A program made the translations under genes and the position numbers. 64,000 nt of DNA. It comes from Methylobacter sp. S3L5C (lineage in GTDB: Bacteria; Pseudomonadota; Gammaproteobacteria; Methylococcales; Methylomonadaceae). A model generated the notes under the pieces. The model worked only from the letters and a program-made list of their open reading frames with translations, did no database searches and was not told the DNA's origin. Shown in pieces: positions 1 through 64,000 of the stretch. The stretch spans positions 2,914,001-2,978,000 of the forward strand of contig NZ_CP076024.1 in assembly GCF_022788635.1 (NCBI RefSeq), written 5' to 3'. Each line of letters starts with the position of its first letter. Positions within the stretch are counted from its first letter, which is position 1.

Positions 1-599
1 GCCAGGCCGCTAATTGCGTTAAGAGGGGTGCATAGTTCATGGCTCATGTTGGCTAAAAACGCCCCTTTGGTATAGCAAGCTTGCTCAGCTTGTTTTTTAG
101 CGCCAATAGCGCTTTCCAAGTTGAATTTTGCCAAGCGTAATTCTTGTAAGGTCATTTCCAGTGCTTGGTTGTGGCGCTTTGATTCTTTGTACAGCAGGCG
201 CACTTCCAACATATTGTATATACGCGTCAGCACTTCAGTTTGATCAAACGGTTTGGCGATAAAATCCTTTGCTCCGAGTTGCAGTGCGTCTATTTTATGA
301 CTTGGTTGAGCCGTGATCACTAAAACGGGAAGATATTCATTCTGTTCTATGTTTTTTAGTGCCTTCATTACTTCGAAGCCATCCATTTCAGGCATCTGTA
401 GATCAAGCAAAATCAGGTCGTAACGGTTGTTTCGATAGAGTTCGCAAACTTCGCGGCCATCTAATGTTGACGTGATTGAGGTATAGTTGGCCCTGCGCAG
501 TATAAGCTCAAGAAGAAGCACGTTGGACTTCTTATCATCAACGATCAGTATATTGGCGTTAAAAATATCGAGTTCATGGCCACGCGGTTTTATTTGCAA
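1..599 (-). CDS. Response regulator-histidine kinase, 3' part beyond the window
   Basis: The visible part is an N-terminal REC domain (about residues 10-125), a helical linker and the start of a HisKA domain. The REC domain shows the paired acidic residues (LIVDD), the phospho-acceptor aspartate in LILLDLQMP and the conserved lysine in FIAKPF. The phospho-acceptor histidine is in ANMSHELCTPLN near the window edge. The usual arginine of HELRTP is a cysteine here. The best start is a TTG at 599, because AAGGAG lies 8 nt upstream and no ATG sits in frame near the REC start. It overlaps the end of the upstream kinase gene by 10 nt, so the two are probably translationally coupled. The ATPase domain must lie to the left of this window. 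Confidence 0.8.
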   Translation of the reverse strand, partial: MQIKPRGHELDIFNANILIVDDKKSNVLLLELILRRANYTSITSTLDGREVCELYRNNRYDLILLDLQMPEMDGFEVMKALKNIEQNEYLPVLVITAQPSHKIDALQLGAKDFIAKPFDQTEVLTRIYNMLEVRLLYKESKRHNQALEMTLQELRLAKFNLESAIGAKKQAEQACYTKGAFLANMSHELCTPLNAISGL

Positions 600-3500
600 A
601 GGTTGGTCTCCTTAGTTGCAAATTCCAGTGCCTCGTCCAGTGTACTGAAAAATTCGTTCACTTTAACAGGTTTGGTCAGATAACGAAAAAAACCGGCCTC
701 CATGCCGATTTCAATGTCACGAGGTATCGCATTGGCACTGATAGCCACCACCGGAATGTGCGCAGTTGTTGGATCTTCGCGCAATATCTTTAGCGCTTCG
801 ATACCGCTTATACCAGGCAAATTGATGTCCATCAAGATTACCTTGGGCTGAAATTCCCTGGCAATTTGAATACCCATCAGGCCATCTCCTGCGCTCAACA
901 GTTTCATATCGGGGCGACGGGCAATTAATTGCTCGACAAGTTTCAAGTTTGCCGAGTTATCTTCTACATAGAGCAGTGTACGTAATACATTGTCGTTTTG
1001 AACTTGCATTTGAACAATTGTCGGAATAGATTCAATGATAGTGCTACTTAAATTTTGTGGTGAGGTTGCCGCAATGAGTTCGATCCAGAACACGCTGCCT
1101 ACTCCGATGGTGCTTTCTACGCCGATGACACCTCCCATCAGTTCGACCAGTCGTTTTGTTACAACCAAGCCGATGCCGGTACCTTCTGTGATATCGCTTT
1201 CCTGTCCGAGACGATTAAATGGCTGGAATAGTTGTTCCATTTTTTCTGCAGATAATCCCGCACCGGTATCAGTGACACTAATACGGATGCGCCCCCGTGA
1301 GTTTCGCGTAACAACAACGGCCACCGCGCCGTTTTTCTGGTTGTATTTGATCGAATTGGACAGCAGATTGATCATAACCTGCTTGACTCTGGTTCGATCG
1401 GCTTGCACAAAACAAGAAATATCGAATTGTGGGAAAGTCATATGAATTCCACGCTTTTGTGCCTGTGGTTCGATCATGGTTTGGCATTCAAGCATAACTT
1501 CGGCCAGTGACACTGATTCCAGTAACAGAGACACTTTGCCTGACTCGATTACTGCCAGATCCAGAATTTCGTTAATCAGATCCAACAGATACCAGCCTCC
1601 ATTGAGAATTTGTTCAATACTCTCCATTTGCGAGGATGTAGGTGGAGGCGAATCTGATTCCATTAATTGGGCGAACCCCAGGATAGCATTAAGCGGACTA
1701 CGTAATTCGTGACTCATGCTGGACAGAAAATCTGATTTTGCCTGATTGGCTTTTTCTGCTGCGGACTTGGCATTGGTTAGTGTAATTTCAACTTGCCGAC
1801 GTTCAGTGAGGTCACGAGTTAATTTGGCAACACCGCGTAAATTGCCGAGATGGTCTCGAATTGCTGTGTAAACTACGTTAGCCCAAAAACTCGATTTGTC
1901 TTTGCGAACGCGCCAGCCTTCATCCTCAAAGCGACCGTTAGCTATCACTGCGTCGAGGTCACGTTGAGGTTTGCAATTAATGATATCTTCTTCAAGATAA
2001 AACTGTGAGAAGTGTTGTCCGACAATATCTTCCGTAGTATAGCCTTTGATCCGCTCAGCACCGGCATTCCAACTCATAACGCATCCCTCAGTGTCAAGCA
2101 TTACAATGGCGTAATCGGTCACACTCTCCACCATTAAACGGAAGCTTTCCTCAGTCCAGCGCAGCTTTTCCTCTGCATGTTTGCGTGCGGTATTGTCGGT
2201 ACCAATCAATAAATAGCCTATGATGGTATCATGGGCATCGCGTAGCGCCGTGACCGATACCACAGCCGGAAATCGGCTCCCATCCTTGCGGATATAGGTT
2301 AGCTCGTAGATATCCTCAATACCTCGAGAAGCCTTAAACACCAAGGCTTCAAAGCCTGGGGTAATTGGGGTTCCTAGTTCAAGGCTTAAGGATTCGGCGC
2401 GAGCTATCACTTCTTGGGGATCGGAAATATCGGCTGGGGTAATTTTATTCATCACTTCGGCAGCGGTGTAACCCAGCATCTGCTCGGCCCCGACGTTAAA
2501 AATCTGAATAACGCCATTTCCATCGGTTGCGATACTCGAGAAATTGGCGCTATTGAAGATCGCGCTTTGTAGGGCTCCGGCCTTAAGTAGTTCTTCTTCG
2601 GCTTGCTTGCGGGCAGTATTGTCGGTACCAATCAACAAATAGCCAATGATGGCATCGTGCGCATCGCGTAGTGCCGTGACTGATACTACTGCTGGAAACC
2701 GACTCCCATCTTTGCGGATATAAGTCAACTCATAGATGTCTTCGATGCCGCGCGACGCTTTAAATACTAGAGCTTCAAAGCCTGGCATAATTGAGGTTCC
2801 GAGTTCAAGGCTTAAGGATCCAGCGCGCGCTATTACTTCCTGCGGATCGGAAATATCGGCCGGCGTGATTTTGTTCATGACTTCGGCGGCCGTGTAACCC
2901 AACATCTGCTCGGCTCCGACATTAAAAATCTGAATAACGCCATTCGCGTCGGTGGCGATACTTGAGAAGTTGGCACTATTGAAAATCGCGCTTTGCAGAG
3001 CTCCGGCCTTGCGCAGCTCTTCTTCAGCGTGCTTACGAGCAGTGATGTCGCGTGCTGCGGCGAACACGCCCAGGACATTACCATTGCCATCCCGATACAA
3101 ACTGGCATTATAAAGTACGTAAGTGATTTTTCCAGAGACGTGCCGAATCGCTAAAGGATAATCAGTCACAAAGCCTTGTAAAAATGCTTGTTCATAACCT
3201 TCTCGGGCTTTCTCTGGATCGCTAAAATATTCAGCGAAGTCGCTGTTGATAAGATCATTTCGGGATATCCCCGTCACTTGTTCCGTAGCAGCATTAACAT
3301 CGGTTATTTTGCCCTGCGCGCTAATCGTAACTAACGGATCCTGACTTGCTTCAATCAAGCTGCGAGCGTATTGAGAGGCGGCATGAATAGATTCTTCTGC
3401 ATGTTTACGGGCAGTATTGTCGGTACCAATCAATAAATAGCCGATGATGGCATCGTGCGCATCGCGAAGCGCTGTGACGGAAACCACTGCCGGAAATCGA

Positions 3501-3901
3501 CTGCCATCCTTGCGGATATAGGTTAGCTCGTAGATGTCCTCAATGCCTCTCGATGCCTTAAACACCAAGGCCTCAAAGCCTGGGGTAATAGGAGTTCCGA
3601 GTTCAAGGCTTAAAGATTCGGCGCGAGCGATTACTTCCTGCGGATCGGAAATATCGGCCGGGGTGATTTTGTTCATTACTTCGGTGGCCGTGTAACCCAA
3701 CATCTGCTCGGCTCCGACGTTAAAAATCTGAATAACGCCATTCGCGTCAGTGGCGATACTTGAGAAGTTGGCACTGTTGAATATCGCGCTTTGCAATGCA
3801 CCTGCTTTTAGTAGTGCCTCTTGGTGGTTACGTTCGATAATGCCATTTATTGGGGTGGCATGGTCATCGTACGGGAGTATATCAGGTGCTCTTTCGGTCA
3901 T
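590..3901 (-). CDS. Multi-PAS hybrid sensor histidine kinase with triplicated PAS module
   Basis: Cytoplasmic hybrid kinase of 1103 aa with no membrane segment. Domain order is PAS-a (about 32-170), a different PAS (171-297), PAS-b (298-436), PAS-c (440-578), a fifth PAS (586-706), HisKA (H731 in SSMSHELRSP), HATPase with DTGAGLS and GTGIGL boxes (about 830-945), and REC (about 973-1093; D1025, K1077). PAS-a, -b and -c are 139-residue units identical at all but a few positions. Each carries the IFNVGAEQMLGYT core and ends in GTDNTARK, so they arose by recent internal duplication. The distant PAS between copies 1 and 2 means the duplication was not a simple head-to-tail run. The gene is followed with a 10-nt overlap by another REC-kinase. 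The signal sensed cannot be read from sequence. Confidence 0.93.
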   Translation of the reverse strand: MTERAPDILPYDDHATPINGIIERNHQEALLKAGALQSAIFNSANFSSIATDANGVIQIFNVGAEQMLGYTATEVMNKITPADISDPQEVIARAESLSLELGTPITPGFEALVFKASRGIEDIYELTYIRKDGSRFPAVVSVTALRDAHDAIIGYLLIGTDNTARKHAEESIHAASQYARSLIEASQDPLVTISAQGKITDVNAATEQVTGISRNDLINSDFAEYFSDPEKAREGYEQAFLQGFVTDYPLAIRHVSGKITYVLYNASLYRDGNGNVLGVFAAARDITARKHAEEELRKAGALQSAIFNSANFSSIATDANGVIQIFNVGAEQMLGYTAAEVMNKITPADISDPQEVIARAGSLSLELGTSIMPGFEALVFKASRGIEDIYELTYIRKDGSRFPAVVSVTALRDAHDAIIGYLLIGTDNTARKQAEEELLKAGALQSAIFNSANFSSIATDGNGVIQIFNVGAEQMLGYTAAEVMNKITPADISDPQEVIARAESLSLELGTPITPGFEALVFKASRGIEDIYELTYIRKDGSRFPAVVSVTALRDAHDTIIGYLLIGTDNTARKHAEEKLRWTEESFRLMVESVTDYAIVMLDTEGCVMSWNAGAERIKGYTTEDIVGQHFSQFYLEEDIINCKPQRDLDAVIANGRFEDEGWRVRKDKSSFWANVVYTAIRDHLGNLRGVAKLTRDLTERRQVEITLTNAKSAAEKANQAKSDFLSSMSHELRSPLNAILGFAQLMESDSPPPTSSQMESIEQILNGGWYLLDLINEILDLAVIESGKVSLLLESVSLAEVMLECQTMIEPQAQKRGIHMTFPQFDISCFVQADRTRVKQVMINLLSNSIKYNQKNGAVAVVVTRNSRGRIRISVTDTGAGLSAEKMEQLFQPFNRLGQESDITEGTGIGLVVTKRLVELMGGVIGVESTIGVGSVFWIELIAATSPQNLSSTIIESIPTIVQMQVQNDNVLRTLLYVEDNSANLKLVEQLIARRPDMKLLSAGDGLMGIQIAREFQPKVILMDINLPGISGIEALKILREDPTTAHIPVVAISANAIPRDIEIGMEAGFFRYLTKPVKVNEFFSTLDEALEFATKETNLCK

Positions 3902-4073
3902 GGGCTTACTTACATGTTTTAATAGGGTAATATGAAAGTTAAGGGCGAATTTTCTATCAAGATCATGGCTGGCTACAATATTAGTGCAAAAAGTAGTCTG
4001 GACACAGTATTGCTATAAATGGATTTATAACCTCAGTTGTCCGGATATATACATCTTAAAAAGGTTAGATTGT

Positions 4074-6548
4074 TTAGTTAAATTTTACTGTTGCTTCATC
4101 ATTAATGTTTGGTTGTTGCCACGTGTCTTTCTGAATCCATGTATAAAATTCATTTGACGGCATCGGCTTGGCTATTAGATAGCCCTGTGCAATATCGCAG
4201 CCCATCTCAGCAAGAGCAGTGTATTGCTGGGTAGTTTCGATCCCTTCAGCGACAATTTCACGAGAAAATGTTTTTGCTAAAGCAATAATGCCGGTAACCA
4301 TTGCATAAGAGGCATTATCGATTAACATATCCCGCACAAAAGATTGATCAATTTTGATGGTACCAGCGGGTAATTTACATAAGTACGTCAATGAGGAATA
4401 ACCTGTACCAAAATCATCCAATGCAAAGTTTACGCCTAATTCTTTTCCCGCTTCTATTGTTTTAATCGCAGAATCAAGATGATGCAATGCTGCTGTTTCT
4501 AAAATTTCTACCTGTATTGCGCCCCGGGAAAGCTCAGGATATTGGCTAAGTTGTTGCTGGAAATTAATTATGAAATTGGGGGATTGCAAGTGACTGGCAC
4601 AAATATTGATTGACACTTCAATTTTCAGACCTTTTTGATACCATTGACGCTGTTGCATCAGAGCCGTTGTAATAACCCATTCACCCAAGGTGACTTCCAG
4701 ATCAGTTTGATGAATCTGGGGCAGAAAATGATTGGGTGAAAGCACCCCCCGTTCAGGATGCCGCCAGCGGATTAAAGCTTCGGCGCCTATGACGGTATTA
4801 TTATGAAAATTGATTTTTGGTTGATAAAATAACTCGAACTCACCGTTTTCGATAGCCTGACGAATGCCTTGCAATTCATCGTTCAAATTACATATACGTT
4901 GATTTTCAGCGACATCAAAGAAATGATAACAGTTTTTACCTGATATTTTTGCTGTACACATGGCTTGATGGGCGTGTCGTAACAGCATATCTTGATCATC
5001 ATTATCATGTGGATAAAGCGTCACACCAACGCTGGCGGTAATCCGGTAAATAGCATTGATATCTTTTGAAATTGATTTAAGTGCTTGTTCCAGCAGCACT
5101 GTGCATTCCCGAACATTGTGTATACCTTGGAACAAGATTACAAACTCATCACCACCGACTCGTGCAATCGTATCCATTTCTCCCAGTACCAGGCTTATAC
5201 GTTGTGCGCATTCAATTAATATCGCATCCCCTGTTGTCGACCCCAAGTTATCATTGATCAATTTAAAGCCATCAAGATCCAAATAACAGATTGCCAGTGA
5301 ACCATGCCCGTTATCGCTTTCTGCAATAGCCTGTTTGAGCTGTCCGTCTAATGACAGGCGATTAGGCAGGCCGGTTAAGCTATCGTAATGAGTAACTTTT
5401 TTTAGATCTTTTTGGTGCTTTTTAAGCATCGTCATACCACTAAACACGCCCAAATAATGTTCAGGGTTATCTTGTTCATCATTTATCAAGGTCACCGAAA
5501 GCCATTCCGGTAATATATCGCCATTTTTTTTATAATTAATGATTTCACCTTGCCATTGACCGTTACCAATAAGACTCTGCCACATACTGTTGTCAGATTC
5601 TTCATCCGGGTTTCCAAAATCCTGCAAGCTCATCTTGTTATCCAAAATATCCACTTTTGAATAACCGGTAACTTTTTTAAAGCTTGGGTTAACATCCACT
5701 ATCATGCCTTGTAAGTCTGCGATCACAATGCCTTCGAGAGAATTTTCAAAGACTTTTGACAGTAATCGTAGCCGGGTTTGTGTCTGCTTACTTTCGGTGA
5801 TGTCTACACCCAGACTTAACACGGCAATAATTTTGCCATTGACATCATAGAATGGTGATAATCTTAATTCCAACAAGCGTCGTGTACCCTTGATGCCGAC
5901 AATATGTACTTGTAACTCTTGATTTTTACCTGTTAGTGCTACTTGATTAGCAAGGCTATAGTTGTTGCGATCAAGTTCATCGATAAATTCCAGGGGATTT
6001 TGTTGATTGGCCTGATACAGGCTTTGACATTCTTGCAAAGCCAAGCTGATATTATTGAGTAACAGCCATTGGTGATCTGGCGACAATACCGAAATAGCCA
6101 AGGATGCATTCTCAATTATGCTGGATAGAAAGCCGAGATTTTGGGTGATGCGTTTTCTGGATTGCCCAAGCTCAATATGAGCTTTTACCCGTAATTGCGT
6201 GATTAATCGATTTATAGGCTTTGTTATATAATCGACCGCACCCAAATCAAAGCCTTCATTTTCTGATTGAGGGCCGGCTGCTGTAACAAAAATCACCGGT
6301 ATATCCTTGGTTGCCGGATTGGCTTTTAGTTGCTTGCATACATCAAAACCATTCAGTGTAGGCATCATAATGTCGAGTAATATCAAGTCAGGTTGCGGAT
6401 CTCGCATGGCGATATCAAGAGCTGTTTTACCATTAGTAGAAACTTTTATCTGGTAGTCGCGATTTAATAAACCTGCAAGCACATCAATATTAGTCGGTTC
6501 GTCATCGACAACGAGCACTATGGGTTTGCCTGGAACTGAAAAAATCAT
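4074..6548 (-). CDS. REC-PAS-PAS-GGDEF-EAL response regulator (c-di-GMP turnover)
   Basis: An 824-aa soluble protein with an N-terminal REC domain (about 9-125; D59 in LILLDIMMP, K110), two PAS domains (about 140-255 and 262-380), GGDEF (about 385-545) and EAL (about 555-805). The cyclase motif GGDEF (465-469) is intact. The phosphodiesterase domain keeps EAL (590-592) and DDFGTGYSS (711-719), so both activities are possible. The product-inhibition I-site, normally RxxD just before GGDEF, reads GEMD and looks non-functional. The start codon overlaps the stop of the upstream membrane hybrid kinase (ATGA, 6545-6548), making that kinase the likely phosphodonor. The pair would couple an extracytoplasmic signal to c-di-GMP level. 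Confidence 0.93.
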   Translation of the reverse strand: MIFSVPGKPIVLVVDDEPTNIDVLAGLLNRDYQIKVSTNGKTALDIAMRDPQPDLILLDIMMPTLNGFDVCKQLKANPATKDIPVIFVTAAGPQSENEGFDLGAVDYITKPINRLITQLRVKAHIELGQSRKRITQNLGFLSSIIENASLAISVLSPDHQWLLLNNISLALQECQSLYQANQQNPLEFIDELDRNNYSLANQVALTGKNQELQVHIVGIKGTRRLLELRLSPFYDVNGKIIAVLSLGVDITESKQTQTRLRLLSKVFENSLEGIVIADLQGMIVDVNPSFKKVTGYSKVDILDNKMSLQDFGNPDEESDNSMWQSLIGNGQWQGEIINYKKNGDILPEWLSVTLINDEQDNPEHYLGVFSGMTMLKKHQKDLKKVTHYDSLTGLPNRLSLDGQLKQAIAESDNGHGSLAICYLDLDGFKLINDNLGSTTGDAILIECAQRISLVLGEMDTIARVGGDEFVILFQGIHNVRECTVLLEQALKSISKDINAIYRITASVGVTLYPHDNDDQDMLLRHAHQAMCTAKISGKNCYHFFDVAENQRICNLNDELQGIRQAIENGEFELFYQPKINFHNNTVIGAEALIRWRHPERGVLSPNHFLPQIHQTDLEVTLGEWVITTALMQQRQWYQKGLKIEVSINICASHLQSPNFIINFQQQLSQYPELSRGAIQVEILETAALHHLDSAIKTIEAGKELGVNFALDDFGTGYSSLTYLCKLPAGTIKIDQSFVRDMLIDNASYAMVTGIIALAKTFSREIVAEGIETTQQYTALAEMGCDIAQGYLIAKPMPSNEFYTWIQKDTWQQPNINDEATVKFN

Positions 6549-9403
6549 GTTGCTTCTCCTTGCACGGAACTAATAATATTTGTCAAAATATGCCTGGCTT
6601 CTGGATAATCGAAATACATTAGGCTGTTCAATAACTTTTGATGTAGCCGGTTTTGATTTTTGCCTAGCGCGGAGTCTATTTTTTCTAGTAATTCACTATT
6701 GATATAAGCATTTTCAATCAATAGTGTATCGAGTTCTTGTAATAATTTACTGATATCTTCAGACACAGTAATGCTGACTTGTTGCCTATCAGTTTGAATA
6801 CTAGTCGGGGATTGCTCGGCTATCTGTGTTGGTAATTCAGTACAGCTAAAGTCTTCTTGTTTAATTGCCTGAATCGCATTGAGTAGCCGTGAGGGAAATA
6901 CAGGTTTGTTGATCAGGACTTTGGGCTTGACGGTTAAATTCGCCAGATGTAAAGAGTCTGGATAATTGCTGTTAACTAATAGAATGATTTCCGGCACGAA
7001 TTGTAGTTCAGAACTTTCTATTGCCTGAATGATAGATATGCCGTTTACTTGCCACATTTGGCCATCCAATAACAGTAAATCGAAAGGCCGGGAGTATTCC
7101 CAAGCTTGCTGCATTTCAATTATCGCCTGTGAACTTGATAAGGCCCGAGTAACCTTACATTGCCATTCTTCCAGGTAATACTGTAGTACCATACAAGATG
7201 TAGTGTTATCATCAATTAACAATACCTGTAATCCGGACTGGAATGTTGTATTAAATGCGTTATGTGTACTGGTGGGTTGGGTACGTAGCCCGAGGGTAAA
7301 TTCAAAGGTACTGCCTTCTCCTAACTGACTGGATACATTGATAGTGCCAGCCATCAGGCTAACCAACTGTTTACACACTGCCAGTCCTAATCCCACTCCT
7401 TCGAATTTACGGGAAATTGACATATCCGCCTGAGTAAAAGTCTGGAACATTGAATCAATGGCGTCTGTGGAAATGCCGATACCGGTATCTCGCACTGAAA
7501 ACCGCACTCGCCGCTGATTCTGCTGTACTACAACATCGACTGTTATCTGAATTTCGCCATGCTCGGTAAATTTGATTGCATTACCGATCAGTTTGATCAA
7601 AATTTGTCGAATGCGCCGCACATCGCCAAAAACTATAGGGGGAGCCGCATGATCAATTTTTATAAACAGCTCCATCTGTTTGTTTTCAATCGAGTGTATA
7701 AAAATATCAGCAAGACCTTGCAACAGCTCTTCGATTGAAAACGCCTTATCTTCAAGTTCAATTTTGCCAGCGTCGTTATTGGAAAAATCAAGAATATCAT
7801 CGACCATAAGCAATAAAGATTGTGAAGATTTTTGAATTTGAGTCAGGTAACGTTTTTGTTTATTATCAACAATCCCGTCTTGGGCCAACTCGGTCAATCC
7901 GGTAATTGCATTCAGGGGTGTACGTAGCTCATGGCTCATGTTGGCTAAAAAAGCGCTTTTTGCATAGTTAGCCAGTTCAGCCTCCTCTTTTGCACCAACC
8001 AACTGTTGTTCGGCATTTTGTAATTGATCTGCCGTCAATAACATTTGCTCAACCGTCGATTTAAACTCATTAACCTTGTAGTCTGGCGTATCCGGCTTAA
8101 AATTACCCTCGCCAATTTGAATGGCCATCTTTTTTATGCCTTGTAGCGGATCTGATATTTCATGGCTTAAGCGCTTGGCACGCTGATACAAAAAAACAAA
8201 AAATAATAGATAGAAAAAAAACAGGCTACCAATTAAATACCAACCAATCGTAGTCAACCGTTTTGATAATTCTGTTGCAGGTTTGAAAACTTCCTTTTGC
8301 GGAGCAAACGTCACTAAACGCCAACCGGTGCTGGGTAATGTTTTACTGGCGACCAGATAAGGTTCACTAAAGTTAACAACAGCGACGCTTGATTGGTTAT
8401 TTGTCAAAGCTTTTACCAATTGTTGCATATCAGTACGATGATAGATATTAAAATCATCGGGCTTAAATGTTTGTTGCCGGATGGCTTGGTCATAATGATG
8501 AACTGTTAGCTCATGTAGATTAAAGAGTTTTTCAGCCCGTTCTGGAACCGCCAATAACATCCCGTCCTTGCTAATCAGTACTGCAAATCCCTGCCATGGA
8601 ATAGACAAAGCCAGTACCTGTTTGATAATCGTGTCGAGCGTAATATCCAGACCGACAACCCCTTCAAGAAAATTGCCGTTATAAACCGGTGAAATAACCG
8701 AGACCATCCAGCCTTGCCCTGCTGGATCCAAATAGGCATCTATCCAGCGCGTTTTACGTTCCGGATTATGTTTGGCATCTGCTTCGTAATAAAAACCATA
8801 AGATGGAATATTCATCTTTGGTGGATATTGGCTCAACACATCAAAATACGGCCAAATTCTATTCAGAGAGTCGTAACTATTAAAGTAAGCTTGGACCGTC
8901 AGGATATTGATATCGACAATACGGCGCAACATTGGATCAAGGTGAGCGGTTCGGGCAATTTTTTGCTTTTTTTCCTGATTAATTTTAACAAAACCGCTAA
9001 AAAACACCGCCGCTCCGCCATCGTTAGCTCGGGTATAAAGTGCACCATCATCGGTGGTCGCATAACGACTAGAGGATTCGATTTTTTGATCTGCTGGCTG
9101 ATTAAGTACATCCTGGGTTTCTTGTCTGAGTAATTCGACCAATTGCGTCACCCCTGCTAATTGGTACTCAATCGCCTCGGCCTGATTTTCGACTAATCTC
9201 GATAATTCGTTGTTTGCCACATTCTGCATAGCTGCAATATTTTCAGTTCGTGACCACCCGTGAGAAACCATATAAATGGCGAGTAGCGATAGCTCAATCA
9301 ATAACAGAGGCGTCAGTGCAGCACGAATAAAAGCGCTTAATACCCACTGATGCAAAAATATACTCTGTGCTGACTTTATAGAAGAAAGGCGATTTCCAAA
9401 CAT
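6545..9403 (-). CDS. Membrane-bound hybrid sensor histidine kinase (Cache-type sensor)
   Basis: A 952-aa inner-membrane kinase. A first transmembrane helix (about 24-47) and a second (about 384-406) bracket a periplasmic region of roughly 335 residues. That region resembles a double Cache sensor, with FLEGVVGLDITLD and WRLVTFAPQKEV segments. It is followed by a HAMP-like linker, HisKA (H491 in ANMSHELRTPLN), HATPase (DTGIGIS, GLGLAV) and REC (about 726-850; D780, K833). The REC has LLLLDGQMW in place of the usual LDIxMP, so its receiver surface is unusual although D and K remain. About 100 further residues follow without a recognised domain. The gene overlaps the GGDEF-EAL gene by 4 nt. The ligand is unknown. 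Confidence 0.92.
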   Translation of the reverse strand: MFGNRLSSIKSAQSIFLHQWVLSAFIRAALTPLLLIELSLLAIYMVSHGWSRTENIAAMQNVANNELSRLVENQAEAIEYQLAGVTQLVELLRQETQDVLNQPADQKIESSSRYATTDDGALYTRANDGGAAVFFSGFVKINQEKKQKIARTAHLDPMLRRIVDINILTVQAYFNSYDSLNRIWPYFDVLSQYPPKMNIPSYGFYYEADAKHNPERKTRWIDAYLDPAGQGWMVSVISPVYNGNFLEGVVGLDITLDTIIKQVLALSIPWQGFAVLISKDGMLLAVPERAEKLFNLHELTVHHYDQAIRQQTFKPDDFNIYHRTDMQQLVKALTNNQSSVAVVNFSEPYLVASKTLPSTGWRLVTFAPQKEVFKPATELSKRLTTIGWYLIGSLFFFYLLFFVFLYQRAKRLSHEISDPLQGIKKMAIQIGEGNFKPDTPDYKVNEFKSTVEQMLLTADQLQNAEQQLVGAKEEAELANYAKSAFLANMSHELRTPLNAITGLTELAQDGIVDNKQKRYLTQIQKSSQSLLLMVDDILDFSNNDAGKIELEDKAFSIEELLQGLADIFIHSIENKQMELFIKIDHAAPPIVFGDVRRIRQILIKLIGNAIKFTEHGEIQITVDVVVQQNQRRVRFSVRDTGIGISTDAIDSMFQTFTQADMSISRKFEGVGLGLAVCKQLVSLMAGTINVSSQLGEGSTFEFTLGLRTQPTSTHNAFNTTFQSGLQVLLIDDNTTSCMVLQYYLEEWQCKVTRALSSSQAIIEMQQAWEYSRPFDLLLLDGQMWQVNGISIIQAIESSELQFVPEIILLVNSNYPDSLHLANLTVKPKVLINKPVFPSRLLNAIQAIKQEDFSCTELPTQIAEQSPTSIQTDRQQVSITVSEDISKLLQELDTLLIENAYINSELLEKIDSALGKNQNRLHQKLLNSLMYFDYPEARHILTNIISSVQGEAT

Positions 9404-9835
9404 GGCATAACTAAAATTTTAGCGAAAAAAAACAGGATGATCTTAAAAACTGCAAACTTAAGCCGGTGCAGATAACATCATTTAAATTAATGTTATTTGT
9501 GAAATCATCCAGCTTTAAAATTGGAAGCCATCTATAAAAGATACTAAAAATAGTACGCAGGCTTTAAGCGCTTTGGCTGACGAGTTATGGCTTTGAAACA
9601 TCATTTACTTTTTTCGTGCTAAGTGTGGATGATTCTTTTGGTAGATTCATTATTGAAAAGTACCTTAAGGCTCCGTTGTATTTGCGATATTTTAACTAAT
9701 TTTTTTTATTTGTTCCATTATATTCAATTTAAATTTCTATATTTGCAATTATTATATTGTTAATTTATCATTGTGCCATAATTTTAGTTAATGCAGTATG
9801 TTACTTATATCATGCAGTTTCGTCTTGGTTTTTTC
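9404..9835. other. AT-rich intergenic region between divergent genes
   Basis: This 430-bp stretch separates the minus-strand signalling operon from a plus-strand outer-membrane protein gene. It is strongly AT-rich, especially 9690-9790. It contains no convincing reading frame, and must hold promoters for both directions, though I cannot assign them confidently. Confidence 0.5.
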
Positions 9836-10690
9836 ATGAAACACTTAGTCTTTTTGCTCGTTGGGTTAATACTGCAACCCTCTCTATCCAGTGCTACTGA
9901 AGCAGGTGGTAGTAATTATTTACCGGGATTTTATGGCGATTTTGGGATGGCAGTTCTTCCAGATCAGGGAACCTATTTTAATAACTTTTTTGCTGCTTAT
10001 CAGGATACAAAGTCAGAAACTGGAACATTATTGGAAATGCCCGGTATTATTCATGTGACCGATCAAAAAGTACTGGGCGGCCAATTTATGGCCGGAATTT
10101 ATCCCGGATTGCTGGTAAGCAAGGATCACAGTGGTTCTAATAATTTTGATCGCGTCGGACTCGGTGATTTTTATTTTGTACCTGGCGGATTAAACTGGAA
10201 ATGGCATAATATTACGGCTTTGTTGTTTGAAGGGATTGTCGCACCGACCGGTCGGTATCAGAAAAATGATTTTAATACCGGTCGTAATTATTGGACATTC
10301 GACCACAATCTGATGCTCACTTGGGGACTTGCTGGAAATAACGAGATTTCAGTCGATATAGGCTATATGAACAACCTTATAAATCCCGCTACCGATTATA
10401 AAAGTGGCGATGAATTTCATTTTGATTATACGGTAGGACATTATCCTGTGAGTGCTTTAGGAATTGGTATAACGGGCTCCTATTATAAGCAAGTCACTAA
10501 GGACACAAGTTCGCAATCGCTTAGCGTTGCCGAGTCAGGGGAAGCATCCAGTATAGGTCCGGTCGTTATGTACACACCACACATTAATGGTCAGGATGTT
10601 ACCCTGTCATTAAAATGGCTACGAGAATTTAATGTGAAAGGTCGATCCCAGCAGGAATATATAGTTTGCCGAATCTTTACAACCTTTTGA
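9836..10690 (+). CDS. Outer-membrane beta-barrel protein, phenol-degradation MetA-type family
   Basis: The product is about 284 aa, with a signal peptide starting at MKHLVFLLVGLIL and probable cleavage after the SSA near residue 20. The mature part starts GGSNYLPGFYGDFGMAVLP and alternates aromatic and polar residues, as in the transporter-like barrel family first annotated in phenol meta-pathways. These proteins are thought to lie in the outer membrane, and substrates are mostly unproven. I chose the ATG at 9836 because the signal peptide begins there; an upstream in-frame ATG at 9791 would add 15 residues before it. No clear ribosome site is visible for either. The C-terminus ends in phenylalanine, as barrels do, but its last residues (CRIFTTF) look atypical and could reflect a late frameshift. 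Confidence 0.75.
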   Translation: MKHLVFLLVGLILQPSLSSATEAGGSNYLPGFYGDFGMAVLPDQGTYFNNFFAAYQDTKSETGTLLEMPGIIHVTDQKVLGGQFMAGIYPGLLVSKDHSGSNNFDRVGLGDFYFVPGGLNWKWHNITALLFEGIVAPTGRYQKNDFNTGRNYWTFDHNLMLTWGLAGNNEISVDIGYMNNLINPATDYKSGDEFHFDYTVGHYPVSALGIGITGSYYKQVTKDTSSQSLSVAESGEASSIGPVVMYTPHINGQDVTLSLKWLREFNVKGRSQQEYIVCRIFTTF

Positions 10691-11349
10691 AAAAAATGAT
10701 AACCGTAACAAACAGGGTTTACGAAAAAAAACGTTAGGAAGCTATCCAAGAATAAGAATCGTAGCGGGGGGATGCTATTTTGAGTGAGATTTTTTGGTGA
10801 TTTAAGGTAAGTGCTTGTTCTGTAAAATGAAAATGAGTGTAAGGCAGGGAAAAAATAGCTTTTCCGCAGCAGGTTTTCTATTCTAAGGCAGTCTCCTAGG
10901 CAGCTTAATTGCTACTGTTCGTATCTTTACTTGACTCAAGCAGTTTATCTAAAAGCACGACTACACTATTAAGATGCAAGGTTATATTGCTATATTTGCA
11001 GTTTATAACTATTTATTTTAAAATAATGTAGTGATTTTTATGCAAAATTTTATTTACAGACGTCTTAATCGTAATTTACATATGAAACTGTCTTTACTCT
11101 GGACTTACATTGTAACTAGGGGCTGTCCGAGAACTAACATGCCTGTCAGTGGCTATCAATATGTAGTGCTTTTAAATTGTATTAAGGCACTATATACAAC
11201 AGTAGGCGAATTAGTTAAACGTTAGTTATCGGACAGTCTCCAGTACTATCCAGCTCGACTAAAACTGGCAAAATTACATTTTTATTACACTACATTAATG
11301 ATAAGTACATTTATGTGTTCGTGTACCAAGTTCATATTACCAAATTCAT
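10691..11349. other. Intergenic region holding a MITE-like element
   Basis: These 660 bp between the barrel protein and the MASE1 kinase hold no convincing gene. A small open frame at 11031-11225 lies across the inverted-repeat element and has no ribosome site. The one clear structure is the inverted-repeat element at 11115-11244, described separately. Confidence 0.5.
11115..11244. mobile_element. MITE-like element with 24-bp imperfect terminal inverted repeats
   Basis: The left arm at 11115-11138 and the right arm at 11221-11244 are inverted copies with about four mismatches. They share the core CTGTCCGA followed by AACTAAC. The interior of roughly 80 bp has no gene. It contains a second, nested inverted repeat (AGTGCTTT against AAGGCACT around 11165-11191), so the whole unit could fold into one long hairpin. 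A GG-rich end followed by CTGTCC resembles termini of some IS5-family elements, and a non-autonomous derivative is plausible. I cannot identify a target duplication with certainty, and no transposase matching these ends is in the window. Confidence 0.55.
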
Positions 11350-14300
11350 ATGTCTAAAGATAACGATAAATCTGGTTTTTTATTGTCACCAGCAGCAACA
11401 TCGGGACTATCTTTGTCTTGGCTGTTACAAATTCTGGGCTTGACATTTGCTTACTTTATAACCGGAAAAATCGGTAGTTATCTGGCTATTCCACCAGGTT
11501 ATGCAACCGCTATCTGGCCACCTTCCGGCATTGCCTTGGCAAGTATTCTAATTTATGGAAACCGTATCTGGCCGGGTATATTCCTTGGTTCGTTTCTGAT
11601 TAATCTTTCAACCTCATTGCTTGCGAATATCCCCACAGAAAATTTTTATTCAGTTGTTATTACCCTAGCAATTGCTTGTGGATCAAGTTTACAAGCTCTC
11701 GTTGGCGCTTATTTACTTAAACGCTTTGCCGGTTTTCCGAATTTGCTTAATAGTGAGAAACAAGTGTTTTTGTTCTTGCTCTTTGGCGGCATTTTTAGTG
11801 CCCTGATTAATTCAACTATCGCCGTTTCGACCTTGGTCGCCATCGGACGAATTCAGGTAGAAAATTTCCTGATCAATTGGGGAACCTGGTGGATGGGCGA
11901 TGTGTTAGGTATATTTATTTTTACCCCGCTGATGATTTTCTGGTTTCAGCAGCCAAGTGAAAGCTTGCGTAATAGGCGCTATGTAATAACCCTACCTATT
12001 ATCACGATGTTTATACTCACAACGACAGCTGTTTTTTATGAGTCGCAAAATGACAGTAAGCGATTAAAACTTGATTTTAATCGACGTGCTTTGGAGTTAG
12101 CACTAGTCTTTAAAAATTCGGTTTCTAGCCATATGAACGTACTGCATTCTCTCGGAGGTTTCTACGCAGCTTCAGCAACGATTAATCGACAAGCGTTTAA
12201 AGTCTTCGTGACTCAGTCACTAGAAGATTTTCAAGGCATACAGGCGCTGGAATGGAGCCCTGTTATTCTGGCCTCTGAACGGGATGAGTTTGAAAAAAGC
12301 GTAAGGCAGGATGGCTACGAAAACTTCCAGATTACGGAGCGGGACGTTAATGAAAAAATGGTGCGTGCTGGGAATCGATCTCGATATATCCCCATTACGT
12401 TTCTTGAGCCTTACCAAGGCAATGAAAGCGCCTTGGGGTACGACTTCAATTCCAGTCAAGAACGACAAGAAGCGCTTGATAGGGCAAGGGATACGGGAGA
12501 TTTGGCTATTACTAGCAGGGTTAACTTGGTTCAGGATAAAAGCAAACAACATGGACTGGTTGCGTATAGACCCATTTACCGTAAAGGCCTGCCACACCAA
12601 ACGTTGGAAGATCGACGTAACAATATTACCGGTTATGTCGTTGGCATTTTCAGGGTCGTAGACATTATTACGGCTGCACTTAAAAATGTGAATACAGACG
12701 AGCTCTCCTTTCGGCTTATTGATGAGAGTGCACCGGTAACCGAGCAGTTGTTGTTTCCGGGTGGTCAGAGCGAAATGCCGCTTCTTGTTCAGCAAGAATC
12801 AGGCGTGTTCGGAAGGCATGTTTCGTTAGTGAAAACGTTAGTTCTGCCAGTCGGGGGACGCTCATGGCGGATTGAGATTACTCCCACCCAGGATTATTTT
12901 GCTCATCATCGCTTTGGCAATCAATGGTTTATTTTATTGGCAGGACTGATACTGACCAGTTTAGTCGGCGCATTTGCTATGGTGTCCTCGGGCCGTGGTT
13001 ATCTGCTTCGGAAGTTGGTGGAAGAGCGCACATTGGAGCTCTCGCAAAGCGAGCAGCGTTTTCGTCTCGTTGCCGATGCGGCACCCGTACTAATTTGGTT
13101 GGCGGGTACAGACAAGCTCTATTTCTGGTTCAATCAAATCTGGCTGGACTTTACCGGTCGATCGATGGAGCAAGAAACCGGCAACGGTTGGTCTGATGGG
13201 GTGCATCCCGATGATTTACTGTATTGTCTGGCTATTTATATCAACCATTTTGACAAACGTGAACCTTTTCACATGGAATACCGACTGAAGCGTAACGATG
13301 GCGAATATCGATGGTTAGATGACCACGGGGTGCCCCGCTTCGATACTAATGGCGTTTTTACAGGTTACATTGGCTCCTGTGTTGATATTACTGAAATACG
13401 TCAGATACAAAACGAGTTACAGGCAAGTCATGACCAGTTCACCGCGTTATCCCGGCAAGTTCCGGGGATGGTTTACCAATTCAGGCTTTTTCCGGATGGG
13501 CATTGTAGTTTTCCGTTTGCCAGTGACAATATTAAGGATATTTATGAACTCACCCCGGAACAAGTTAGTGTCGATGCCGCACAGGTATTTACGATTTTTC
13601 ATCCGGACGACTATGATCTGATCGTCTCTAATTTTAAGTCGTCAGCTGACACCTTGCTACCTTGGCAGATGGAATACCGGGTTAATCTACCGGTGAAAGG
13701 TTTGCGCTGGCTGTCCAGCATGGCTCAGCCAGAACTGCTGAACGATGGGAGTGTTCTCTGGCACGGGTTTATAACCGATATCACCGAGCAAATTGTTATC
13801 CGAAATGAGGCTAACAAAACCAAAGAAGCGCTGGAGAGTGTGCTTTCTGCGGCAACCAATATCAGCATTACCTCTACGGATACGCAGGGTGTATTCACAA
13901 CCTTTAATCGTGGTGCCGAGCTTATGCTGGGTTATAGCTCCGAAGAAATAGTTGGCATTCGTACCCCCGCTATCATCCATGATCAGCAAGAAGTTTCACA
14001 GCGTGGGCAAGAGTTGACGCTTGAGTTGGGGAGGCCCGTTTCCGGGTTTGAGGTTTTTGTTAAAAAAACTGATCAAGCAGGGTACGAAAAACGGGAATGG
14101 ACTTATATTCGTAAAGATCAATCAACCTTAACCGTTTCACTTGCTGTGACTACTATTCAGGATCAGAATGGCGAGATTACCGGTTATCTGGGTATTGCCG
14201 AAGATATTACCGAACGTAAGGAAAATGAAGTAGTGGCCTTATTGGCTAAAGAACGGGCGGAAGCATTAGCCCAGTCCAAGTCGGAATTTCTCGCCAACAT

Positions 14301-16035
14301 GTCGCACGAGATAAGGACCCCGATGAATTCAATCATCGGACTATCTTATCTGGCACTGGACAAAGACATACCTGATGATGTACGGGATTATCTGAAAAAA
14401 ATTAACAATTCCGCCAATAGTCTGTTGAGCATACTTAATGACATCCTTGATTTCTCCAAACTTGAAGCTGAGCGTTTAACTATTAATCAAAAGGCTTTCA
14501 TTCTTGATGAGGCGATTGATAATCTTGGTAATCTGTTTGCGATTAGTGCGGAGGAAAAGGGTATCGACTTCAATATAACTGTTGCGTCCGATGTTCCTCA
14601 TAACTTGATCGGCGACACGTTTAGATTACAACAAATTTTAATCAATTTGCTGAGTAACGCAATCAAGTTTACCAATCATGGCATAGTGACACTTGCTATT
14701 ACGCTACGACAAATTGATCAGTCGCAAGCCCGGTTGTTATTTTGTGTCACGGATACCGGTATCGGTATGTCAAGTAATGACTATGATAAACTATTTAAAC
14801 CATTCAGTCAGGTGGATAGTACGATCACCCGGCGCTTTGGCGGCACCGGTCTCGGACTGGCAATTAGTCATAACCTGTTGCAGTTGATGGGGGGCGAATT
14901 TTTAGTAACAAGTATACCCGGACAAGGTTCTACCTTCAGTTTCGAACTTGTTCTAGGGGTACCGGTTACTTCCGGTGAGCACAACTCGAAAAAACATGTC
15001 TTGGAACTTGCAGATTTAAACCGATTACTTGTCGGTACACGAATTCTGGTAGCGGAAGATGACATCATCAATCAACAGGTTATACAGGAATTTTTGGCTT
15101 TGTCGGGTATTACCGTAGAGATGGCCAATAATGGTCAAGAGGCACTGTTATTATTGGAAACTGAGGAGTTTGATGCGGTTTTGATGGATATTCATATGCC
15201 GGTAATAGATGGCTTTGAGGCAACGAAGCTGATCCGCAGCCAAACACGGTTTGCAAGGCTACCGATTATCGCGTTGACGGCTGGAGTCACCAAAAAGGAA
15301 CAGGAACAATGTTTAGTTGCAGGTATGAACGATTTTATTGGCAAACCTATTAATCCCGAAAAACTGATGTCGACGCTGGTGCAATGTCTAAAGCTTGACG
15401 AGCTGATTGCCCTAGACATAGACATTGCAGAAGAAAGCTTACAGAATCTGTTAAATATTAATGACTTGCCTGTTTTTGATTGGCGCAATTTATTATTGAT
15501 GCTGAATAACGATCAAGAGCATTTAACGCGATTGTTACTTGCTTTCATGGAAAACATGAAAGATATGCCTGACGAAATTGAGATTATGATTTCTATCGGA
15601 GATTTTATCTCCGCCGGGCAATTACTACACAAGATTAAAGGGACATCCGGCAACATTGGTGCCATGCGACTGCATAAGGCTTCTGAAGCACTGGAAACTG
15701 AACTAAAAGAAGAATTGTCAGTAGCTGTGTTCAATACTTTTAAGGAGGTATTCAACCAGACAATGTTTGTTATCGCAACACAGCATCTGCCTGAAGAGTC
15801 ACTTCCGTCTATCGGCGGTAATATTGAAATGCTAAAGCATGCCGCTGCCGAACTTGATGACCTACTTAAAGAAAATAATTTTATTTCTGATGCCTTGCTG
15901 AATTCACTTAAGCCTTATCTGGCCATTGATCAACTTGACTTGTTTAGCCAACTAGCCAAACGGATCAATGCGTTTTTATATGATGAAGCACGTGATATTC
16001 TGCGACAACTGGTAGAGCTCCCCGATAATAAATAA
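11350..16035 (+). CDS. MASE1-CHASE-PAS hybrid histidine kinase with REC and Hpt domains
   Basis: Very large (1561 aa) membrane kinase. The N-terminus (about 20-300) is a multi-helix MASE1-type sensor with the GYATAIWPPSGIALA signature. A CHASE-like extracytoplasmic domain (about 255-450) and a further helix near 525-545 follow. Three PAS domains (about 570-690, 695-820, 830-960), HisKA (H986 in ANMSHEIRTPMN), HATPase (DTGIGMS, GTGLGLAI), REC (about 1233-1355; D1280 in LMDIHMP) and a C-terminal Hpt domain (H1427 in HKIKGTSGN) complete it. This is a full His-Asp-His relay in one chain, so an unlinked response regulator should receive the phosphate. A proline-rich or toxic-stress ligand cannot be inferred. 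The gene stands alone, behind a MITE-like element. Confidence 0.93.
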   Translation: MSKDNDKSGFLLSPAATSGLSLSWLLQILGLTFAYFITGKIGSYLAIPPGYATAIWPPSGIALASILIYGNRIWPGIFLGSFLINLSTSLLANIPTENFYSVVITLAIACGSSLQALVGAYLLKRFAGFPNLLNSEKQVFLFLLFGGIFSALINSTIAVSTLVAIGRIQVENFLINWGTWWMGDVLGIFIFTPLMIFWFQQPSESLRNRRYVITLPIITMFILTTTAVFYESQNDSKRLKLDFNRRALELALVFKNSVSSHMNVLHSLGGFYAASATINRQAFKVFVTQSLEDFQGIQALEWSPVILASERDEFEKSVRQDGYENFQITERDVNEKMVRAGNRSRYIPITFLEPYQGNESALGYDFNSSQERQEALDRARDTGDLAITSRVNLVQDKSKQHGLVAYRPIYRKGLPHQTLEDRRNNITGYVVGIFRVVDIITAALKNVNTDELSFRLIDESAPVTEQLLFPGGQSEMPLLVQQESGVFGRHVSLVKTLVLPVGGRSWRIEITPTQDYFAHHRFGNQWFILLAGLILTSLVGAFAMVSSGRGYLLRKLVEERTLELSQSEQRFRLVADAAPVLIWLAGTDKLYFWFNQIWLDFTGRSMEQETGNGWSDGVHPDDLLYCLAIYINHFDKREPFHMEYRLKRNDGEYRWLDDHGVPRFDTNGVFTGYIGSCVDITEIRQIQNELQASHDQFTALSRQVPGMVYQFRLFPDGHCSFPFASDNIKDIYELTPEQVSVDAAQVFTIFHPDDYDLIVSNFKSSADTLLPWQMEYRVNLPVKGLRWLSSMAQPELLNDGSVLWHGFITDITEQIVIRNEANKTKEALESVLSAATNISITSTDTQGVFTTFNRGAELMLGYSSEEIVGIRTPAIIHDQQEVSQRGQELTLELGRPVSGFEVFVKKTDQAGYEKREWTYIRKDQSTLTVSLAVTTIQDQNGEITGYLGIAEDITERKENEVVALLAKERAEALAQSKSEFLANMSHEIRTPMNSIIGLSYLALDKDIPDDVRDYLKKINNSANSLLSILNDILDFSKLEAERLTINQKAFILDEAIDNLGNLFAISAEEKGIDFNITVASDVPHNLIGDTFRLQQILINLLSNAIKFTNHGIVTLAITLRQIDQSQARLLFCVTDTGIGMSSNDYDKLFKPFSQVDSTITRRFGGTGLGLAISHNLLQLMGGEFLVTSIPGQGSTFSFELVLGVPVTSGEHNSKKHVLELADLNRLLVGTRILVAEDDIINQQVIQEFLALSGITVEMANNGQEALLLLETEEFDAVLMDIHMPVIDGFEATKLIRSQTRFARLPIIALTAGVTKKEQEQCLVAGMNDFIGKPINPEKLMSTLVQCLKLDELIALDIDIAEESLQNLLNINDLPVFDWRNLLLMLNNDQEHLTRLLLAFMENMKDMPDEIEIMISIGDFISAGQLLHKIKGTSGNIGAMRLHKASEALETELKEELSVAVFNTFKEVFNQTMFVIATQHLPEESLPSIGGNIEMLKHAAAELDDLLKENNFISDALLNSLKPYLAIDQLDLFSQLAKRINAFLYDEARDILRQLVELPDNK

Positions 16036-16303
16036 ATCCGGCAGCATTGTTTGATGCAGAGTTGTTGGACAGTGTTCACTATAAGGCGACGCATTCAAGC
16101 GGGTAGAAGGGCTTTCTTTTGGAAATTAGTCTCTACGTGGCTTCTCTGGGGGAGCATGCATCTAAAGTAAGCGATTAGACATTGCACATTATTTGCACTT
16201 TTTTTTCAAACTGTTTGCATTTTTCATGGTTAAAGTAGCAACCAAGAGCAGGAAGTCGCTGTTCTTTGAATTTAGCCCATCCCAGTCATCATAGGAATTA
16301 ACC

Positions 16304-16798
16304 ATGAAACATACAATGAGAATTACCCTAATGGCACTTGCCATATCAGTTTTATTATCAGGTACGAACGTACTGGCTGAAACAGTAAATGCTGCCAGTA
16401 TTGACACCTTAAAACCTGTGAGTGAAGAAGCCAAAAAGTGTGACCACTTGGACAGACGAGATCGGCAGCAGGCAGAACTTAAATCAGCTCTAAAACTCAG
16501 TGCAGGTCAAGAATCTGCCTGGAATGAATGGGTTGGCAAGATCAATGAGGGTCGTAAGGATCGCGATGAGAAGCGAAAAAATGAGGAATCGTTGACCGGT
16601 TTATCTGCACCTGATCGAATGGAAAAGAAACTGGCTTTTGCCAAAGAGCATATTGCCCGGGAGGAATTGCGTTTGGCAGCCACGAAGATTTTTTATATCT
16701 CACTGTCACCCGAGCAGCGTTTGACTTTTGATAAAGGTTTTGATGTCAAAAAGCATCACAGTCATTTGGGCAAGCACGGAAAATACTGGAGTAAATAA
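16304..16798 (+). CDS. Spy/CpxP-like periplasmic protein (LTXXQ family)
   Basis: Short secreted protein of 164 aa. A typical signal peptide covers about residues 1-25 (hydrophobic core LMALAISVLLSG, cleavage after VLA). The mature part is highly charged and helical. It has the paired motifs of the Spy/CpxP family: LSAGQESAW near residue 64 and LSPEQRLTFD near 143. Members are periplasmic chaperones or envelope-stress sensors, sometimes metal-responsive. An AGGA sequence lies about 7 nt upstream of the ATG at 16304. It is a single-gene unit; the closest neighbours give no firm functional link. Confidence 0.75.
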   Translation: MKHTMRITLMALAISVLLSGTNVLAETVNAASIDTLKPVSEEAKKCDHLDRRDRQQAELKSALKLSAGQESAWNEWVGKINEGRKDRDEKRKNEESLTGLSAPDRMEKKLAFAKEHIAREELRLAATKIFYISLSPEQRLTFDKGFDVKKHHSHLGKHGKYWSK

Positions 16799-17106
16799 GA
16801 GTTTTGTGAGGTGGACGATTTAAGTGCAGTGCTGATTTAGCGATTTATTGGCTAAGCCATCCAACTTTGATTTAACAGGAGTTATCGTTATCGCTTTTTT
16901 GCGCAATAAAAAGCCATAAGTGTGTAACGATACCCAACAATGTTTTTGGGGTAGAGGGTCAGTGGCAGGAAAAAAAGCTTGGATAATTAATCATAAGTAA
17001 ACCCCCAGCTCTGCTGAGGGACTCATAAAGTTTGACAATTACGGGAATCATCGAGAGTCTCCCTATCTGTGAACCGCCTAAAGTTCAAAAGATAAGGAAA
17101 CAAACG

Positions 17107-17535
17107 ATGAATTCACCAGAGAGTTTAAGTCATACAAAATGGGAATGTAAATACCATATAATCTGGATTCCAAAGTATAGAAAAAAAAGCCTTTATAAGG
17201 AGTTGAGGCAATATCTGGGATCAATACTAAAAGATTTAGCCTTACAAAAGGAATGCAAGATTGAGGAAGGACATTTGATGTCAGATCATGTCCATATTCT
17301 AATCTCAATTACAGCCAAATATTCAGTATCACAGGTTGTTGGCTTTATTAAGGGTAAAAGCGCTATATCCATTGCACGAACTTTTATGGGGCGAAGAAAG
17401 AATTTCACCGGACAAAGTTTTTGGGCAAGAGGATATTATGTTTCAACAGTGGGCAGGGATGAAGTCACTGTACGAAACTATATCAGGCATCAAGAAGAAG
17501 AGTATAAACGAATAGAACAACTCGATTTATTTTAA
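17107..17535 (+). CDS. tnpA: IS200/IS605 family Y1 transposase TnpA
   Basis: A 142-aa single-strand transposase of the HUH type. The HUH motif is HVHIL at about residue 62. The catalytic tyrosine is in VRNYIRHQEEE near residue 128, followed by the family's acidic, helical tail ending EQLDLF. Start at ATG 17107, preceded by AAGGA at a suitable distance; an upstream in-frame extension to 17032 carries no family similarity. Length and motifs look intact, so the element may still be active. No accompanying TnpB gene is present. Confidence 0.92.
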   Translation: MNSPESLSHTKWECKYHIIWIPKYRKKSLYKELRQYLGSILKDLALQKECKIEEGHLMSDHVHILISITAKYSVSQVVGFIKGKSAISIARTFMGRRKNFTGQSFWARGYYVSTVGRDEVTVRNYIRHQEEEYKRIEQLDLF

Positions 17536-17596
17536 GGCATTGTCACCTTTAGGTGGCATAATTATTAATCCGCTTTGAGCGGTTCACATTTTCAAG

Positions 17597-17620
17597 CCTC
17601 CGGCTTTGCCGGAGGTTTTT
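17597..17620 (+). terminator. Hairpin with T-tract at right end of the IS200-type element
   Basis: Perfect 8-bp GC-rich stem CCTCCGGC / GCCGGAGG with a TTT loop, followed by five T. It can end transcription of tnpA and is probably also part of the element's right terminus. The fetB gene converges from the other side. Confidence 0.8.
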
Positions 17621-17646
17621 GACTGAATCAATAAGCCAGCGTTAAG

Positions 17647-18438
17647 TTAAGGCTTGTTAACAACTTCATCTTTTAATACATCAAATGCGTTAAAGGCAAT
17701 AGCTAGACTGAACTTCAAGTTAATAATACAGGCGATAGTCGTGCTGGTGAAAATGCAGACCATAATGGCAATTTGATATTTCACTGCCAGCCACGGTTCA
17801 CTGCCACCCAGAATTTGTCCGGTCATCATACCTGGTAGAGATACCAATCCCATGGTCGCCATGCTGGCGATAGTTGGATTAATTGCCGCTTTGATGGCAT
17901 CCCGAAAATATGGACGCACGGCTTCCCAACGTGTTGCCCCCAGCATTAAAAAAGTTGCATATTCGTTCTCGTTCTTGCGAAGAGCAGAATAAAAGCGTTC
18001 CAACGCAATGACGTTGCCTTGCAGACAGTTGCCGAGAATCATCCCAGCCAACGGCACGATATAACGGGCATCATAAAAGTGTGTTGGTTGGATGACCAAA
18101 ATCACCAGATAGGCAGTTGAGAATAGTATGCTGGAGGCAATAGCGGTAAAAGTAGCGAGAGCAAAATAGCGTGCTTTAAGTCCGGCTCGCTTTAGAATGC
18201 TTAAATCAGCGACTATTAACATCACCAATATCCATAAGCCGTTCAACCAGGGATTATTAAGTGTAAATAGTGTTTTTAGATAAACTCCAACCAGCATTAA
18301 CTGAATGCTCATACGCAGGATACTGATGCCAATATCCCTACTTAAGTGCAGACCGATGAGCCAAAGCAATACCCAAGGAAGTAAGCAGAGACCATAGAGT
18401 AGCACCATCTGAGGCAGGGCAATATCAAGTGTTTCCAT
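17647..18438 (-). CDS. fetB: ABC metal exporter permease, FetB family
   Basis: This polytopic inner-membrane protein has 263 aa and about seven hydrophobic segments. It carries the family's conserved blocks: PLAGMILGNCLQG (about 127-140), LGATRWEAVRPY (about 167-178) and MATMGLVSLPGMMTGQILGG (about 194-212). It pairs with the ATPase FetA, whose gene overlaps its start by 14 nt. In E. coli FetAB exports iron and protects against oxidative stress. The same role is inferred here from family membership and the pair arrangement. Confidence 0.9.
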   Translation of the reverse strand: METLDIALPQMVLLYGLCLLPWVLLWLIGLHLSRDIGISILRMSIQLMLVGVYLKTLFTLNNPWLNGLWILVMLIVADLSILKRAGLKARYFALATFTAIASSILFSTAYLVILVIQPTHFYDARYIVPLAGMILGNCLQGNVIALERFYSALRKNENEYATFLMLGATRWEAVRPYFRDAIKAAINPTIASMATMGLVSLPGMMTGQILGGSEPWLAVKYQIAIMVCIFTSTTIACIINLKFSLAIAFNAFDVLKDEVVNKP

Positions 18439-19087
18439 GCCGCTTTATCCCGGTCAATTGACCTGCGTCAAGTTCAAAAATAATACCACAGCGTTCCAGC
18501 CATTCAGGGTCGTGAGCTACTGAAAGAACTGTCAGCTGAGGATCCGAGAAAACATCGAATACGGCTTGTTTACTTTGGGCATCTAATGCGCTGGTTACTT
18601 CGTCCAGTAGATACAAGGTTTTTCCAAGTAACAGACCACGTGCCAGAGCAATACGTTGTTTTTCTCCGCCGGAAATACGGTTGCTTTGCCGGTTTAAAAT
18701 ATCCGGAGGCAGTTGTAGCCGATGTAATACCTCAATCAGTTGCTGGTCATCAGGTCTATGGTCGCGATGCGCTTTAAACTGAAAAGGTAATAACAGCGCT
18801 TCTCGCACACTTTCTGCGCCTAGTACCGGTTCTTGCCCAATGTAAGCGGTACAGTTTCTAATGGTTTGAATAGATGCCGGAGTTAACGGTTTTTCTTGAA
18901 AGTAAACGTTGCCAGATTTTAGCGGGTGCAGTCCCAACAAGGTTCTCAGTACACTGCTCTTACCTGAGCCGGATTTACCATATAACACCGCTTTTTCTCC
19001 CTGAAAAAGAGCAAAACTGATATTGGCTAGAATGACTTTTTCGTGGGCAGTGACCGATACTTGATCGAAGCGGATGATAGGAGGCAT
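18425..19087 (-). CDS. fetA: ABC metal exporter ATP-binding protein, FetA family
   Basis: A 220-aa ATPase with Walker A GKSGSGKSS (37-45), the ABC signature SGGEKQRIALARG (139-151) and Walker B LYLLDEVTSALD (158-169). All key residues are present. It is the first gene of a two-gene unit with fetB, overlapping it by 14 nt. It lies 163 bp downstream of the molybdoenzyme operon on the same strand, but a strong hairpin separates them, so it probably has its own promoter in 19088-19195. Confidence 0.9.
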   Translation of the reverse strand: MPPIIRFDQVSVTAHEKVILANISFALFQGEKAVLYGKSGSGKSSVLRTLLGLHPLKSGNVYFQEKPLTPASIQTIRNCTAYIGQEPVLGAESVREALLLPFQFKAHRDHRPDDQQLIEVLHRLQLPPDILNRQSNRISGGEKQRIALARGLLLGKTLYLLDEVTSALDAQSKQAVFDVFSDPQLTVLSVAHDPEWLERCGIIFELDAGQLTGIKRHGNT

Positions 19088-19195
19088 TAAGTGATTATTC
19101 TATAGATTTTCAAATAAATAATTTCGATGCTAACAGACACCATTTCTTCGAGATTATTCGAATAAAAAATAATTTATTTTAACGCGGGATTGAGT

Positions 19196-19231
19196 CAGGC
19201 GATAAGCTTTAACAAAAGAGCTTATCGCCTG
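19196..19231. terminator. Perfect 13-bp hairpin between iorB and fetA
   Basis: CAGGCGATAAGCT (19196-19208) pairs perfectly with AGCTTATCGCCTG (19219-19231) across a 10-nt loop. It lies 20 bp past the stop of the molybdoenzyme large subunit on the minus strand. No T-tract follows in the minus direction, so it may act as an mRNA-stabilising or weak terminator structure rather than a classical terminator. Confidence 0.55.
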
Positions 19232-19250
19232 TTTGACCTTGAAAAAATAA

Positions 19251-21608
19251 TCAGTCTTTTCGCAACTGATCCATAACAGGCAGTTGACGAATACGTTGGC
19301 CTGTTGCCGCAAATATTGCGTTGCATAATGCGGGTGCAATTGGCGGTAGTCCTGGTTCACCGACCCCGCCAAGTGGCGTATTGAAATCGGTTGGCGGCAG
19401 CAGATGAACCCTGATTTCATAGGGTGCATCATCCATACGGGTGAGCTGGTAGTTATGGAAATTATCTTGCATTACTGCGCCGTCTTTAAAGCTGATTTCA
19501 CCCAGCGTGGCCAAGCTGACCCCCATAATACAGGCTCCCTCAATTTGCGAACGGATACGTTCCGGATTAACTTGCGGCCCACAATCAACAGCTATATCAA
19601 TACGCGGTATGCGTAATTTTCCGCTCTCATCGACGCTTACTTCAACCACAACGGCAACGTAAGTGACGAAGCTGTAATGAGCGGCAATACCTAGCCCATG
19701 CCCCTTGGGTAGAGTACGTCCCCAACCTGATTCCTTTGCTGCCGCTTCGATGACACCACGAAGACGTCCGGTATCTACCGGGTAAATTTCGGGTGATTCC
19801 CCATAATTCCAGGTATCACCAAGGGTGTCTGGATTAATACGGCGTGGAGGACCAATCAGCTCAAGCATGAAATCTTTAGGATCGCGTCCTGCTGCAATAG
19901 CCAATTCGGTGACAAAAGACTGGATGGCGAAGGCATGTGGAATATTGTATACCGAACGAAACCAGCCAATACGGGTGTGCGCTTCTGCTTCCGGATTTTC
20001 GATGCGTAAATTGGCAATGGCATAGGGCACATTGATGGCACCCATACCCAGTTCTGAAGGGGTTTGGTGCTTGCTGTCGGGCCCAAAAGTAGAGGAAATA
20101 CTCGGTGCTACGGTTCTATGCAACCAGGCAACTGCTTTGCCTTGAGCGTCCAATCCAGCCTCGAGTCGCTCGATTGAAACGGTATGAAAGTAAGAATGTT
20201 GCAGGTCGTCTTCGCGGGTCCAGGTTACTTTTACCGGCTTACCTTTCATAGCCTGCGATAATAGTGCCGCTTCGACGACATAATCAGGTTTGGATTTGCG
20301 TCCAAAACCACCACCTAAAAGAGAGACATTGATAGTGACATCGTCTTCGGCCAGCTTGAGCCATTTTGCCACACTCTCTCGAGAAACTTGTGGTGCCTGG
20401 GTGCAACTCCAAATCTCACATTTTCCTTTTACTATCCGCGCTGTAGCTGCCGGAGGTTCCATAGGAGCCTGAGCCAGGTGGGGGATATAATATTCAGCTT
20501 CTACCCGTTTAGCAGCGCCTTGCAAGGCGACATCAACGTCACCATTGTTGCGAACCACTTTACCCGGTTTACGTGCAGCGGCTTCAAGTTCGGTTTTATA
20601 GGTAACAGAATCGTAGGTACCATTAGGCCCTTTGTCCCATTCAATCTTAAGAGCCTTTCTACCCTGAATGGCTGCCCAGGTATTGTTGGCAATTACGGCG
20701 ATTCCACCCAATGGGTTGAAGTTGGCTGGCATAGGGCTACCTTTAAGTTCGATCACGCTTAACACGCCCTTCACCTTAAGGGCTTCTTTGGCATCGTAAT
20801 TCAACACTTTGCCACCAAATACGGGTGGGCGAGCGATTACGGCATAAAGCATGTCCTTAATACGGGTATCGATACCGTATTGGGCTTGGCCTGTGACCAT
20901 GTCCTTACCGTCATAAAGCGCTGTTTTACCTTTGCCGATATAGCGAAAGTCAGCGGGATTTTTCAGGCGTAATGTTTCGCTGGCAGGTACTGGCAGTTTT
21001 GCTGCTGCTTTGGCCAACTGACCGTAGCCGAGTGTTCTTCCCGTGGCCGGATGCAGGACATGGTGCTGTTCGGCACGAACCTCCCTGACTGGGACTTTCC
21101 ATTGTGCGGCTGCTGCCGATTCAAGCATGGTACGTGCTGCAGCGCCAACTCGCCGCATGGGCAGGAAAAAATGGCGCATACTGCGGGAGCCATCGGTATC
21201 CTGGTTACCATAACGAGGTTCATTGCCGGGTGCCTGCTCGACACGGACCTGTTTCCAGTCGGCTTCAAGTTCGTCAGCTACCACCATAGGTAAGCTGGTA
21301 CGAACGCCCTGGCCCATTTCAGAACGGTGACAAACGATGGTAACAATACCGTCTGCTGCAATTGCAACAAATATAAGGGGGTTGTCTACCCAGCCGTTCG
21401 GCATGCCATCGGCCCCGTATTTGCCTTTTTCTGTGGGTGGGGTAATTTCGTCGGCTTTAGTCAGCGACGGAAACCCTGCTGCCAGAACAAATCCGGTAAG
21501 CGCCATATTTTTAATAAAAGCGCGTCGACTGATATTCGTTATCTCTATGTTACCGTCTACATTACCCAAATTGACATTCAATTTAATAGAATCCATTGGC
21601 TTTTTCAT
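19251..21608 (-). CDS. iorB: Isoquinoline 1-oxidoreductase-type molybdoenzyme, large (beta) subunit
   Basis: Molybdopterin-binding subunit of a xanthine-oxidase-superfamily hydroxylase or aldehyde oxidoreductase, 785 aa. The N-terminus carries a twin-arginine motif, SRRAFIK (R28-R29), followed by a hydrophobic stretch. This agrees with Tat export of the folded complex, with the small subunit carried along. Cofactor-pocket blocks include [29 protein letters not shown] and [20 protein letters not shown] near the C-terminus, whose GVGEPG contains the catalytic glutamate. It follows the 2Fe-2S subunit with a 4-nt overlap. The order (MocA-like, XdhC-like, small, large) is a complete expression and maturation unit. 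Isoquinoline is only the family's namesake; the true substrate is unknown. Confidence 0.88.
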
Positions 21609-22072
21609 GACTTGAGCTCCTTTATTCCGGCGGCTTGTTTAATTGCGCTACGTATCCGGGGATAAGTGCCGCATCGGCAAATATTACCGCTCATTGCCGT
21701 GTCAATATCAGCATCGGTAGGATCAGGTTTTTGTTTGAGCAGAGCAGTGGCCGCCATTATTTGGCCAGACTGACAATAACCGCATTGCGGTACCCCTAAT
21801 GCCAGCCAGGCTTCCTGAATTTTTTTCCCGATGGCATCCTGATCGATAGCTTCGATAGTAACGATTACTTTGCCTACGGCAGCTGAAATAGGTGTCACAC
21901 AGGCACGAACTGGTTGTCCGTCAAGGTGTATGGTACAGGCTCCGCACAAGGACATCCCGCAGCCAAATTTTGTTCCAGTCAGTCCGACGTAGTCACGCAA
22001 GGCCCAAAGTAGCGGCGTATCTGTCGGCAAATCAATCTTATGGCTTTTACCATTGATATTGAGTGTGGTCAT
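21605..22072 (-). CDS. iorA: Isoquinoline 1-oxidoreductase-type 2Fe-2S small (alpha) subunit
   Basis: Compact electron-transfer subunit, 155 aa, with two 2Fe-2S clusters. The plant-ferredoxin-like cluster uses C38, C43, C46 and C58 ([10 protein letters not shown]). The helical cluster uses C97, C100, C132 and C134 (CGYC and CRCG). All eight ligands are present. It lies directly upstream of the large subunit with an ATGA overlap. The 112-bp gap to the XdhC-like gene is the largest in this unit and may contain a second promoter. Confidence 0.9.
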
Positions 22073-22184
22073 ATGGTGATTCTCTTTTCGATAGATGGAG
22101 TAAAGAGCCGCTGTGCAACATCGTGTAGATGTTCGCGGTGTATTAGTTGAATATTACACGGGTCATATCAGGCAGTAAATACGA

Positions 22185-23018
22185 TTAAGTAACGGTTGAT
22201 GTTATTTTAATCGGCTGGTTATAGTCTGTTGTCGACAGTCTTTTACTTAACAGGTTACCCTGCCCACCGCGTCTTACCAGTATCATTTCACTGGCGATAG
22301 ACAAGGCTATTTCTTCCGGCAGTTTCGCTCCCAAGTCAAGGCCTGCGGGGGCACGTACTTTGGCTAAACTGGACTCCGGGAAACCTTCCAGTCCCAAGCG
22401 CTCCAATACAAGTTTTGCCCGCTTACGACTGGAAACCAGCGCAATATATAGGGCTTCAGATTGCAGGACTCGCGTCAGGGAGTCGTAGTCTCCTTTGTGA
22501 TGGGTTGCTATGACAACGAAGTCGCCTGATTGCGGCTGTAATTTTTGATAGCGGCAATCATCATTAATGATACGGTAGGCAGTAGGAAAGTGTTCTACCC
22601 TGGCTTGTGGATCATTGACGATCACTTCAAAGCCTAATTGGTTGGCAAATTCACAAAGACTTTCCACGATACGGCCATGGCCCATTAGCCAGAGCAAGGG
22701 TTTTGGCATAATGGGTTCTACGTACACCCGCATACTGCCACCACAGGGCATGCCAGCACCAAAAACTTCATCGTTCAGGTCTATTTCAATCATGCCAGGT
22801 TCTCCTGTTTCAAAGCATTTAAGCGCTGTTTCTGACACCATGGATTGCGCGCAGCCGCCACCAACCCAACCGGCAATAACTTTGCCTGAGAGGTTGATGA
22901 GTGCCTTGGCCGCAGGTTTGGCAGAAGATGATCCCAGTATTTCTACTACGGTTGCCAGTGCGTAAGGACGCCGCTGTTCGCGCAGTTCCAACTGAAGGTC
23001 GAGAATATTCTTGATCAT
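22185..23018 (-). CDS. xdhC: XdhC/CoxI-family molybdenum cofactor maturation protein
   Basis: A 277-aa soluble protein. The N-terminal XdhC/CoxI domain has the GGGCAQSMVSETALKCF block near residue 53. The C-terminal half is a Rossmann-like domain (LLWLMGHGRIVE at about 108-119 and VIATHHKGDYDSL). XdhC proteins bind the molybdenum cofactor, protect it during sulfuration and insert it into partner hydroxylases. The overlap of 4 nt with the MocA-like gene and the position upstream of iorAB support this role for the neighbouring enzyme. Confidence 0.87.
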   Translation of the reverse strand: MIKNILDLQLELREQRRPYALATVVEILGSSSAKPAAKALINLSGKVIAGWVGGGCAQSMVSETALKCFETGEPGMIEIDLNDEVFGAGMPCGGSMRVYVEPIMPKPLLWLMGHGRIVESLCEFANQLGFEVIVNDPQARVEHFPTAYRIINDDCRYQKLQPQSGDFVVIATHHKGDYDSLTRVLQSEALYIALVSSRKRAKLVLERLGLEGFPESSLAKVRAPAGLDLGAKLPEEIALSIASEMILVRRGGQGNLLSKRLSTTDYNQPIKITSTVT

Positions 23019-23608
23019 GAGTGTTTTTTAAATTTTTTTGAAGGGTTCAAATCTTCCGGTTTGTCTATGTCACAAAGTATGCCCGAATCATTGCAGGTAA
23101 TAATTTGAAGCTGTTCAAGGTAGCTTTGAATCAGGATCTTGGCACCTTCATCACCCTTTAAAGTAGTCAATTCAGGACCTAGGGCTTGTGAAAAACCTAC
23201 CGGGTGGCCACGCCGCCCCTGCCAAGAGGGAGCAGCGATAGTTGCACCCAAGCGAAGTGCATTCGCCACCTGACTTATCGTCACTGGATCTATCCACGGC
23301 ATGTCCGCCAGGCCAATTAACCAGCCGGTAGCGTCGGGGCAGGAGCGTATGCCGAAAATAAGGCTCCTGCTCATACCTTGTTCGGCGTCAGTGCACGTTA
23401 CAACGCTTGCACCTTCGGCCCGTAATACAGTCGCCAGACGTTTGCTGCCTGGTCGCACTACCGCGAGCACGCTGTCTGTGCCAGCTAACAGGTTGCGGCA
23501 GGCTTGTACTGCTACCAATTCGCCATTGGGTAAGATTTGAGTCAGTTTGTCTGCACCAAAGCGTCGACTGGCCCCAGCAGCAAGCAAAATACCGACAATC
23601 AAGCTCAT
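23015..23608 (-). CDS. mocA: MocA/MobA-like molybdopterin nucleotidyltransferase
   Basis: A 197-aa NTP-transferase-fold protein with the nucleotide-binding loop LLAAGASRRFGADKL at the N-terminus. The metal-binding segment is LIGLADMPWIDP, and RGHPVGF follows near residue 137. MocA attaches CMP to molybdopterin for xanthine-oxidase-family enzymes. This fits its place as the first gene of the operon with xdhC and iorAB. MobA-type GMP transfer is less likely given this company. Confidence 0.85.
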   Translation of the reverse strand: MSLIVGILLAAGASRRFGADKLTQILPNGELVAVQACRNLLAGTDSVLAVVRPGSKRLATVLRAEGASVVTCTDAEQGMSRSLIFGIRSCPDATGWLIGLADMPWIDPVTISQVANALRLGATIAAPSWQGRRGHPVGFSQALGPELTTLKGDEGAKILIQSYLEQLQIITCNDSGILCDIDKPEDLNPSKKFKKHS

Positions 23609-23947
23609 TAGGTAGTGGCTATTTTAGCAAGCCAATGTATGTTATTCATTATTTTGTCCGGATTTAGCTTAAGTATACTCTAATTAACTTATCATTATAT
23701 CTGCTGATTGGCAATATTGTTTGCCGAATATTTACTTTATTATATATAAAAATCATATGGTTAGTATTATATTAAAGGGAAAGAGGTTAAAGAGTAATTA
23801 CTGTGGTTTTTATTTTGGCATGGATGGGTAATTTGCGTAGCGTCATCAGATGTTTCTTCTGAGATCACTATCTGCTTCCAAACCATAACGACAAAAACAT
23901 TTTTAAGCTATAATTGAGCCTTTTTTACTGCCTAAAGTGTAGAAGCC
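23609..23947. other. Divergent intergenic region, mocA / glyQ
   Basis: This 340-bp AT-rich region separates the minus-strand molybdoenzyme operon from plus-strand glyQS. It must contain both promoters. I see no reading frame, tRNA or glycine-riboswitch-like structure that I can support. Confidence 0.45.
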
Positions 23948-24862
23948 GTGTCGAATACAAACAACGATTCATCAACTTTTCAGGGGCTTATTCTGGCCTT
24001 ACAAGACTATTGGTCAAGTCAGGGTTGTATTTTATTACAACCTTTAGATCAGGAAGTCGGAGCAGGAACCTTTCACCCGGCTACTTTTTTGCGGGCTATA
24101 GGTCCTGAACCCTGGAATGCTGCCTACGTTCAGCCGTCCCGCCGTCCTACAGACGGTCGCTTTGGTGAAAATCCCAATCGCCTACAGCATTATTATCAGT
24201 TTCAGGTGGTTTTAAAACCATCGCCGGATAATATTCAGGAGCTGTATCTCGGTTCGTTACGTCATTTAGGTCTTGATTTACTCGAACACGATATTCGTTT
24301 TGTTGAAGATAATTGGGAATCTCCTACCTTGGGTGCCTGGGGATTGGGTTGGGAAGTTTGGTTAAATGGCATGGAAGTCACCCAGTTTACTTATTTTCAG
24401 CAAATAGGCGGTTTGGAATGCAGACCTGTTACCGGAGAAATTACCTACGGTCTTGAACGCATTGCCATGTATTTGCAGGGCGTTAAAAGTGTTTATGATC
24501 TGGTTTGGACGAATGGCCCATTTGGTGTGGTTACTTATGGTGATGTATTTCATCAAAATGAAGTTGAAATGTCAGCTTACAATTTTGATCATGCCAATGT
24601 TGATTTTATGTTTCAGTGTTTTAATACTTACGAGCAAGAATGCCAAAAATTGATTGAACTCAATCTGCCATTGCCTGCTTACGAAATGGTATTAAAAGCA
24701 TCACACACGTTTAACTTGCTGGATGCACGCCATGCGATTTCGGTAACCGAGCGCCAACGCTATATTTTAAGGGTTCGTACTTTATCCAGAGCCGTCGCTG
24801 AAGCCTATTATGCTCGCCGCGAATCACTGGGATTTCCGATGTTGACAGGGCAAGGAGCATAA
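23948..24862 (+). CDS. glyQ: Glycyl-tRNA synthetase alpha subunit
   Basis: Class II synthetase catalytic subunit of the tetrameric alpha2-beta2 bacterial enzyme; 304 aa, close to the E. coli length. Conserved stretches include [17 protein letters not shown] at the N-terminus, [31 protein letters not shown] and [11 protein letters not shown] near the C-terminus. The start is GTG at 23948, which gives the expected N-terminus; there is no ATG in frame nearby. The next gene, glyS, begins after 1 bp, so the two are co-translated. Confidence 0.97.
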
Positions 24863-24863
24863 A

Positions 24864-26933
24864 ATGACAACAAGCAAACATTTACTTTTTGAATTAGGTT
24901 CGGAAGAGCTTCCTCCCAAAAACTTGCTTAAACTAAGCAATGCCTTGCTGGACGGTATTGTTCAAGGTTTACAGGCCGCCGAACTAACATTTACCGCCAG
25001 TAAAGCTTATGCGACCCCCAGACGCCTGGCGGTTTTGATTGGAAATCTGTCAACAGCGCAACCGGATAAAACCGTCGAAAAACGTGGGCCCGCGATACAA
25101 GCCGCTTTTGGGCCGGATGGCGCACCCAGCAAAGCAGCTTTGGGTTTTGCGCTGAGTTGTGGCACGACTTTTGAGCAACTGGAACGCTTAAAAACAGATA
25201 AAGGTGAATGGCTCAGTTTTACCCAAGTGGTTAAAGGGCAGCCAACAGAAGCTTTAATCCCGGATATCATTCGTCAAAGTATTGCCGGATTACCCATTGC
25301 CAAAAGGATGCGCTGGGGTAGTTTTAATACAGAATTTGTCAGGCCCGTACACTGGGCAGTTTTACTGTACGGCGATAGTGTTATTAATACGGAAATTTTA
25401 GGTTTGGAAACGGGTGTGACTACGCAGGGACACCGCTTCCATGCACCAGAAAAATTGACTATTAGCAATCCTGAAACCTATCAAGACCTCTTGTATCAGC
25501 AAGGTAAAGTGATTGTTGATTTTGAACAAAGAAAAGAGCTGATTCGTAAGGCGGCACAAGCCGCAGCTTTAGCGGTCAACGGTATTGCTTACATAGAAGA
25601 CGATTTGCTGGAAGAAATTGCCGCTTTAAATGAATGGCCGGTACCGATTACCGGATGTTTTGATCCGCGATTTCTTGATTTGCCCGCAGAAGTGTTAATT
25701 ACCACCATGCAAACCAACCAGAAATACTTCCCGGTTAAAAATGCGGAGGGTGGTTTATTGGCGAATTTTATTACTTTTAGTAATATTGAAAGTAGCCGGC
25801 CCGAATCCATACAACACGGTAATGAACGGGTGGTTACACCGCGACTTGCAGATGCTGAATTTTTCTGGAAACAGGATAGAAAAAAATCACTGGCGGATAG
25901 GGTTGAAAGTTTATCAACCATTGTTTTTCAAGAAAAATTAGGCACCGTTGCCGAAAAATCGCAACGAGTCAGCAAGCTTGCCGAATTTATTGCCCTGCGT
26001 TTCAATGCCGATGTTACCTTGGCAAAACGTGCCGCTTTGTTAGCAAAAACTGATTTAATGACGGAAATGGTCGGCGAATTTGGCAATCTACAAGGTCTTA
26101 TGGGCCGCTATTATGCACTGGCTGATAACGAACCTGCTGAAGTGGCGTTGGCGTTGGAAGAGCAGTATTTTCCAAAACAGTCTGGCAGTGCTACTGCGAG
26201 CAGCCCAATCGGGCAAGTTTTGGCGATTGCTGAAAAAATTGACACGCTTACCGGTATTTTTAGTGCCGGTATGATTCCGACCGGCGATAAAGACCCGTAT
26301 GCGTTACGTCGCGCTGCCCTGGGCACATTACGCACGCTGATTGAAAATAAGTTAACCCTCGATATTCGGGAATTAATAGCCTTTTCTTCTAAGCTGTTCA
26401 CGCATTCATTTGATGTTGCCGGTACTCAAACGGCGGTGATTGATTTTGTTTTTGACCGTTTAAAAGGCTATTGTTTGGATAAAGGTTATAGCGCCGATGA
26501 ATTTGATGCGGTGATGACAGTGAAACCGGTTGATCCTTTGGATTTCATGCAACGCTTGGCGGCTGTTAAAGCTTTTAGACAGTTACCCGAAGCCGAAAGC
26601 CTTGCCTCTGCCAATAAACGCATACACAATATTCTAAAAAAATCAGAGTCATCGCCAGTAACGACGGTAGGTACTTTGGTTGAGCCTGCCGAATTGCAAT
26701 TGTTGGCTAGCGCAAAGCTCGCCGCTATCGCCATTACTCCGCTACTTGCCGAGCATGATTATGCGGCAACACTAACTCGTTTAGCGGCTTTACGCCAAGA
26801 TGTCGATACGTTTTTTGATAGTGTTATGGTGATGTGCGATGATCTTGATTTACGCGCTAATCGCTTGGCTTTGCTTAATATGTTATCGGAACAGTTTTTA
26901 ACTTGTGCGGATATTTCCAGGTTGCAATCTTGA
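24864..26933 (+). CDS. glyS: Glycyl-tRNA synthetase beta subunit
   Basis: The tRNA-recognition and scaffold subunit of the tetrameric glycyl-tRNA synthetase; 689 aa, the usual length. It begins with the family's LLFELGSEELPPKNL motif and contains DLMTEMVGEFGNLQGLMGRYYA and TGDKDPYALRRAALG blocks. It follows glyQ with 1 bp between them. An 11-bp perfect hairpin lies just downstream. Confidence 0.97.
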   Translation: MTTSKHLLFELGSEELPPKNLLKLSNALLDGIVQGLQAAELTFTASKAYATPRRLAVLIGNLSTAQPDKTVEKRGPAIQAAFGPDGAPSKAALGFALSCGTTFEQLERLKTDKGEWLSFTQVVKGQPTEALIPDIIRQSIAGLPIAKRMRWGSFNTEFVRPVHWAVLLYGDSVINTEILGLETGVTTQGHRFHAPEKLTISNPETYQDLLYQQGKVIVDFEQRKELIRKAAQAAALAVNGIAYIEDDLLEEIAALNEWPVPITGCFDPRFLDLPAEVLITTMQTNQKYFPVKNAEGGLLANFITFSNIESSRPESIQHGNERVVTPRLADAEFFWKQDRKKSLADRVESLSTIVFQEKLGTVAEKSQRVSKLAEFIALRFNADVTLAKRAALLAKTDLMTEMVGEFGNLQGLMGRYYALADNEPAEVALALEEQYFPKQSGSATASSPIGQVLAIAEKIDTLTGIFSAGMIPTGDKDPYALRRAALGTLRTLIENKLTLDIRELIAFSSKLFTHSFDVAGTQTAVIDFVFDRLKGYCLDKGYSADEFDAVMTVKPVDPLDFMQRLAAVKAFRQLPEAESLASANKRIHNILKKSESSPVTTVGTLVEPAELQLLASAKLAAIAITPLLAEHDYAATLTRLAALRQDVDTFFDSVMVMCDDLDLRANRLALLNMLSEQFLTCADISRLQS

Positions 26934-26940
26934 TGCGGTG

Positions 26941-26973
26941 TTGTTGGGTTACAACTAGTGCTTAACCCAACAA
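26941..26973. repeat. REP-like hairpin downstream of glyS
   Basis: TTGTTGGGTTA (26941-26951) and TAACCCAACAA (26963-26973) form a perfect 11-bp stem with an 11-nt loop. There is no T-tract. The TTGGGTTA...TAACCCAA core resembles dispersed extragenic palindromes common in gammaproteobacteria. It may protect the glyQS mRNA end or block read-through into gmhB. Confidence 0.5.
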
Positions 26974-27017
26974 ACAATATTGTTACCCTAAAAATCGGCT
27001 TGCGTAAATAAATACTC

Positions 27018-27569
27018 ATGCTTAAAAAACGTTATATTTTACTGGATCGGGATGGTGTGATTAATCACGATTCCGATGCCTTTATCAAATCTCCCGATGA
27101 GTGGCTGCCGATTGAAGGGAGTCTTGAAGCGATTGCCTTGCTTAATACACAGGGCTACCAAGTCATTGTTGTTACCAATCAATCAGGTGTTGCGCGAGGC
27201 TTGTTTGATGAAGCTATGCTGGGAAAAATACACACTAAAATGCGCCGTTTGGTCAGTGAAAAAGGCGGTGATATTACTGCCATTTATTATTGTCCACACG
27301 GTGCGGATAGTGCTTGTGAATGCCGTAAACCCAAGTCGGGTTTACTAAAAGCCTTTGCGGCTGATTTTAATGCCGATTTAACGACGGTTTCAGTCATTGG
27401 TGATTCCTTGCGTGATTTGCAAGCCGCCGAGGCTGTTGGTGCTCAGCCAATACTGGTTAAAACCGGCAAAGGACAAAAAACTTTGCTAAATAATCAACAA
27501 CTCAACATTCTTGTTTTTGAAAACTTATATGACGCAGCAAAATACATTACATCAAGACACGCGGCCTAA
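27018..27569 (+). CDS. gmhB: D-glycero-beta-D-manno-heptose 1,7-bisphosphate 7-phosphatase
   Basis: A 183-aa HAD-superfamily phosphatase of LPS inner-core heptose biosynthesis. The nucleophile motif is LLDRDGVIN (D9 and D11), motif II is VVTNQSGVARG, and motif IV is VIGDSLRDL. The zinc loop CPHGADSACECRKPKSG that typifies GmhB is complete. The frame overlaps the next gene's start by about 40 nt. It belongs with the envelope-lipid functions nearby (acyltransferase, lpxC). Confidence 0.95.
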   Translation: MLKKRYILLDRDGVINHDSDAFIKSPDEWLPIEGSLEAIALLNTQGYQVIVVTNQSGVARGLFDEAMLGKIHTKMRRLVSEKGGDITAIYYCPHGADSACECRKPKSGLLKAFAADFNADLTTVSVIGDSLRDLQAAEAVGAQPILVKTGKGQKTLLNNQQLNILVFENLYDAAKYITSRHAA

Positions 27570-28275
27570 AAATTACCTGGGCTCGGTGTTGTTATTTCTG
27601 GGTATTTTTATTACCGCCACTATCGTTGGTATATTACTTATTTTAGGTATGCTAACGACCTTTAAAATACGCTGGAAAATAGGTTATATTTGGTGTGCTA
27701 TTATCGGCTGGATGACCAAGGTTTTTTGCGGCTTAACCTACGAAATAGAAGGGCTGGAAAATATCAATCCACAGCAACCGGCAATTTTATTAAGTAATCA
27801 TCAGTCAGCATGGGAAACACTGGCATTACGATATATTCTGCCGCCGCATTCCGTTGTCATAAAGCGAGAATTATTATTTCTGCCGATTTGGGGCTGGTCT
27901 CTACTCACATTAAAATCCATCGTGATAGACAGGAAAAACCAACGAGCTTCATTACGTGTTTTACTCAAAGACGGTGCTGAATATTTAAATCAGGGCTTAT
28001 CGGTGCTGATTTTTCCGGAAGGCACTCGCGCCCCAGCCAGGGAAGTTTTGAAGTTTAATATTGGCGGTGCCATTCTGGCTCAAAAAACGGGTTTTCCCAT
28101 TATTCCCATCGCGCATAACGCCGGTGATTATTGGCCTCGCTATAGTTTTTTTAAATATCCAGGAGTCATCAAAGTGAAAATTGGCCCGATGATTGAAACT
28201 AAAGGACGTAAAGCTGCAGATATTAATGCTGAAGCTGAAGGCTGGATAACGCAAGCAATGAAGGCGATGGATTAA
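27529..28275 (+). CDS. plsC: 1-acyl-sn-glycerol-3-phosphate acyltransferase (PlsC family)
   Basis: Membrane-bound acyltransferase of about 248 aa with N-terminal hydrophobic segments. The active-site box is NHQSAWE (an H-x4-E variant of H-x4-D found in one PlsC subgroup). The second conserved box is FPEGTRAP, followed by IPIAHNAG. The ATG at 27529 is the preferred start; a TTG at 27511 in the same frame would add six residues. It overlaps gmhB, suggesting one transcription unit. The expected product is phosphatidic acid for phospholipid synthesis. Confidence 0.88.
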   Translation: MTQQNTLHQDTRPKNYLGSVLLFLGIFITATIVGILLILGMLTTFKIRWKIGYIWCAIIGWMTKVFCGLTYEIEGLENINPQQPAILLSNHQSAWETLALRYILPPHSVVIKRELLFLPIWGWSLLTLKSIVIDRKNQRASLRVLLKDGAEYLNQGLSVLIFPEGTRAPAREVLKFNIGGAILAQKTGFPIIPIAHNAGDYWPRYSFFKYPGVIKVKIGPMIETKGRKAADINAEAEGWITQAMKAMD

Positions 28276-28368
28276 GGACTTAAGTAATTTCCAACCTTTT
28301 ATCTTGAACCGGGCTTACATTCGTATAAATTCCGCATATTGCATTTTTACTAAATAATGGTAACTCAC

Positions 28369-28776
28369 ATGAAAAAACTACTACTAATTTCCCTATCCGT
28401 ATTAATACTTCCGGCTTGCGCTGATAAAAATCAATATGAACAAGCCGTATTAGAACAAATGCAGAAAGAGGCTGATATTAAGGATTATAAAATAACACCT
28501 GAATATATGACTAAATGTGTCGTAGATACAACTGCACAAAATATGCCCGGTATTTTTGCTTTTGACCCTACTCGTATGACAGCTTATCGTAACTATACAA
28601 AAATGTTGACGTTAACCAATTCTGGAGATCCTAAAAAGACGCTGGAAGAATTGCGTGTTGATTTTGGGTCAGCTAAAGATCTTGCTGAAGCACATACTAA
28701 TTACACTGAAAGTTTAATGGAATGTTATTCTGCAGTTATTTCAGAATCTGAAAAATTAGCAAAAGAAGAAAAATAA
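28369..28776 (+). CDS. Small lipoprotein of unknown function
   Basis: This short exported protein (135 aa from the ATG at 28369) has a lipoprotein signal peptide: MKKLLLISLSVLILPAC, with the lipobox cysteine at residue 17. The mature part is mainly charged helix, with two cysteines about 90 residues apart (CVVDTT and LMECYS) that could form a disulfide. I recognise no family. An in-frame ATG at 28357 is possible but would put four residues ahead of the lysines. It is followed by a large hairpin and the convergent metG. Confidence 0.7.
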   Translation: MKKLLLISLSVLILPACADKNQYEQAVLEQMQKEADIKDYKITPEYMTKCVVDTTAQNMPGIFAFDPTRMTAYRNYTKMLTLTNSGDPKKTLEELRVDFGSAKDLAEAHTNYTESLMECYSAVISESEKLAKEEK

Positions 28777-28958
28777 AATCTGTACAGCCAGTGGAATACT
28801 TTTAAAGTTCTGCTTTTGTTAAATGGTAATGTAATAATTTTTTTGGCAAAAAACGGAGTATTTACGTTTTTTATTGCTGATCTTGTCAAAGAAATGCCTT
28901 GGAAGAGTTGGTCGTCAAACGTTTACCGTCTATTGAGAGGAAGCGCATTGATCACACA

Positions 28959-29015
28959 TTCCGCACCCGTCATAAATAGGCTTGATTAATATTGGTATTT
29001 ATAATGGGTGCGGAA
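28959..29015. repeat. 20-bp inverted repeat between convergent genes
   Basis: Left arm 28959-28978 (TTCCGCACCCGTCATAAATA) is complementary to right arm 28996-29015 with about two mismatches, around a 17-nt AT-rich loop. It sits between the lipoprotein gene and the end of metG. It could be a bidirectional terminator, but no clean T-tract follows. The length and symmetry also fit a palindromic miniature element. Confidence 0.6.
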
Positions 29016-29050
29016 TAGAGATTGTTTTATTTAACAATCCAGCATCAGTC

Positions 29051-31084
29051 TCATTTTACACGCATTCCTGCAACGGCTCCTTCGTCAGGGCTTAAAATCC
29101 AAATATCTTTATCGCCAGGGCCTGCTGCTAATACCATGCCTTCAGAGATCCCAAAACGCATTTTTCTGGGTGCAAGATTAGCAATGACGAGGGTTAATTT
29201 ACCTTCCAGATCTTCCGGTGCGTAAGCTGATTTAATGCCAGCCAATATATTGCGGGTTTCATCTCCAATATCAACGGTTAGTTGCAGTAATTTATCCGAG
29301 TCTTTTACATGATTGGCTTTGATGATTTTGGCAATACGTAAATCCAGTTTGGCAAAATCATCAAATTGGATGGTTTCGGCTATAGGTTCAAATTTTTTCT
29401 CGGGTTTAACGGGAGTCTGTTGATCAACGGCTTTTTCCAGGTTATCTTTTGAAGCTTCAACAATCGCAGTAATTTTATCTGCTTCAACCCGGGTCATTAA
29501 TGGTTTAAATTCATTAACGGCGAGATTTAACAAGGGCTGTAGAGTGGCAGTTGGCCAAGCTTGTGAGTCTATATTTAAAAAGCTTTCAGCTTCCTTTACC
29601 AAAGCCGGAATGACCGGTTTAAGATAAGCCGTCAGTAAGCAGAACAGGTTAATACCCATTGAGCAAACATCGTGTAATTCTGTGTCACTACCTTCCTGTT
29701 TGGCAATCAACCAGGGCTTCTTTTCATCAATATATTGGTTGGCTTTATCTGCCAGCGCCATAATTTCACGCATGGCTTTACCAAACTCACGGGTTTCATA
29801 AAACTCGGCAATTTGCTCGTTAGTGTTGATAAAGTCTTGAAATAAAACCGGTTCCGGGCAGTTGGCAGATAGTTTATTGGCAAAACGTTTGCTGATAAAA
29901 CCGCTGCATCGGCTGGCAATATTAACAACTTTACCGACCAGGTCTGAGTTAACTCGTTGACTGAAATCATCAAAGTTTAAGTCTATATCATCAATGCCCG
30001 CACTGAGTTTGGCGGTAAAATAATAACGCAGGTATTCCGGGTTTAAGTGTTCCAGATAAGTTCTTGCCGTAATAAAAGTACCACGGGATTTGGACATTTT
30101 TTCGCCATTGACAGTTAAAAAACCGTGCGCAAAAATCGCAGTAGGTGTTCTAAATTGAGCACCGTTTAACATTGCCGGCCAAAACAAAGCGTGGAAATAA
30201 ATAATGTCTTTACCGATAAAATGGTATAGCTCTGCACTGCTGTCCAGTGCCCAAAAGTCATCAAAATTCAGCCCTTGTTTGGTACATAGATTTTTAAAAC
30301 TGGCCATGTAACCTATCGGAGCATCCAGCCACACATAAAAATATTTTCCTGGAGCATCCGGAATTTCAAAGCCAAAATAAGGTGCGTCGCGGGAAATATC
30401 CCATTGTTGCAAGCCACCCTCTAACCATTCTGCCAACTTATTACGCACTTCTGCTTGCAAATGACCGGCGCTGGTCCATTCTCTAAGCATTTCGGTAAAA
30501 TCAGCCAGATTAAAAAAGTAATGTACAGAGTCTTTTTCAACAGGTTTAGCGCCAGAAATAGCGGAAACCGCATTTTTGAGGTCAGTTGGGGAATAGGTTG
30601 CACCGCATACTTCACAACCATCGCCGTATTGATCAGCCGCCCCGCATTTTGGACATTCACCTTTAATAAAGCGGTCGGACAAAAACATGTTTTTAACCGG
30701 ATCATAGGCTTGGGTAATCGTCCGTGAACTGATATGTCCGGCATCCCGCAAACGTGTATAGATAAGCGATGAAAAGCTTCGGTTTTCTTCGGAGTGAGTA
30801 CTATGATAATTATCAAACTCCACGCCAAATTCAGTAAAATCAGCTAAGTGCTCTTTACCCACCTGGGCGATGAGCTGTTCAGGGGTAATACCCTCCCGAT
30901 CAGCCTTTAGCATAATAGGTGTGCCGTGAGTATCATCCGCGCAAACAAAATAACATTGGTTACCACGTTGTTTTTGGAATCGCACCCAGACATCGGTTTG
31001 AATATATTCAACCAGATGACCTAAATGAATTGGACCGTTGGCATAGGGTAGGGCGCTGGTGACGAGAATTTTTCTATCTGACAT
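29051..31084 (-). CDS. metG: Methionyl-tRNA synthetase
   Basis: Class I synthetase of 677 aa with the HIGH-type motif (GPIHLGHL, residues about 17-24), a zinc knuckle with CPKC and CEVCG, and the KMSKS motif ([10 protein letters not shown]). A C-terminal tRNA-binding domain of the EMAP/Trbp111 type follows ([14 protein letters not shown] onward, about 575-677), so the protein is the long, dimeric form. It is divergent from mrp, the arrangement seen in many gammaproteobacteria. Confidence 0.97.
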
Positions 31085-31283
31085 GATGCAAAGGATTAAG
31101 GGCTATGAAAACAAACAATTAGGTGATTATCGCATAAAATTAACGCTGCTAGAGAATAGAACATCGCTAAAAAATAAATTTTATTAAAAAAACTGTAGAA
31201 TACTCATTATCTTAAGTGGGTTCAGTGGTTAAAATTGAATTTACTTACAAGTCGTATCGACTAAAATTACTGAGGGAATAAGC

Positions 31284-32375
31284 ATGGGACACCTGGAAAA
31301 AACGGCTGTAGAAAATCTTTTAAGGACATTTATTGATCCTAATCATGGTGTCGATCTGGTTACCGCCAAATCCGTTAAAGCCATTAAAATAGACGGTGCC
31401 AACATCAATGTTAATCTGGAGTTGGGGTATCCTGCAAAAAGCACTATGAATGACCTAAAAGTCGCTGTTGAGCAGCTTTTGAGAACGCTGGACGGAGTCG
31501 AGTCTGTTACTGTTGACGTTACTGTAAAAATTCTTTCTCATGCTGTGCAGCAAGCCTTAAAACCTCAGGTTAATATAAAAAATATTATTGCTGTCGCTTC
31601 CGGGAAAGGTGGGGTAGGTAAGTCAACGACGGCAGTTAATATTGCGTTGGCATTGGCGGCAGAAGGCGCTAATGTAGGTATACTTGATGCTGATATTTAT
31701 GGTCCCAGTATTCCAACCATGTTGGGCTTGTCCGGTTTACCTGAAAGCGTTGATAACAAAACCATGATGCCTAAAATGGCTTATGGGTTGCAAACCATGT
31801 CAATTGGTTATTTAATTGATGCCGGTCAGCCGATGATTTGGCGAGGACCAATGGCGACCAACACCCTGCAGCAATTATTAAGAGATACCAACTGGGTTGA
31901 TGTCGATTATTTAATCATTGATTTACCGCCGGGTACCGGTGATATTCAATTGACCTTGGCGCAACAAATTCCTGTTAGTGGTGCAATTATAGTTACGACA
32001 CCTCAGGATATCTCTCTAATTGACGCGCAGCGCGGCTTGGGTATGTTTGCAAAGGTTAATGTGCCAATATTGGGCATTGTTGAAAATATGAGTATGCATA
32101 TTTGCAGTGCCTGTGGCCATGCAGAAGCTATTTTTGGGGAAGGTGGCGGTATTGCCATGTCTGATAAAAACAAGGTGGATTTTTTGGGATCCCTACCGCT
32201 GGATATTGCCATCCGACAATGTGCAGATTCAGGAAAACCTACCGTAGTTGCTGATCCTGATGGGCAAGCAGCCCAAATGTATAAAACAATTGCACGTAAG
32301 GCAGCAGCTATGTTGGCATTAAAAACCAAAGATTTTAGCACCCGATTTCCCAATATTGTGGTGCAGAATACTTGA
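31284..32375 (+). CDS. mrp: Mrp/ApbC P-loop iron-sulfur carrier ATPase
   Basis: This protein of 363 aa has an N-terminal DUF59-like domain (about 1-85). The MinD/Mrp ATPase that follows has a deviant Walker A, SGKGGVGKSTTAVN (about 106-119). Further blocks are DADIYGPSIPTMLG and DLPPGTGDIQLTLAQ, and a C-terminal CSAC motif is the likely Fe-S ligand pair. Mrp proteins carry 4Fe-4S clusters to apoproteins. It is divergent from metG with a 199-bp gap and 90 bp ahead of dcd. Confidence 0.93.
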   Translation: MGHLEKTAVENLLRTFIDPNHGVDLVTAKSVKAIKIDGANINVNLELGYPAKSTMNDLKVAVEQLLRTLDGVESVTVDVTVKILSHAVQQALKPQVNIKNIIAVASGKGGVGKSTTAVNIALALAAEGANVGILDADIYGPSIPTMLGLSGLPESVDNKTMMPKMAYGLQTMSIGYLIDAGQPMIWRGPMATNTLQQLLRDTNWVDVDYLIIDLPPGTGDIQLTLAQQIPVSGAIIVTTPQDISLIDAQRGLGMFAKVNVPILGIVENMSMHICSACGHAEAIFGEGGGIAMSDKNKVDFLGSLPLDIAIRQCADSGKPTVVADPDGQAAQMYKTIARKAAAMLALKTKDFSTRFPNIVVQNT

Positions 32376-32465
32376 GATATAATGTCTACGGTGCGATTGG
32401 CCTTTAGCCTAATCCATCGCTATGTAAAAATTAAATAATTTAACAAATCAGGTAATTAATATTTC

Positions 32466-33032
32466 ATGAGTATAAAGTCGGACAAGTGGATACGCCGGAT
32501 GGCGCAACAGCACGGCATGATAGAACCGTTTGAAAGTGGTCAGGTCAAGGATACTGAAAACGGGCGAGTTATTTCTTACGGCACGTCGAGTTATGGCTAC
32601 GATGTTCGTTGCTCTGACGAGTTTAAGATTTTTACCAACATTAATTCTGCTATTGTTGATCCCAAAAACTTTGATTCAAACAGCTTTGTTGATGTTAAAG
32701 CGGATGTTTGTATTATTCCACCCAATTCTTTTGCGTTAGCTCGCACCGTTGAGTTTTTTCGGATCCCGCGTGATGTGTTGACTATCTGTTTAGGCAAATC
32801 AACTTACGCTCGCTGCGGGATTATTGTTAACGTTACACCGCTGGAACCAGAATGGGAAGGTCATGTAACATTAGAGTTTTCCAATACCACAACGCTTCCT
32901 GCAAAAATATATGCCAATGAAGGTGTTGCTCAAATGCTCTTTTTTGGTAGCGATGAAGTGTGTGAGACTTCTTATAAAGACAGGGCAGGCAAGTATCAGG
33001 GGCAGACCGGAGTTACTTTACCAAAAGCGTAA
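32466..33032 (+). CDS. dcd: dCTP deaminase
   Basis: Trimeric enzyme of 188 aa converting dCTP to dUTP for thymidylate synthesis. Conserved blocks are [13 protein letters not shown] near the N-terminus, [10 protein letters not shown], and [19 protein letters not shown], which includes the catalytic glutamate (TLEFSNT). Length matches the E. coli enzyme. The mrp-dcd order on the same strand suggests co-transcription. Confidence 0.96.
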
Positions 33033-33078
33033 ACAGACTGTCTCTTGGCCAGGATAGCAAAGAGTGATGCTGTTTACG
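33028..33078. terminator. Long stem-loop between convergent dcd and ycgL
   Basis: CGTAAACAG (33028-33036) pairs with CTGTTTACG (33070-33078), and CTCTT and AAGAG can pair inside. The structure spans both gene ends and could serve as a bidirectional terminator. There is no strong T-tract, so confidence is limited. Confidence 0.4.
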
Positions 33079-33316
33079 CAGTCTCTCTTTGCGGTGGCAA
33101 CTGTACAAAAAAACCTGACTCCTTAAGGGTGGCGATAACTTTCATGGCATCTTCCCTCGCTAACTTGCTATCTGGAGATAGCTCTATATTCATCACAAAT
33201 TCCATTTTTCCAAAACTGCCAAGCAGTGCTTCCGGCACTTTTGAAAAATCATCTTTGTTAACTATATACAAATAAAGGTAGTCTTTTTTCAGGCTTTTAT
33301 AGATAAAACACTGCAT
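33074..33316 (-). CDS. ycgL: YcgL domain-containing protein
   Basis: An 80-aa protein matching the YcgL family. It opens CFIYKSLKKDYLYLYI, continues KDDFSKVPEALLGSFG and ends near GFFVQLPP, all hallmark segments in order. The E. coli homologue has a solved fold but no assigned function. It is convergent with dcd and divergent from the CPBP protease gene. Confidence 0.88.
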   Translation of the reverse strand: MQCFIYKSLKKDYLYLYIVNKDDFSKVPEALLGSFGKMEFVMNIELSPDSKLAREDAMKVIATLKESGFFVQLPPQRETA

Positions 33317-33401
33317 GATATTGAGTAATAATGAATTAAAACAACTATTTTAACCATTTTTGTTTAGAATGCCTCATTGTTAATTTTTACAAATACAGTC
33401 A

Positions 33402-34007
33402 ATGAGTAAATCTCCATTCAAATCTAATGATTTTTTTAAATCGGCCTGTTATTTTGAGGCATCACTGGTTTTGGTCGCCATTATTTTAGGGTGGGTTGCT
33501 GATATCAATCCGTTTCAAAATATTTATTTTTCGGAAGCAGCCATTACTTATGGCTTGATAGGGACAATACCTTTATTTTTGATGTTTCTGGCGCTGGAAA
33601 AAATACAGGGGGGATCAGTCGTCAAAATCAGGGAATTATTGCTGGATACGTTAGGGCCAGGATTACATCGTTATCGTTGGACAGACTTATTTTTACTGGC
33701 TGCAATAGCAGGAATAGCAGAAGAATTGCTGTTTCGCGGTGTAATTCAACCATGGATAGAGGGAGCGTGGGGTCTTACAGCAGGATTGGTTGTTAGTAAT
33801 GTTGTTTTTGGCTTGGTGCACGCAGTGACACCACTTTATGCTGTGTTGGCGGCTTTAGTTGGGTTTTATTTAGGTTTATCTTTAGATTATGGTGGTGAAA
33901 GAAACTTGCTAATTCCTGTCATTATTCACGGATTTTATGATTTTCTGGCTTTTGTTGCGTTGATGCGAGTGTATCGCTCCAGTTTGACAGCCTCGACAAA
34001 GGATTAA
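33402..34007 (+). CDS. CPBP-family intramembrane glutamic protease
   Basis: The product is an inner-membrane protein of 201 aa with about six hydrophobic helices. It carries the family motifs in order: EELLFRG (glutamate pair and arginine, about residue 107), FGLVHA (first histidine) and HGFYDF (second histidine). These proteins are related to Rce1 prenyl proteases and to bacteriocin-immunity proteins. No substrate can be named, and no bacteriocin gene lies nearby. Confidence 0.85.
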   Translation: MSKSPFKSNDFFKSACYFEASLVLVAIILGWVADINPFQNIYFSEAAITYGLIGTIPLFLMFLALEKIQGGSVVKIRELLLDTLGPGLHRYRWTDLFLLAAIAGIAEELLFRGVIQPWIEGAWGLTAGLVVSNVVFGLVHAVTPLYAVLAALVGFYLGLSLDYGGERNLLIPVIIHGFYDFLAFVALMRVYRSSLTASTKD

Positions 34008-34351
34008 TGCGTATAGTTTCCGCAAACGTCTCAATTTACTCCCGAAACTGATGCGGATCCTCCTACATTATGGATTGTTGGTTTGGGGCTATGTTTGGTT
34101 TCTTTGGGCTTTAAAATAAAATAAAATCGAATCGAATAAAATACAGCGGAATTAATGTACTGTTAATCTTGCGGGATGTTCGCTCACCAATATCTTTGCA
34201 AAGTTAATTTATAGGACATTAATAATTAATTCCAACAAAAACCAATCGCTCCAGTGAGTGAGCAGTCCAGTGAGTGAGCAGTCCAGTAACCGACCATAAA
34301 GTACAATAAGCATTTTTTTGTACTCCTTTATAACTTTTTTCACGCGCTGTT
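34008..34351. other. Intergenic region with short tandem repeat
   Basis: About 340 bp upstream of the DciA-like gene. I see no reading frame. The only notable structure is the 16-bp tandem repeat at 34250-34287. An AT-rich run near 34115-34145 repeats AAAATAAAAT and ATCGA units. Confidence 0.5.
34250..34287. repeat. Tandem repeat, 16-bp unit, 2.4 copies
   Basis: TCCAGTGAGTGAGCAG occurs twice without change (34250-34265 and 34266-34281), followed by the first six bases of a third copy. It lies about 65 bp upstream of the next gene. Such units can vary in copy number by slippage. Confidence 0.85.
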
Positions 34352-34813
34352 ATGCCCCAAAAACCATCTCCATTTAAAAGGTCTTTATCATTCCAAAATC
34401 GGACGATAGCTTTTTTTTATACGCAAATTGAGCAACAACAACGAATTTTGCAACGCATACGGACGGTTTTGCCTGAAGTATTGGCAAAACAGGTTCGGCA
34501 TAGTCTTATAAGGGACAAAAAATTGCTGATTTATACGGATTCTGCCGCATGGGCATCACAGTTACGATTTTATAAAAGCGTAATTCTTGCTTCTACTGCA
34601 ACATTAACCAGAGCGCCCGCTGAAATATTGCAAATCAAAATTATTTCCGGTCAAACAGGGCTTTTTTTAGGGACTGAACGGAAGGCAAAAATACCCTCTA
34701 TAGATAAAATAGAGGTTATCCGAAACCATGGCCTGACAGTTTCGGATAATCAACTCAGATCTGCACTGCTAAGACTAAGTACAACACTGGAAAGGCTATC
34801 CAGTAAGGTTTAA
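34352..34813 (+). CDS. dciA: DUF721/DciA-like protein
   Basis: A 153-aa protein whose central part (about 45-115) matches the DUF721 domain: KLLIYTDSAAWASQLRFYKS is characteristic. In bacteria lacking DnaC, DciA-type proteins assist loading of the replicative helicase DnaB. It is convergent with lpxC, an adjacency shared with other gammaproteobacteria, where a DUF721 gene lies beside lpxC and secA. The assignment rests on the domain and on this context. Confidence 0.75.
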   Translation: MPQKPSPFKRSLSFQNRTIAFFYTQIEQQQRILQRIRTVLPEVLAKQVRHSLIRDKKLLIYTDSAAWASQLRFYKSVILASTATLTRAPAEILQIKIISGQTGLFLGTERKAKIPSIDKIEVIRNHGLTVSDNQLRSALLRLSTTLERLSSKV

Positions 34814-34831
34814 CTGGTTTTCTACGCTTTA

Positions 34832-35755
34832 TCAGGAATCCAATCGGGGAGATTCTGCGGAACGCATAAAAGAAATTGGCGCTTCATCTTCATCAGAAAA
34901 AGTAACCATTTCCCAGGCATCTTTGTTATCCAATAAGGTACGAAGTAATTTATTATTTAAGCCGTGACCTGATTTATAGCCGGTAAATTCACCAATCAAG
35001 CTGTGTCCCAACAAATATAAGTCGCCAATCGCGTCAAGAATTTTATGCTTTACAAATTCATCAGCGTAGCGGAGTCCATCTTCGTTGAGGATTTTATTAT
35101 CATCAACAACTATAGCATTATCAAGACTTCCACCCAGAGCAAGATTGTTTTCTCTTAGCATATCGATATCTTTCATGAAGCCAAAGGTTCTTGCTCGACT
35201 CACTTCTTTAACAAAAGTAGTTGAAGAAAAATCCATCGTGGCTGTTTTCACATGTTCTTCAAAAGCCGGATGCTCAAAGTCAATCGTAAAAGTTACTTTA
35301 AAGCCTTCGAATGGATTAAATTCAGCCCATTTATCGTCATCTTCAACCCTGATGCTTTGCTTGATTCGAATATATTGTTTTGGGGAGTCCTGCTCCTCAA
35401 CTCCGGCTGCTTGAAGCAAAAATACAAAGGGCCCTGCGCTACCGTCCATGATCGGTATTTCTGCCGCATCGACATCAATAATAGCGTTGTCTATTCCTAA
35501 TCCCGCAAAAGCCGAGAGTAAATGCTCTATTGTTGAAATCTTTACCTCACCGACAACCAACGTCGTTGATAGTACAGTTTCACCAACGTTTTTTGGTGTT
35601 GCCTGAATAGTCACTGGTTCGGCCAAATCCACTCTGCGAAATCTGATCCCCGTATTGGGTTCAGCAGGCCGTAAAGTTAAATTTACTTTATCGCCTGTAT
35701 GTAATCCTACGCCTGTAGCTCTTATGGTATTTTTTAAAGTTCGCTGTTTAATCAT
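34832..35755 (-). CDS. lpxC: UDP-3-O-acyl-N-acetylglucosamine deacetylase
   Basis: Zinc amidase committing UDP-acyl-GlcNAc to lipid A synthesis; 307 aa, the normal length. It starts [20 protein letters not shown], has [17 protein letters not shown] with the first zinc histidine, and [16 protein letters not shown] with further zinc and catalytic residues. LpxC level is tightly controlled in enterobacteria by FtsH. No control site is obvious here, and the C-terminus is unremarkable. Confidence 0.97.
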
Positions 35756-35997
35756 AAAATAAATAACGCCGAATGGATTGGCAAAAAATTGCTAATTCTA
35801 CCACAATTTGATTCCAAAAAAGATATTGAATCTACTTTCATTTTAATTAGGGCAAGGTGGCAATATTTTTTTGTCAAAAAAGACCTAATCTGAGTATTGA
35901 TAGTTAAGCTTTACTCATTAAATGCCCGGACATTTGGATTAGCTAAACCCGTTATAATTAATGCTAATATAAGCAATGTTTTTTAGTCACTGCCGAT

Positions 35998-37155
35998 ATG
36001 TTAAAGAAAATCTTTCAACGAAAAATTCCTCAGCAATTTCCTGATTTAACAGGATTACTTGAAAAGCAATATTACGATCAGGTAGCCCAACAACATATAC
36101 AGTTTGATAACGCGCAATTTTTAGCCTTACAACACTTACAGATTCTTCTTGATCATCTCTTGGATACTGTCAATTATGGCCAAAAATCAGCTACGTATAA
36201 GTTATTTTCCGTGCCGCCAGAAAAATGCCAAAGTTTGTATCTATACGGCGACGTTGGTCGCGGCAAATCAATGTTGATGACGTTATTTTATGAAACTTGC
36301 CCTATTGAGCAAAAAAAACGCATACACTTCACTATGTTTATGTTGGACGTTCATGCTTTTATTCACAAATGGCGACAGCATAATAATACCGATGCGGTTT
36401 CTGCTTTGGCAAAAAAAACCAGATCATCGGCTCTGCTGCTTTGTGTGGATGAGTTTCATGTTACTGATATAGCGGATGCCATGATTTTGAAAAGATTGTT
36501 CACTCAGCTTTTTAAGTTGGGGGTATTAGTGGTTATAACGTCTAACCGTCATCCGGATGATTTATATCAGGGTGGCTTGCAAAGAGAACAATTCTTGGGC
36601 TTCACCAAGTTGTTGCAAGAAGAATCCAAAATTATTGAACTAGTTACCAAAGAAGATTATCGTCTCATGCATTTATGTTCACTTAAAACGACTTATTATT
36701 TTCCTTTGGATACACAGTCGGGCAGCTTTGTGCAGCGAACTTATAACGAATTGACGCATTGTTCAGCACTCAAAACCGGTATTTTGTCCTTGTTGGGAAG
36801 GCAGCTTATGTTATCCTCCGTACACGAAGATATTGCTCTTGGTACTTTTGATGAGCTCTGTGTGCAACCTTTGGGTTCGGCTGACTATAAGCTGATTGCT
36901 CATAAATTCAGTACGTTGATTATCTCTGAAATTCCCAAGCTATCAGCAGAAAGGCATAATCAGGCCAAACGTTTTATGACATTAATAGATGCGCTTTATG
37001 AGTATAAAGTAAAGGTGGTATGTACCGCTGAAGTCCCACCTCAAGAGCTTTATGCCGAAGGTGAAGGAGCATTTGAATTTAGACGTACAGTATCAAGATT
37101 AATTGAAATGCAATCAGAGGCTTATTTGCAGAGCAAGCATATTAATGACTTATAA
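35998..37155 (+). CDS. zapE: Cell-division AFG1-like ATPase ZapE
   Basis: This AFG1-family ATPase has 385 aa. Walker A is GDVGRGKSM (about 84-92), Walker B is LLCVDEFHVTDIADA, and the second region of homology includes VVITSNRHPDDLYQGGLQR. ZapE acts at the Z-ring in late division and under low-oxygen stress in E. coli. A consensus TATAAT lies at 35953-35958, about 40 bp before the ATG, but I cannot pair it with a good -35. Confidence 0.93.
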   Translation: MLKKIFQRKIPQQFPDLTGLLEKQYYDQVAQQHIQFDNAQFLALQHLQILLDHLLDTVNYGQKSATYKLFSVPPEKCQSLYLYGDVGRGKSMLMTLFYETCPIEQKKRIHFTMFMLDVHAFIHKWRQHNNTDAVSALAKKTRSSALLLCVDEFHVTDIADAMILKRLFTQLFKLGVLVVITSNRHPDDLYQGGLQREQFLGFTKLLQEESKIIELVTKEDYRLMHLCSLKTTYYFPLDTQSGSFVQRTYNELTHCSALKTGILSLLGRQLMLSSVHEDIALGTFDELCVQPLGSADYKLIAHKFSTLIISEIPKLSAERHNQAKRFMTLIDALYEYKVKVVCTAEVPPQELYAEGEGAFEFRRTVSRLIEMQSEAYLQSKHINDL

Positions 37156-37290
37156 ACAGGCTTTATTTACCATGAAGATAGCAGTTGTTTTTGTGCGTAT
37201 CCTTCGGTAATTATGAATTTTCAAGGTTTTCTGTTTGGTTACCTTCCGCTAACAAGCAGTTGTCTGGCAAGATATTTATGAGGTGTAATA

Positions 37291-37842
37291 ATGGTATTAT
37301 TAACAACGCCAATTTGTGATTTTGGTAAAAAATCGGTTGATTTTAGCTTGCCGGGTGTTGATGGTCGCATCTGGTCGCTAGAACAATGCCGGGGGAAAAA
37401 TGGTTTATTGATACTGTTTATTTGTAATCATTGCCCTTATGTTAAAGCGGTGCAAGAACGGATTGTTAGAGATACTCTCGAACTTAAAAAGTTTGGTATT
37501 GGATCGGTTGCCATTATGTCGAATGATCCTTCTGAATACCCGGAAGATTCGTTCAATAATATGAAGTTGCTTGCTTCCCGACTTGATTTTGGTTTTCCTT
37601 ATTTATTAGACGAAACCCAGCAGGTTGCCAAGCAGTACGATGCTATCTGCACACCAGACTTTTTTGGGTATAATAGCCGTCTTGAATTACAGTGTAGAGG
37701 CCGACTTGATGCCAGCAGAAAGGAAACCGCTCCTGCTGATACCCGTCGCGACCTTTTTGAAGCCATGAAGCTGGTTGCTGAAACTGGCAAAGGCCCGCAA
37801 CAACAGATTTCCGGCATGGGTTGTTCCATCAAATGGAAATAG
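37291..37842 (+). CDS. Thioredoxin-fold AhpC/TSA-type redoxin
   Basis: The protein is a 183-aa cytosolic thioredoxin-like protein without a signal peptide. The active site is CNHCPYVKAVQER, a CxxC at about residue 47. Downstream blocks VAIMSNDPSEYPEDSF and PYLLDETQQVAKQYDAICTPDFF belong to a widespread redoxin subgroup. It probably reduces disulfides or peroxides. GAGGTG precedes the ATG. It lies immediately ahead of pgk, 34 bp away. Confidence 0.85.
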   Translation: MVLLTTPICDFGKKSVDFSLPGVDGRIWSLEQCRGKNGLLILFICNHCPYVKAVQERIVRDTLELKKFGIGSVAIMSNDPSEYPEDSFNNMKLLASRLDFGFPYLLDETQQVAKQYDAICTPDFFGYNSRLELQCRGRLDASRKETAPADTRRDLFEAMKLVAETGKGPQQQISGMGCSIKWK

Positions 37843-37875
37843 ACACATTAAACACACAAACTGAGAGAGTAAAAT

Positions 37876-39051
37876 ATGTCAATTCAAAACATGGTTGATC
37901 TGGATTTATCAGGAAAGCGGGTATTAATTCGTCAGGATCTTAATGTCCCTGTAAAAAATGGCGAAGTCACCAGCGATATTCGCATTCAGGCCAGTGTTCC
38001 AACCATTGAAAAAGCATTGTCTGCGGGCGCTGCCGTGATGTTGTTATCACATCTTGGTCGCCCTGTTGAAGGTCAGTATGACGAAGCATCTTCTTTAAAA
38101 CCTGTTGCTGAACGCTTGTCAAAATTGTTGGGCAAGCCTGTCAGATTAGAACAGGACTGGCTGGAGGGTATTGTTATTGCACCGGGCGAAGTTGTACTGT
38201 GTGAAAACGTGCGCTTTAATGTGGGTGAAGAAAAAAATAGTGACGAGTTAGGCAGGAAAATGGCTACCCTTTGTGACGTTTTTGTGATGGATGCTTTTGG
38301 TACTGCTCACAGGGCACAAGCTTCAACCCACAGTGTCGCCAAATTTGCACCGATTGTTTGTGCAGGGCCTTTATTGGCCAGCGAACTGGAAGCCTTGGGT
38401 AAGGCATTGGAAACACCTGCCAAGCCATTGGTAGCGATAGTTGGTGGCTCTAAAGTATCAACCAAATTAACGGTATTAAAATCATTATCTGAAAAAGTCG
38501 ATCAGTTAATTGTTGGTGGCGGCATTGCCAATACTTTTATAGCTGCTGCCGGTTTTGAAGTTGGTAAATCGCTATATGAAGCTGATTTATTGGAAGAGGC
38601 AAAACAATTAATCGCTGCTGCAAAAAAAGCAGGCTCTGCCATCCCTATTCCTGTTGATGTGGTTTGTGCCAAAGAATTCTCTGAAACTGCAATCGCCACA
38701 ATAAAGAAGGTTGAAGATGTTGAAGCCGATGATTTAATTCTGGATATAGGGCCTGATACAGCAAAACAGTATGCCGAATTGATAAAATCTGCCGGTACTA
38801 TTGTTTGGAATGGCCCGGTCGGCGTATTTGAAATTGAACAGTTTAGCCATGGCACCCAAGCACTGGCAACGGCTATCGCTGAAAGCAGTGCTTTTTCAAT
38901 TGCCGGTGGTGGTGATACCTTGGCGGCTATTGATAAATACGGCATCAATGATCATGTCTCATATACATCTACAGGTGGCGGTGCTTTTCTTGAGTTTCTT
39001 GAGGGTAAAGAGCTACCGGCTGTTGCCATCTTAAAAACACGCAGCCAGTAA
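37876..39051 (+). CDS. pgk: Phosphoglycerate kinase
   Basis: Glycolytic and gluconeogenic kinase, 391 aa. It shows the substrate signature [12 protein letters not shown], the LSHLGRP block, [12 protein letters not shown], and the nucleotide-binding GGGDTLAAI near the C-terminus. All expected blocks are present. GAGAG precedes the ATG. It is followed by a nested hairpin and rpoZ. Confidence 0.97.
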
Positions 39052-39055
39052 TAAA

Positions 39056-39096
39056 ACAGGGTATCAAGATTATAAAATCTTGTACCTTGACCCTGT
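39056..39096 (+). terminator. Nested hairpin between pgk and rpoZ
   Basis: An inner stem CAAGATT/AATCTTG (39065-39071 with 39076-39082) lies inside an outer stem ACAGGGT/ACCCTGT (39056-39062 with 39090-39096). It directly follows the pgk stop. There is no T-tract after it, so it may be an inefficient terminator or a repeat-type palindrome. Confidence 0.5.
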
Positions 39097-39175
39097 ATCC
39101 TGTAACTTGTACTGTGGAATCACCTTCAGCCTGATTAGTCGGGCTGATTATTTTTTACTTATTTTAGGTTTAATA

Positions 39176-39415
39176 ATGGCCAGAGTTACTATCGAAGATT
39201 GTTTGGAAAATGTAGAAAACCGTTTTAAACTGGTTTTATTGGCTAGCACAAGAGCGCGTCAGTTAAGCCATGGTGCGACCGAGTTCCTTCCTCGTGATAA
39301 AGATAAAGATACCGTTCTTGCCTTGCGCGAAATCGCTGCAGGTCACGTCACCACCGAGAATATCAATCTGCTTCATCGTGTTGGTGAAACTCACGACCAT
39401 AACCCCATTTTCTAA
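39176..39415 (+). CDS. rpoZ: RNA polymerase omega subunit
   Basis: A 79-aa subunit beginning [20 protein letters not shown] and containing [11 protein letters not shown], the omega signature. The start at 39176 matches family N-termini; upstream in-frame residues from 39080 have no similarity. It is 12 bp ahead of spoT, the usual gammaproteobacterial pair. The gmk gene that often precedes it is absent here. Confidence 0.97.
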
Positions 39416-39427
39416 TTATCTGCATTA

Positions 39428-41602
39428 ATGTCGAAAATAGCTGACACTATTGGATCAGCACTGCTTCAGGACGAACTGATTCAGCGTTTATGTACCACGT
39501 TGTCCAGCTATTTAGATCAAACACAAATTGATGATTGTGTCCGTGCTTATGAATTTAGCGCGGACGCACATTCAGGTCAATTTCGTAAAAGTGGCGAAGC
39601 TTATATTTGCCATCCGGTTTCCGTTGCTATCACGCTTGCCGAGATGCGCATGGATGCCAGCGGCATTATGGCGGCTATTCTGCATGATGTCATTGAAGAT
39701 ACCCCAATCAGCAAAAAAGAACTGGCTAGTCAGTTTAGTGAAGAAGTTGCCGAACTGGTTGATGGCGTTACCAAATTAACAAAAATTGACGGTAAGTCGC
39801 AAACTCGGGCTGAAGCGCAAGCTGAAAATGTTCGTAAAATGTTTCTGGCGATGGGTAAGGACTTGCGAGTAATTTTGGTCAAGCTGGCAGATCGATTGCA
39901 TAACATGCAAACGCTAGGTGTCATGCCCGCAGAAAAAAAACGCCGCATTGCACGAGAAACTCTGGATATTTACGCCCCGATTGCCAATCGTCTGGGGATG
40001 AATAAAATCCGACACAAACTTGAAGCGCTCAGCTTTGAAGCTATGTACCCACGGCGTTATGTTATTTTAACCAATGCCATAAAAAAAGCCCGTGGTAATC
40101 GCAGTAAAATCGTCTCTACCATTGAAAGTACGATAAAAAATCGTCTGGAACAAGCCGGTCTCGATTGTGAAGTTTCAGGACGGGAAAAAAATATTTACAG
40201 CATTTATCAAAAAATGCTCCAGAAAAAAGTGTCTTTGGCATCAATTTTTGATCTGTATGCTTTTAGAATTTTTTGTGTTGATGTGGATGCCTGTTACCGC
40301 TCATTAGGTGTTATCCATAACTTGTATAAACCGATTCCAGGTCGATTTAAAGATTATATCGCCCTGCCCAAAGCCAATGGTTATCAATCTTTACATACCA
40401 TTGTTATTGGTCCTTATGGCGTTCCTATCGAGATACAGATCAGAACTCATGATATGCATCGCATGGCGGAATCGGGTATTGCCGCGCACTGGCTCTATAA
40501 ATCTGATGATGATAAATCTGAAAAATTTCAGACACGAGCCAATGAATGGCTAAGAGATTTATTGGAGATTCAGAAGACTGTCGGTGATTCGCTCGAATTT
40601 ATTGATAATTTAAAAGTTGATCTGTTTCCACAGGAAGTTTTTGTATTTACTCCGAAAGGAGGGATTATTAAAATACCCAGAGGCGCAACAATCATCGATT
40701 TTGCTTACGCCGTACATACCGATATCGGTAATGCCTGCGTATCTGCCAGAATAGATAAACAACTGGTGCCGCTGCAAACCAAGCTGGAAAATGGCATGAC
40801 CGTAGAAATTATCACGGCGACCTGGGCAAGACCTAATGCGCTGTGGCTTAATTATGTGACTACGGTAAAAGCGCGTTCCAGTATCCGTAACCATCTGAAA
40901 AATTTTAAACAGCAAGAAGCGATTAGTTTAGGTAGGCGATTACTGGAAAAAGAATTGCAAACCATGCACCTGAATCTGGAAAATATTGATGAGATTCGGA
41001 TACAAGCATTGCTTAACGTCATGGCTATACCCTCCATGAACGAGTTAATGGAAGATATTGGCTTGGGCAACAAAATGCCTTTTCTTATTGCAAAACAGTT
41101 AACTCAGGATGATATTAACGCCAACATTAAACTGGATGATACCGGCAAAATTCAGCAAACCCCCCTTATTATAAAAGGTACGGAAGGCATGGTGATCACT
41201 ATGGCAAAATGCTGTAGACCCATTCCTGGTGATTCAATCATTGGTTATTTTAATCCGGGAAAAGGCATTGTGGTGCATCATCATGAATGCCGCAATCGCT
41301 CTATTGTCAGAAAAAAGCACACTAACTGGTTGGATGTTGAGTGGTTTAATGAGGTAGTAGGAGATTTTCCTACTGAACTTCGTATTGAAATTCTTAACCA
41401 GCGCGGAACGTTGGCGACTATTGCTTCAACTATTTCCGAAGAAGGGTCGAATATTGAAAATGTCACCGTTGTCGATCAGGATGATCGCGTTTGCGTTGAT
41501 TTAATTACCCTGACAGTTAAAGACCGCGTACATTTAGCCAAAATTATGCGCCGCTTGAAAGAATTATCTATCGTTTTAAAGATTACCCGGGTTAAGGGTT
41601 AG
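39428..41602 (+). CDS. spoT: Bifunctional (p)ppGpp synthetase/hydrolase SpoT
   Basis: This stringent-response enzyme has 724 aa. The N-terminal HD hydrolase domain has ILHDVIEDTP, and the synthetase domain follows with YQSLHTIVIGPYGVPIEIQIRT. A TGS domain (VFTPKGGIIKIPRGATIIDFAYAVH) and a C-terminal ACT domain come next. The intact HD motif supports hydrolase activity, so SpoT rather than a RelA-only form. It lies directly after rpoZ. Confidence 0.96.
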   Translation: MSKIADTIGSALLQDELIQRLCTTLSSYLDQTQIDDCVRAYEFSADAHSGQFRKSGEAYICHPVSVAITLAEMRMDASGIMAAILHDVIEDTPISKKELASQFSEEVAELVDGVTKLTKIDGKSQTRAEAQAENVRKMFLAMGKDLRVILVKLADRLHNMQTLGVMPAEKKRRIARETLDIYAPIANRLGMNKIRHKLEALSFEAMYPRRYVILTNAIKKARGNRSKIVSTIESTIKNRLEQAGLDCEVSGREKNIYSIYQKMLQKKVSLASIFDLYAFRIFCVDVDACYRSLGVIHNLYKPIPGRFKDYIALPKANGYQSLHTIVIGPYGVPIEIQIRTHDMHRMAESGIAAHWLYKSDDDKSEKFQTRANEWLRDLLEIQKTVGDSLEFIDNLKVDLFPQEVFVFTPKGGIIKIPRGATIIDFAYAVHTDIGNACVSARIDKQLVPLQTKLENGMTVEIITATWARPNALWLNYVTTVKARSSIRNHLKNFKQQEAISLGRRLLEKELQTMHLNLENIDEIRIQALLNVMAIPSMNELMEDIGLGNKMPFLIAKQLTQDDINANIKLDDTGKIQQTPLIIKGTEGMVITMAKCCRPIPGDSIIGYFNPGKGIVVHHHECRNRSIVRKKHTNWLDVEWFNEVVGDFPTELRIEILNQRGTLATIASTISEEGSNIENVTVVDQDDRVCVDLITLTVKDRVHLAKIMRRLKELSIVLKITRVKG

Positions 41603-41719
41603 TCAATTAAGGTCTGAAAAAAGGCCGAAGACAAGCTATAGCGCCTAGTACCGGTCCTGTGTCTATCCTCAGTGTAACCATAATGAATCCCCCTGAAGTA
41701 ATTGAAGTCAGCTTAATCT

Positions 41720-42406
41720 TTACTGTTTATTTTTGACAGGTAGACGTGCTTTTTTAAGCATGTTTTTTATACGTTGTGCGTTAATGATGATAAAAAAAGG
41801 TATCGCACCGCCTATTAATGCACTCAGCAGCAATACCGCCACCGTTAACCGAGTCCAGTTAACAGGGTAAACATCGGCTCTGACGGGTTTGCTGATGCCG
41901 GGAATACTGGGTAAATCACCATCCCCTCCATCAACTTTTAATTGCGCTTTCATGCCTTTTTCCATGTGTTGCGGTAATTCGCAATGAACCAGATAGGTTT
42001 TTTTCTGGCTGGGCATAATCAGGGATGCCTGCAACTGACCTGCGCCGTAAAGTTCTAAATGGAACATGCCTTCAGGGTATATATAACCGGGTAAACCATG
42101 AATCATCAGTTGGTGACGTATCTGGTCATCGTTGATAAAGGTAATGTTTATTTTGGCGCAGGGTTTGACATCCCACTCTTGCTGGTCAAAAGCAAACATT
42201 TTTCCGGTAAATTTCAACGCATGTTTTTGACCGGCATGAATCGTTATATCGACATTTTCAGAAATTTTGGTGCAGTCACGCGGAAGGTTGTCACTATTGG
42301 CATTCATAATCATGCCCTTTTCATCCATCAACATGCCACCATGGTTCATTGCAGCAACCGACTGCATAACGCCCAGCATGATTAAACCCAGCATTAATGC
42401 TTTCAT
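41720..42406 (-). CDS. Membrane-anchored cupredoxin-domain protein
   Basis: A 228-aa exported copper protein. A signal peptide (MKALMLGLIMLGVMQSVAA) precedes a methionine/histidine-rich stretch and a cupredoxin domain. The likely type-1 copper ligands are a histidine in IRHQLMIHG and the cysteine, histidine and methionine in VHCELPQHMEKGM. One C-terminal transmembrane helix (about 187-208) anchors it with the domain outside. It overlaps the multicopper oxidase gene by 4 nt, so it is probably that enzyme's electron partner or copper donor. Confidence 0.78.
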   Translation of the reverse strand: MKALMLGLIMLGVMQSVAAMNHGGMLMDEKGMIMNANSDNLPRDCTKISENVDITIHAGQKHALKFTGKMFAFDQQEWDVKPCAKINITFINDDQIRHQLMIHGLPGYIYPEGMFHLELYGAGQLQASLIMPSQKKTYLVHCELPQHMEKGMKAQLKVDGGDGDLPSIPGISKPVRADVYPVNWTRLTVAVLLLSALIGGAIPFFIIINAQRIKNMLKKARLPVKNKQ

Positions 42407-44070
42407 TGATTTTGTTTCCGTTTATAAATCAGCACACTAAACACCAGCAGGCCGATGATTAAACCCACAATCAGGCCAAAAATAATAATCTGCAAATAAT
42501 TCGGTGCGAGTAGACCTGCATCTCCCAGTAACGGAGCAAAATCACCAACACCCCATATCGCCATTTTTTTAGCATAGTAGTCTTTATTAAATACCTGATC
42601 GAATAATTCATTGTGCATGGTTGGCATCCCTTGCTCGTCAAGATAAGGCTTGTAAGCCAGTATTGCCATATTACCACCCGGTTCCATACCATCCGTCGTA
42701 GTACCCGTTGGCACATGGTCATGAAACATCCAGAGACCGGGGCCATAACTGTGTAAACCATCGTTTTGGGTTTGCAGGTGTAAATCAGTTCGTTGCGCCG
42801 GAGCAATATCAAAAACATCACGCGTTATTTGCATCCCAACCGGTTGGTCAACACCATCCAATGCCGTAATGGTGGCTTTATGGCCGTGGATATGCAGTGC
42901 CACTGAAGAGCGCTGTAAGTTGGCAACATGCAATTTAATATTTTCATTTTCAGAAGCAATAATCATCCCGTCACGTAGTGTATAAGGGAAAGAATGGCCA
43001 TTGAGCATGAAGTAGTTTTCAAACGATTCTGTCATGTTATAGTCACGGCCCATGCGTTGCGCAATTAATCTGGGATCATTGGCCGTCTGGATGATTTTTG
43101 CCAGTTTTTTATCGACGGATTGATAATGCAAATCATATTCCTGACTGTAAGATTTTTTTACGGCAACCGAAGGGTGGCGTACTTGTCCGGCACCGATATT
43201 GAAGGTTTGCAGCCAGTTATCAGGCTGATTTTCTTCGACAATAAACATCCCGCTCAAGCCCATCATAAAATGCTGCGCCGTTTGCACATGGCAATGATAG
43301 AGCATGGTGCCGGCATGTCTGGGCTGGATTTCATAGGTATGGCTTTTCCCGGGAAAAACCGCATGTTCTTCCATGCCATCATTATCCTCACCTTTTGCCG
43401 TTAGCCAGGGATGATCGACACCATGCAGATGAATGGTGTGGGGTAAATAATGGGTATTTTCCAGGGTGATATAAACCTTGTCACCTTGTTCAACGCGAAT
43501 AACCGGGGAGGGCGCTCGCAACAAGGGATTAGCGACTACCGAGTTAAAATTTTTAAGCGCCATACCACGAGATTTAGGTGCATAAACCCAAAGCCCCGGC
43601 TGAATTCCAGGGGCAATGTTAAAGGTATTAATTAAAAATTCGCCATCAGGGCTTGCGCCATTAAGCTCGACAACTTCCAGCTTAATGTGAATAACATCAG
43701 GATCGCCATCATTATCCAGATCGTCGGTCATGGTTAGCGCGTCCTGAGCCAGATTGGTCTGCATCAGTGTTGCCATGGATACATTATTAGTGCCTTTAAC
43801 CGACGCAGCCACATCATAAGGATTGTCAGGTTCACAAGCCGGTGACTCATCAATGTTTACACCCTCAATTACTTGCGCGGGACGCCATTCCGGATGCTCA
43901 TTAGAGCAAGGCTTTTCAATACTGTTATTGTCTGAGCGACTATAAACAGTTTCAGGGGGGGCAACACCCGCTTGCTGTTGTAATCCGGGCACCACAAAAA
44001 CAGCGATGGTAATTAATACAGGGACAAGAAACAGCAGCAGTATTAATAAAATTAGGTGTTTTTTGATCAT
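42403..44070 (-). CDS. Multicopper oxidase, membrane-anchored
   Basis: The protein has 555 aa, an N-terminal hydrophobic anchor (about 5-28) and a C-terminal transmembrane helix (about 523-546). Copper boxes are HTIHLHGVDHPW, YHCHVQTAQHF with MMGLSGM, ALHIHGHKAT, and FHDHVPTG with GMEPGGNM. The Cys-containing HCH...H...M type-1 set lies in the earlier domain, while the final domain has HDH without cysteine. The type-1 copper therefore sits away from the C-terminus. The enzyme probably oxidises copper(I), a phenolic or a related periplasmic donor. It is co-translated with the cupredoxin gene. Confidence 0.82.
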   Translation of the reverse strand: MIKKHLILLILLLFLVPVLITIAVFVVPGLQQQAGVAPPETVYSRSDNNSIEKPCSNEHPEWRPAQVIEGVNIDESPACEPDNPYDVAASVKGTNNVSMATLMQTNLAQDALTMTDDLDNDGDPDVIHIKLEVVELNGASPDGEFLINTFNIAPGIQPGLWVYAPKSRGMALKNFNSVVANPLLRAPSPVIRVEQGDKVYITLENTHYLPHTIHLHGVDHPWLTAKGEDNDGMEEHAVFPGKSHTYEIQPRHAGTMLYHCHVQTAQHFMMGLSGMFIVEENQPDNWLQTFNIGAGQVRHPSVAVKKSYSQEYDLHYQSVDKKLAKIIQTANDPRLIAQRMGRDYNMTESFENYFMLNGHSFPYTLRDGMIIASENENIKLHVANLQRSSVALHIHGHKATITALDGVDQPVGMQITRDVFDIAPAQRTDLHLQTQNDGLHSYGPGLWMFHDHVPTGTTTDGMEPGGNMAILAYKPYLDEQGMPTMHNELFDQVFNKDYYAKKMAIWGVGDFAPLLGDAGLLAPNYLQIIIFGLIVGLIIGLLVFSVLIYKRKQNQ

Positions 44071-44298
44071 ATACCGATAAGATAATTTTAAAATTATCGC
44101 TATTGTAAAGGTCGGATTGATTTAAGCCTAGGCACGTTTTTAAAGCGCTATAACGGGAGCGCTTTAACGGGGTAAGTTTTTACGTTATAGCCATTATTTA
44201 ACTGCCCAAGGTAGCTAACTGGTTAGCTTTCCAGTTAGCTCACAGAGGCGTTAATTTTACAATCTTGTTATGTAAATCCCCCTTGGAGGAATTTATAG

Positions 44299-45879
44299 TC
44301 AGTTTCGTATATCGACTTCAAGAGTATTCGTTAAATCGCCAGCGTTATCCCTTACACCCGGCAGAGGTTCAAGCCCAAAGCGGCGAGTAATAAATTTGAT
44401 GATGGAGGTGGTATCGTAGAGTGTATTGTCGATGCTGTGTTTTTTAGCGAATGGTGAAATGATGATGGCAGGAATTCTTGATCCCGGGCCCCAGCGATCA
44501 CCTTTTGGCGGTGATACGTGATCCCAAAATCCGCCATTTTCATCGTACGTAACGATGATGAACATGTTCGGCCATTGCGGACTGGCTTGTAGTTGTTTGA
44601 CAAGCTCGGCGATATGCGCATCACCTGACATTACGTCGGTATAGCCAGGATGCTGATTCAAGCTACCCTGAGGTTTGTAGAAAGTCACGGCTGGCAGCGT
44701 ACCTTTAGCAATATCTGTTTGTAAATCGGTATAATCTTTGAGATGTGCGATGCGTTGTTCGCGACCGTTCGCTGTCGTTGGATCAAAGCGGCTAAAGTAA
44801 TTGAAGGGCTGATGATGAGCTTGAAAGTTAGCGGCACCTGCGCCGGTTTTATAAATAACGCTACGCGCTTTGTCAGGGCTTTGCATTCCGTCGGTTACCG
44901 CTGCATCCCATGCTCCAGCATACCAGGCCCAATTAATTTGCCTTGCCGACAAAGTATCTCCAAGCGTTTTTTCAGTTTGAGGGTCAAGGACAACTACCCC
45001 GTTTTTAATACCTGAATCGGCCAACAGCCGATTACCGGTCTTTGCTGGTGGAGTGCCACTGGGCTGAAAGGGTGGTTGAGCCATATTAACAGCATAGTTG
45101 CGTTGGTTGGTGTTATCGGCGGGCGTAAAGTTAAAATCACCCAAATAGTGAGGTGCCATCTGCAAAGCACTGGAGGGTTTAAATGCCAACATACCGGTTT
45201 TATCGTCAAGTATCGATACTTGGTCAGTCGATACATTTGCCATCGAAGGTGTACAGGCACAGACCAGCCAAAAATGATTAAGAAAGGATCCCCCAAAAGC
45301 ACCCATAAAAAAATTGTCAGCCAGCGTGTATTCCTTAGCAAGCTGCCAAAGCGCCATGCTTGAGCCGTCATAATAACCCATCGTCAAGCCACCGGCATTG
45401 GAAAACGCCGCAAATTGGTTATTACTGCCAACATTAATTTGCATTTGGTTATGATAAAATTTATGCACTAAATCCGGTGAAACGTTTTTTATACCATTAC
45501 TTGAAGGCGCGTCGCCAGGAGCGGCATCAATTTGAAACGGTTTATTGGGCAAGTCGGCAATAAACGACCAGTTTGGATTGTTTTTGTTCCAAATAGGTGG
45601 CAATGAAGGTAGTACGGTTTTGCCATCACGATCCAGTTGCAAATAAGTTTCGGGGTGCTCCAAGGCATTGTGGATGCCATTGGCACCTGGAAATAATCCG
45701 TAAAGGTTATCAAAACTGCGGTTTTCGGCATAGATCACCACAATCGTATTGATCTTGTTTAGTGTCGATTCAGCGATAGTTGAGTCTGAATTGATCTGGC
45801 CATTACTGGTGCAACCAGTGATTATTAGCACATAACTTATCAATAATACGATAGTGATGTGGTGAAGTTTGACGGCCAT
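44299..45879 (-). CDS. AcpA-type acid phosphatase/phosphoesterase lipoprotein
   Basis: A 526-aa exported phosphoesterase of the alkaline-phosphatase superfamily (AcpA/phospholipase C branch). A lipobox occurs in LLISYVLIITGCTS (C23). The active-site entrance is IVVIYAENRSFDNLYGLFPG (about 48-67). Later metal and active-site residues occur in SGDAHIAELV and TYDENGGFWDHVSPP. It may release phosphate from organic esters outside the cytoplasm. It is monocistronic, with no phosphate-transport gene beside it. Confidence 0.8.
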   Translation of the reverse strand: MAVKLHHITIVLLISYVLIITGCTSNGQINSDSTIAESTLNKINTIVVIYAENRSFDNLYGLFPGANGIHNALEHPETYLQLDRDGKTVLPSLPPIWNKNNPNWSFIADLPNKPFQIDAAPGDAPSSNGIKNVSPDLVHKFYHNQMQINVGSNNQFAAFSNAGGLTMGYYDGSSMALWQLAKEYTLADNFFMGAFGGSFLNHFWLVCACTPSMANVSTDQVSILDDKTGMLAFKPSSALQMAPHYLGDFNFTPADNTNQRNYAVNMAQPPFQPSGTPPAKTGNRLLADSGIKNGVVVLDPQTEKTLGDTLSARQINWAWYAGAWDAAVTDGMQSPDKARSVIYKTGAGAANFQAHHQPFNYFSRFDPTTANGREQRIAHLKDYTDLQTDIAKGTLPAVTFYKPQGSLNQHPGYTDVMSGDAHIAELVKQLQASPQWPNMFIIVTYDENGGFWDHVSPPKGDRWGPGSRIPAIIISPFAKKHSIDNTLYDTTSIIKFITRRFGLEPLPGVRDNAGDLTNTLEVDIRN

Positions 45880-46280
45880 ACTAAATTCCTGTGTCGACTA
45901 AAAAAAAATCTGCTCAACCACGTATTATCCATGTTTCATGAACGAAGCCAGCATCTGTTAGGTAGTGATGGGGTTACTGGCATTGATTAAGCATTCGGAT
46001 GAATCTTATCTTTCTCGCAATTCGCTGGTTTAGTTTTTATAAAGAATGGTTTTTAGAAAGCACTGGTTTAGTGCGTGCTGGCCCTTTAACTCACTATTTT
46101 GGTACGCTTATATTGAGCCTCCAGAACGACTATTATTGGGTGATTATTGTCAGGGCACGTCAGTGGCGGGCTAATAACAATCAAAAAATACAGTCCATTA
46201 TTGGTATAAATAGTGCATGTTTTTTATTATCAGGAATCAATGTCTTGCGCTACCTGGTTTAGATACTTAAGGAGAAAATT

Positions 46281-46331
46281 ATGATGGCTATAATACTTTC
46301 TTTTTTGTTGCTGCTGTATATATGTGTTTAA
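46281..46331 (+). CDS. Possible 16-residue hydrophobic micropeptide
   Basis: ATG at 46281 is preceded by AAGGAG at optimal distance and opens a 16-codon frame ending in TAA. The peptide MMAIILSFLLLLYICV is almost entirely hydrophobic, like small single-helix membrane proteins. It could also be the truncated start of a lost gene. I recognise no family. Confidence 0.3.
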   Translation: MMAIILSFLLLLYICV

Positions 46332-46428
46332 TAAAATCACATTTTAAGGACAATGACCATAAATAGTACTAAATTCGGCCTCCAGGAGGCTATCCGACTA
46401 CTGGTGAAGATCAATATTCAACCTAAAC

Positions 46429-46453
46429 AGGACGAGGTATGTAGCCTCGTCCT
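46429..46453. repeat. Perfect 9-bp hairpin upstream of glgC
   Basis: AGGACGAGG and CCTCGTCCT pair fully around a 7-nt loop. It lies 160 bp before glgC and has no T-tract, so an RNA-structural or extragenic-palindrome role is more likely than termination. Confidence 0.5.
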
Positions 46454-46611
46454 ACTTCAAAAATACCAATAATGACTTGTTCAGAATTAACGAACGGTTA
46501 CATAAAAGTTGAATTATTGGCTGATGGTCCGTTCATTACTATCGAAATATGCATTATTTCAGATCATACTGGTCATCAAAAATCTTATTGTTTGAATTGA
46601 CGAGGTGCTGA

Positions 46612-47844
46612 ATGCTCGATAAAACCCTGACGATTATACTGGCTGGCGGTGTCGGTTCGCGATTACATCCATTGACTGCCGACCGAGCCAAGCCAGCCGT
46701 TCCCTTCGGTGGCAATTACCGGATAATCGACTTTACACTGTCGAACTGCCTGCACTCTGGCTTAAGACGTATATTGGTGCTCACTCAATACAAGTCGCAT
46801 TCATTACAAAAGCATCTACGTGATGGCTGGTCTATCTTTAATCCTGAAATCTCTGAATACATTACACCTGTGCCGCCACAGATGCGAACCGGAGAGTCTT
46901 GGTACTCAGGCACAGCCGATGCCATCCGCCAGAATCTGTACTTACTTCAACGTAGTAACGCCAACTATATAGTCATCTTATCTGGAGACCATATTTATCG
47001 AATGGATTACGCTGCCATGCTCCAGTTTCATCGTGATCAGGGAGCGGGATTAACGATTGCCTGCATGCCTGTGCCGCTCCACAGTGCCAGCTCTTTTGGT
47101 ATTATGTCGGTAGATGATACACAGCGAATTCGGGCATTTAATGAGAAACCAAAACAACCCAAGCCCTTGCCGAATGACCCGCATCATGCACTGGCATCAA
47201 TGGGTATCTATATTTTCAATATGGATTTACTTAGCCGCGAATTACAAACTGACTCGGGTCTCAGCGCATCAAGTCATGATTTCGGTAAGGACATTATCCC
47301 GCGACTCATTGAGACACATTGTGTCTGCGCTTACCGGTTTGGCGGAGAAACCGGGCGCGTAACGCAGGATAAATACTGGCGTGATGTCGGTACAATTGAT
47401 TCATATTACACCGCGAATATGGATTTACTTGCGTTGGTTCCTCCACTGAACCTCTATCAACCGGACTGGCCTATTCGCACCTACCAAGGACAAAATCCTC
47501 CTGCACGCATGGCCCCAGGACCTCTCGGGAAAGAAGGGCAACTGGTCAATTCTCAGCTCGGTAGCGGAACCGTTGTTTATGGTGGTACAGTCAGGCACTC
47601 AATCCTGTTCTCGCAAGTCCAGGTCGATGAAAATGCCGTTGTCGAAGATTCCATTTTGTTTGATGGGGTACATGTTGGAGTCGGTGCACATTTGAAACGT
47701 TGTATCATTGACAAAAATGTGTGGATTCCACCCGGTGAGCGGATTGGGTTTAACCATGTTGTCGATGCAACCCGTTTTGCTGTTTCGGAATCGGGTATTA
47801 CTGTAATTCCCAAGGATTATCATTTTCTGGCTAATACTGGATAA
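46612..47844 (+). CDS. glgC: Glucose-1-phosphate adenylyltransferase
   Basis: ADP-glucose pyrophosphorylase for glycogen synthesis, 410 aa. The N-terminal catalytic domain has ILAGGVGSRLHPLTADRAKPAVPFGG, WYSGTADAIRQN and LSGDHIYRMDY. The C-terminal left-handed beta-helix has hexapeptide-like repeats (about 300-400). GAGGTG stands before the ATG. No glgA or glgB lies next to it in this window. Confidence 0.95.
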   Translation: MLDKTLTIILAGGVGSRLHPLTADRAKPAVPFGGNYRIIDFTLSNCLHSGLRRILVLTQYKSHSLQKHLRDGWSIFNPEISEYITPVPPQMRTGESWYSGTADAIRQNLYLLQRSNANYIVILSGDHIYRMDYAAMLQFHRDQGAGLTIACMPVPLHSASSFGIMSVDDTQRIRAFNEKPKQPKPLPNDPHHALASMGIYIFNMDLLSRELQTDSGLSASSHDFGKDIIPRLIETHCVCAYRFGGETGRVTQDKYWRDVGTIDSYYTANMDLLALVPPLNLYQPDWPIRTYQGQNPPARMAPGPLGKEGQLVNSQLGSGTVVYGGTVRHSILFSQVQVDENAVVEDSILFDGVHVGVGAHLKRCIIDKNVWIPPGERIGFNHVVDATRFAVSESGITVIPKDYHFLANTG

Positions 47845-47853
47845 CATCAGTAA

Positions 47854-48075
47854 TTAATATTCCCATCCACCGGAAACCGTAAGACATGATCCTGTCATAG
47901 CTTCCGGGCTGTCAAAAAAATCAACCATTTGACGGTTTTTCCTATTTCATCAGGATATATCGGGCGGCCGTAGGGGATTTGATTCGCCATATCTTGCCGC
48001 TCTTCAATGGAAATATTGCCTTCCTCGACCAGACCTGGACAGATTGCGTTGACTCTTGCTTTAAATGGCGCCAAA
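47854..48075 (-). pseudogene. 3' remnant of a short-chain dehydrogenase
   Basis: On the minus strand, an SDR C-terminal half is readable: ARVNAICPGLV, then GRPIYPDEIGKTVK, then after a one-base frame change FFDSPEAMTGSCLTVSGGW and a stop at 47854. The frame break lies around 47917-47940, in a run of T. The 5' two-thirds, including the nucleotide-binding and catalytic motifs, is missing and replaced by IS30-like sequence. It cannot encode a working enzyme. Confidence 0.8.
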
Positions 48076-48231
48076 GCGGTAGCCTCGCTGATCTTTGTTT
48101 CGACTAAGTTCGCGTGAAAGGCTACTTTGGTTTCGCCCCAGGGATTTAGCGATTTGATTCTGAGGTATTCCCTTTTTTAATTCGATTTCTATATAATGTT
48201 TCTCTTCAGGACGTAGGTGTTTATAGCTCAT
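48061..48231 (-). pseudogene. 5' fragment of an IS30-family transposase
   Basis: A 56-codon frame opens at ATG 48231 on the minus strand with MSYKHLRPEEKHYIEIELKK, then an HTH reading PQNQIAKSLGRNQSSLSREL and RGYRF. This is the N-terminal DNA-binding region of IS30-family transposases. The frame ends at a stop where the sequence joins the dehydrogenase remnant. The catalytic DDE domain is absent, so it is a dead fragment. Confidence 0.8.
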
Positions 48232-48443
48232 TTGTAGCCTTTGTAGATCGTTTGGTAGCTGTTTACATTACGCCTATGTCTTGATTCAATTCAATTATGG
48301 TGTATTGCTAACAGTTACTTGCAGAAGTTATGCACTTATTATACGAATTCAGGTTTTATTAATTAAATCCACTTTTAAAATATCTTTATTCGCCAAGAAA
48401 GGCAATACTGTTGCTTTGTTATTGCCGGTTAACGTATTCATAA

Positions 48444-49061
48444 TTACTCGATATCAATATGTACTTCATTATGACGAAGAAACGGCAACGTCCAAGGTGG
48501 GTCATAAGCGGCAGAACGAGAGGGAGAAATAATTTTGTAATCGTGATTGGTTAACCAGGTTGTTAATTCATCCGACTTTAATTTAATGTCTTGTCCAGAT
48601 AATTCTCCCGAATAGCGAATAACAGCAACTTTTTTTTCGGGTATGGCCTTAATCGATACCTTGCCATCTCCGGGTACCGGTGCTGTTGTTAACGTATAGC
48701 CTTGGGGAAGTACAAAAGCCATAAGCCAAATTTCGTCCGACTTTTGTTGAAGGACAGGTGCTGTCATGGCTATTTTTTCAGCTTGTTGTTCCTGAATAAC
48801 CGGTGCTGTCATGCTTAATTTTTGCTGTTTTTGGTTGTTGCCAAAAATATATCCGGCAAGGCGTTTAAATCCCTTATTACTACTGTTTTTATAATCGCCA
48901 ATAATTTCAGTTTGAGCTATAAGCAGGGCGGGGTAGTGTCTTATTTGGATGTGTCCGTAATCATTAAGTACTTGGTAATTTGGCTGATCTGCAGATCGTA
49001 TTCCAAACAGACTACAGCCGGTGAGAAAAAGGGTAGTTATAACAGTGATCAGTTTCTGCAT
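48444..49061 (-). CDS. SOUL heme-binding family lipoprotein
   Basis: The product has 205 aa and a lipoprotein signal (LITVITTLFLTGCSLFG, C16). The rest matches the SOUL domain: YQVLNDYGHIQIRHYPALLIAQT, KLSMTAPVI and EKIAMTAPVL repeats, and AVIRYSGELSGQD. SOUL proteins bind heme or porphyrins in eukaryotes. Bacterial members are usually envelope proteins of unknown role. It is monocistronic and divergent from yoaA. Confidence 0.88.
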   Translation of the reverse strand: MQKLITVITTLFLTGCSLFGIRSADQPNYQVLNDYGHIQIRHYPALLIAQTEIIGDYKNSSNKGFKRLAGYIFGNNQKQQKLSMTAPVIQEQQAEKIAMTAPVLQQKSDEIWLMAFVLPQGYTLTTAPVPGDGKVSIKAIPEKKVAVIRYSGELSGQDIKLKSDELTTWLTNHDYKIISPSRSAAYDPPWTLPFLRHNEVHIDIE

Positions 49062-49347
49062 GGGATGTCCTTGGGACGGTTGTAAATCAGTTTAGCCGCA
49101 GCGGATTCGAAAAATCATTATAATCCGCGAAGTGAATGTCAATCCAATGTTGTTTATCGAGCAATGATAAAGGTGTAGAGAAATTCTTTAAAACAGTTTG
49201 TAAAAGCAGTTTTCTGGTGAGCCGAAAGTAGATAAAAAGACAAATCAAGATATGCAAGTTATAAAATTACCATTCGTTGATAGCATTCTTGTTTATATTG
49301 CCCTACTATGACAGATTTTTAGCTACGCCTGGTCGGCATTTACTCAA

Positions 49348-51267
49348 GTGACAGAATTGGAATCATTTTTTAGCGATAATGGCGCTTTATCCACCGTTAT
49401 ATCAGGTTACCAGCCACGTTCGGCTCAGCTTGAAATGGCGACAGCCATTGCTGATGCGATTAAACAAAAGCAGAATCTGATAGCAGAAGCGGGAACCGGA
49501 ACCGGCAAGACGTTTGCCTATCTGGTGCCTGCTATTTTATCGGGCAAAAAAGCTATTATTTCGACTGGAACCAAAAATCTTCAGGATCAACTGTTTAATA
49601 AAGATTTGCCGGTTATTCGTAAAGCCATAAAAAAGCCTTTTATTGCTGCGCTATTAAAAGGCAGAAGCAATTATTTATGTACCTATCGATTACAAAATGC
49701 ACTAGCGTCCAATTTGGGTTTTAGTAAAGAAGATGCGCTTGCTTTAGGGAAAATAAAAGCTTGGGCGCAACGTACCAAAGCGGGTGATATTTCTGAAATG
49801 TCCGGTGTCACTGAAGGTGATCCGGTTTGGTATCAGGCAACGTCTACCCAAGATAATTGTTTGGGACAGGATTGCCCTGATTACGCTGAGTGCTTTTTGG
49901 TTAAGGCACGTAAGAAAGCTCAGGAAGCCGATGTCTTGGTGGTTAATCATCATTTATTATGTGCCGACTGGTCACTACGAGATGGTGGTTTTGGTGAATT
50001 ATTACCCAATGCCGAAGTGGTTGTTATTGACGAAGCCCATCAATTAGCTGAAACCGCATCCAATTTTCTAGGGATTAACATCGGCGCCAAGCAATTGAAT
50101 GATTTGGCGCAGGATTCGCTGGTGGAATATTACAAAGATGCGACTGATATACCGGCTTTGCGAACCGCCTGCGAAGATCTTGATCATGAAATTAAAGATT
50201 TGCGCTTGGCTTTTGGCATGGAGCTTAAGCGGGGTGAGTGGCAGGATATTGAAAATAATCCAAAAATATGGGGTGGGTTAAATGCGGTTAAAGAGCAATT
50301 GCAGCGTTTGACTGATCAATTAATGCTGGCAGCCGTTAAAACCAAAGCATTGGACGCCTGTTTTAAACGCGCAGAGGAGATGGTTCAGAGGCTGGATTTA
50401 ATTCTGAATGATCATAGTGGCAAATGGATTCGCTGGTACGAGATACATAGGAAGACATTTACGTTAAGTCTTACACCGCTGGACATTGCGGCAGAATTTC
50501 ATGGTTTTATGCAGCAACATAAGGCGGCATGGATTTTTACGTCAGCGACTTTGAGTATTGCCAGCAAGTTTGATTATTTTTCCCATAATCTGGGTCTTAA
50601 TAATGCCGCCAGTGCAAGCTGGGGCAGTCCTTTTGATTATCCTAATCAATCCCTTTTTTATCATCCTAAAGGCTTGCCACAGCCGAATGACCCCGGTTTT
50701 ATCCCCATGATTGTTGATTTTGCCTTGCCGGTGTTACAGGCAAGCAAGGGCAGGGCATTCTTTTTATTCACCAGTCATCGTGCCCTTAATCAAGCGGCGG
50801 AAATACTGGGAAAAAAACTAACTTATCCCTTGTTGATTCAAGGGAGTCGGCCTAAGGCGCTGTTGTTGAAACAGTTTAAAGAAGCCGGGAATGCCGTTTT
50901 GTTGGGAACATCCAGTTTTTGGGAGGGCGTGGATGTCAGAGGGGAAGCATTATCCTGCGTTATTATTGACAAGCTTCCTTTTGCATCTCCTGGGGATCCG
51001 GTGTTAAAAGCGCGTCTGGAAGCGATGGCACAACAGGGCAAAAATCCGTTTTTTGAATATCAACTACCTACTGCGGTGATTGCTTTAAGGCAGGGTATCG
51101 GCCGATTGATTCGTGATGTAACTGATCGGGGAGTATTGATGGTTTGTGATCCACGGTTATTAAAGCGATCTTACGGGCAGTTATTTTTAGATAGTATTCC
51201 AGCCATGAGGCGGACGCGCGATATAACGGATGTACATGCATTTTTTCAAGAAGAGAAGCAATCATGA
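49348..51267 (+). CDS. yoaA: DinG-family ATP-dependent DNA helicase YoaA
   Basis: XPD-like 5'-3' helicase of 639 aa, the length of E. coli YoaA. Walker A is EAGTGTGKTF (about 47-56), DEAH is at 228-231, and four cysteines (C111, C171, C176, C182) can hold the 4Fe-4S cluster. The C-terminal motif VI region reads QGIGRLIRD. Start is GTG at 49348. It overlaps tsaB by 4 nt, the same neighbour as in E. coli, which supports YoaA over DinG. YoaA acts in replication-fork repair. Confidence 0.92.
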   Translation: MTELESFFSDNGALSTVISGYQPRSAQLEMATAIADAIKQKQNLIAEAGTGTGKTFAYLVPAILSGKKAIISTGTKNLQDQLFNKDLPVIRKAIKKPFIAALLKGRSNYLCTYRLQNALASNLGFSKEDALALGKIKAWAQRTKAGDISEMSGVTEGDPVWYQATSTQDNCLGQDCPDYAECFLVKARKKAQEADVLVVNHHLLCADWSLRDGGFGELLPNAEVVVIDEAHQLAETASNFLGINIGAKQLNDLAQDSLVEYYKDATDIPALRTACEDLDHEIKDLRLAFGMELKRGEWQDIENNPKIWGGLNAVKEQLQRLTDQLMLAAVKTKALDACFKRAEEMVQRLDLILNDHSGKWIRWYEIHRKTFTLSLTPLDIAAEFHGFMQQHKAAWIFTSATLSIASKFDYFSHNLGLNNAASASWGSPFDYPNQSLFYHPKGLPQPNDPGFIPMIVDFALPVLQASKGRAFFLFTSHRALNQAAEILGKKLTYPLLIQGSRPKALLLKQFKEAGNAVLLGTSSFWEGVDVRGEALSCVIIDKLPFASPGDPVLKARLEAMAQQGKNPFFEYQLPTAVIALRQGIGRLIRDVTDRGVLMVCDPRLLKRSYGQLFLDSIPAMRRTRDITDVHAFFQEEKQS

Positions 51268-51989
51268 AATTATTGGCGGTAGAGACGTCGACTGAGGCTT
51301 GTTCAGCCGCATTAATTATTGATGGTGTTGTTAGTGAGCGTTTTGAATTGGCACCTAAAGAACATACACGACTGATTTTGCCGATGATAGATGCATTAAT
51401 GTCAGAAGCTGGATTGAAGCCCCAGCAACTTGATGCGCTGGCATTTAGTTGTGGTCCCGGTTCGTTTACCGGCGTGCGGATTGCTACCGCAGTGATTCAG
51501 GGTATCGCTTTGGGTGCCGATTTGCCGATAGTGCCGGTATCTACCTTGGCGGCAATCGCCCAGGATTTTTTTGATAAAAATAATGATAAGCCTCAAATCG
51601 AAAGTTTAAAAATAGCGTCGACAAGTTGCAATATTGCTTTTACGGCAATGGATGCCAGAATGGGTGAGATATTTTGGGGGGTTTATCAATGTAACGAACA
51701 GGGGTTTGCCGAATTAATTGGCAAAGAAGCTGTTACGCCTGCTGTTGATGTCGAGTTTCCCAATTTGATAGGTATTGGTGTTGGTTCAGGATGGGGCGTT
51801 TACCATGATGCGTTAATTGGGCGGTTGGCAGGTCGGGTTAGTTACTGTGAAAGCGATAATCTACCCAGAGCTGGGGCGATTGCAAGATTAGGCGTGAAAG
51901 CCTTCGAGCAGGGTCTGGCAGTAGCGGTTGAACAGGCCATGCCGGTTTATTTGCGCGATAAGGTGGCAAAAAAAGAATCAGAGCGATAA
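51264..51989 (+). CDS. tsaB: tRNA t6A biosynthesis protein TsaB
   Basis: A 241-aa ASKHA-fold protein opening MKLLAVETSTEACSAALI, with the family block FSCGPGSFTGVRIATA near residue 70. TsaB scaffolds TsaD and TsaE in forming threonylcarbamoyl-adenosine at position 37 of ANN-decoding tRNAs. It overlaps yoaA by 4 nt. Confidence 0.94.
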   Translation: MKLLAVETSTEACSAALIIDGVVSERFELAPKEHTRLILPMIDALMSEAGLKPQQLDALAFSCGPGSFTGVRIATAVIQGIALGADLPIVPVSTLAAIAQDFFDKNNDKPQIESLKIASTSCNIAFTAMDARMGEIFWGVYQCNEQGFAELIGKEAVTPAVDVEFPNLIGIGVGSGWGVYHDALIGRLAGRVSYCESDNLPRAGAIARLGVKAFEQGLAVAVEQAMPVYLRDKVAKKESER

Positions 51990-52103
51990 TCTCTGCATGC
52001 GCTGATGCTATTTAAGCTGGTATTCATGTATTTTTACCCTATTGGTAAGTGATAAAAAGATTTGTACATTGGACATATTCTGCACAGGAAGTCGCTTGGG
52101 GGG

Positions 52104-52131
52104 TTGCGTAACTAAAATCTATAGGTATAAT
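52104..52131 (+). promoter_or_regulatory. Probable promoter of tRNA-Val
   Basis: TTGCGT (52104-52109), a 16-bp spacer and a consensus TATAAT (52126-52131) lie 28 bp upstream of the tRNA. A GC-rich discriminator (AGCCGGC) follows the -10, as in stringently controlled stable-RNA promoters. Confidence 0.65.
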
Positions 52132-52158
52132 AGCCGGCTATTGAAGAGATAATACTTC

Positions 52159-52235
52159 AGGCGCGTAGCTCAGCTGGTTAGAGCACCACCTTGACATGGT
52201 GGGGGTCGTTGGTTCGAGTCCAATCGTGCCTACCA
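52159..52235 (+). tRNA. tRNA-Val(GAC)
   Basis: A 77-nt cloverleaf. The acceptor strands AGGCGCG and CGTGCCT pair with one G-U. The anticodon stem CCACC/GGTGG encloses the loop TTGACAT with anticodon GAC. The T-arm has GGTTCGAGTCC, and CCA is encoded at the 3' end. A T-tract hairpin follows at once. Confidence 0.97.
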
Positions 52236-52240
52236 ACATT

Positions 52241-52268
52241 AAAGCACTGCTAAAGCGGTGCTTTTTTT
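52241..52268 (+). terminator. Rho-independent terminator after tRNA-Val
   Basis: AAAGCACTGC pairs with GCGGTGCTTT (one T-G pair) around a TAAA loop, and a run of T follows. It ends 27 bp before the thrS start, so thrS either has read-through transcription or the hairpin acts as an attenuator in its leader. Confidence 0.85.
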
Positions 52269-52294
52269 ATTGTAGCAACCAGAAAAATATAAAC

Positions 52295-54205
52295 ATGCCC
52301 GTAATTACCCTTCCGGATGGTTCCCGTCGTGAGTTTGATCACGCTGTTACAGTAATGGATGTCGCTCAATCCATTGGTTCAGGATTGGCCAAGGCAACTT
52401 TGGCTGGTCGGGTTAACGATGTATTGGTTGATGCCAGTACCTTAATCGACCAGGATGCTACCTTAAAAATTATTACCGCAAAAGATGAAGAGGGTGTTGA
52501 CGTCATTCGTCATTCCACGGCACATCTTTTGGCTCAGGCCGTAAAACAATTATTTCCTGATGCACAAGTCACTATTGGCCCGGTTATAGAAAACGGCTTT
52601 TACTATGACTTTGCTTACCAACGGCCTTTTACGCCTGATGATCTGACAGCTATTGAAGCAAAAATGCAGCAGCTGGTCTCTGAAGATCATGCAATTAGTC
52701 GTACGGTATTGGGTAGGGATGACGCAGTAAAGTTTTTTAAAGGTCAGGGCGAAAGCTATAAAGCCGAGCTTATCGAATCCATACCGGCAGATCAGGATTT
52801 ATCCCTTTATCAACAAGGTGGATTTACTGATCTTTGTCGCGGTCCACATGTACCCAGTACCGGTAAAATAAGTGCTTTTAAATTAATGAAGATTGCCGGC
52901 GCTTATTGGCGAGGCAACTCTGACAATGAAATGTTACAGCGCATATACGGTACAGCATGGGGCGACAAAAAAGAATTACAGGCTTATTTGCATCGTTTGG
53001 AAGAAGCAGAAAAACGTGATCACCGTAAGCTGGCAAAAACGCTGAATTTGTTTCATACCCAAGAAGAAGCTCCCGGCATGGTCTTCTGGCACGAGAAAGG
53101 CTGGATCATTTACCAACAGGTCGAGCAATTTATTCGTGAAAAATTACGGGTAAACGGTTACGGCGAAGTTAAAACGCCGCAACTGGTAGACCGGTCCCTT
53201 TGGGAAAAATCAGGTCACTGGGATAAATTCGGTGCCATGATTTTTACCACACATTCGGAAAATCGTGATTATGCGATTAAGCCAATGAATTGTCCTTGTC
53301 ATGTGCAAATTTATAACCAAGGTATAAAAAGTTATCGCGATTTACCTATTCGTATCGCAGAGTTTGGTTCTTGTCACCGTAATGAGCCCTCAGGTACGCT
53401 GCATGGGTTGATGAGAGTCAGGAATTTTGTTCAGGATGATGCGCATATCTTTTGTACAGAAAGCCAAATTCAGGATGAGGTATCGACTTTTATTGATATG
53501 TTGTTCTCTGTTTATAAAGACTTTGGCTTTGAAGAAGTTATTATGAAATTATCAACACGTCCTGAAAGCAGGGTGGGTGATGATTCGGTCTGGGATAAAG
53601 CAGAGAATGCCCTTGAATTGGCACTAAACAACAAGGGCCTGAAATGGGATTTACAGCCGGGTGAGGGTGCTTTTTACGGACCTAAAATTGAATTTTCTTT
53701 AAAAGACTGTATTGGACGCGTTTGGCAATGCGGTACCATTCAAGTTGATTTTTCCATGCCGGGTCGCTTGGGCGCAACCTATATTGCTGAAGACGGTTCA
53801 AAACAGGTTCCGGTTATGCTTCATAGGGCTATATTGGGTTCCCTGGAGCGTTTTATCGGTATTTTGATCGAAGAATATGCTGGAACCTTCCCTGTTTGGC
53901 TATCTCCCGTTCAAGTTATGGTAATTAATATTGCTGGCCGACATGCAGACTATGCATCAAAAATCATGAATGATCTAGAGCAACAAGGCTTCAGGGCAAA
54001 AATAGACTTGAGAAATGAGAAGATCGGGTTTAAAATTCGCGATCACTCTATGCAACGAGTGCCGTATCTTGTCATTATTGGTGATAAAGAGTTAGAAGAT
54101 CAAAATATTACGGTACGTACGCAAAAAGGTGAAGATTTAGGTAGTCTGTCAATCTGTGAATTTGCCGAACGGCTAAAGCAAGAGATTGCGGACAGAAAAC
54201 AATAG
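52295..54205 (+). CDS. thrS: Threonyl-tRNA synthetase
   Basis: Class II synthetase of 636 aa. Domains in order are TGS ([20 protein letters not shown]), the editing domain with [11 protein letters not shown], the catalytic core with [10 protein letters not shown] and [17 protein letters not shown], and the anticodon-binding domain. ATG 52295 gives the family N-terminus; frame upstream of it runs through the tRNA. The T-tract hairpin between tRNA-Val and thrS could contribute to control. First gene of the thrS-infC-rpmI-rplT-pheST cluster. Confidence 0.97.
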
Positions 54206-54225
54206 TATTTTTGGAGGATTAGGGT

Positions 54226-54750
54226 ATCGCTGCTAAAAAAGATGAAACGCGCCTGAATGATGCAATCACTGCAAGAAGAGTGAGAGTAACAGGTGCTGAG
54301 GGTGAAGCATTAGGTATTATCTCGCTGGATGAGGCCAAACAGATTGCTTATGCAGCAGACTTGGATTTAGTAGAAATATCACCAAACGCGGATCCACCCG
54401 TTTGCAAGATAATGAACTACGGCAAATACCAGTTTGAGCTTAATAAAAAACTTCAAATTGCCAAAAAGAAACAAAAGCAAATCCAGGTTAAAGAAATTAA
54501 ATTCAGACCCGGTACTGACGAAGGTGATTACCAGGTTAAGTTACGGAGTTTGGTTAAATTTCTTAACGATGGTGATAAAACCAAAGTTACCGTACGTTAC
54601 CGTGGTCGTGAAATGGCGCATCGGGAAATCGGTATGGATTTGCTAAAGCGTATCGAAAAAGATTTGGAAGAAATAGCCATTGTCGAGCAGTTCCCAAAAA
54701 TGGAAGGTCGACAAATGATTATGGTTATGTCACCAAAAAAGAAAAAATAA
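54226..54750 (+). CDS. infC: Translation initiation factor IF-3 with probable AUC start
   Basis: The product has 174 aa. The reading frame opens after an in-frame TAG (54220-54222) and has no ATG, GTG or TTG before residue 19. The ATC at 54226 stands 8 nt after GGAGG and gives the conserved N-terminus [15 protein letters not shown]-3 represses its own mRNA in E. coli by rejecting its AUU start, and an AUC start would serve the same control. The [30 protein letters not shown] and C-terminal domain blocks are all present. A start at the internal GTG (54280) would lose conserved residues. Confidence 0.93.
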
Positions 54751-54799
54751 TAATGATTAAGCCACATTGTTCGCACAGTTTATAGTTGTTTATCAGCGC

Positions 54800-54897
54800 T
54801 GTGCAGACAATGGTAATAATTGTCGAGTCGTTGCCTTGCAACGTCTCTGCACAAAGTAGCAAAGGATCTGCTATTTAAAGGGATCATTTATGATCCC
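54800..54897 (+). promoter_or_regulatory. Structured rpmI-rplT leader RNA, possible L20 operator
   Basis: TGTGCAGA (54800-54807) pairs with TCTGCACA (54846-54853). This closes a three-way junction that contains CAAT/ATTG (54808-54822) and CGTTGC/GCAACG (54829-54843) arms. A separate perfect 7-bp hairpin, GGGATCA/TGATCCC, lies at 54880-54897. The leader is 225 nt between infC and rpmI. In other bacteria ribosomal protein L20 represses this operon by binding such a leader. Confidence 0.55.
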
Positions 54898-54975
54898 GGT
54901 AATTCTTCAGGGCCATGCATTTTGCCTTGTTGGGTTATATCTCAGGGACTTTTTTTATATTATTGGAGCAAACAA

Positions 54976-55173
54976 ATGCCAAAAATAAAAACTAACCGTG
55001 GTGCTGCCAAGCGTTTTAGACGTACTGGCAATGGCGGTTTTAAGTGTGGACAGTCGCATCGTCGTCATATTTTGACCAAGAAATCGACCAAGAGAAAAAG
55101 ACAGTTACGCTCGCCCGCAACTATTCATCCATCAGATGTGCGCATGGCCGCACGTATGATGCCTTACAGTTAA
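54976..55173 (+). CDS. rpmI: Ribosomal protein L35
   Basis: A 65-aa basic protein starting [20 protein letters not shown] and containing [19 protein letters not shown], the L35 pattern. The ATG at 54976 has GGAG upstream. It is the first cistron after the structured leader and 18 bp ahead of rplT. Confidence 0.97.
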
Positions 55174-55191
55174 TAATAGAGGAGAATAGGA

Positions 55192-55554
55192 ATGCCTAGA
55201 GTTAAACGCGGCGTAACAGCCAGAGCAAGACATAAAAAAGTTTTAAAACAAGCCAAAGGTTACTATGGTGCCCGTAGTCGGGTTTATCGTGTAGCTAAAC
55301 AAGCGGTAATCAAAGCGGGTCAATATGCGTACCGCGATCGCAAACAAAGAAAACGTCAATTCCGCGCCTTGTGGATTGTCCGTATTAATGCTGCTGCACG
55401 CATGTATGGAATATCTTACAGTCGCTTGATCAATGGCTTAACAAAAGCCAATGTAAAGATTGACCGTAAAGTTTTAGCGGACATCGCAGTACGTGACATT
55501 GAATCATTTGGCAAAATAGCAGAAATCGCTATAGCCAATCAAAGTCAGCCTTAA
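55192..55554 (+). CDS. rplT: Ribosomal protein L20
   Basis: A 120-aa 23S-rRNA-binding assembly protein: [20 protein letters not shown] at the N-terminus, [16 protein letters not shown] in the middle. AGGAG precedes the ATG. In other bacteria L20 controls its own operon through the upstream leader. Confidence 0.97.
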
Positions 55555-56709
<1,155 letters not shown>

Positions 56710-56737
56710 GTTGTTGTTACACAGGAAAATTTGAATC

Positions 56738-59113
56738 ATGCAAATTAGTGAAGCTTGGTTAAGATCGTATGTTAATCCGGCAATCAGTACTGAAGAACTG
56801 GTTGAACAGTTAACAATGGCAGGACTGGAGGTCGGATCTGTAGAGCCCGCCGCTGCAATATTCAGCGGTGTTGTTGTTGGTGAAGTCATGTCTATGCATC
56901 AGCATCCTGATGCCGATCGCCTGCGTATTTGTCATGTGGCTGTAGGTCAGGCAGAGCCTTTACAAATTGTCTGCGGTGCAAGTAATGTCCGTGTCGGCTT
57001 AAAAATCCCTGCGGCATTAATCGGTGCCATCTTGCCGGGTGATTTTAAAATAAAAAGATCAAAGCTGCGTGGCGAAGAATCTTTTGGCATGTTGTGTTCA
57101 GAAAAGGAATTGGGGTTGGCGACGGATGCCAATGGTTTAATGGAATTGGCCGATGATGCTCCTGTTGGTGTTGATATTCGTGACTATTTATCACTTGATG
57201 ACAATATTATCGAAGTTGATTTAACGCCTAACAGAGCTGATTGTTTATGTGTTGAAGGTTTAGCGCGTGAAGTCGCAGTTCTCAACAAGATGGATTGGAC
57301 CACGACTCAGATTGATAGTGTTACGATTGGCTGCCAAGACGTCTTAAGCGTATCAGTAGAAGCGACAGAAGCCTGTCCTCGTTATCTGGGACGCTTGATT
57401 AATAGTGTAAATGCCAAAGCAGTAACACCACACTGGATGCAGGAGCGTCTTCGTCGTTCCGGTTTAAGAAGCCTCGGGCCTTTGGTCGATGTTACTAATT
57501 ATGTATTGATAGAACTGGGACAGCCTTTGCATGTATTTGATACGGCAAAGCTGTCTGGTGGTATTACCGTCCGTTTGGCTAAAGCCGATGAAGCTCTAAC
57601 ATTGTTAAATAATCAGGTTATTAAACTTGATAATGAAGCTTTGGTTATTGCCGATGACAAGCAAGTTCTGGCACTTGCCGGTATTATGGGTGGCAGTGAT
57701 TCTGCTGTTAATAACGATACCCGGTCAGTATTTTTGGAATGTGCGTTCTTTGCACCTCATGCGATAGCTGGCAAAGCCCGTCGATTTGGTTTACATACCG
57801 ATTCGTCACATCGTTTTGAGCGAGGCGTTGATGCGACTTTGCAATTAAGAGCCATTGAGCGTGCTACGCAATTAATCATTGATATTACTGGCGGCGAGCC
57901 AGGTCCTATTACCGAGGTAACAACTGACGTGGCTTTGCCACAACGCCAGGCGGTCTTGTTAAGGCGAGAACGCATAGCGAAAACGCTGGGTATTGCCTTG
58001 GCCGATGAACACGTTGTTGATATTTTTCAACGCTTGGCAATGGTTGTCCAAACACAAACCGATGGCTGGCAAATTAGTCCGCCGGGTTTTCGTTTTGACA
58101 TTGCTATTGAAGCCGATTTAATTGAAGAAGTAGCCCGCATCTATGGTTATAACAATTTACCAAGCAGTAGCTTGTTAATGCGTTCCGAATTAAGCTCAGT
58201 TACTGAAGCATTACTGGAAATTGACAGGGTTAAAGATTTACTGGTTGACAGAGGTTACCAAGAAGCAATTACTTATAGCTTTGTTGATGAAGATATCCAA
58301 AAAGCTATCGCCCCTGAAATGGACGTTATTCGCTTACAAAATCCGATTTCTTCAGAGTTGGCGGTGATGCGCACGACGCTTTGGTGTGGCTTGTTAAAAG
58401 CGGCTCTTTACAACACCAATCGTCAGCAAAATAGGGTTCGACTATTCGAAGCGGGTCTACGTTTTATTAAAAAAGACGGTGAAACGCAGCAACAGAAAAT
58501 GCTGGCAGGTTTAGTTTTAGGCGATGTTTATAGCGATCAATGGGGCGATAAAGCCCGTAAAGTTGATTTTTTTGATATGAAAGCCGATATAGAAGCAATT
58601 TTTACATTAACTGGTTGTCAGGTAAAATTTTCATCGGCACAGCAACCGGCATTGCATCCCGGACAAACCGCTGAAATTTTGACATCCGATTGTGAAACAG
58701 TCGGATGGATGGGGATGTTGCATCCAAATCTGGAAAAACAATTAGGCTTTGACACTCAGGTTTTTTTATTTGAACTGGATCAAAACCGGTTACTTAACAA
58801 GCGTATTCCTGTCTTTAAATCGCTGTCAAAGTATCCATCCGTAAAACGTGATTTAGCATTAATCGTTAACGAAGATGTCTCTGCGAGTGAAATCGTCAAC
58901 TGCATAATGGCCAGTGCAGAGCCAGCTTTGCAAGAGGTCGTTATTTTTGACATATACCGTGGTAAAGGTGTCGAAGAAGGCAGTAAAAGTATCGCCTTAA
59001 CGTTAGTTATGCAAGATTATAAACAAACACTAACAGATCCTGAAATAGATGCTATCGTTGGCAGGCTGTTAACCCTATTGAACACTGAAAAAAATGCAAG
59101 GCTGAGGGATTGA
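56738..59113 (+). CDS. pheT: Phenylalanyl-tRNA synthetase beta subunit
   Basis: The 791-aa tRNA-binding and editing subunit. It begins MQISEAWLRSYVNPAISTEEL, has an EMAP-like tRNA-binding domain (HPDADRLRICHV), a B3/B4 editing region, and the C-terminal anticodon-binding domain (KYPSVKRDLALIV). Length and domain order are normal. It lies 3 bp ahead of ihfA. Confidence 0.96.
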   Translation: MQISEAWLRSYVNPAISTEELVEQLTMAGLEVGSVEPAAAIFSGVVVGEVMSMHQHPDADRLRICHVAVGQAEPLQIVCGASNVRVGLKIPAALIGAILPGDFKIKRSKLRGEESFGMLCSEKELGLATDANGLMELADDAPVGVDIRDYLSLDDNIIEVDLTPNRADCLCVEGLAREVAVLNKMDWTTTQIDSVTIGCQDVLSVSVEATEACPRYLGRLINSVNAKAVTPHWMQERLRRSGLRSLGPLVDVTNYVLIELGQPLHVFDTAKLSGGITVRLAKADEALTLLNNQVIKLDNEALVIADDKQVLALAGIMGGSDSAVNNDTRSVFLECAFFAPHAIAGKARRFGLHTDSSHRFERGVDATLQLRAIERATQLIIDITGGEPGPITEVTTDVALPQRQAVLLRRERIAKTLGIALADEHVVDIFQRLAMVVQTQTDGWQISPPGFRFDIAIEADLIEEVARIYGYNNLPSSSLLMRSELSSVTEALLEIDRVKDLLVDRGYQEAITYSFVDEDIQKAIAPEMDVIRLQNPISSELAVMRTTLWCGLLKAALYNTNRQQNRVRLFEAGLRFIKKDGETQQQKMLAGLVLGDVYSDQWGDKARKVDFFDMKADIEAIFTLTGCQVKFSSAQQPALHPGQTAEILTSDCETVGWMGMLHPNLEKQLGFDTQVFLFELDQNRLLNKRIPVFKSLSKYPSVKRDLALIVNEDVSASEIVNCIMASAEPALQEVVIFDIYRGKGVEEGSKSIALTLVMQDYKQTLTDPEIDAIVGRLLTLLNTEKNARLRD

Positions 59114-59116
59114 TTT

Positions 59117-59416
59117 ATGGCATTAACAAAAGCAGATTTTGCCGAAAGGCTGTTCGACGAGCTAGGCTTAAACAAGCGCGAAGCAAAAGAAATGGTGGAG
59201 CTGTTTTTTGAAGAAATCAAAAGTTCTTTGGAGCAGGGTAAGCAGGTAAAAATTTCTGGTTTTGGAAAATTTGAACTTCGTGATAAAACCAGTCGTCCGG
59301 GTAGAAATCCAAAAACTGGAGAAGAAATCCCCATAACTGCCAGGCGTGTGGTAACATTCAGGTCCGGACAGAAACTTAAGGCCCGAGTAGAAACGTATGT
59401 TGGAGTCGAGCAATAA
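59117..59416 (+). CDS. ihfA: Integration host factor alpha subunit
   Basis: A 99-aa HU-family DNA-bending protein, [24 protein letters not shown], with the beta-arm motif [22 protein letters not shown]. It pairs with IhfB. The pheT-ihfA-merR order is the gammaproteobacterial standard. IHF is also a host factor for tyrosine integrases such as the one 500 bp downstream. Confidence 0.96.
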
Positions 59417-59750
59417 GAATGAACACCCAGCCATACCTGAAAAGCGTTATTTCACAATAGGTGAAGTGAGTGAGTTGTGTGGTGTTAAGCCACACGTACT
59501 CCGCTATTGGGAGCAAGAATTTACCGAGTTGAGTCCGGTAAAAAGGCGTGGTAATCGTCGTTATTATCAGCATCACGAAGTCCTGATGATACGACAAATA
59601 AGGGCATTGTTATATGAGCAAGGCTACACAATCGGTGGTGCCAGGGCACATTTAATTAGTGATAGTACAAAAGAAGACGTCAACAAGTCAAAGCAATTAA
59701 TACGCCAAATGATTGCTGAACTTGAAGATATTTTATACTTACTTAAATAG
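59397..59750 (+). CDS. MerR-family transcriptional regulator
   Basis: This 117-aa regulator has a winged HTH at residues 17-85 ([22 protein letters not shown], then RRGNRRYY). A short C-terminal coiled-coil follows (about 88-115) and there are no metal cysteines. It overlaps the ihfA end by 20 nt, as its homologues do in the same cluster. The regulon is unknown. Confidence 0.9.
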
Positions 59751-59754
59751 GCGC

Positions 59755-59783
59755 TTACAGTTAAGCGTATTATGTAGTATAAT
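59755..59783 (+). promoter_or_regulatory. Probable promoter of tRNA-Pro
   Basis: TTACAG (59755-59760), a 17-bp spacer and a consensus TATAAT (59778-59783). The -35 overlaps a small palindrome CGCTTA/TAAGCG directly after the MerR gene stop. Confidence 0.55.
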
Positions 59784-59846
59784 TTGCGCTTAGTTGTTAG
59801 GGATTGTGTTCACAATCCTTTCAGTTTTATACAATTATTTCAATGT

Positions 59847-59923
<77 letters not shown>

Positions 59924-59931
59924 ATTGAAAC

Positions 59932-59965
59932 AATGACTTACGGGTATTTTACCCTAGTCATTTTT
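59932..59965. terminator. Bidirectional terminator between tRNA-Pro and int
   Basis: AATGACT (59932-59938) pairs with AGTCATT (59956-59962) and inner GGGTA with TACCC; T residues follow. It overlaps the stop codon of the integrase. It can end both tRNA-Pro and integrase transcripts. Confidence 0.75.
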
Positions 59966-60970
59966 ATCCTCTGTAGTAAATTTGTCACAACTTTTTGAAT
60001 TTTCCGCATATTCCTCCAAGTGTCGACTGGATAAATGAGCGTATCTCAGCACCATACTCAAATCAGCCCATCCTCCTAATTCTTTAAGTATATGTAATGG
60101 AGTTCCATTTTGGATATGCCATGATGCCCATGTATGTCTTAAATCATGCCACCGAAAATCTTCAATGCCAGCGCGTTTTAATGCGTTACGCCACGATTTG
60201 GTGCTTGCATCATTAACTGTTTTACCTTTAAATGTAAATACCCGTACAGGATGCTTACCAATTTGGCTACGAATAACCGTGAGCGCATCGTCATTTAAAG
60301 GAACGGCTATGGCTTTCTTGCCTTTTGCCTGGTCAGCATGAATCCACGCACAACGCCGTTGTATATCTATTTGTCGCCATTCAAGCTTGGTGACATTGGA
60401 TTCTCGTAATCCTGTCGCTAATGTAAACCGCATCATTGCTTGAAGGTGGTCTGGTAACTCCTTCAATAAGTGAGTCGCTTCATCATGAGTAAGCCAGCGG
60501 ACTCGACCTGACGGCTCTGGCAATAAACGAATACCAGGTACAGAATCAAGCCATTCCCAGTCATTTTGTGCACGGGTCAGAATAGACCTTAATATTGCAA
60601 GCACCCGATTGACAGTTGAATTACTGACACCTGTTTGCTTTTTAGCCTGTTTTATCTGGTCTATCATGGCCTTATTTATCTCATCAAGTCGGTTATTTTG
60701 CAAATGCTCATTAAGCCATCGCAAGTGTACCTTATCTGTTTCGATGCTTTTTTTGTGGCTTTGTTCAGTTAACCATCTGACGACGGCTTCTTGCCAAGTA
60801 TGGCGGGGTTTATCACCCAAATTTTTAACTCGCCACGCCTCTGCTTTTAATTGATCATGTAATTGTTGTGCCTCCTGTTTTATTTGAGTCCCAGTAGTTT
60901 GTTGTACTCTGCGTCCGTCAGGTGCGGTGAACTGAATCCACCACGTTTCTTTTCGCTTGTAGATTGACAT
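59954..60970 (-). CDS. int: Tyrosine recombinase/integrase of the tRNA-Pro element
   Basis: A 338-aa site-specific recombinase. An N-terminal DNA-binding region (about 1-45) and a core-binding SAM-like domain (about 58-142) precede the catalytic domain. Catalytic residues are R189 (ATGLRESN), H275 and R278 (WHDLRHTW), W301 and the nucleophile Y310 (RYAHLSS). It points at the tRNA-Pro 3' end, the usual orientation for a tRNA-integrated element. It overlaps the upstream excisionase-like gene by 91 nt, so the two are co-translated. It looks intact and potentially active. Confidence 0.93.
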   Translation of the reverse strand: MSIYKRKETWWIQFTAPDGRRVQQTTGTQIKQEAQQLHDQLKAEAWRVKNLGDKPRHTWQEAVVRWLTEQSHKKSIETDKVHLRWLNEHLQNNRLDEINKAMIDQIKQAKKQTGVSNSTVNRVLAILRSILTRAQNDWEWLDSVPGIRLLPEPSGRVRWLTHDEATHLLKELPDHLQAMMRFTLATGLRESNVTKLEWRQIDIQRRCAWIHADQAKGKKAIAVPLNDDALTVIRSQIGKHPVRVFTFKGKTVNDASTKSWRNALKRAGIEDFRWHDLRHTWASWHIQNGTPLHILKELGGWADLSMVLRYAHLSSRHLEEYAENSKSCDKFTTEDKND

Positions 60971-61188
60971 GGTTTTTTATCCTCTTGCGTCGATTTGTCA
61001 ATCACTTGCAGTTCTCGCCGGGGTTCAGAATAACGCCCGGACACCCAATCAGCAAGATGTTCTTTAACAAAAATCCAGCATTTCCCTGCCTTTCTTCCCG
61101 GTACCTGTCCAGCCCTGGCTTTACGGCGTAAAACTTCTGGGTTCATTTTAAGAAAGCTGGCGGCTTCATTTAAATCTAGCGTATTCAC
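60880..61188 (-). CDS. Excisionase-like helix-turn-helix protein
   Basis: A 102-aa protein with an HTH of the MerR/excisionase type near the N-terminus (DLNEAASFLKMNPEVLRRKA, then AGKCWIFVKEHLADW). The start is GTG 61188, 5 nt after GGAG; a more distant GTG at 61215 lacks a ribosome site. The C-terminal part is charged and disordered-looking. It overlaps int by 91 nt and probably controls recombination direction. Confidence 0.8.
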   Translation of the reverse strand: MNTLDLNEAASFLKMNPEVLRRKARAGQVPGRKAGKCWIFVKEHLADWVSGRYSEPRRELQVIDKSTQEDKKPCQSTSEKKRGGFSSPHLTDAEYNKLLGLK

Positions 61189-61300
61189 ATTTTCTCCGGT
61201 GCAGTATTGGGTCACACACAGTCTATGATGCTGTCACGTACGATTGGCTAATCAACAAATATCAGATATTTTGCAATCCATTTTAAAACGCCATGATTAA

Positions 61301-61789
61301 TTAAAAGTCTCTACTTGTTTCGGTGACCTTAGTTTTGCAAACACAGCAACGCTCTACATTATATTCGCGTGCATTTAATAGAACCGGTGCGCGACAATGG
61401 TGACATTTGATAATATGAGTTATACCGCGTTGCAAATCTCTTGCGACTACCCAGGCCGCAGAAAAATCAAGTTGACTGACGGGATATGATTTTTTATAAA
61501 TATCAAAAGCGTTAATAATGATCCGGATGTCGCTGTTCTGGCTTCTAGAGACGACTTTTTCAAAGCAAACTGCAAACAATGTCACCTCTTTGTACTTTTT
61601 GAGCGTCCTGGTCAGTCCTTGCGTTGAATATTTTAATGCGCCCGGATGCGCAGAGCAGCCATGAAACTCCCGATAGGTTTTCCGAAGCAGTGGTTTGGAT
61701 AAGCCGGTTTCCCGATGAACAATTGAAACTCTGGCATGACGTTTCAGTAACTCCAGTGCCAATAACTGTTTATTGATGGTTTTTAACAT
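61301..61789 (-). CDS. FlhC-family transcriptional regulator, copy 1
   Basis: This is a 162-aa FlhC homologue. The N-terminal helical part (LLALELLKRHARVSIVHRETGLS) and the HPGALKYST segment align with FlhC's GMLPFST region. Near the C-terminus the zinc motif C-x2-C ... C-x2-C is present (CHHC and CCVC). GAGG stands 6 nt before the ATG at 61789; a second in-frame ATG at 61801 overlaps the upstream stop. FlhC forms a hetero-hexamer with FlhD to activate sigma-70 promoters. Homologues on mobile elements (SetC, AcaC, SgaC) activate transfer genes. No flagellar gene is nearby. Confidence 0.82.
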   Translation of the reverse strand: MLKTINKQLLALELLKRHARVSIVHRETGLSKPLLRKTYREFHGCSAHPGALKYSTQGLTRTLKKYKEVTLFAVCFEKVVSRSQNSDIRIIINAFDIYKKSYPVSQLDFSAAWVVARDLQRGITHIIKCHHCRAPVLLNAREYNVERCCVCKTKVTETSRDF

Positions 61790-61800
61790 ACACCACCTCA

Positions 61801-62391
61801 TTAGAGTGAGCCACTGAGACCTAGCAGTACATCCACCACGTCACGGCGTTGGGTGGTCATGCTATGGATAAAGTGAGTCGTAAAGCGTGGCGAAAAGCAT
61901 AACCATCCGGATTGGGCAATATGCCGAATGTCTTCAATGGATAACTGGGTGAGAGCTAAGCGCATGTCGTCTTCCCCAATACCCATCGTCAACTCCGCCA
62001 GCAGTGAATTTTCTTTAGCTAATTCACGGGCCTTGATCAACCAGGCTACATTCAGCTCATAAAAATCTACGTCACAGGCCTTGTTTGTAAATAGTGGCCG
62101 TTGTTCAGAATAATCGTCTGTATTTTTAAAGGGCCATTGTATACAGGCTTTGATAGAAGAACTGACGTTAGTTAACTGTAAATGCTGATTTAGAAATTCG
62201 CTGCCAAATTCTGTTATCAATGGCTTTATAAAGGCCTGAAAAAATTCCTCAGCAAAGTTGTCAACGCCAGTAAAATCTATCGTCAGTGGTTGACGATTAA
62301 CGAAACATTCACGGGCTAATCGTGCCAGATTACTGCCATGACAAGGTTGGTGTGTTTGTCGATCGGTGATGCTGCTAACAACGATATACAC
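61801..62391 (-). CDS. STAS-like domain fused to FlhD-like domain
   Basis: The protein has 196 aa and two apparent domains. Residues about 1-90 resemble the STAS-like DUF4325 fold: PLTIDFTGVDNFAEEFFQAF, then LNQHLQLTNV. Residues about 109-180 resemble FlhD: FYELNVAWLIKARELAKENS, LTMGIGEDDM and SGWLCFSPRFTTHFI align with FlhD's IYDINLSYLLLAQR, FRLGINEEM and NQLVCHFRF. Start is GTG at 62391 with AGGAG 7 nt upstream. It lies between two FlhC homologues and overlaps the region of the second's start. I know no described FlhD with this N-terminal domain. The remote similarity makes both calls provisional. Confidence 0.68.
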   Translation of the reverse strand: MYIVVSSITDRQTHQPCHGSNLARLARECFVNRQPLTIDFTGVDNFAEEFFQAFIKPLITEFGSEFLNQHLQLTNVSSSIKACIQWPFKNTDDYSEQRPLFTNKACDVDFYELNVAWLIKARELAKENSLLAELTMGIGEDDMRLALTQLSIEDIRHIAQSGWLCFSPRFTTHFIHSMTTQRRDVVDVLLGLSGSL

Positions 62392-62442
62392 TTAAGTTCT
62401 CCTAGTCGGTTATAAAGATTCACTGGTTAAGCTGGTTAGGCG

Positions 62443-62988
62443 TCAGTGATCCTGATTTTTAGTGTTTTTTCGGGGCTTAACGGTCATCCATCGTCGCCGT
62501 CCTGATTTATCTGCCCAGACAGCGCAGATGGGGCATTGCTGAAAAGGTTTTGGCATATTATTTACCACCACATAACGGGCTTGGCACTGTGCGCAGTGCA
62601 TCAGGCTCATTACACCGGCAGTCAATTGTCCGAACAACTGCCAGGCACGGTTGATATCCAGTAAAATAGCATGGGGAGCATTCGCTTCCCGCTTGCCGGG
62701 ATTAGGGTTAGTTGTAACGATACGGCAATACAAGTCATATGCAGTAATGAGTATCTCAGCATTGCAGGGGACTTGGCTTTGCTGTTGCTGCTGTTGAGAA
62801 AAATCGTGGATAAGGCCAAGGAAAATTGAGGCATGACAGTTATGTACCGAGGATCGTACAGTCCAAAAGGGATCATAAGGCAACATACCTTGTCGGGGTG
62901 AGCGCTGGTGAATAGTCTTGTAAAGACGTATGGCGGTTTTTTTGCCTAGATGACAGACAGCACAGACGACCGGTGGCCGAGCACCCAA
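62443..62988 (-). CDS. FlhC-family transcriptional regulator, copy 2 (start missing or unusual)
   Basis: The closer FlhC homologue of the two: RLYKTIHQRSPRQGMLPYDPFW matches FlhC's [22 protein letters not shown]. The C-terminal zinc ligands are CAQC and CPIC. A TTG at 62988 is the only normal start codon, but the same frame stays open to 63084 and encodes an FlhC-like N-terminal helix (LPFKHYLVLADKLYSLGA) with no start codon at all. The 5' end has therefore probably been lost, most likely when the adjacent insertion sequence arrived. A glutamine run (DFSQQQQQQSQ) is atypical. It lies 51 bp upstream of the FlhD-like gene. Confidence 0.75.
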   Translation of the reverse strand: MGARPPVVCAVCHLGKKTAIRLYKTIHQRSPRQGMLPYDPFWTVRSSVHNCHASIFLGLIHDFSQQQQQQSQVPCNAEILITAYDLYCRIVTTNPNPGKREANAPHAILLDINRAWQLFGQLTAGVMSLMHCAQCQARYVVVNNMPKPFQQCPICAVWADKSGRRRWMTVKPRKNTKNQDH

Positions 62989-63230
62989 GCTATAAAGTTT
63001 ATCGGCCAGGACTAAGTAGTGTTTGAACGGTAATAAATTATTTAATACAAAACAATAAGTTGCGATAAAATAGGCTATTGAAAATCAAATAACAGCCTAT
63101 TGGCGTATAAAATGCTGAATTTAAGTAACTTGCTGATAATTATGATTATTATTTTCATCGAAAAGGGCTTGGCAAAAGCTACCTCCCGGATAAGCGCCTC
63201 AGCTTTCAAATTCTCGTTGGAAAACTCCCG
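62989..63230. other. Junction between the FlhC locus and an ISNCY-type element
   Basis: AT-rich spacer between two divergent genes. AATAGGCT (63070-63077) and AGCCTATT (63095-63102) form an 8-bp inverted repeat close to the stop that closes the FlhC frame. The left end of the insertion element should lie in this interval but cannot be placed without its right end. Confidence 0.5.
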
Positions 63231-64000
63231 ATGAGAAAGGTATTTTCTCCACAAATGAGCATCGGTCAACGCGATATTGCTGATATCAAAATAGATGTTT
63301 CCTCCCGTGATGACATTCCGATCATCTTGCTGGGCTTGCAACACATTTATACGACTCAGCCATTAAGGGATGCTGTTTTTAAAATACTGGAGGATGTGGT
63401 GCCTACTAAAATTGACGCCGAAGTGACAAAAATCGTTGCCATCGACAAAGGCCGCCCCGGTATGAATCAATGGTCGATTTTGGTGTTAGGATCGCTACGC
63501 GTAGGACTGAATACAGACTATGATCGCATTCTGGAGTTGGCCAATCAGCATAACACCCTACGTGAAATGCTCGGTCTTGGTTGCTTTGATGCCGACAAAC
63601 GCTATCGCCTGCAAACCTTGAAAGACAATCTCAAGCTGTTTACGCCAGCGATCATGGCGCGTATTAGTACTGAAGTTATTCGAGCCGGCTATCAATTACT
63701 GGATCTGGATATTCATGCGCTGATCAGAGGCCGTTGCGATTCTTTTGTGTTAAAAACCAACGTGCATTTTCCAACCGATATCAGTTTACTGCATGATGCG
63801 ATCCGGATTCTGATTCGGACGTGCGTCAAATGGAGCTTGCAACATGCCTTGCCTGAATGGCGATTGCATAAGCACAACCTGTCTAAATTTAAAAGGCGGT
63901 ATCGCACGCTGCAAAAACTCAAACATTCCACGTCAAAAAATGACGCTATCAAGGCCGCCAAAGCACTTGAGATCAAACAGGCCTACCAGGACTATATTGA
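63231..64000 (+). CDS. ISNCY-family transposase, 3' part beyond the window
   Basis: An open frame from ATG 63231 (MRKVFSPQMSIGQRDIADIKID) continues for 256 codons to the window edge without a stop. RDDIPIILLGLQHIYTTQPLRD, GRPGMNQWSILVLGSLRVGLNTDYDR and VHFPTDISLLHDA are typical of ISNCY transposases. No stop or frameshift is seen in this part. A short minus-strand frame across its start is a shadow. Confidence 0.8.
   Translation, partial: MRKVFSPQMSIGQRDIADIKIDVSSRDDIPIILLGLQHIYTTQPLRDAVFKILEDVVPTKIDAEVTKIVAIDKGRPGMNQWSILVLGSLRVGLNTDYDRILELANQHNTLREMLGLGCFDADKRYRLQTLKDNLKLFTPAIMARISTEVIRAGYQLLDLDIHALIRGRCDSFVLKTNVHFPTDISLLHDAIRILIRTCVKWSLQHALPEWRLHKHNLSKFKRRYRTLQKLKHSTSKNDAIKAAKALEIKQAYQDYI

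What the first reader, a model, noticed from the sequence alone, without database searches (positions are those of the whole stretch)
61301..63084. FlhC - (STAS-like + FlhD) - FlhC regulator locus on a tRNA-Pro mobile element
Seen directly: three minus-strand genes in a row behind an integrase and an excisionase-like gene. Two encode FlhC-like proteins with C-x2-C...C-x2-C zinc motifs. The middle one carries an FlhD-like C-terminal half and a STAS-like (DUF4325-type) N-terminal half. Known: FlhDC homologues SetCD, AcaCD and SgaCD are master activators of SXT/R391, IncC and SGI1 mobile elements. Inferred: this locus is the activation switch of an undescribed integrative element. The STAS-like domain would add a signal or partner-binding input, and two FlhC paralogues could give alternative complexes. 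The FlhD fusion architecture is new to me.
Basis: partly seen in the sequence, partly recalled or inferred. Interest (0 to 1): 0.86.

Follow-up and report, generated by a model that had tools for sequence, protein, structure and literature searches.

The report
STAS-FlhD tandem activator on methanotroph ICEs
Mobile DNA elements of methane-eating bacteria carry an extra four-gene switch, a doubled copy of the FlhDC gene activator with one subunit fused to a STAS-like domain, often next to the genes that cut the element out of the chromosome; its gene order is conserved but its function has not been tested.

Summary
The 196-aa protein is a STAS-like (DUF4325)/FlhD fusion between two FlhC-like genes, behind int and an excisionase-like gene at tRNA-Pro. 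The full unit has four genes, FlhD-FlhC-[STAS-FlhD]-FlhC: the first FlhD lies 1 kb beyond the window, and the upstream FlhC is split by an ISNCY-type insertion. The locus ends a 211-kb conjugative element (68-bp att repeats, MobH/F-type genes, empty site) that also has a SetCD-type pair beside TraG at its other end. The order recurs in 22 of 30 loci; near-full-length fusions occur in 41 of 301 genomes of the order and in none of the other 368 of a class-wide sample. In four relatives a ~34-bp palindrome marks mob, mating and recombination promoters but not the four-gene promoter, which has its own conserved element. Best reading: a second FlhDC-type activator linked to excision; a transfer role stays open, above all in plasmid-type relatives. 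Function untested. New variant of a known kind.

The parts
59847..59923 (+). tRNA-Pro (ggg), integration target
   Evidence: ARAGORN; empty site at the same tRNA in relative G013
59874..59941 (+). attL: 68-bp exact repeat, second copy (attR) at G000:C1:3184974-3185041, 211.1 kb away
59954..60970 (-). tyrosine integrase
   Evidence: Pfam Phage_integrase 4.5e-34
60880..61215 (-). excisionase/RDF-like HTH_17 protein
   Evidence: Pfam HTH_17 1.5e-6; same place in L035, L036, L045, L050
61301..61801 (-). FlhC-a, gene directly after STAS-FlhD; groups with the FlhC beside TraG
   Evidence: Pfam FlhC 2.6e-17; tree; two CxxC motifs
61801..62391 (-). STAS-FlhD fusion protein, 196 aa
   Evidence: dN/dS 0.08-0.21
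62098..62385 (-). STAS-like (DUF4325) domain, residues 3-98
   Evidence: profile match to VapS 9z7o 7.7e-9; Pfam DUF4325; no fold match at E <= 0.001
61840..62076 (-). FlhD-like domain, residues 106-184
   Evidence: profile match to FlhD 8j56 1.8e-8 and 1g8e 3.7e-7; Pfam FlhD
62443..63018 (-). FlhC-b, 3' part of a gene interrupted by an IS; its 5' stub lies beyond the IS and outside the window
   Evidence: Pfam FlhC 1.7e-21
63019..64000 (+). ISNCY-type insertion sequence (continues to about 64922); transposase ORF from 63231
   Evidence: NCBIfam ISNCY transposase 3.7e-56, below its cut-off for the part in the window; second copy 98.5% identical in the same element; target repeats

Best explanation
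The locus is a regulatory operon at the integrase end of a family of conjugative elements of Methylococcales (ICEs; a related version lies on large plasmids). It encodes two FlhDC-type pairs in tandem: FlhD-FlhC(b), then STAS-FlhD-FlhC(a). The second pair groups with the FlhDC pair beside TraG and gained an N-terminal STAS-like domain. The most likely working: an unknown input switches on the operon from its own conserved promoter. The four subunits form one or two FlhDC-like hetero-oligomeric activators, in which the STAS domain adds a dimerisation or partner surface. Transcription runs on into, or the complex activates, the excisionase-like gene and integrase that often follow, so excision is controlled separately from the transfer operons, which carry a ~34-bp operator probably read by the TraG-adjacent pair. 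Shown: gene order, domains by profile, selection, element boundaries, promoter element, operator positions. Inferred: complex formation, DNA binding, targets, signal. In the window's copy the first pair's FlhC is disrupted by an IS, so at most the STAS-FlhD/FlhC(a) pair is intact there.
For: Four-gene order in 22 of 30 loci, tightly spaced (some loci are near-copies of each other), plus one IMG/VR contig with HTH and integrase genes behind it. Small HTH genes behind the unit were tested by Pfam in 7 loci: five clear hits of five families (own HTH_17; AlpA 9.9e-11, PrtN 3.8e-15, DUF4224 1.8e-10, Exc 8.6e-11) and two weak HTH_17 hits. tRNA genes lie near 10 of 16 loci scanned, of several kinds: Pro, Leu, Arg, Lys, Thr, and Ser/Arg/Asn and His/Arg/Pro clusters. 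Trees: FlhC-a with the TraG-side FlhC (100/97), the fusion's FlhD with the TraG-side FlhD (100/99), FlhC-b and the 94-aa FlhD apart from these. dN/dS 0.05-0.24 where computable. Own promoter element, exact at 9 tandems and at no other place in 2.15 Mb. Palindromes at TraI, TraL, TraF and upstream of recombination genes in 4 relatives, none at the tandem or xis. In all 6 relative ICEs compared the TraG-adjacent pair is present. In SXT, SetCD itself drives xis and int.
Against: No target of the tandem is shown. In plasmid-type relatives (clade B) the unit lies between transfer operons, and in three such genomes (G085, G062, G105) neither PF05280 nor a profile of TraG-side FlhCs finds any FlhC but the tandem's own: a transfer role there is likely. 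Strong palindromes were found only in 4 elements that have both regulators, so which one reads them is open. No HTH gene was seen by eye directly behind L043, L064, L070 or plasmid L074, and L046 has an HTH gene but no integrase behind it. Distances from FlhC-a to the next recognised frame run from overlap (L045) to several hundred bases (L049, L052), enough for separate promoters. The full-length model is too poor to use (pLDDT 53).
Confidence: 0.48

Rival explanations
1. The tandem is a master transfer activator itself: its complex (not, or not only, the TraG-adjacent pair) binds the 34-bp palindromes upstream of the mob, mpf and recombination operons, as SetCD/AcaCD bind theirs.
For: In clade B the tandem is embedded between the traU/traN side and traD/mobH, and three clade B genomes have no other FlhC by two profiles. 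Operator type co-varies with tandem subclade: type 2 with L048/L051, type 3 with L043/L045/L046. 34-bp palindromes were not found in three elements of another family that have only the TraG-adjacent pair.
Against: Operator type fits the TraG-side subclades equally well. The elements with only the TraG-adjacent pair seem to share a weaker motif at the same promoters (by eye). No palindrome of this kind recurs in the clade B elements, which have only the tandem. Pairs beside TraG are the known kind of reader of such operators.
Confidence: 0.29
2. The tandem is an antagonist: its extra FlhD and FlhC subunits poison or titrate the TraG-side complex, keeping the element quiet.
For: Subunits of the second pair come from the same lineage as the TraG-side pair. 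Two close elements have lost the same FlhC gene to different inserts while STAS-FlhD and FlhC-a stay open, as might happen if a costly regulator is selected against.
Against: Three clade B genomes have the tandem with no TraG-side pair to antagonise. Purifying selection on all four genes and the kept two-pair order argue for assembled complexes.
Confidence: 0.11
3. The STAS domain is a CapS/VapS-type phospho-switch: a GHKL kinase phosphorylates it on DNA damage and remodels the FlhDC complex.
For: Best solved-structure hit of residues 3-98 is VapS (7.7e-9), whose kinase senses ssDNA (PMC13373217 passages). The element carries a LexA/S24-type repressor, so damage signalling is plausible.
Against: The VapS S48 column is Ser in 2 of 28 members and Glu in the window protein; the neighbouring column is Ser/Thr in 21 of 28 but Ala in the window protein. 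HATPase_c_2 matches listed in 8 genomes show none inside the G084, G093, G050, G057, G087 elements or plasmid G085:C2, one inside the window's element (C1:2994300, a 507-aa frame beside a response-regulator ORF by eye, so an ordinary sensor kinase by context) and two weak ones in G110. On one plasmid an HATPase_c_3 protein lies about 8 kb away.
Confidence: 0.07

Closest known systems
SetCD (SXT/R391 ICEs), AcaCD (IncC plasmids), SgaCD, AqaCD, AsaCD
   Same: FlhDC-type activators on conjugative or mobilisable elements. The TraG-adjacent pair of these elements has the context described for that family (TraG, lysozyme-like gene, MobI), and the tandem's second pair groups with it. No SetC/SetD/AcaC/AcaD sequence was itself compared here: the label is by context.
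   Different: Known ones are described as single C/D pairs beside TraG. Here there is an additional four-gene tandem with a STAS-FlhD fusion at the integrase end, with its own promoter element; the transfer operator was not found at xis, whereas SetCD directly activates xis and int.
BisDC of ICEclc
   Same: Weakly FlhDC-like activator of an ICE; BisC carries DUF2857. The fusion gave a weak DUF2857 hit, 0.028.
   Different: BisD has a ParB domain and no detected FlhD domain. No STAS domain or tandem pairs in the passages read.
CapS / VapS STAS proteins (CapK-CapS, VapKSC)
   Same: N-terminal STAS domain coupled to a C-terminal effector part; VapS is the best solved-structure sequence hit of residues 3-98; CapS is a STAS-wHTH transcription factor.
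   Different: C-terminal part is FlhD instead of wHTH or antitoxin tail; the conserved phospho-serine is missing.
Flagellar FlhDC
   Same: Same two protein families; FlhC-b groups with the one flagellar-type FlhC row tested.
   Different: On mobile elements; an FlhC match of flagellar strength is present in only 2 of 25 genomes searched.

Membership tests
FlhDC-type activator (FlhC PF05280 and FlhD PF05247) | FlhC domain over the Pfam cut-off with C-terminal zinc cysteines | tested here: met
   63.6 and 77.2 bits vs cut-off 27; at least two CxxC in the C-terminal 75 residues of 24 of 24 FlhC-b and 25 of 26 FlhC-a open frames over 150 aa (the window's genes are counted twice, as window and L004)
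FlhDC-type activator (FlhC PF05280 and FlhD PF05247) | FlhD domain | tested here: met
   window fusion below the Pfam cut-off (23.4 vs 27 bits) but 22 of 28 members match at E <= 0.01 and the family profile hits three FlhD sequences of solved structures at 1.8e-8 to 4.5e-7
FlhDC-type activator (FlhC PF05280 and FlhD PF05247) | forms a heteromeric DNA-binding complex that activates promoters | not testable with these tools
   no binding or expression data
STAS-like / DUF4325 | match to the DUF4325 profile or to a STAS protein of known structure, by sequence | tested here: met
   31.2 bits vs cut-off 23; 26 of 28 members; VapS 7.7e-9
STAS-like / DUF4325 | STAS fold | tested here: inconclusive
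   model of residues 1-99 with pLDDT 75.6 from 4 sequences; no PDB match at E <= 0.001, only weak STAS hits such as 5eux, TM 0.42
CapS/VapS-type phospho-switch | conserved Ser/Thr at the VapS S48 position | tested here: not met
   Ser in 2 of 28; Glu in the window protein
SetCD/AcaCD family | C/D pair beside TraG, lysozyme-like gene and MobI | tested here: not met
   not met by the tandem (at the int end); met by the other pair of the same element (slt label by eye)
SetCD/AcaCD family | sequence relation to SetC/SetD themselves | not tested
   no SetC/SetD sequence was fetched
SXT/R391 ICE | integration in prfC | tested here: not met
   integrates at tRNA-Pro; prfC
SXT/R391 ICE | MobH/F-type transfer genes of SXT kind, MobI, lambda-type exonuclease | tested here: met
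   over cut-off: SXT_TraD 689 vs 366, MobH 412 vs 200, TraC-F 661 vs 567, TraF-like 280 vs 232, exonuclease 128.5 vs 68, MobI 109 vs 26.6, TraG_N 359 vs 36; below NCBIfam equivalog cut-offs: TraU, TraB, TraG
Integrative and conjugative element | att repeats, integrase, relaxase and T4SS, absent from the site in a relative | tested here: met
   excision and transfer themselves not testable

The most novel reading that the evidence does not exclude
Methylococcales conjugative elements split control between two FlhDC-type switches: the TraG-side pair at the 34-bp operators for mating genes, and a four-subunit STAS-FlhDC tandem that alone commits the element to excision and travels as a regulator-plus-excisionase cassette onto unrelated integrases. 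The STAS-FlhD subunit would be a new kind of FlhD that lets a signal decide which of two FlhDC complexes assembles.
Probability: 0.28. Interest if true: 0.82.

Novelty: new variant of a known kind. Interest (0 to 1): 0.66.

Why it matters
FlhDC-type activators decide when large conjugative elements move. A widespread element family that carries two such systems, one doubled and fused to a STAS-like domain beside the excision genes, makes a concrete question testable: how an ICE separates leaving the chromosome from building the mating machine. The operator positions and the tandem's promoter element give direct handles for reporter and ChIP tests in methanotrophs.

Tried and rejected
Sequence homologues in phages: none. 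Viral contigs: one relative in five scans. Plasmids: 5 records, 2 covering at least 80% of the query. Full-length model of the fusion from 4 sequences: pLDDT 53, PDB comparison without a match at E <= 0.001, not used. Model of residues 1-99: pLDDT 75.6, also no PDB match at E <= 0.001.

A first operator guess (CGGCA-N4-CTGCAA) was half of the palindrome found later. An ad hoc pattern for the window's own element was not cleaner than chance, so operators in own, G084 and G057 rest on inverted repeats at the same promoter positions only. Recurrent palindromes in six clade B elements and three elements with only the TraG-side pair: none like the operator; that scan also missed the weaker sites of own, G084 and G057. 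The tandem promoter pattern at up to 2 mismatches gives 21 hits against 23 for the reversed pattern, so only the exact hits count; no exact-match control was run. PF05280 missed the FlhC beside TraG in G110, found later by tblastn: Pfam absence is weak evidence, hence the profile search. The FlhD tree lacks a flagellar FlhD row (not found), and both trees flag long branches. Phospho-switch: not supported. A script overwrote its own query file, so the gene labels and all were empty; one search repeated the step correctly.

Papers: PMC4542580 passages and section 24; PMC4344509 passages; PMC7423338 passages; PMC13373217 abstract, outline and passages; PMC8527097 passages (an ICE region and an FlhC gene in Methylococcus KN2, no fusion in the passages); the rest as search listings only. 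That I know of no printed description of the fusion rests on searches of this open-access library only.
Full report
What is there. The three reported minus-strand genes exist. Pfam calls the outer two FlhC and gives the middle one DUF4325 plus FlhD. The fusion is firm at family level: 26 of 28 members hit DUF4325 and 22 of 28 hit FlhD at E <= 0.01. The family profile hits the STAS protein VapS with residues 3-98 and FlhD proteins with residues 106-182. A fold comparison did not add support: the model of residues 1-99 (pLDDT 75.6) has no PDB match at E <= 0.001.

What was missed. Just outside the window lies a 94-aa FlhD (Pfam 3.5e-8) on the same strand. Between it and the FlhC body sits an ISNCY-type element with a six-base target repeat and a 98.5% identical second copy in the same ICE. 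The unit is thus FlhD-FlhC(b)-[STAS-FlhD]-FlhC(a), with FlhC(b) interrupted here. In Methylobacter psychrophilus Z-0021 (G034) the same gene is also cut, by different sequence at another point where the contig ends (read by eye as an IS5-like transposase start). Copies without such a break exist, for example in L036.

The element. A 68-bp exact repeat of the tRNA-Pro 3' end occurs twice in the genome, 211.1 kb apart. Inside are SXT-type TraD, MobH relaxase, F-type TraC/TraU/TraB/TraF/TraG, a lambda-type exonuclease, MobI and a TrfA-like initiator, and a LexA/S24-type repressor near the right end. In relative G013 the same tRNA-Pro, with MerR/IHF-like sequence on one side (read by eye), is followed directly by sequence 79% identical over 96 bases to our DNA right of attR: an empty site. 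The right end carries a second FlhD/FlhC pair (FlhC 26.1 bits, just below the Pfam cut-off; FlhD 3.2e-10) beside TraG and an slt-like gene, the context described for SetCD/AcaCD orthologues. The genome also has one strong, flagellar-type FlhC (2.2e-80).

Spread. In the first search 34 of 200 relatives matched at E <= 0.001, some by the FlhD part only. In a class-wide sample, 4 of 369 genomes matched and only the window's own genome had a full-length match; at least 3 of the others belong to the same order. Of 30 fusion-bearing loci fetched, 22 show all four genes (including the window's interrupted copy, and L044, whose frames are broken); several are near-copies of each other. Of the other 8, L035, L039 and L050 are cut by a contig end; L041, L047, L052, L069 and L070 hold only part, and L070 has fusion and FlhC(a) with no FlhD or FlhC(b) seen upstream. 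One IMG/VR contig has all four plus HTH and integrase genes.

Neighbourhood. Behind the unit, same strand, there is often a small excisionase-like gene, but its family changes: HTH_17, AlpA, PrtN, DUF4224, Exc, with weak HTH_17 in two more. None was seen by eye behind L043, L064, L070 or on the plasmid. Int-like frames related to the window's integrase occur in 11 of the 30 loci, L040 on the opposite strand; other integrases by eye in L038, L042 and L062. tRNA genes of several kinds lie near 10 of 16 loci scanned. On the 349-kb plasmid of Methylobacter sp. YRD-M1 (typed non-mobilizable in PLSDB, although it has MobH and tra genes) the unit instead sits between TerC/TrbC/TraU/TraN and TraD/MobH genes. 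A divergent gene of unknown family (p356) neighbours it in 8 of the 30 loci.

Lineage and selection. Trees place FlhC(a) with the FlhC beside TraG, and the fusion's FlhD with the FlhD beside TraG, while FlhC(b) joins the single flagellar-type row and the 94-aa FlhD stands apart (few columns for FlhD, long branches flagged). dN/dS is 0.05-0.24 for all four genes; two pairs gave no ratio because dS was zero or saturated. So two distinct FlhDC pairs are kept together.

Control regions. Six relative ICEs were compared with the window's; all six have the TraG-adjacent pair, in G110 found only at the second attempt. In G093, G087, G050 and G110 a ~34-bp palindrome lies at about -70 of TraI, -88 of TraL and -50 or -120 of TraF. 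Half-site agreement is at least 13 of 17 in 10 of these 12 promoters, against 4 of 630 shuffled upstream regions. Matrices from 12 such sites find 5 sites above 14 bits in each element (100-170 kb) and 0 in base-shuffled sequence; 8 of the 20 were not in training, four of them about 0.7-0.8 kb upstream of the recombination gene o417. A second, decayed element in G093 has two further type-3 sites, also not in training, while its co-resident ICE uses type 2; over all loci the matrices gave two weak stray hits and cross-hits between types. In the window's element and two close ones only weaker inverted repeats lie at the same positions, for example -52 of TraF, and a pattern scan did not confirm them. 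No palindrome site lies at the tandem or xis promoters of the four elements. Instead nine clade A tandems share an exact promoter element, ACYTTKCG-NN-CGGGACA, about 17 bases before TAGCATA/TACCATA; no other exact hit exists in the 2.15 Mb scanned.

How it most likely works. I read it as a second FlhDC-type activator tied to excision, with transfer operators left to the TraG-adjacent pair. In SXT, SetCD binds at xis and drives int and xis itself; here the xis-like gene instead often follows the tandem directly. Target, complex and signal are inference. The STAS part is probably a dimer or partner surface, because the phospho-serine column of VapS is not kept and no consistent GHKL kinase lies in the elements. 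Clade B keeps a transfer role open: in G085, G062 and G105 the tandem's are the only FlhCs found by PF05280 and by a profile of TraG-side FlhCs, which does find such FlhCs elsewhere in G031, G061 and G087. My data do not settle which regulator reads the palindromes.

Verdict. A real, conserved architecture, so far seen only in Methylococcales in these samples, that I did not find described in the searches listed. It is a new variant of the known FlhDC-type control of conjugative elements, not a new category. The window's own copy is partly broken.

Noticed in passing
L007:18799-19074 (G000:C1:3188798-3189073): Right of attR an ORF translation shows the repeating PHTRGDEP/FPTPVGMNR pattern that I recall as typical of a CRISPR array read as protein.
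   Followed up: no
L045, L160-L163 (G093:C1:1826226-1906722): A second tRNA-Pro element of about 80 kb in a genome that also has a fuller ICE. It keeps the tandem, TraL-TraN and recombination genes; no TraI, TraF or TraG hit was found in it. Its operator type differs from that of the co-resident ICE.
   Followed up: partly
L004:6154-7170 (window-equivalent 65653-66669): Divergent neighbour p356 of 8 of 30 tandems: no Pfam or NCBIfam match, two hydrophobic stretches and CxxC by eye; candidate partner or sensor.
   Followed up: partly
TraF-MobI intergenic regions, e.g. L007 about 1597-1620: A short inverted repeat, AATCCCTA...TAGGGATT or CCCTGAT...ATCAGGG, recurs upstream of TraF/MobI in several of these ICEs; possible transfer-origin feature near mobI.
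   Followed up: no
L080 (IMGVR_UViG_3300001813_000057, first 12.6 kb): A contig filed as viral carries the tandem plus HTH and integrase genes beside large ORFs that look phage-tail-like by eye.
   Followed up: no
L060:2077-2108: Near-perfect palindrome (32-base stretch) just before a TetR-like ORF (by eye) in the element's cargo.
   Followed up: no
G087:C2:3251-3754 and 524166-524669, G065:C57:7104-7607: A further FlhC kind (about 2e-22) on contigs that also carry TraG, separate from the tandem families studied here.
   Followed up: no
L061:15380-16282: The element encodes a TrfA-like protein (2.5e-15) next to the relaxase gene, so it may replicate after excision.
   Followed up: partly
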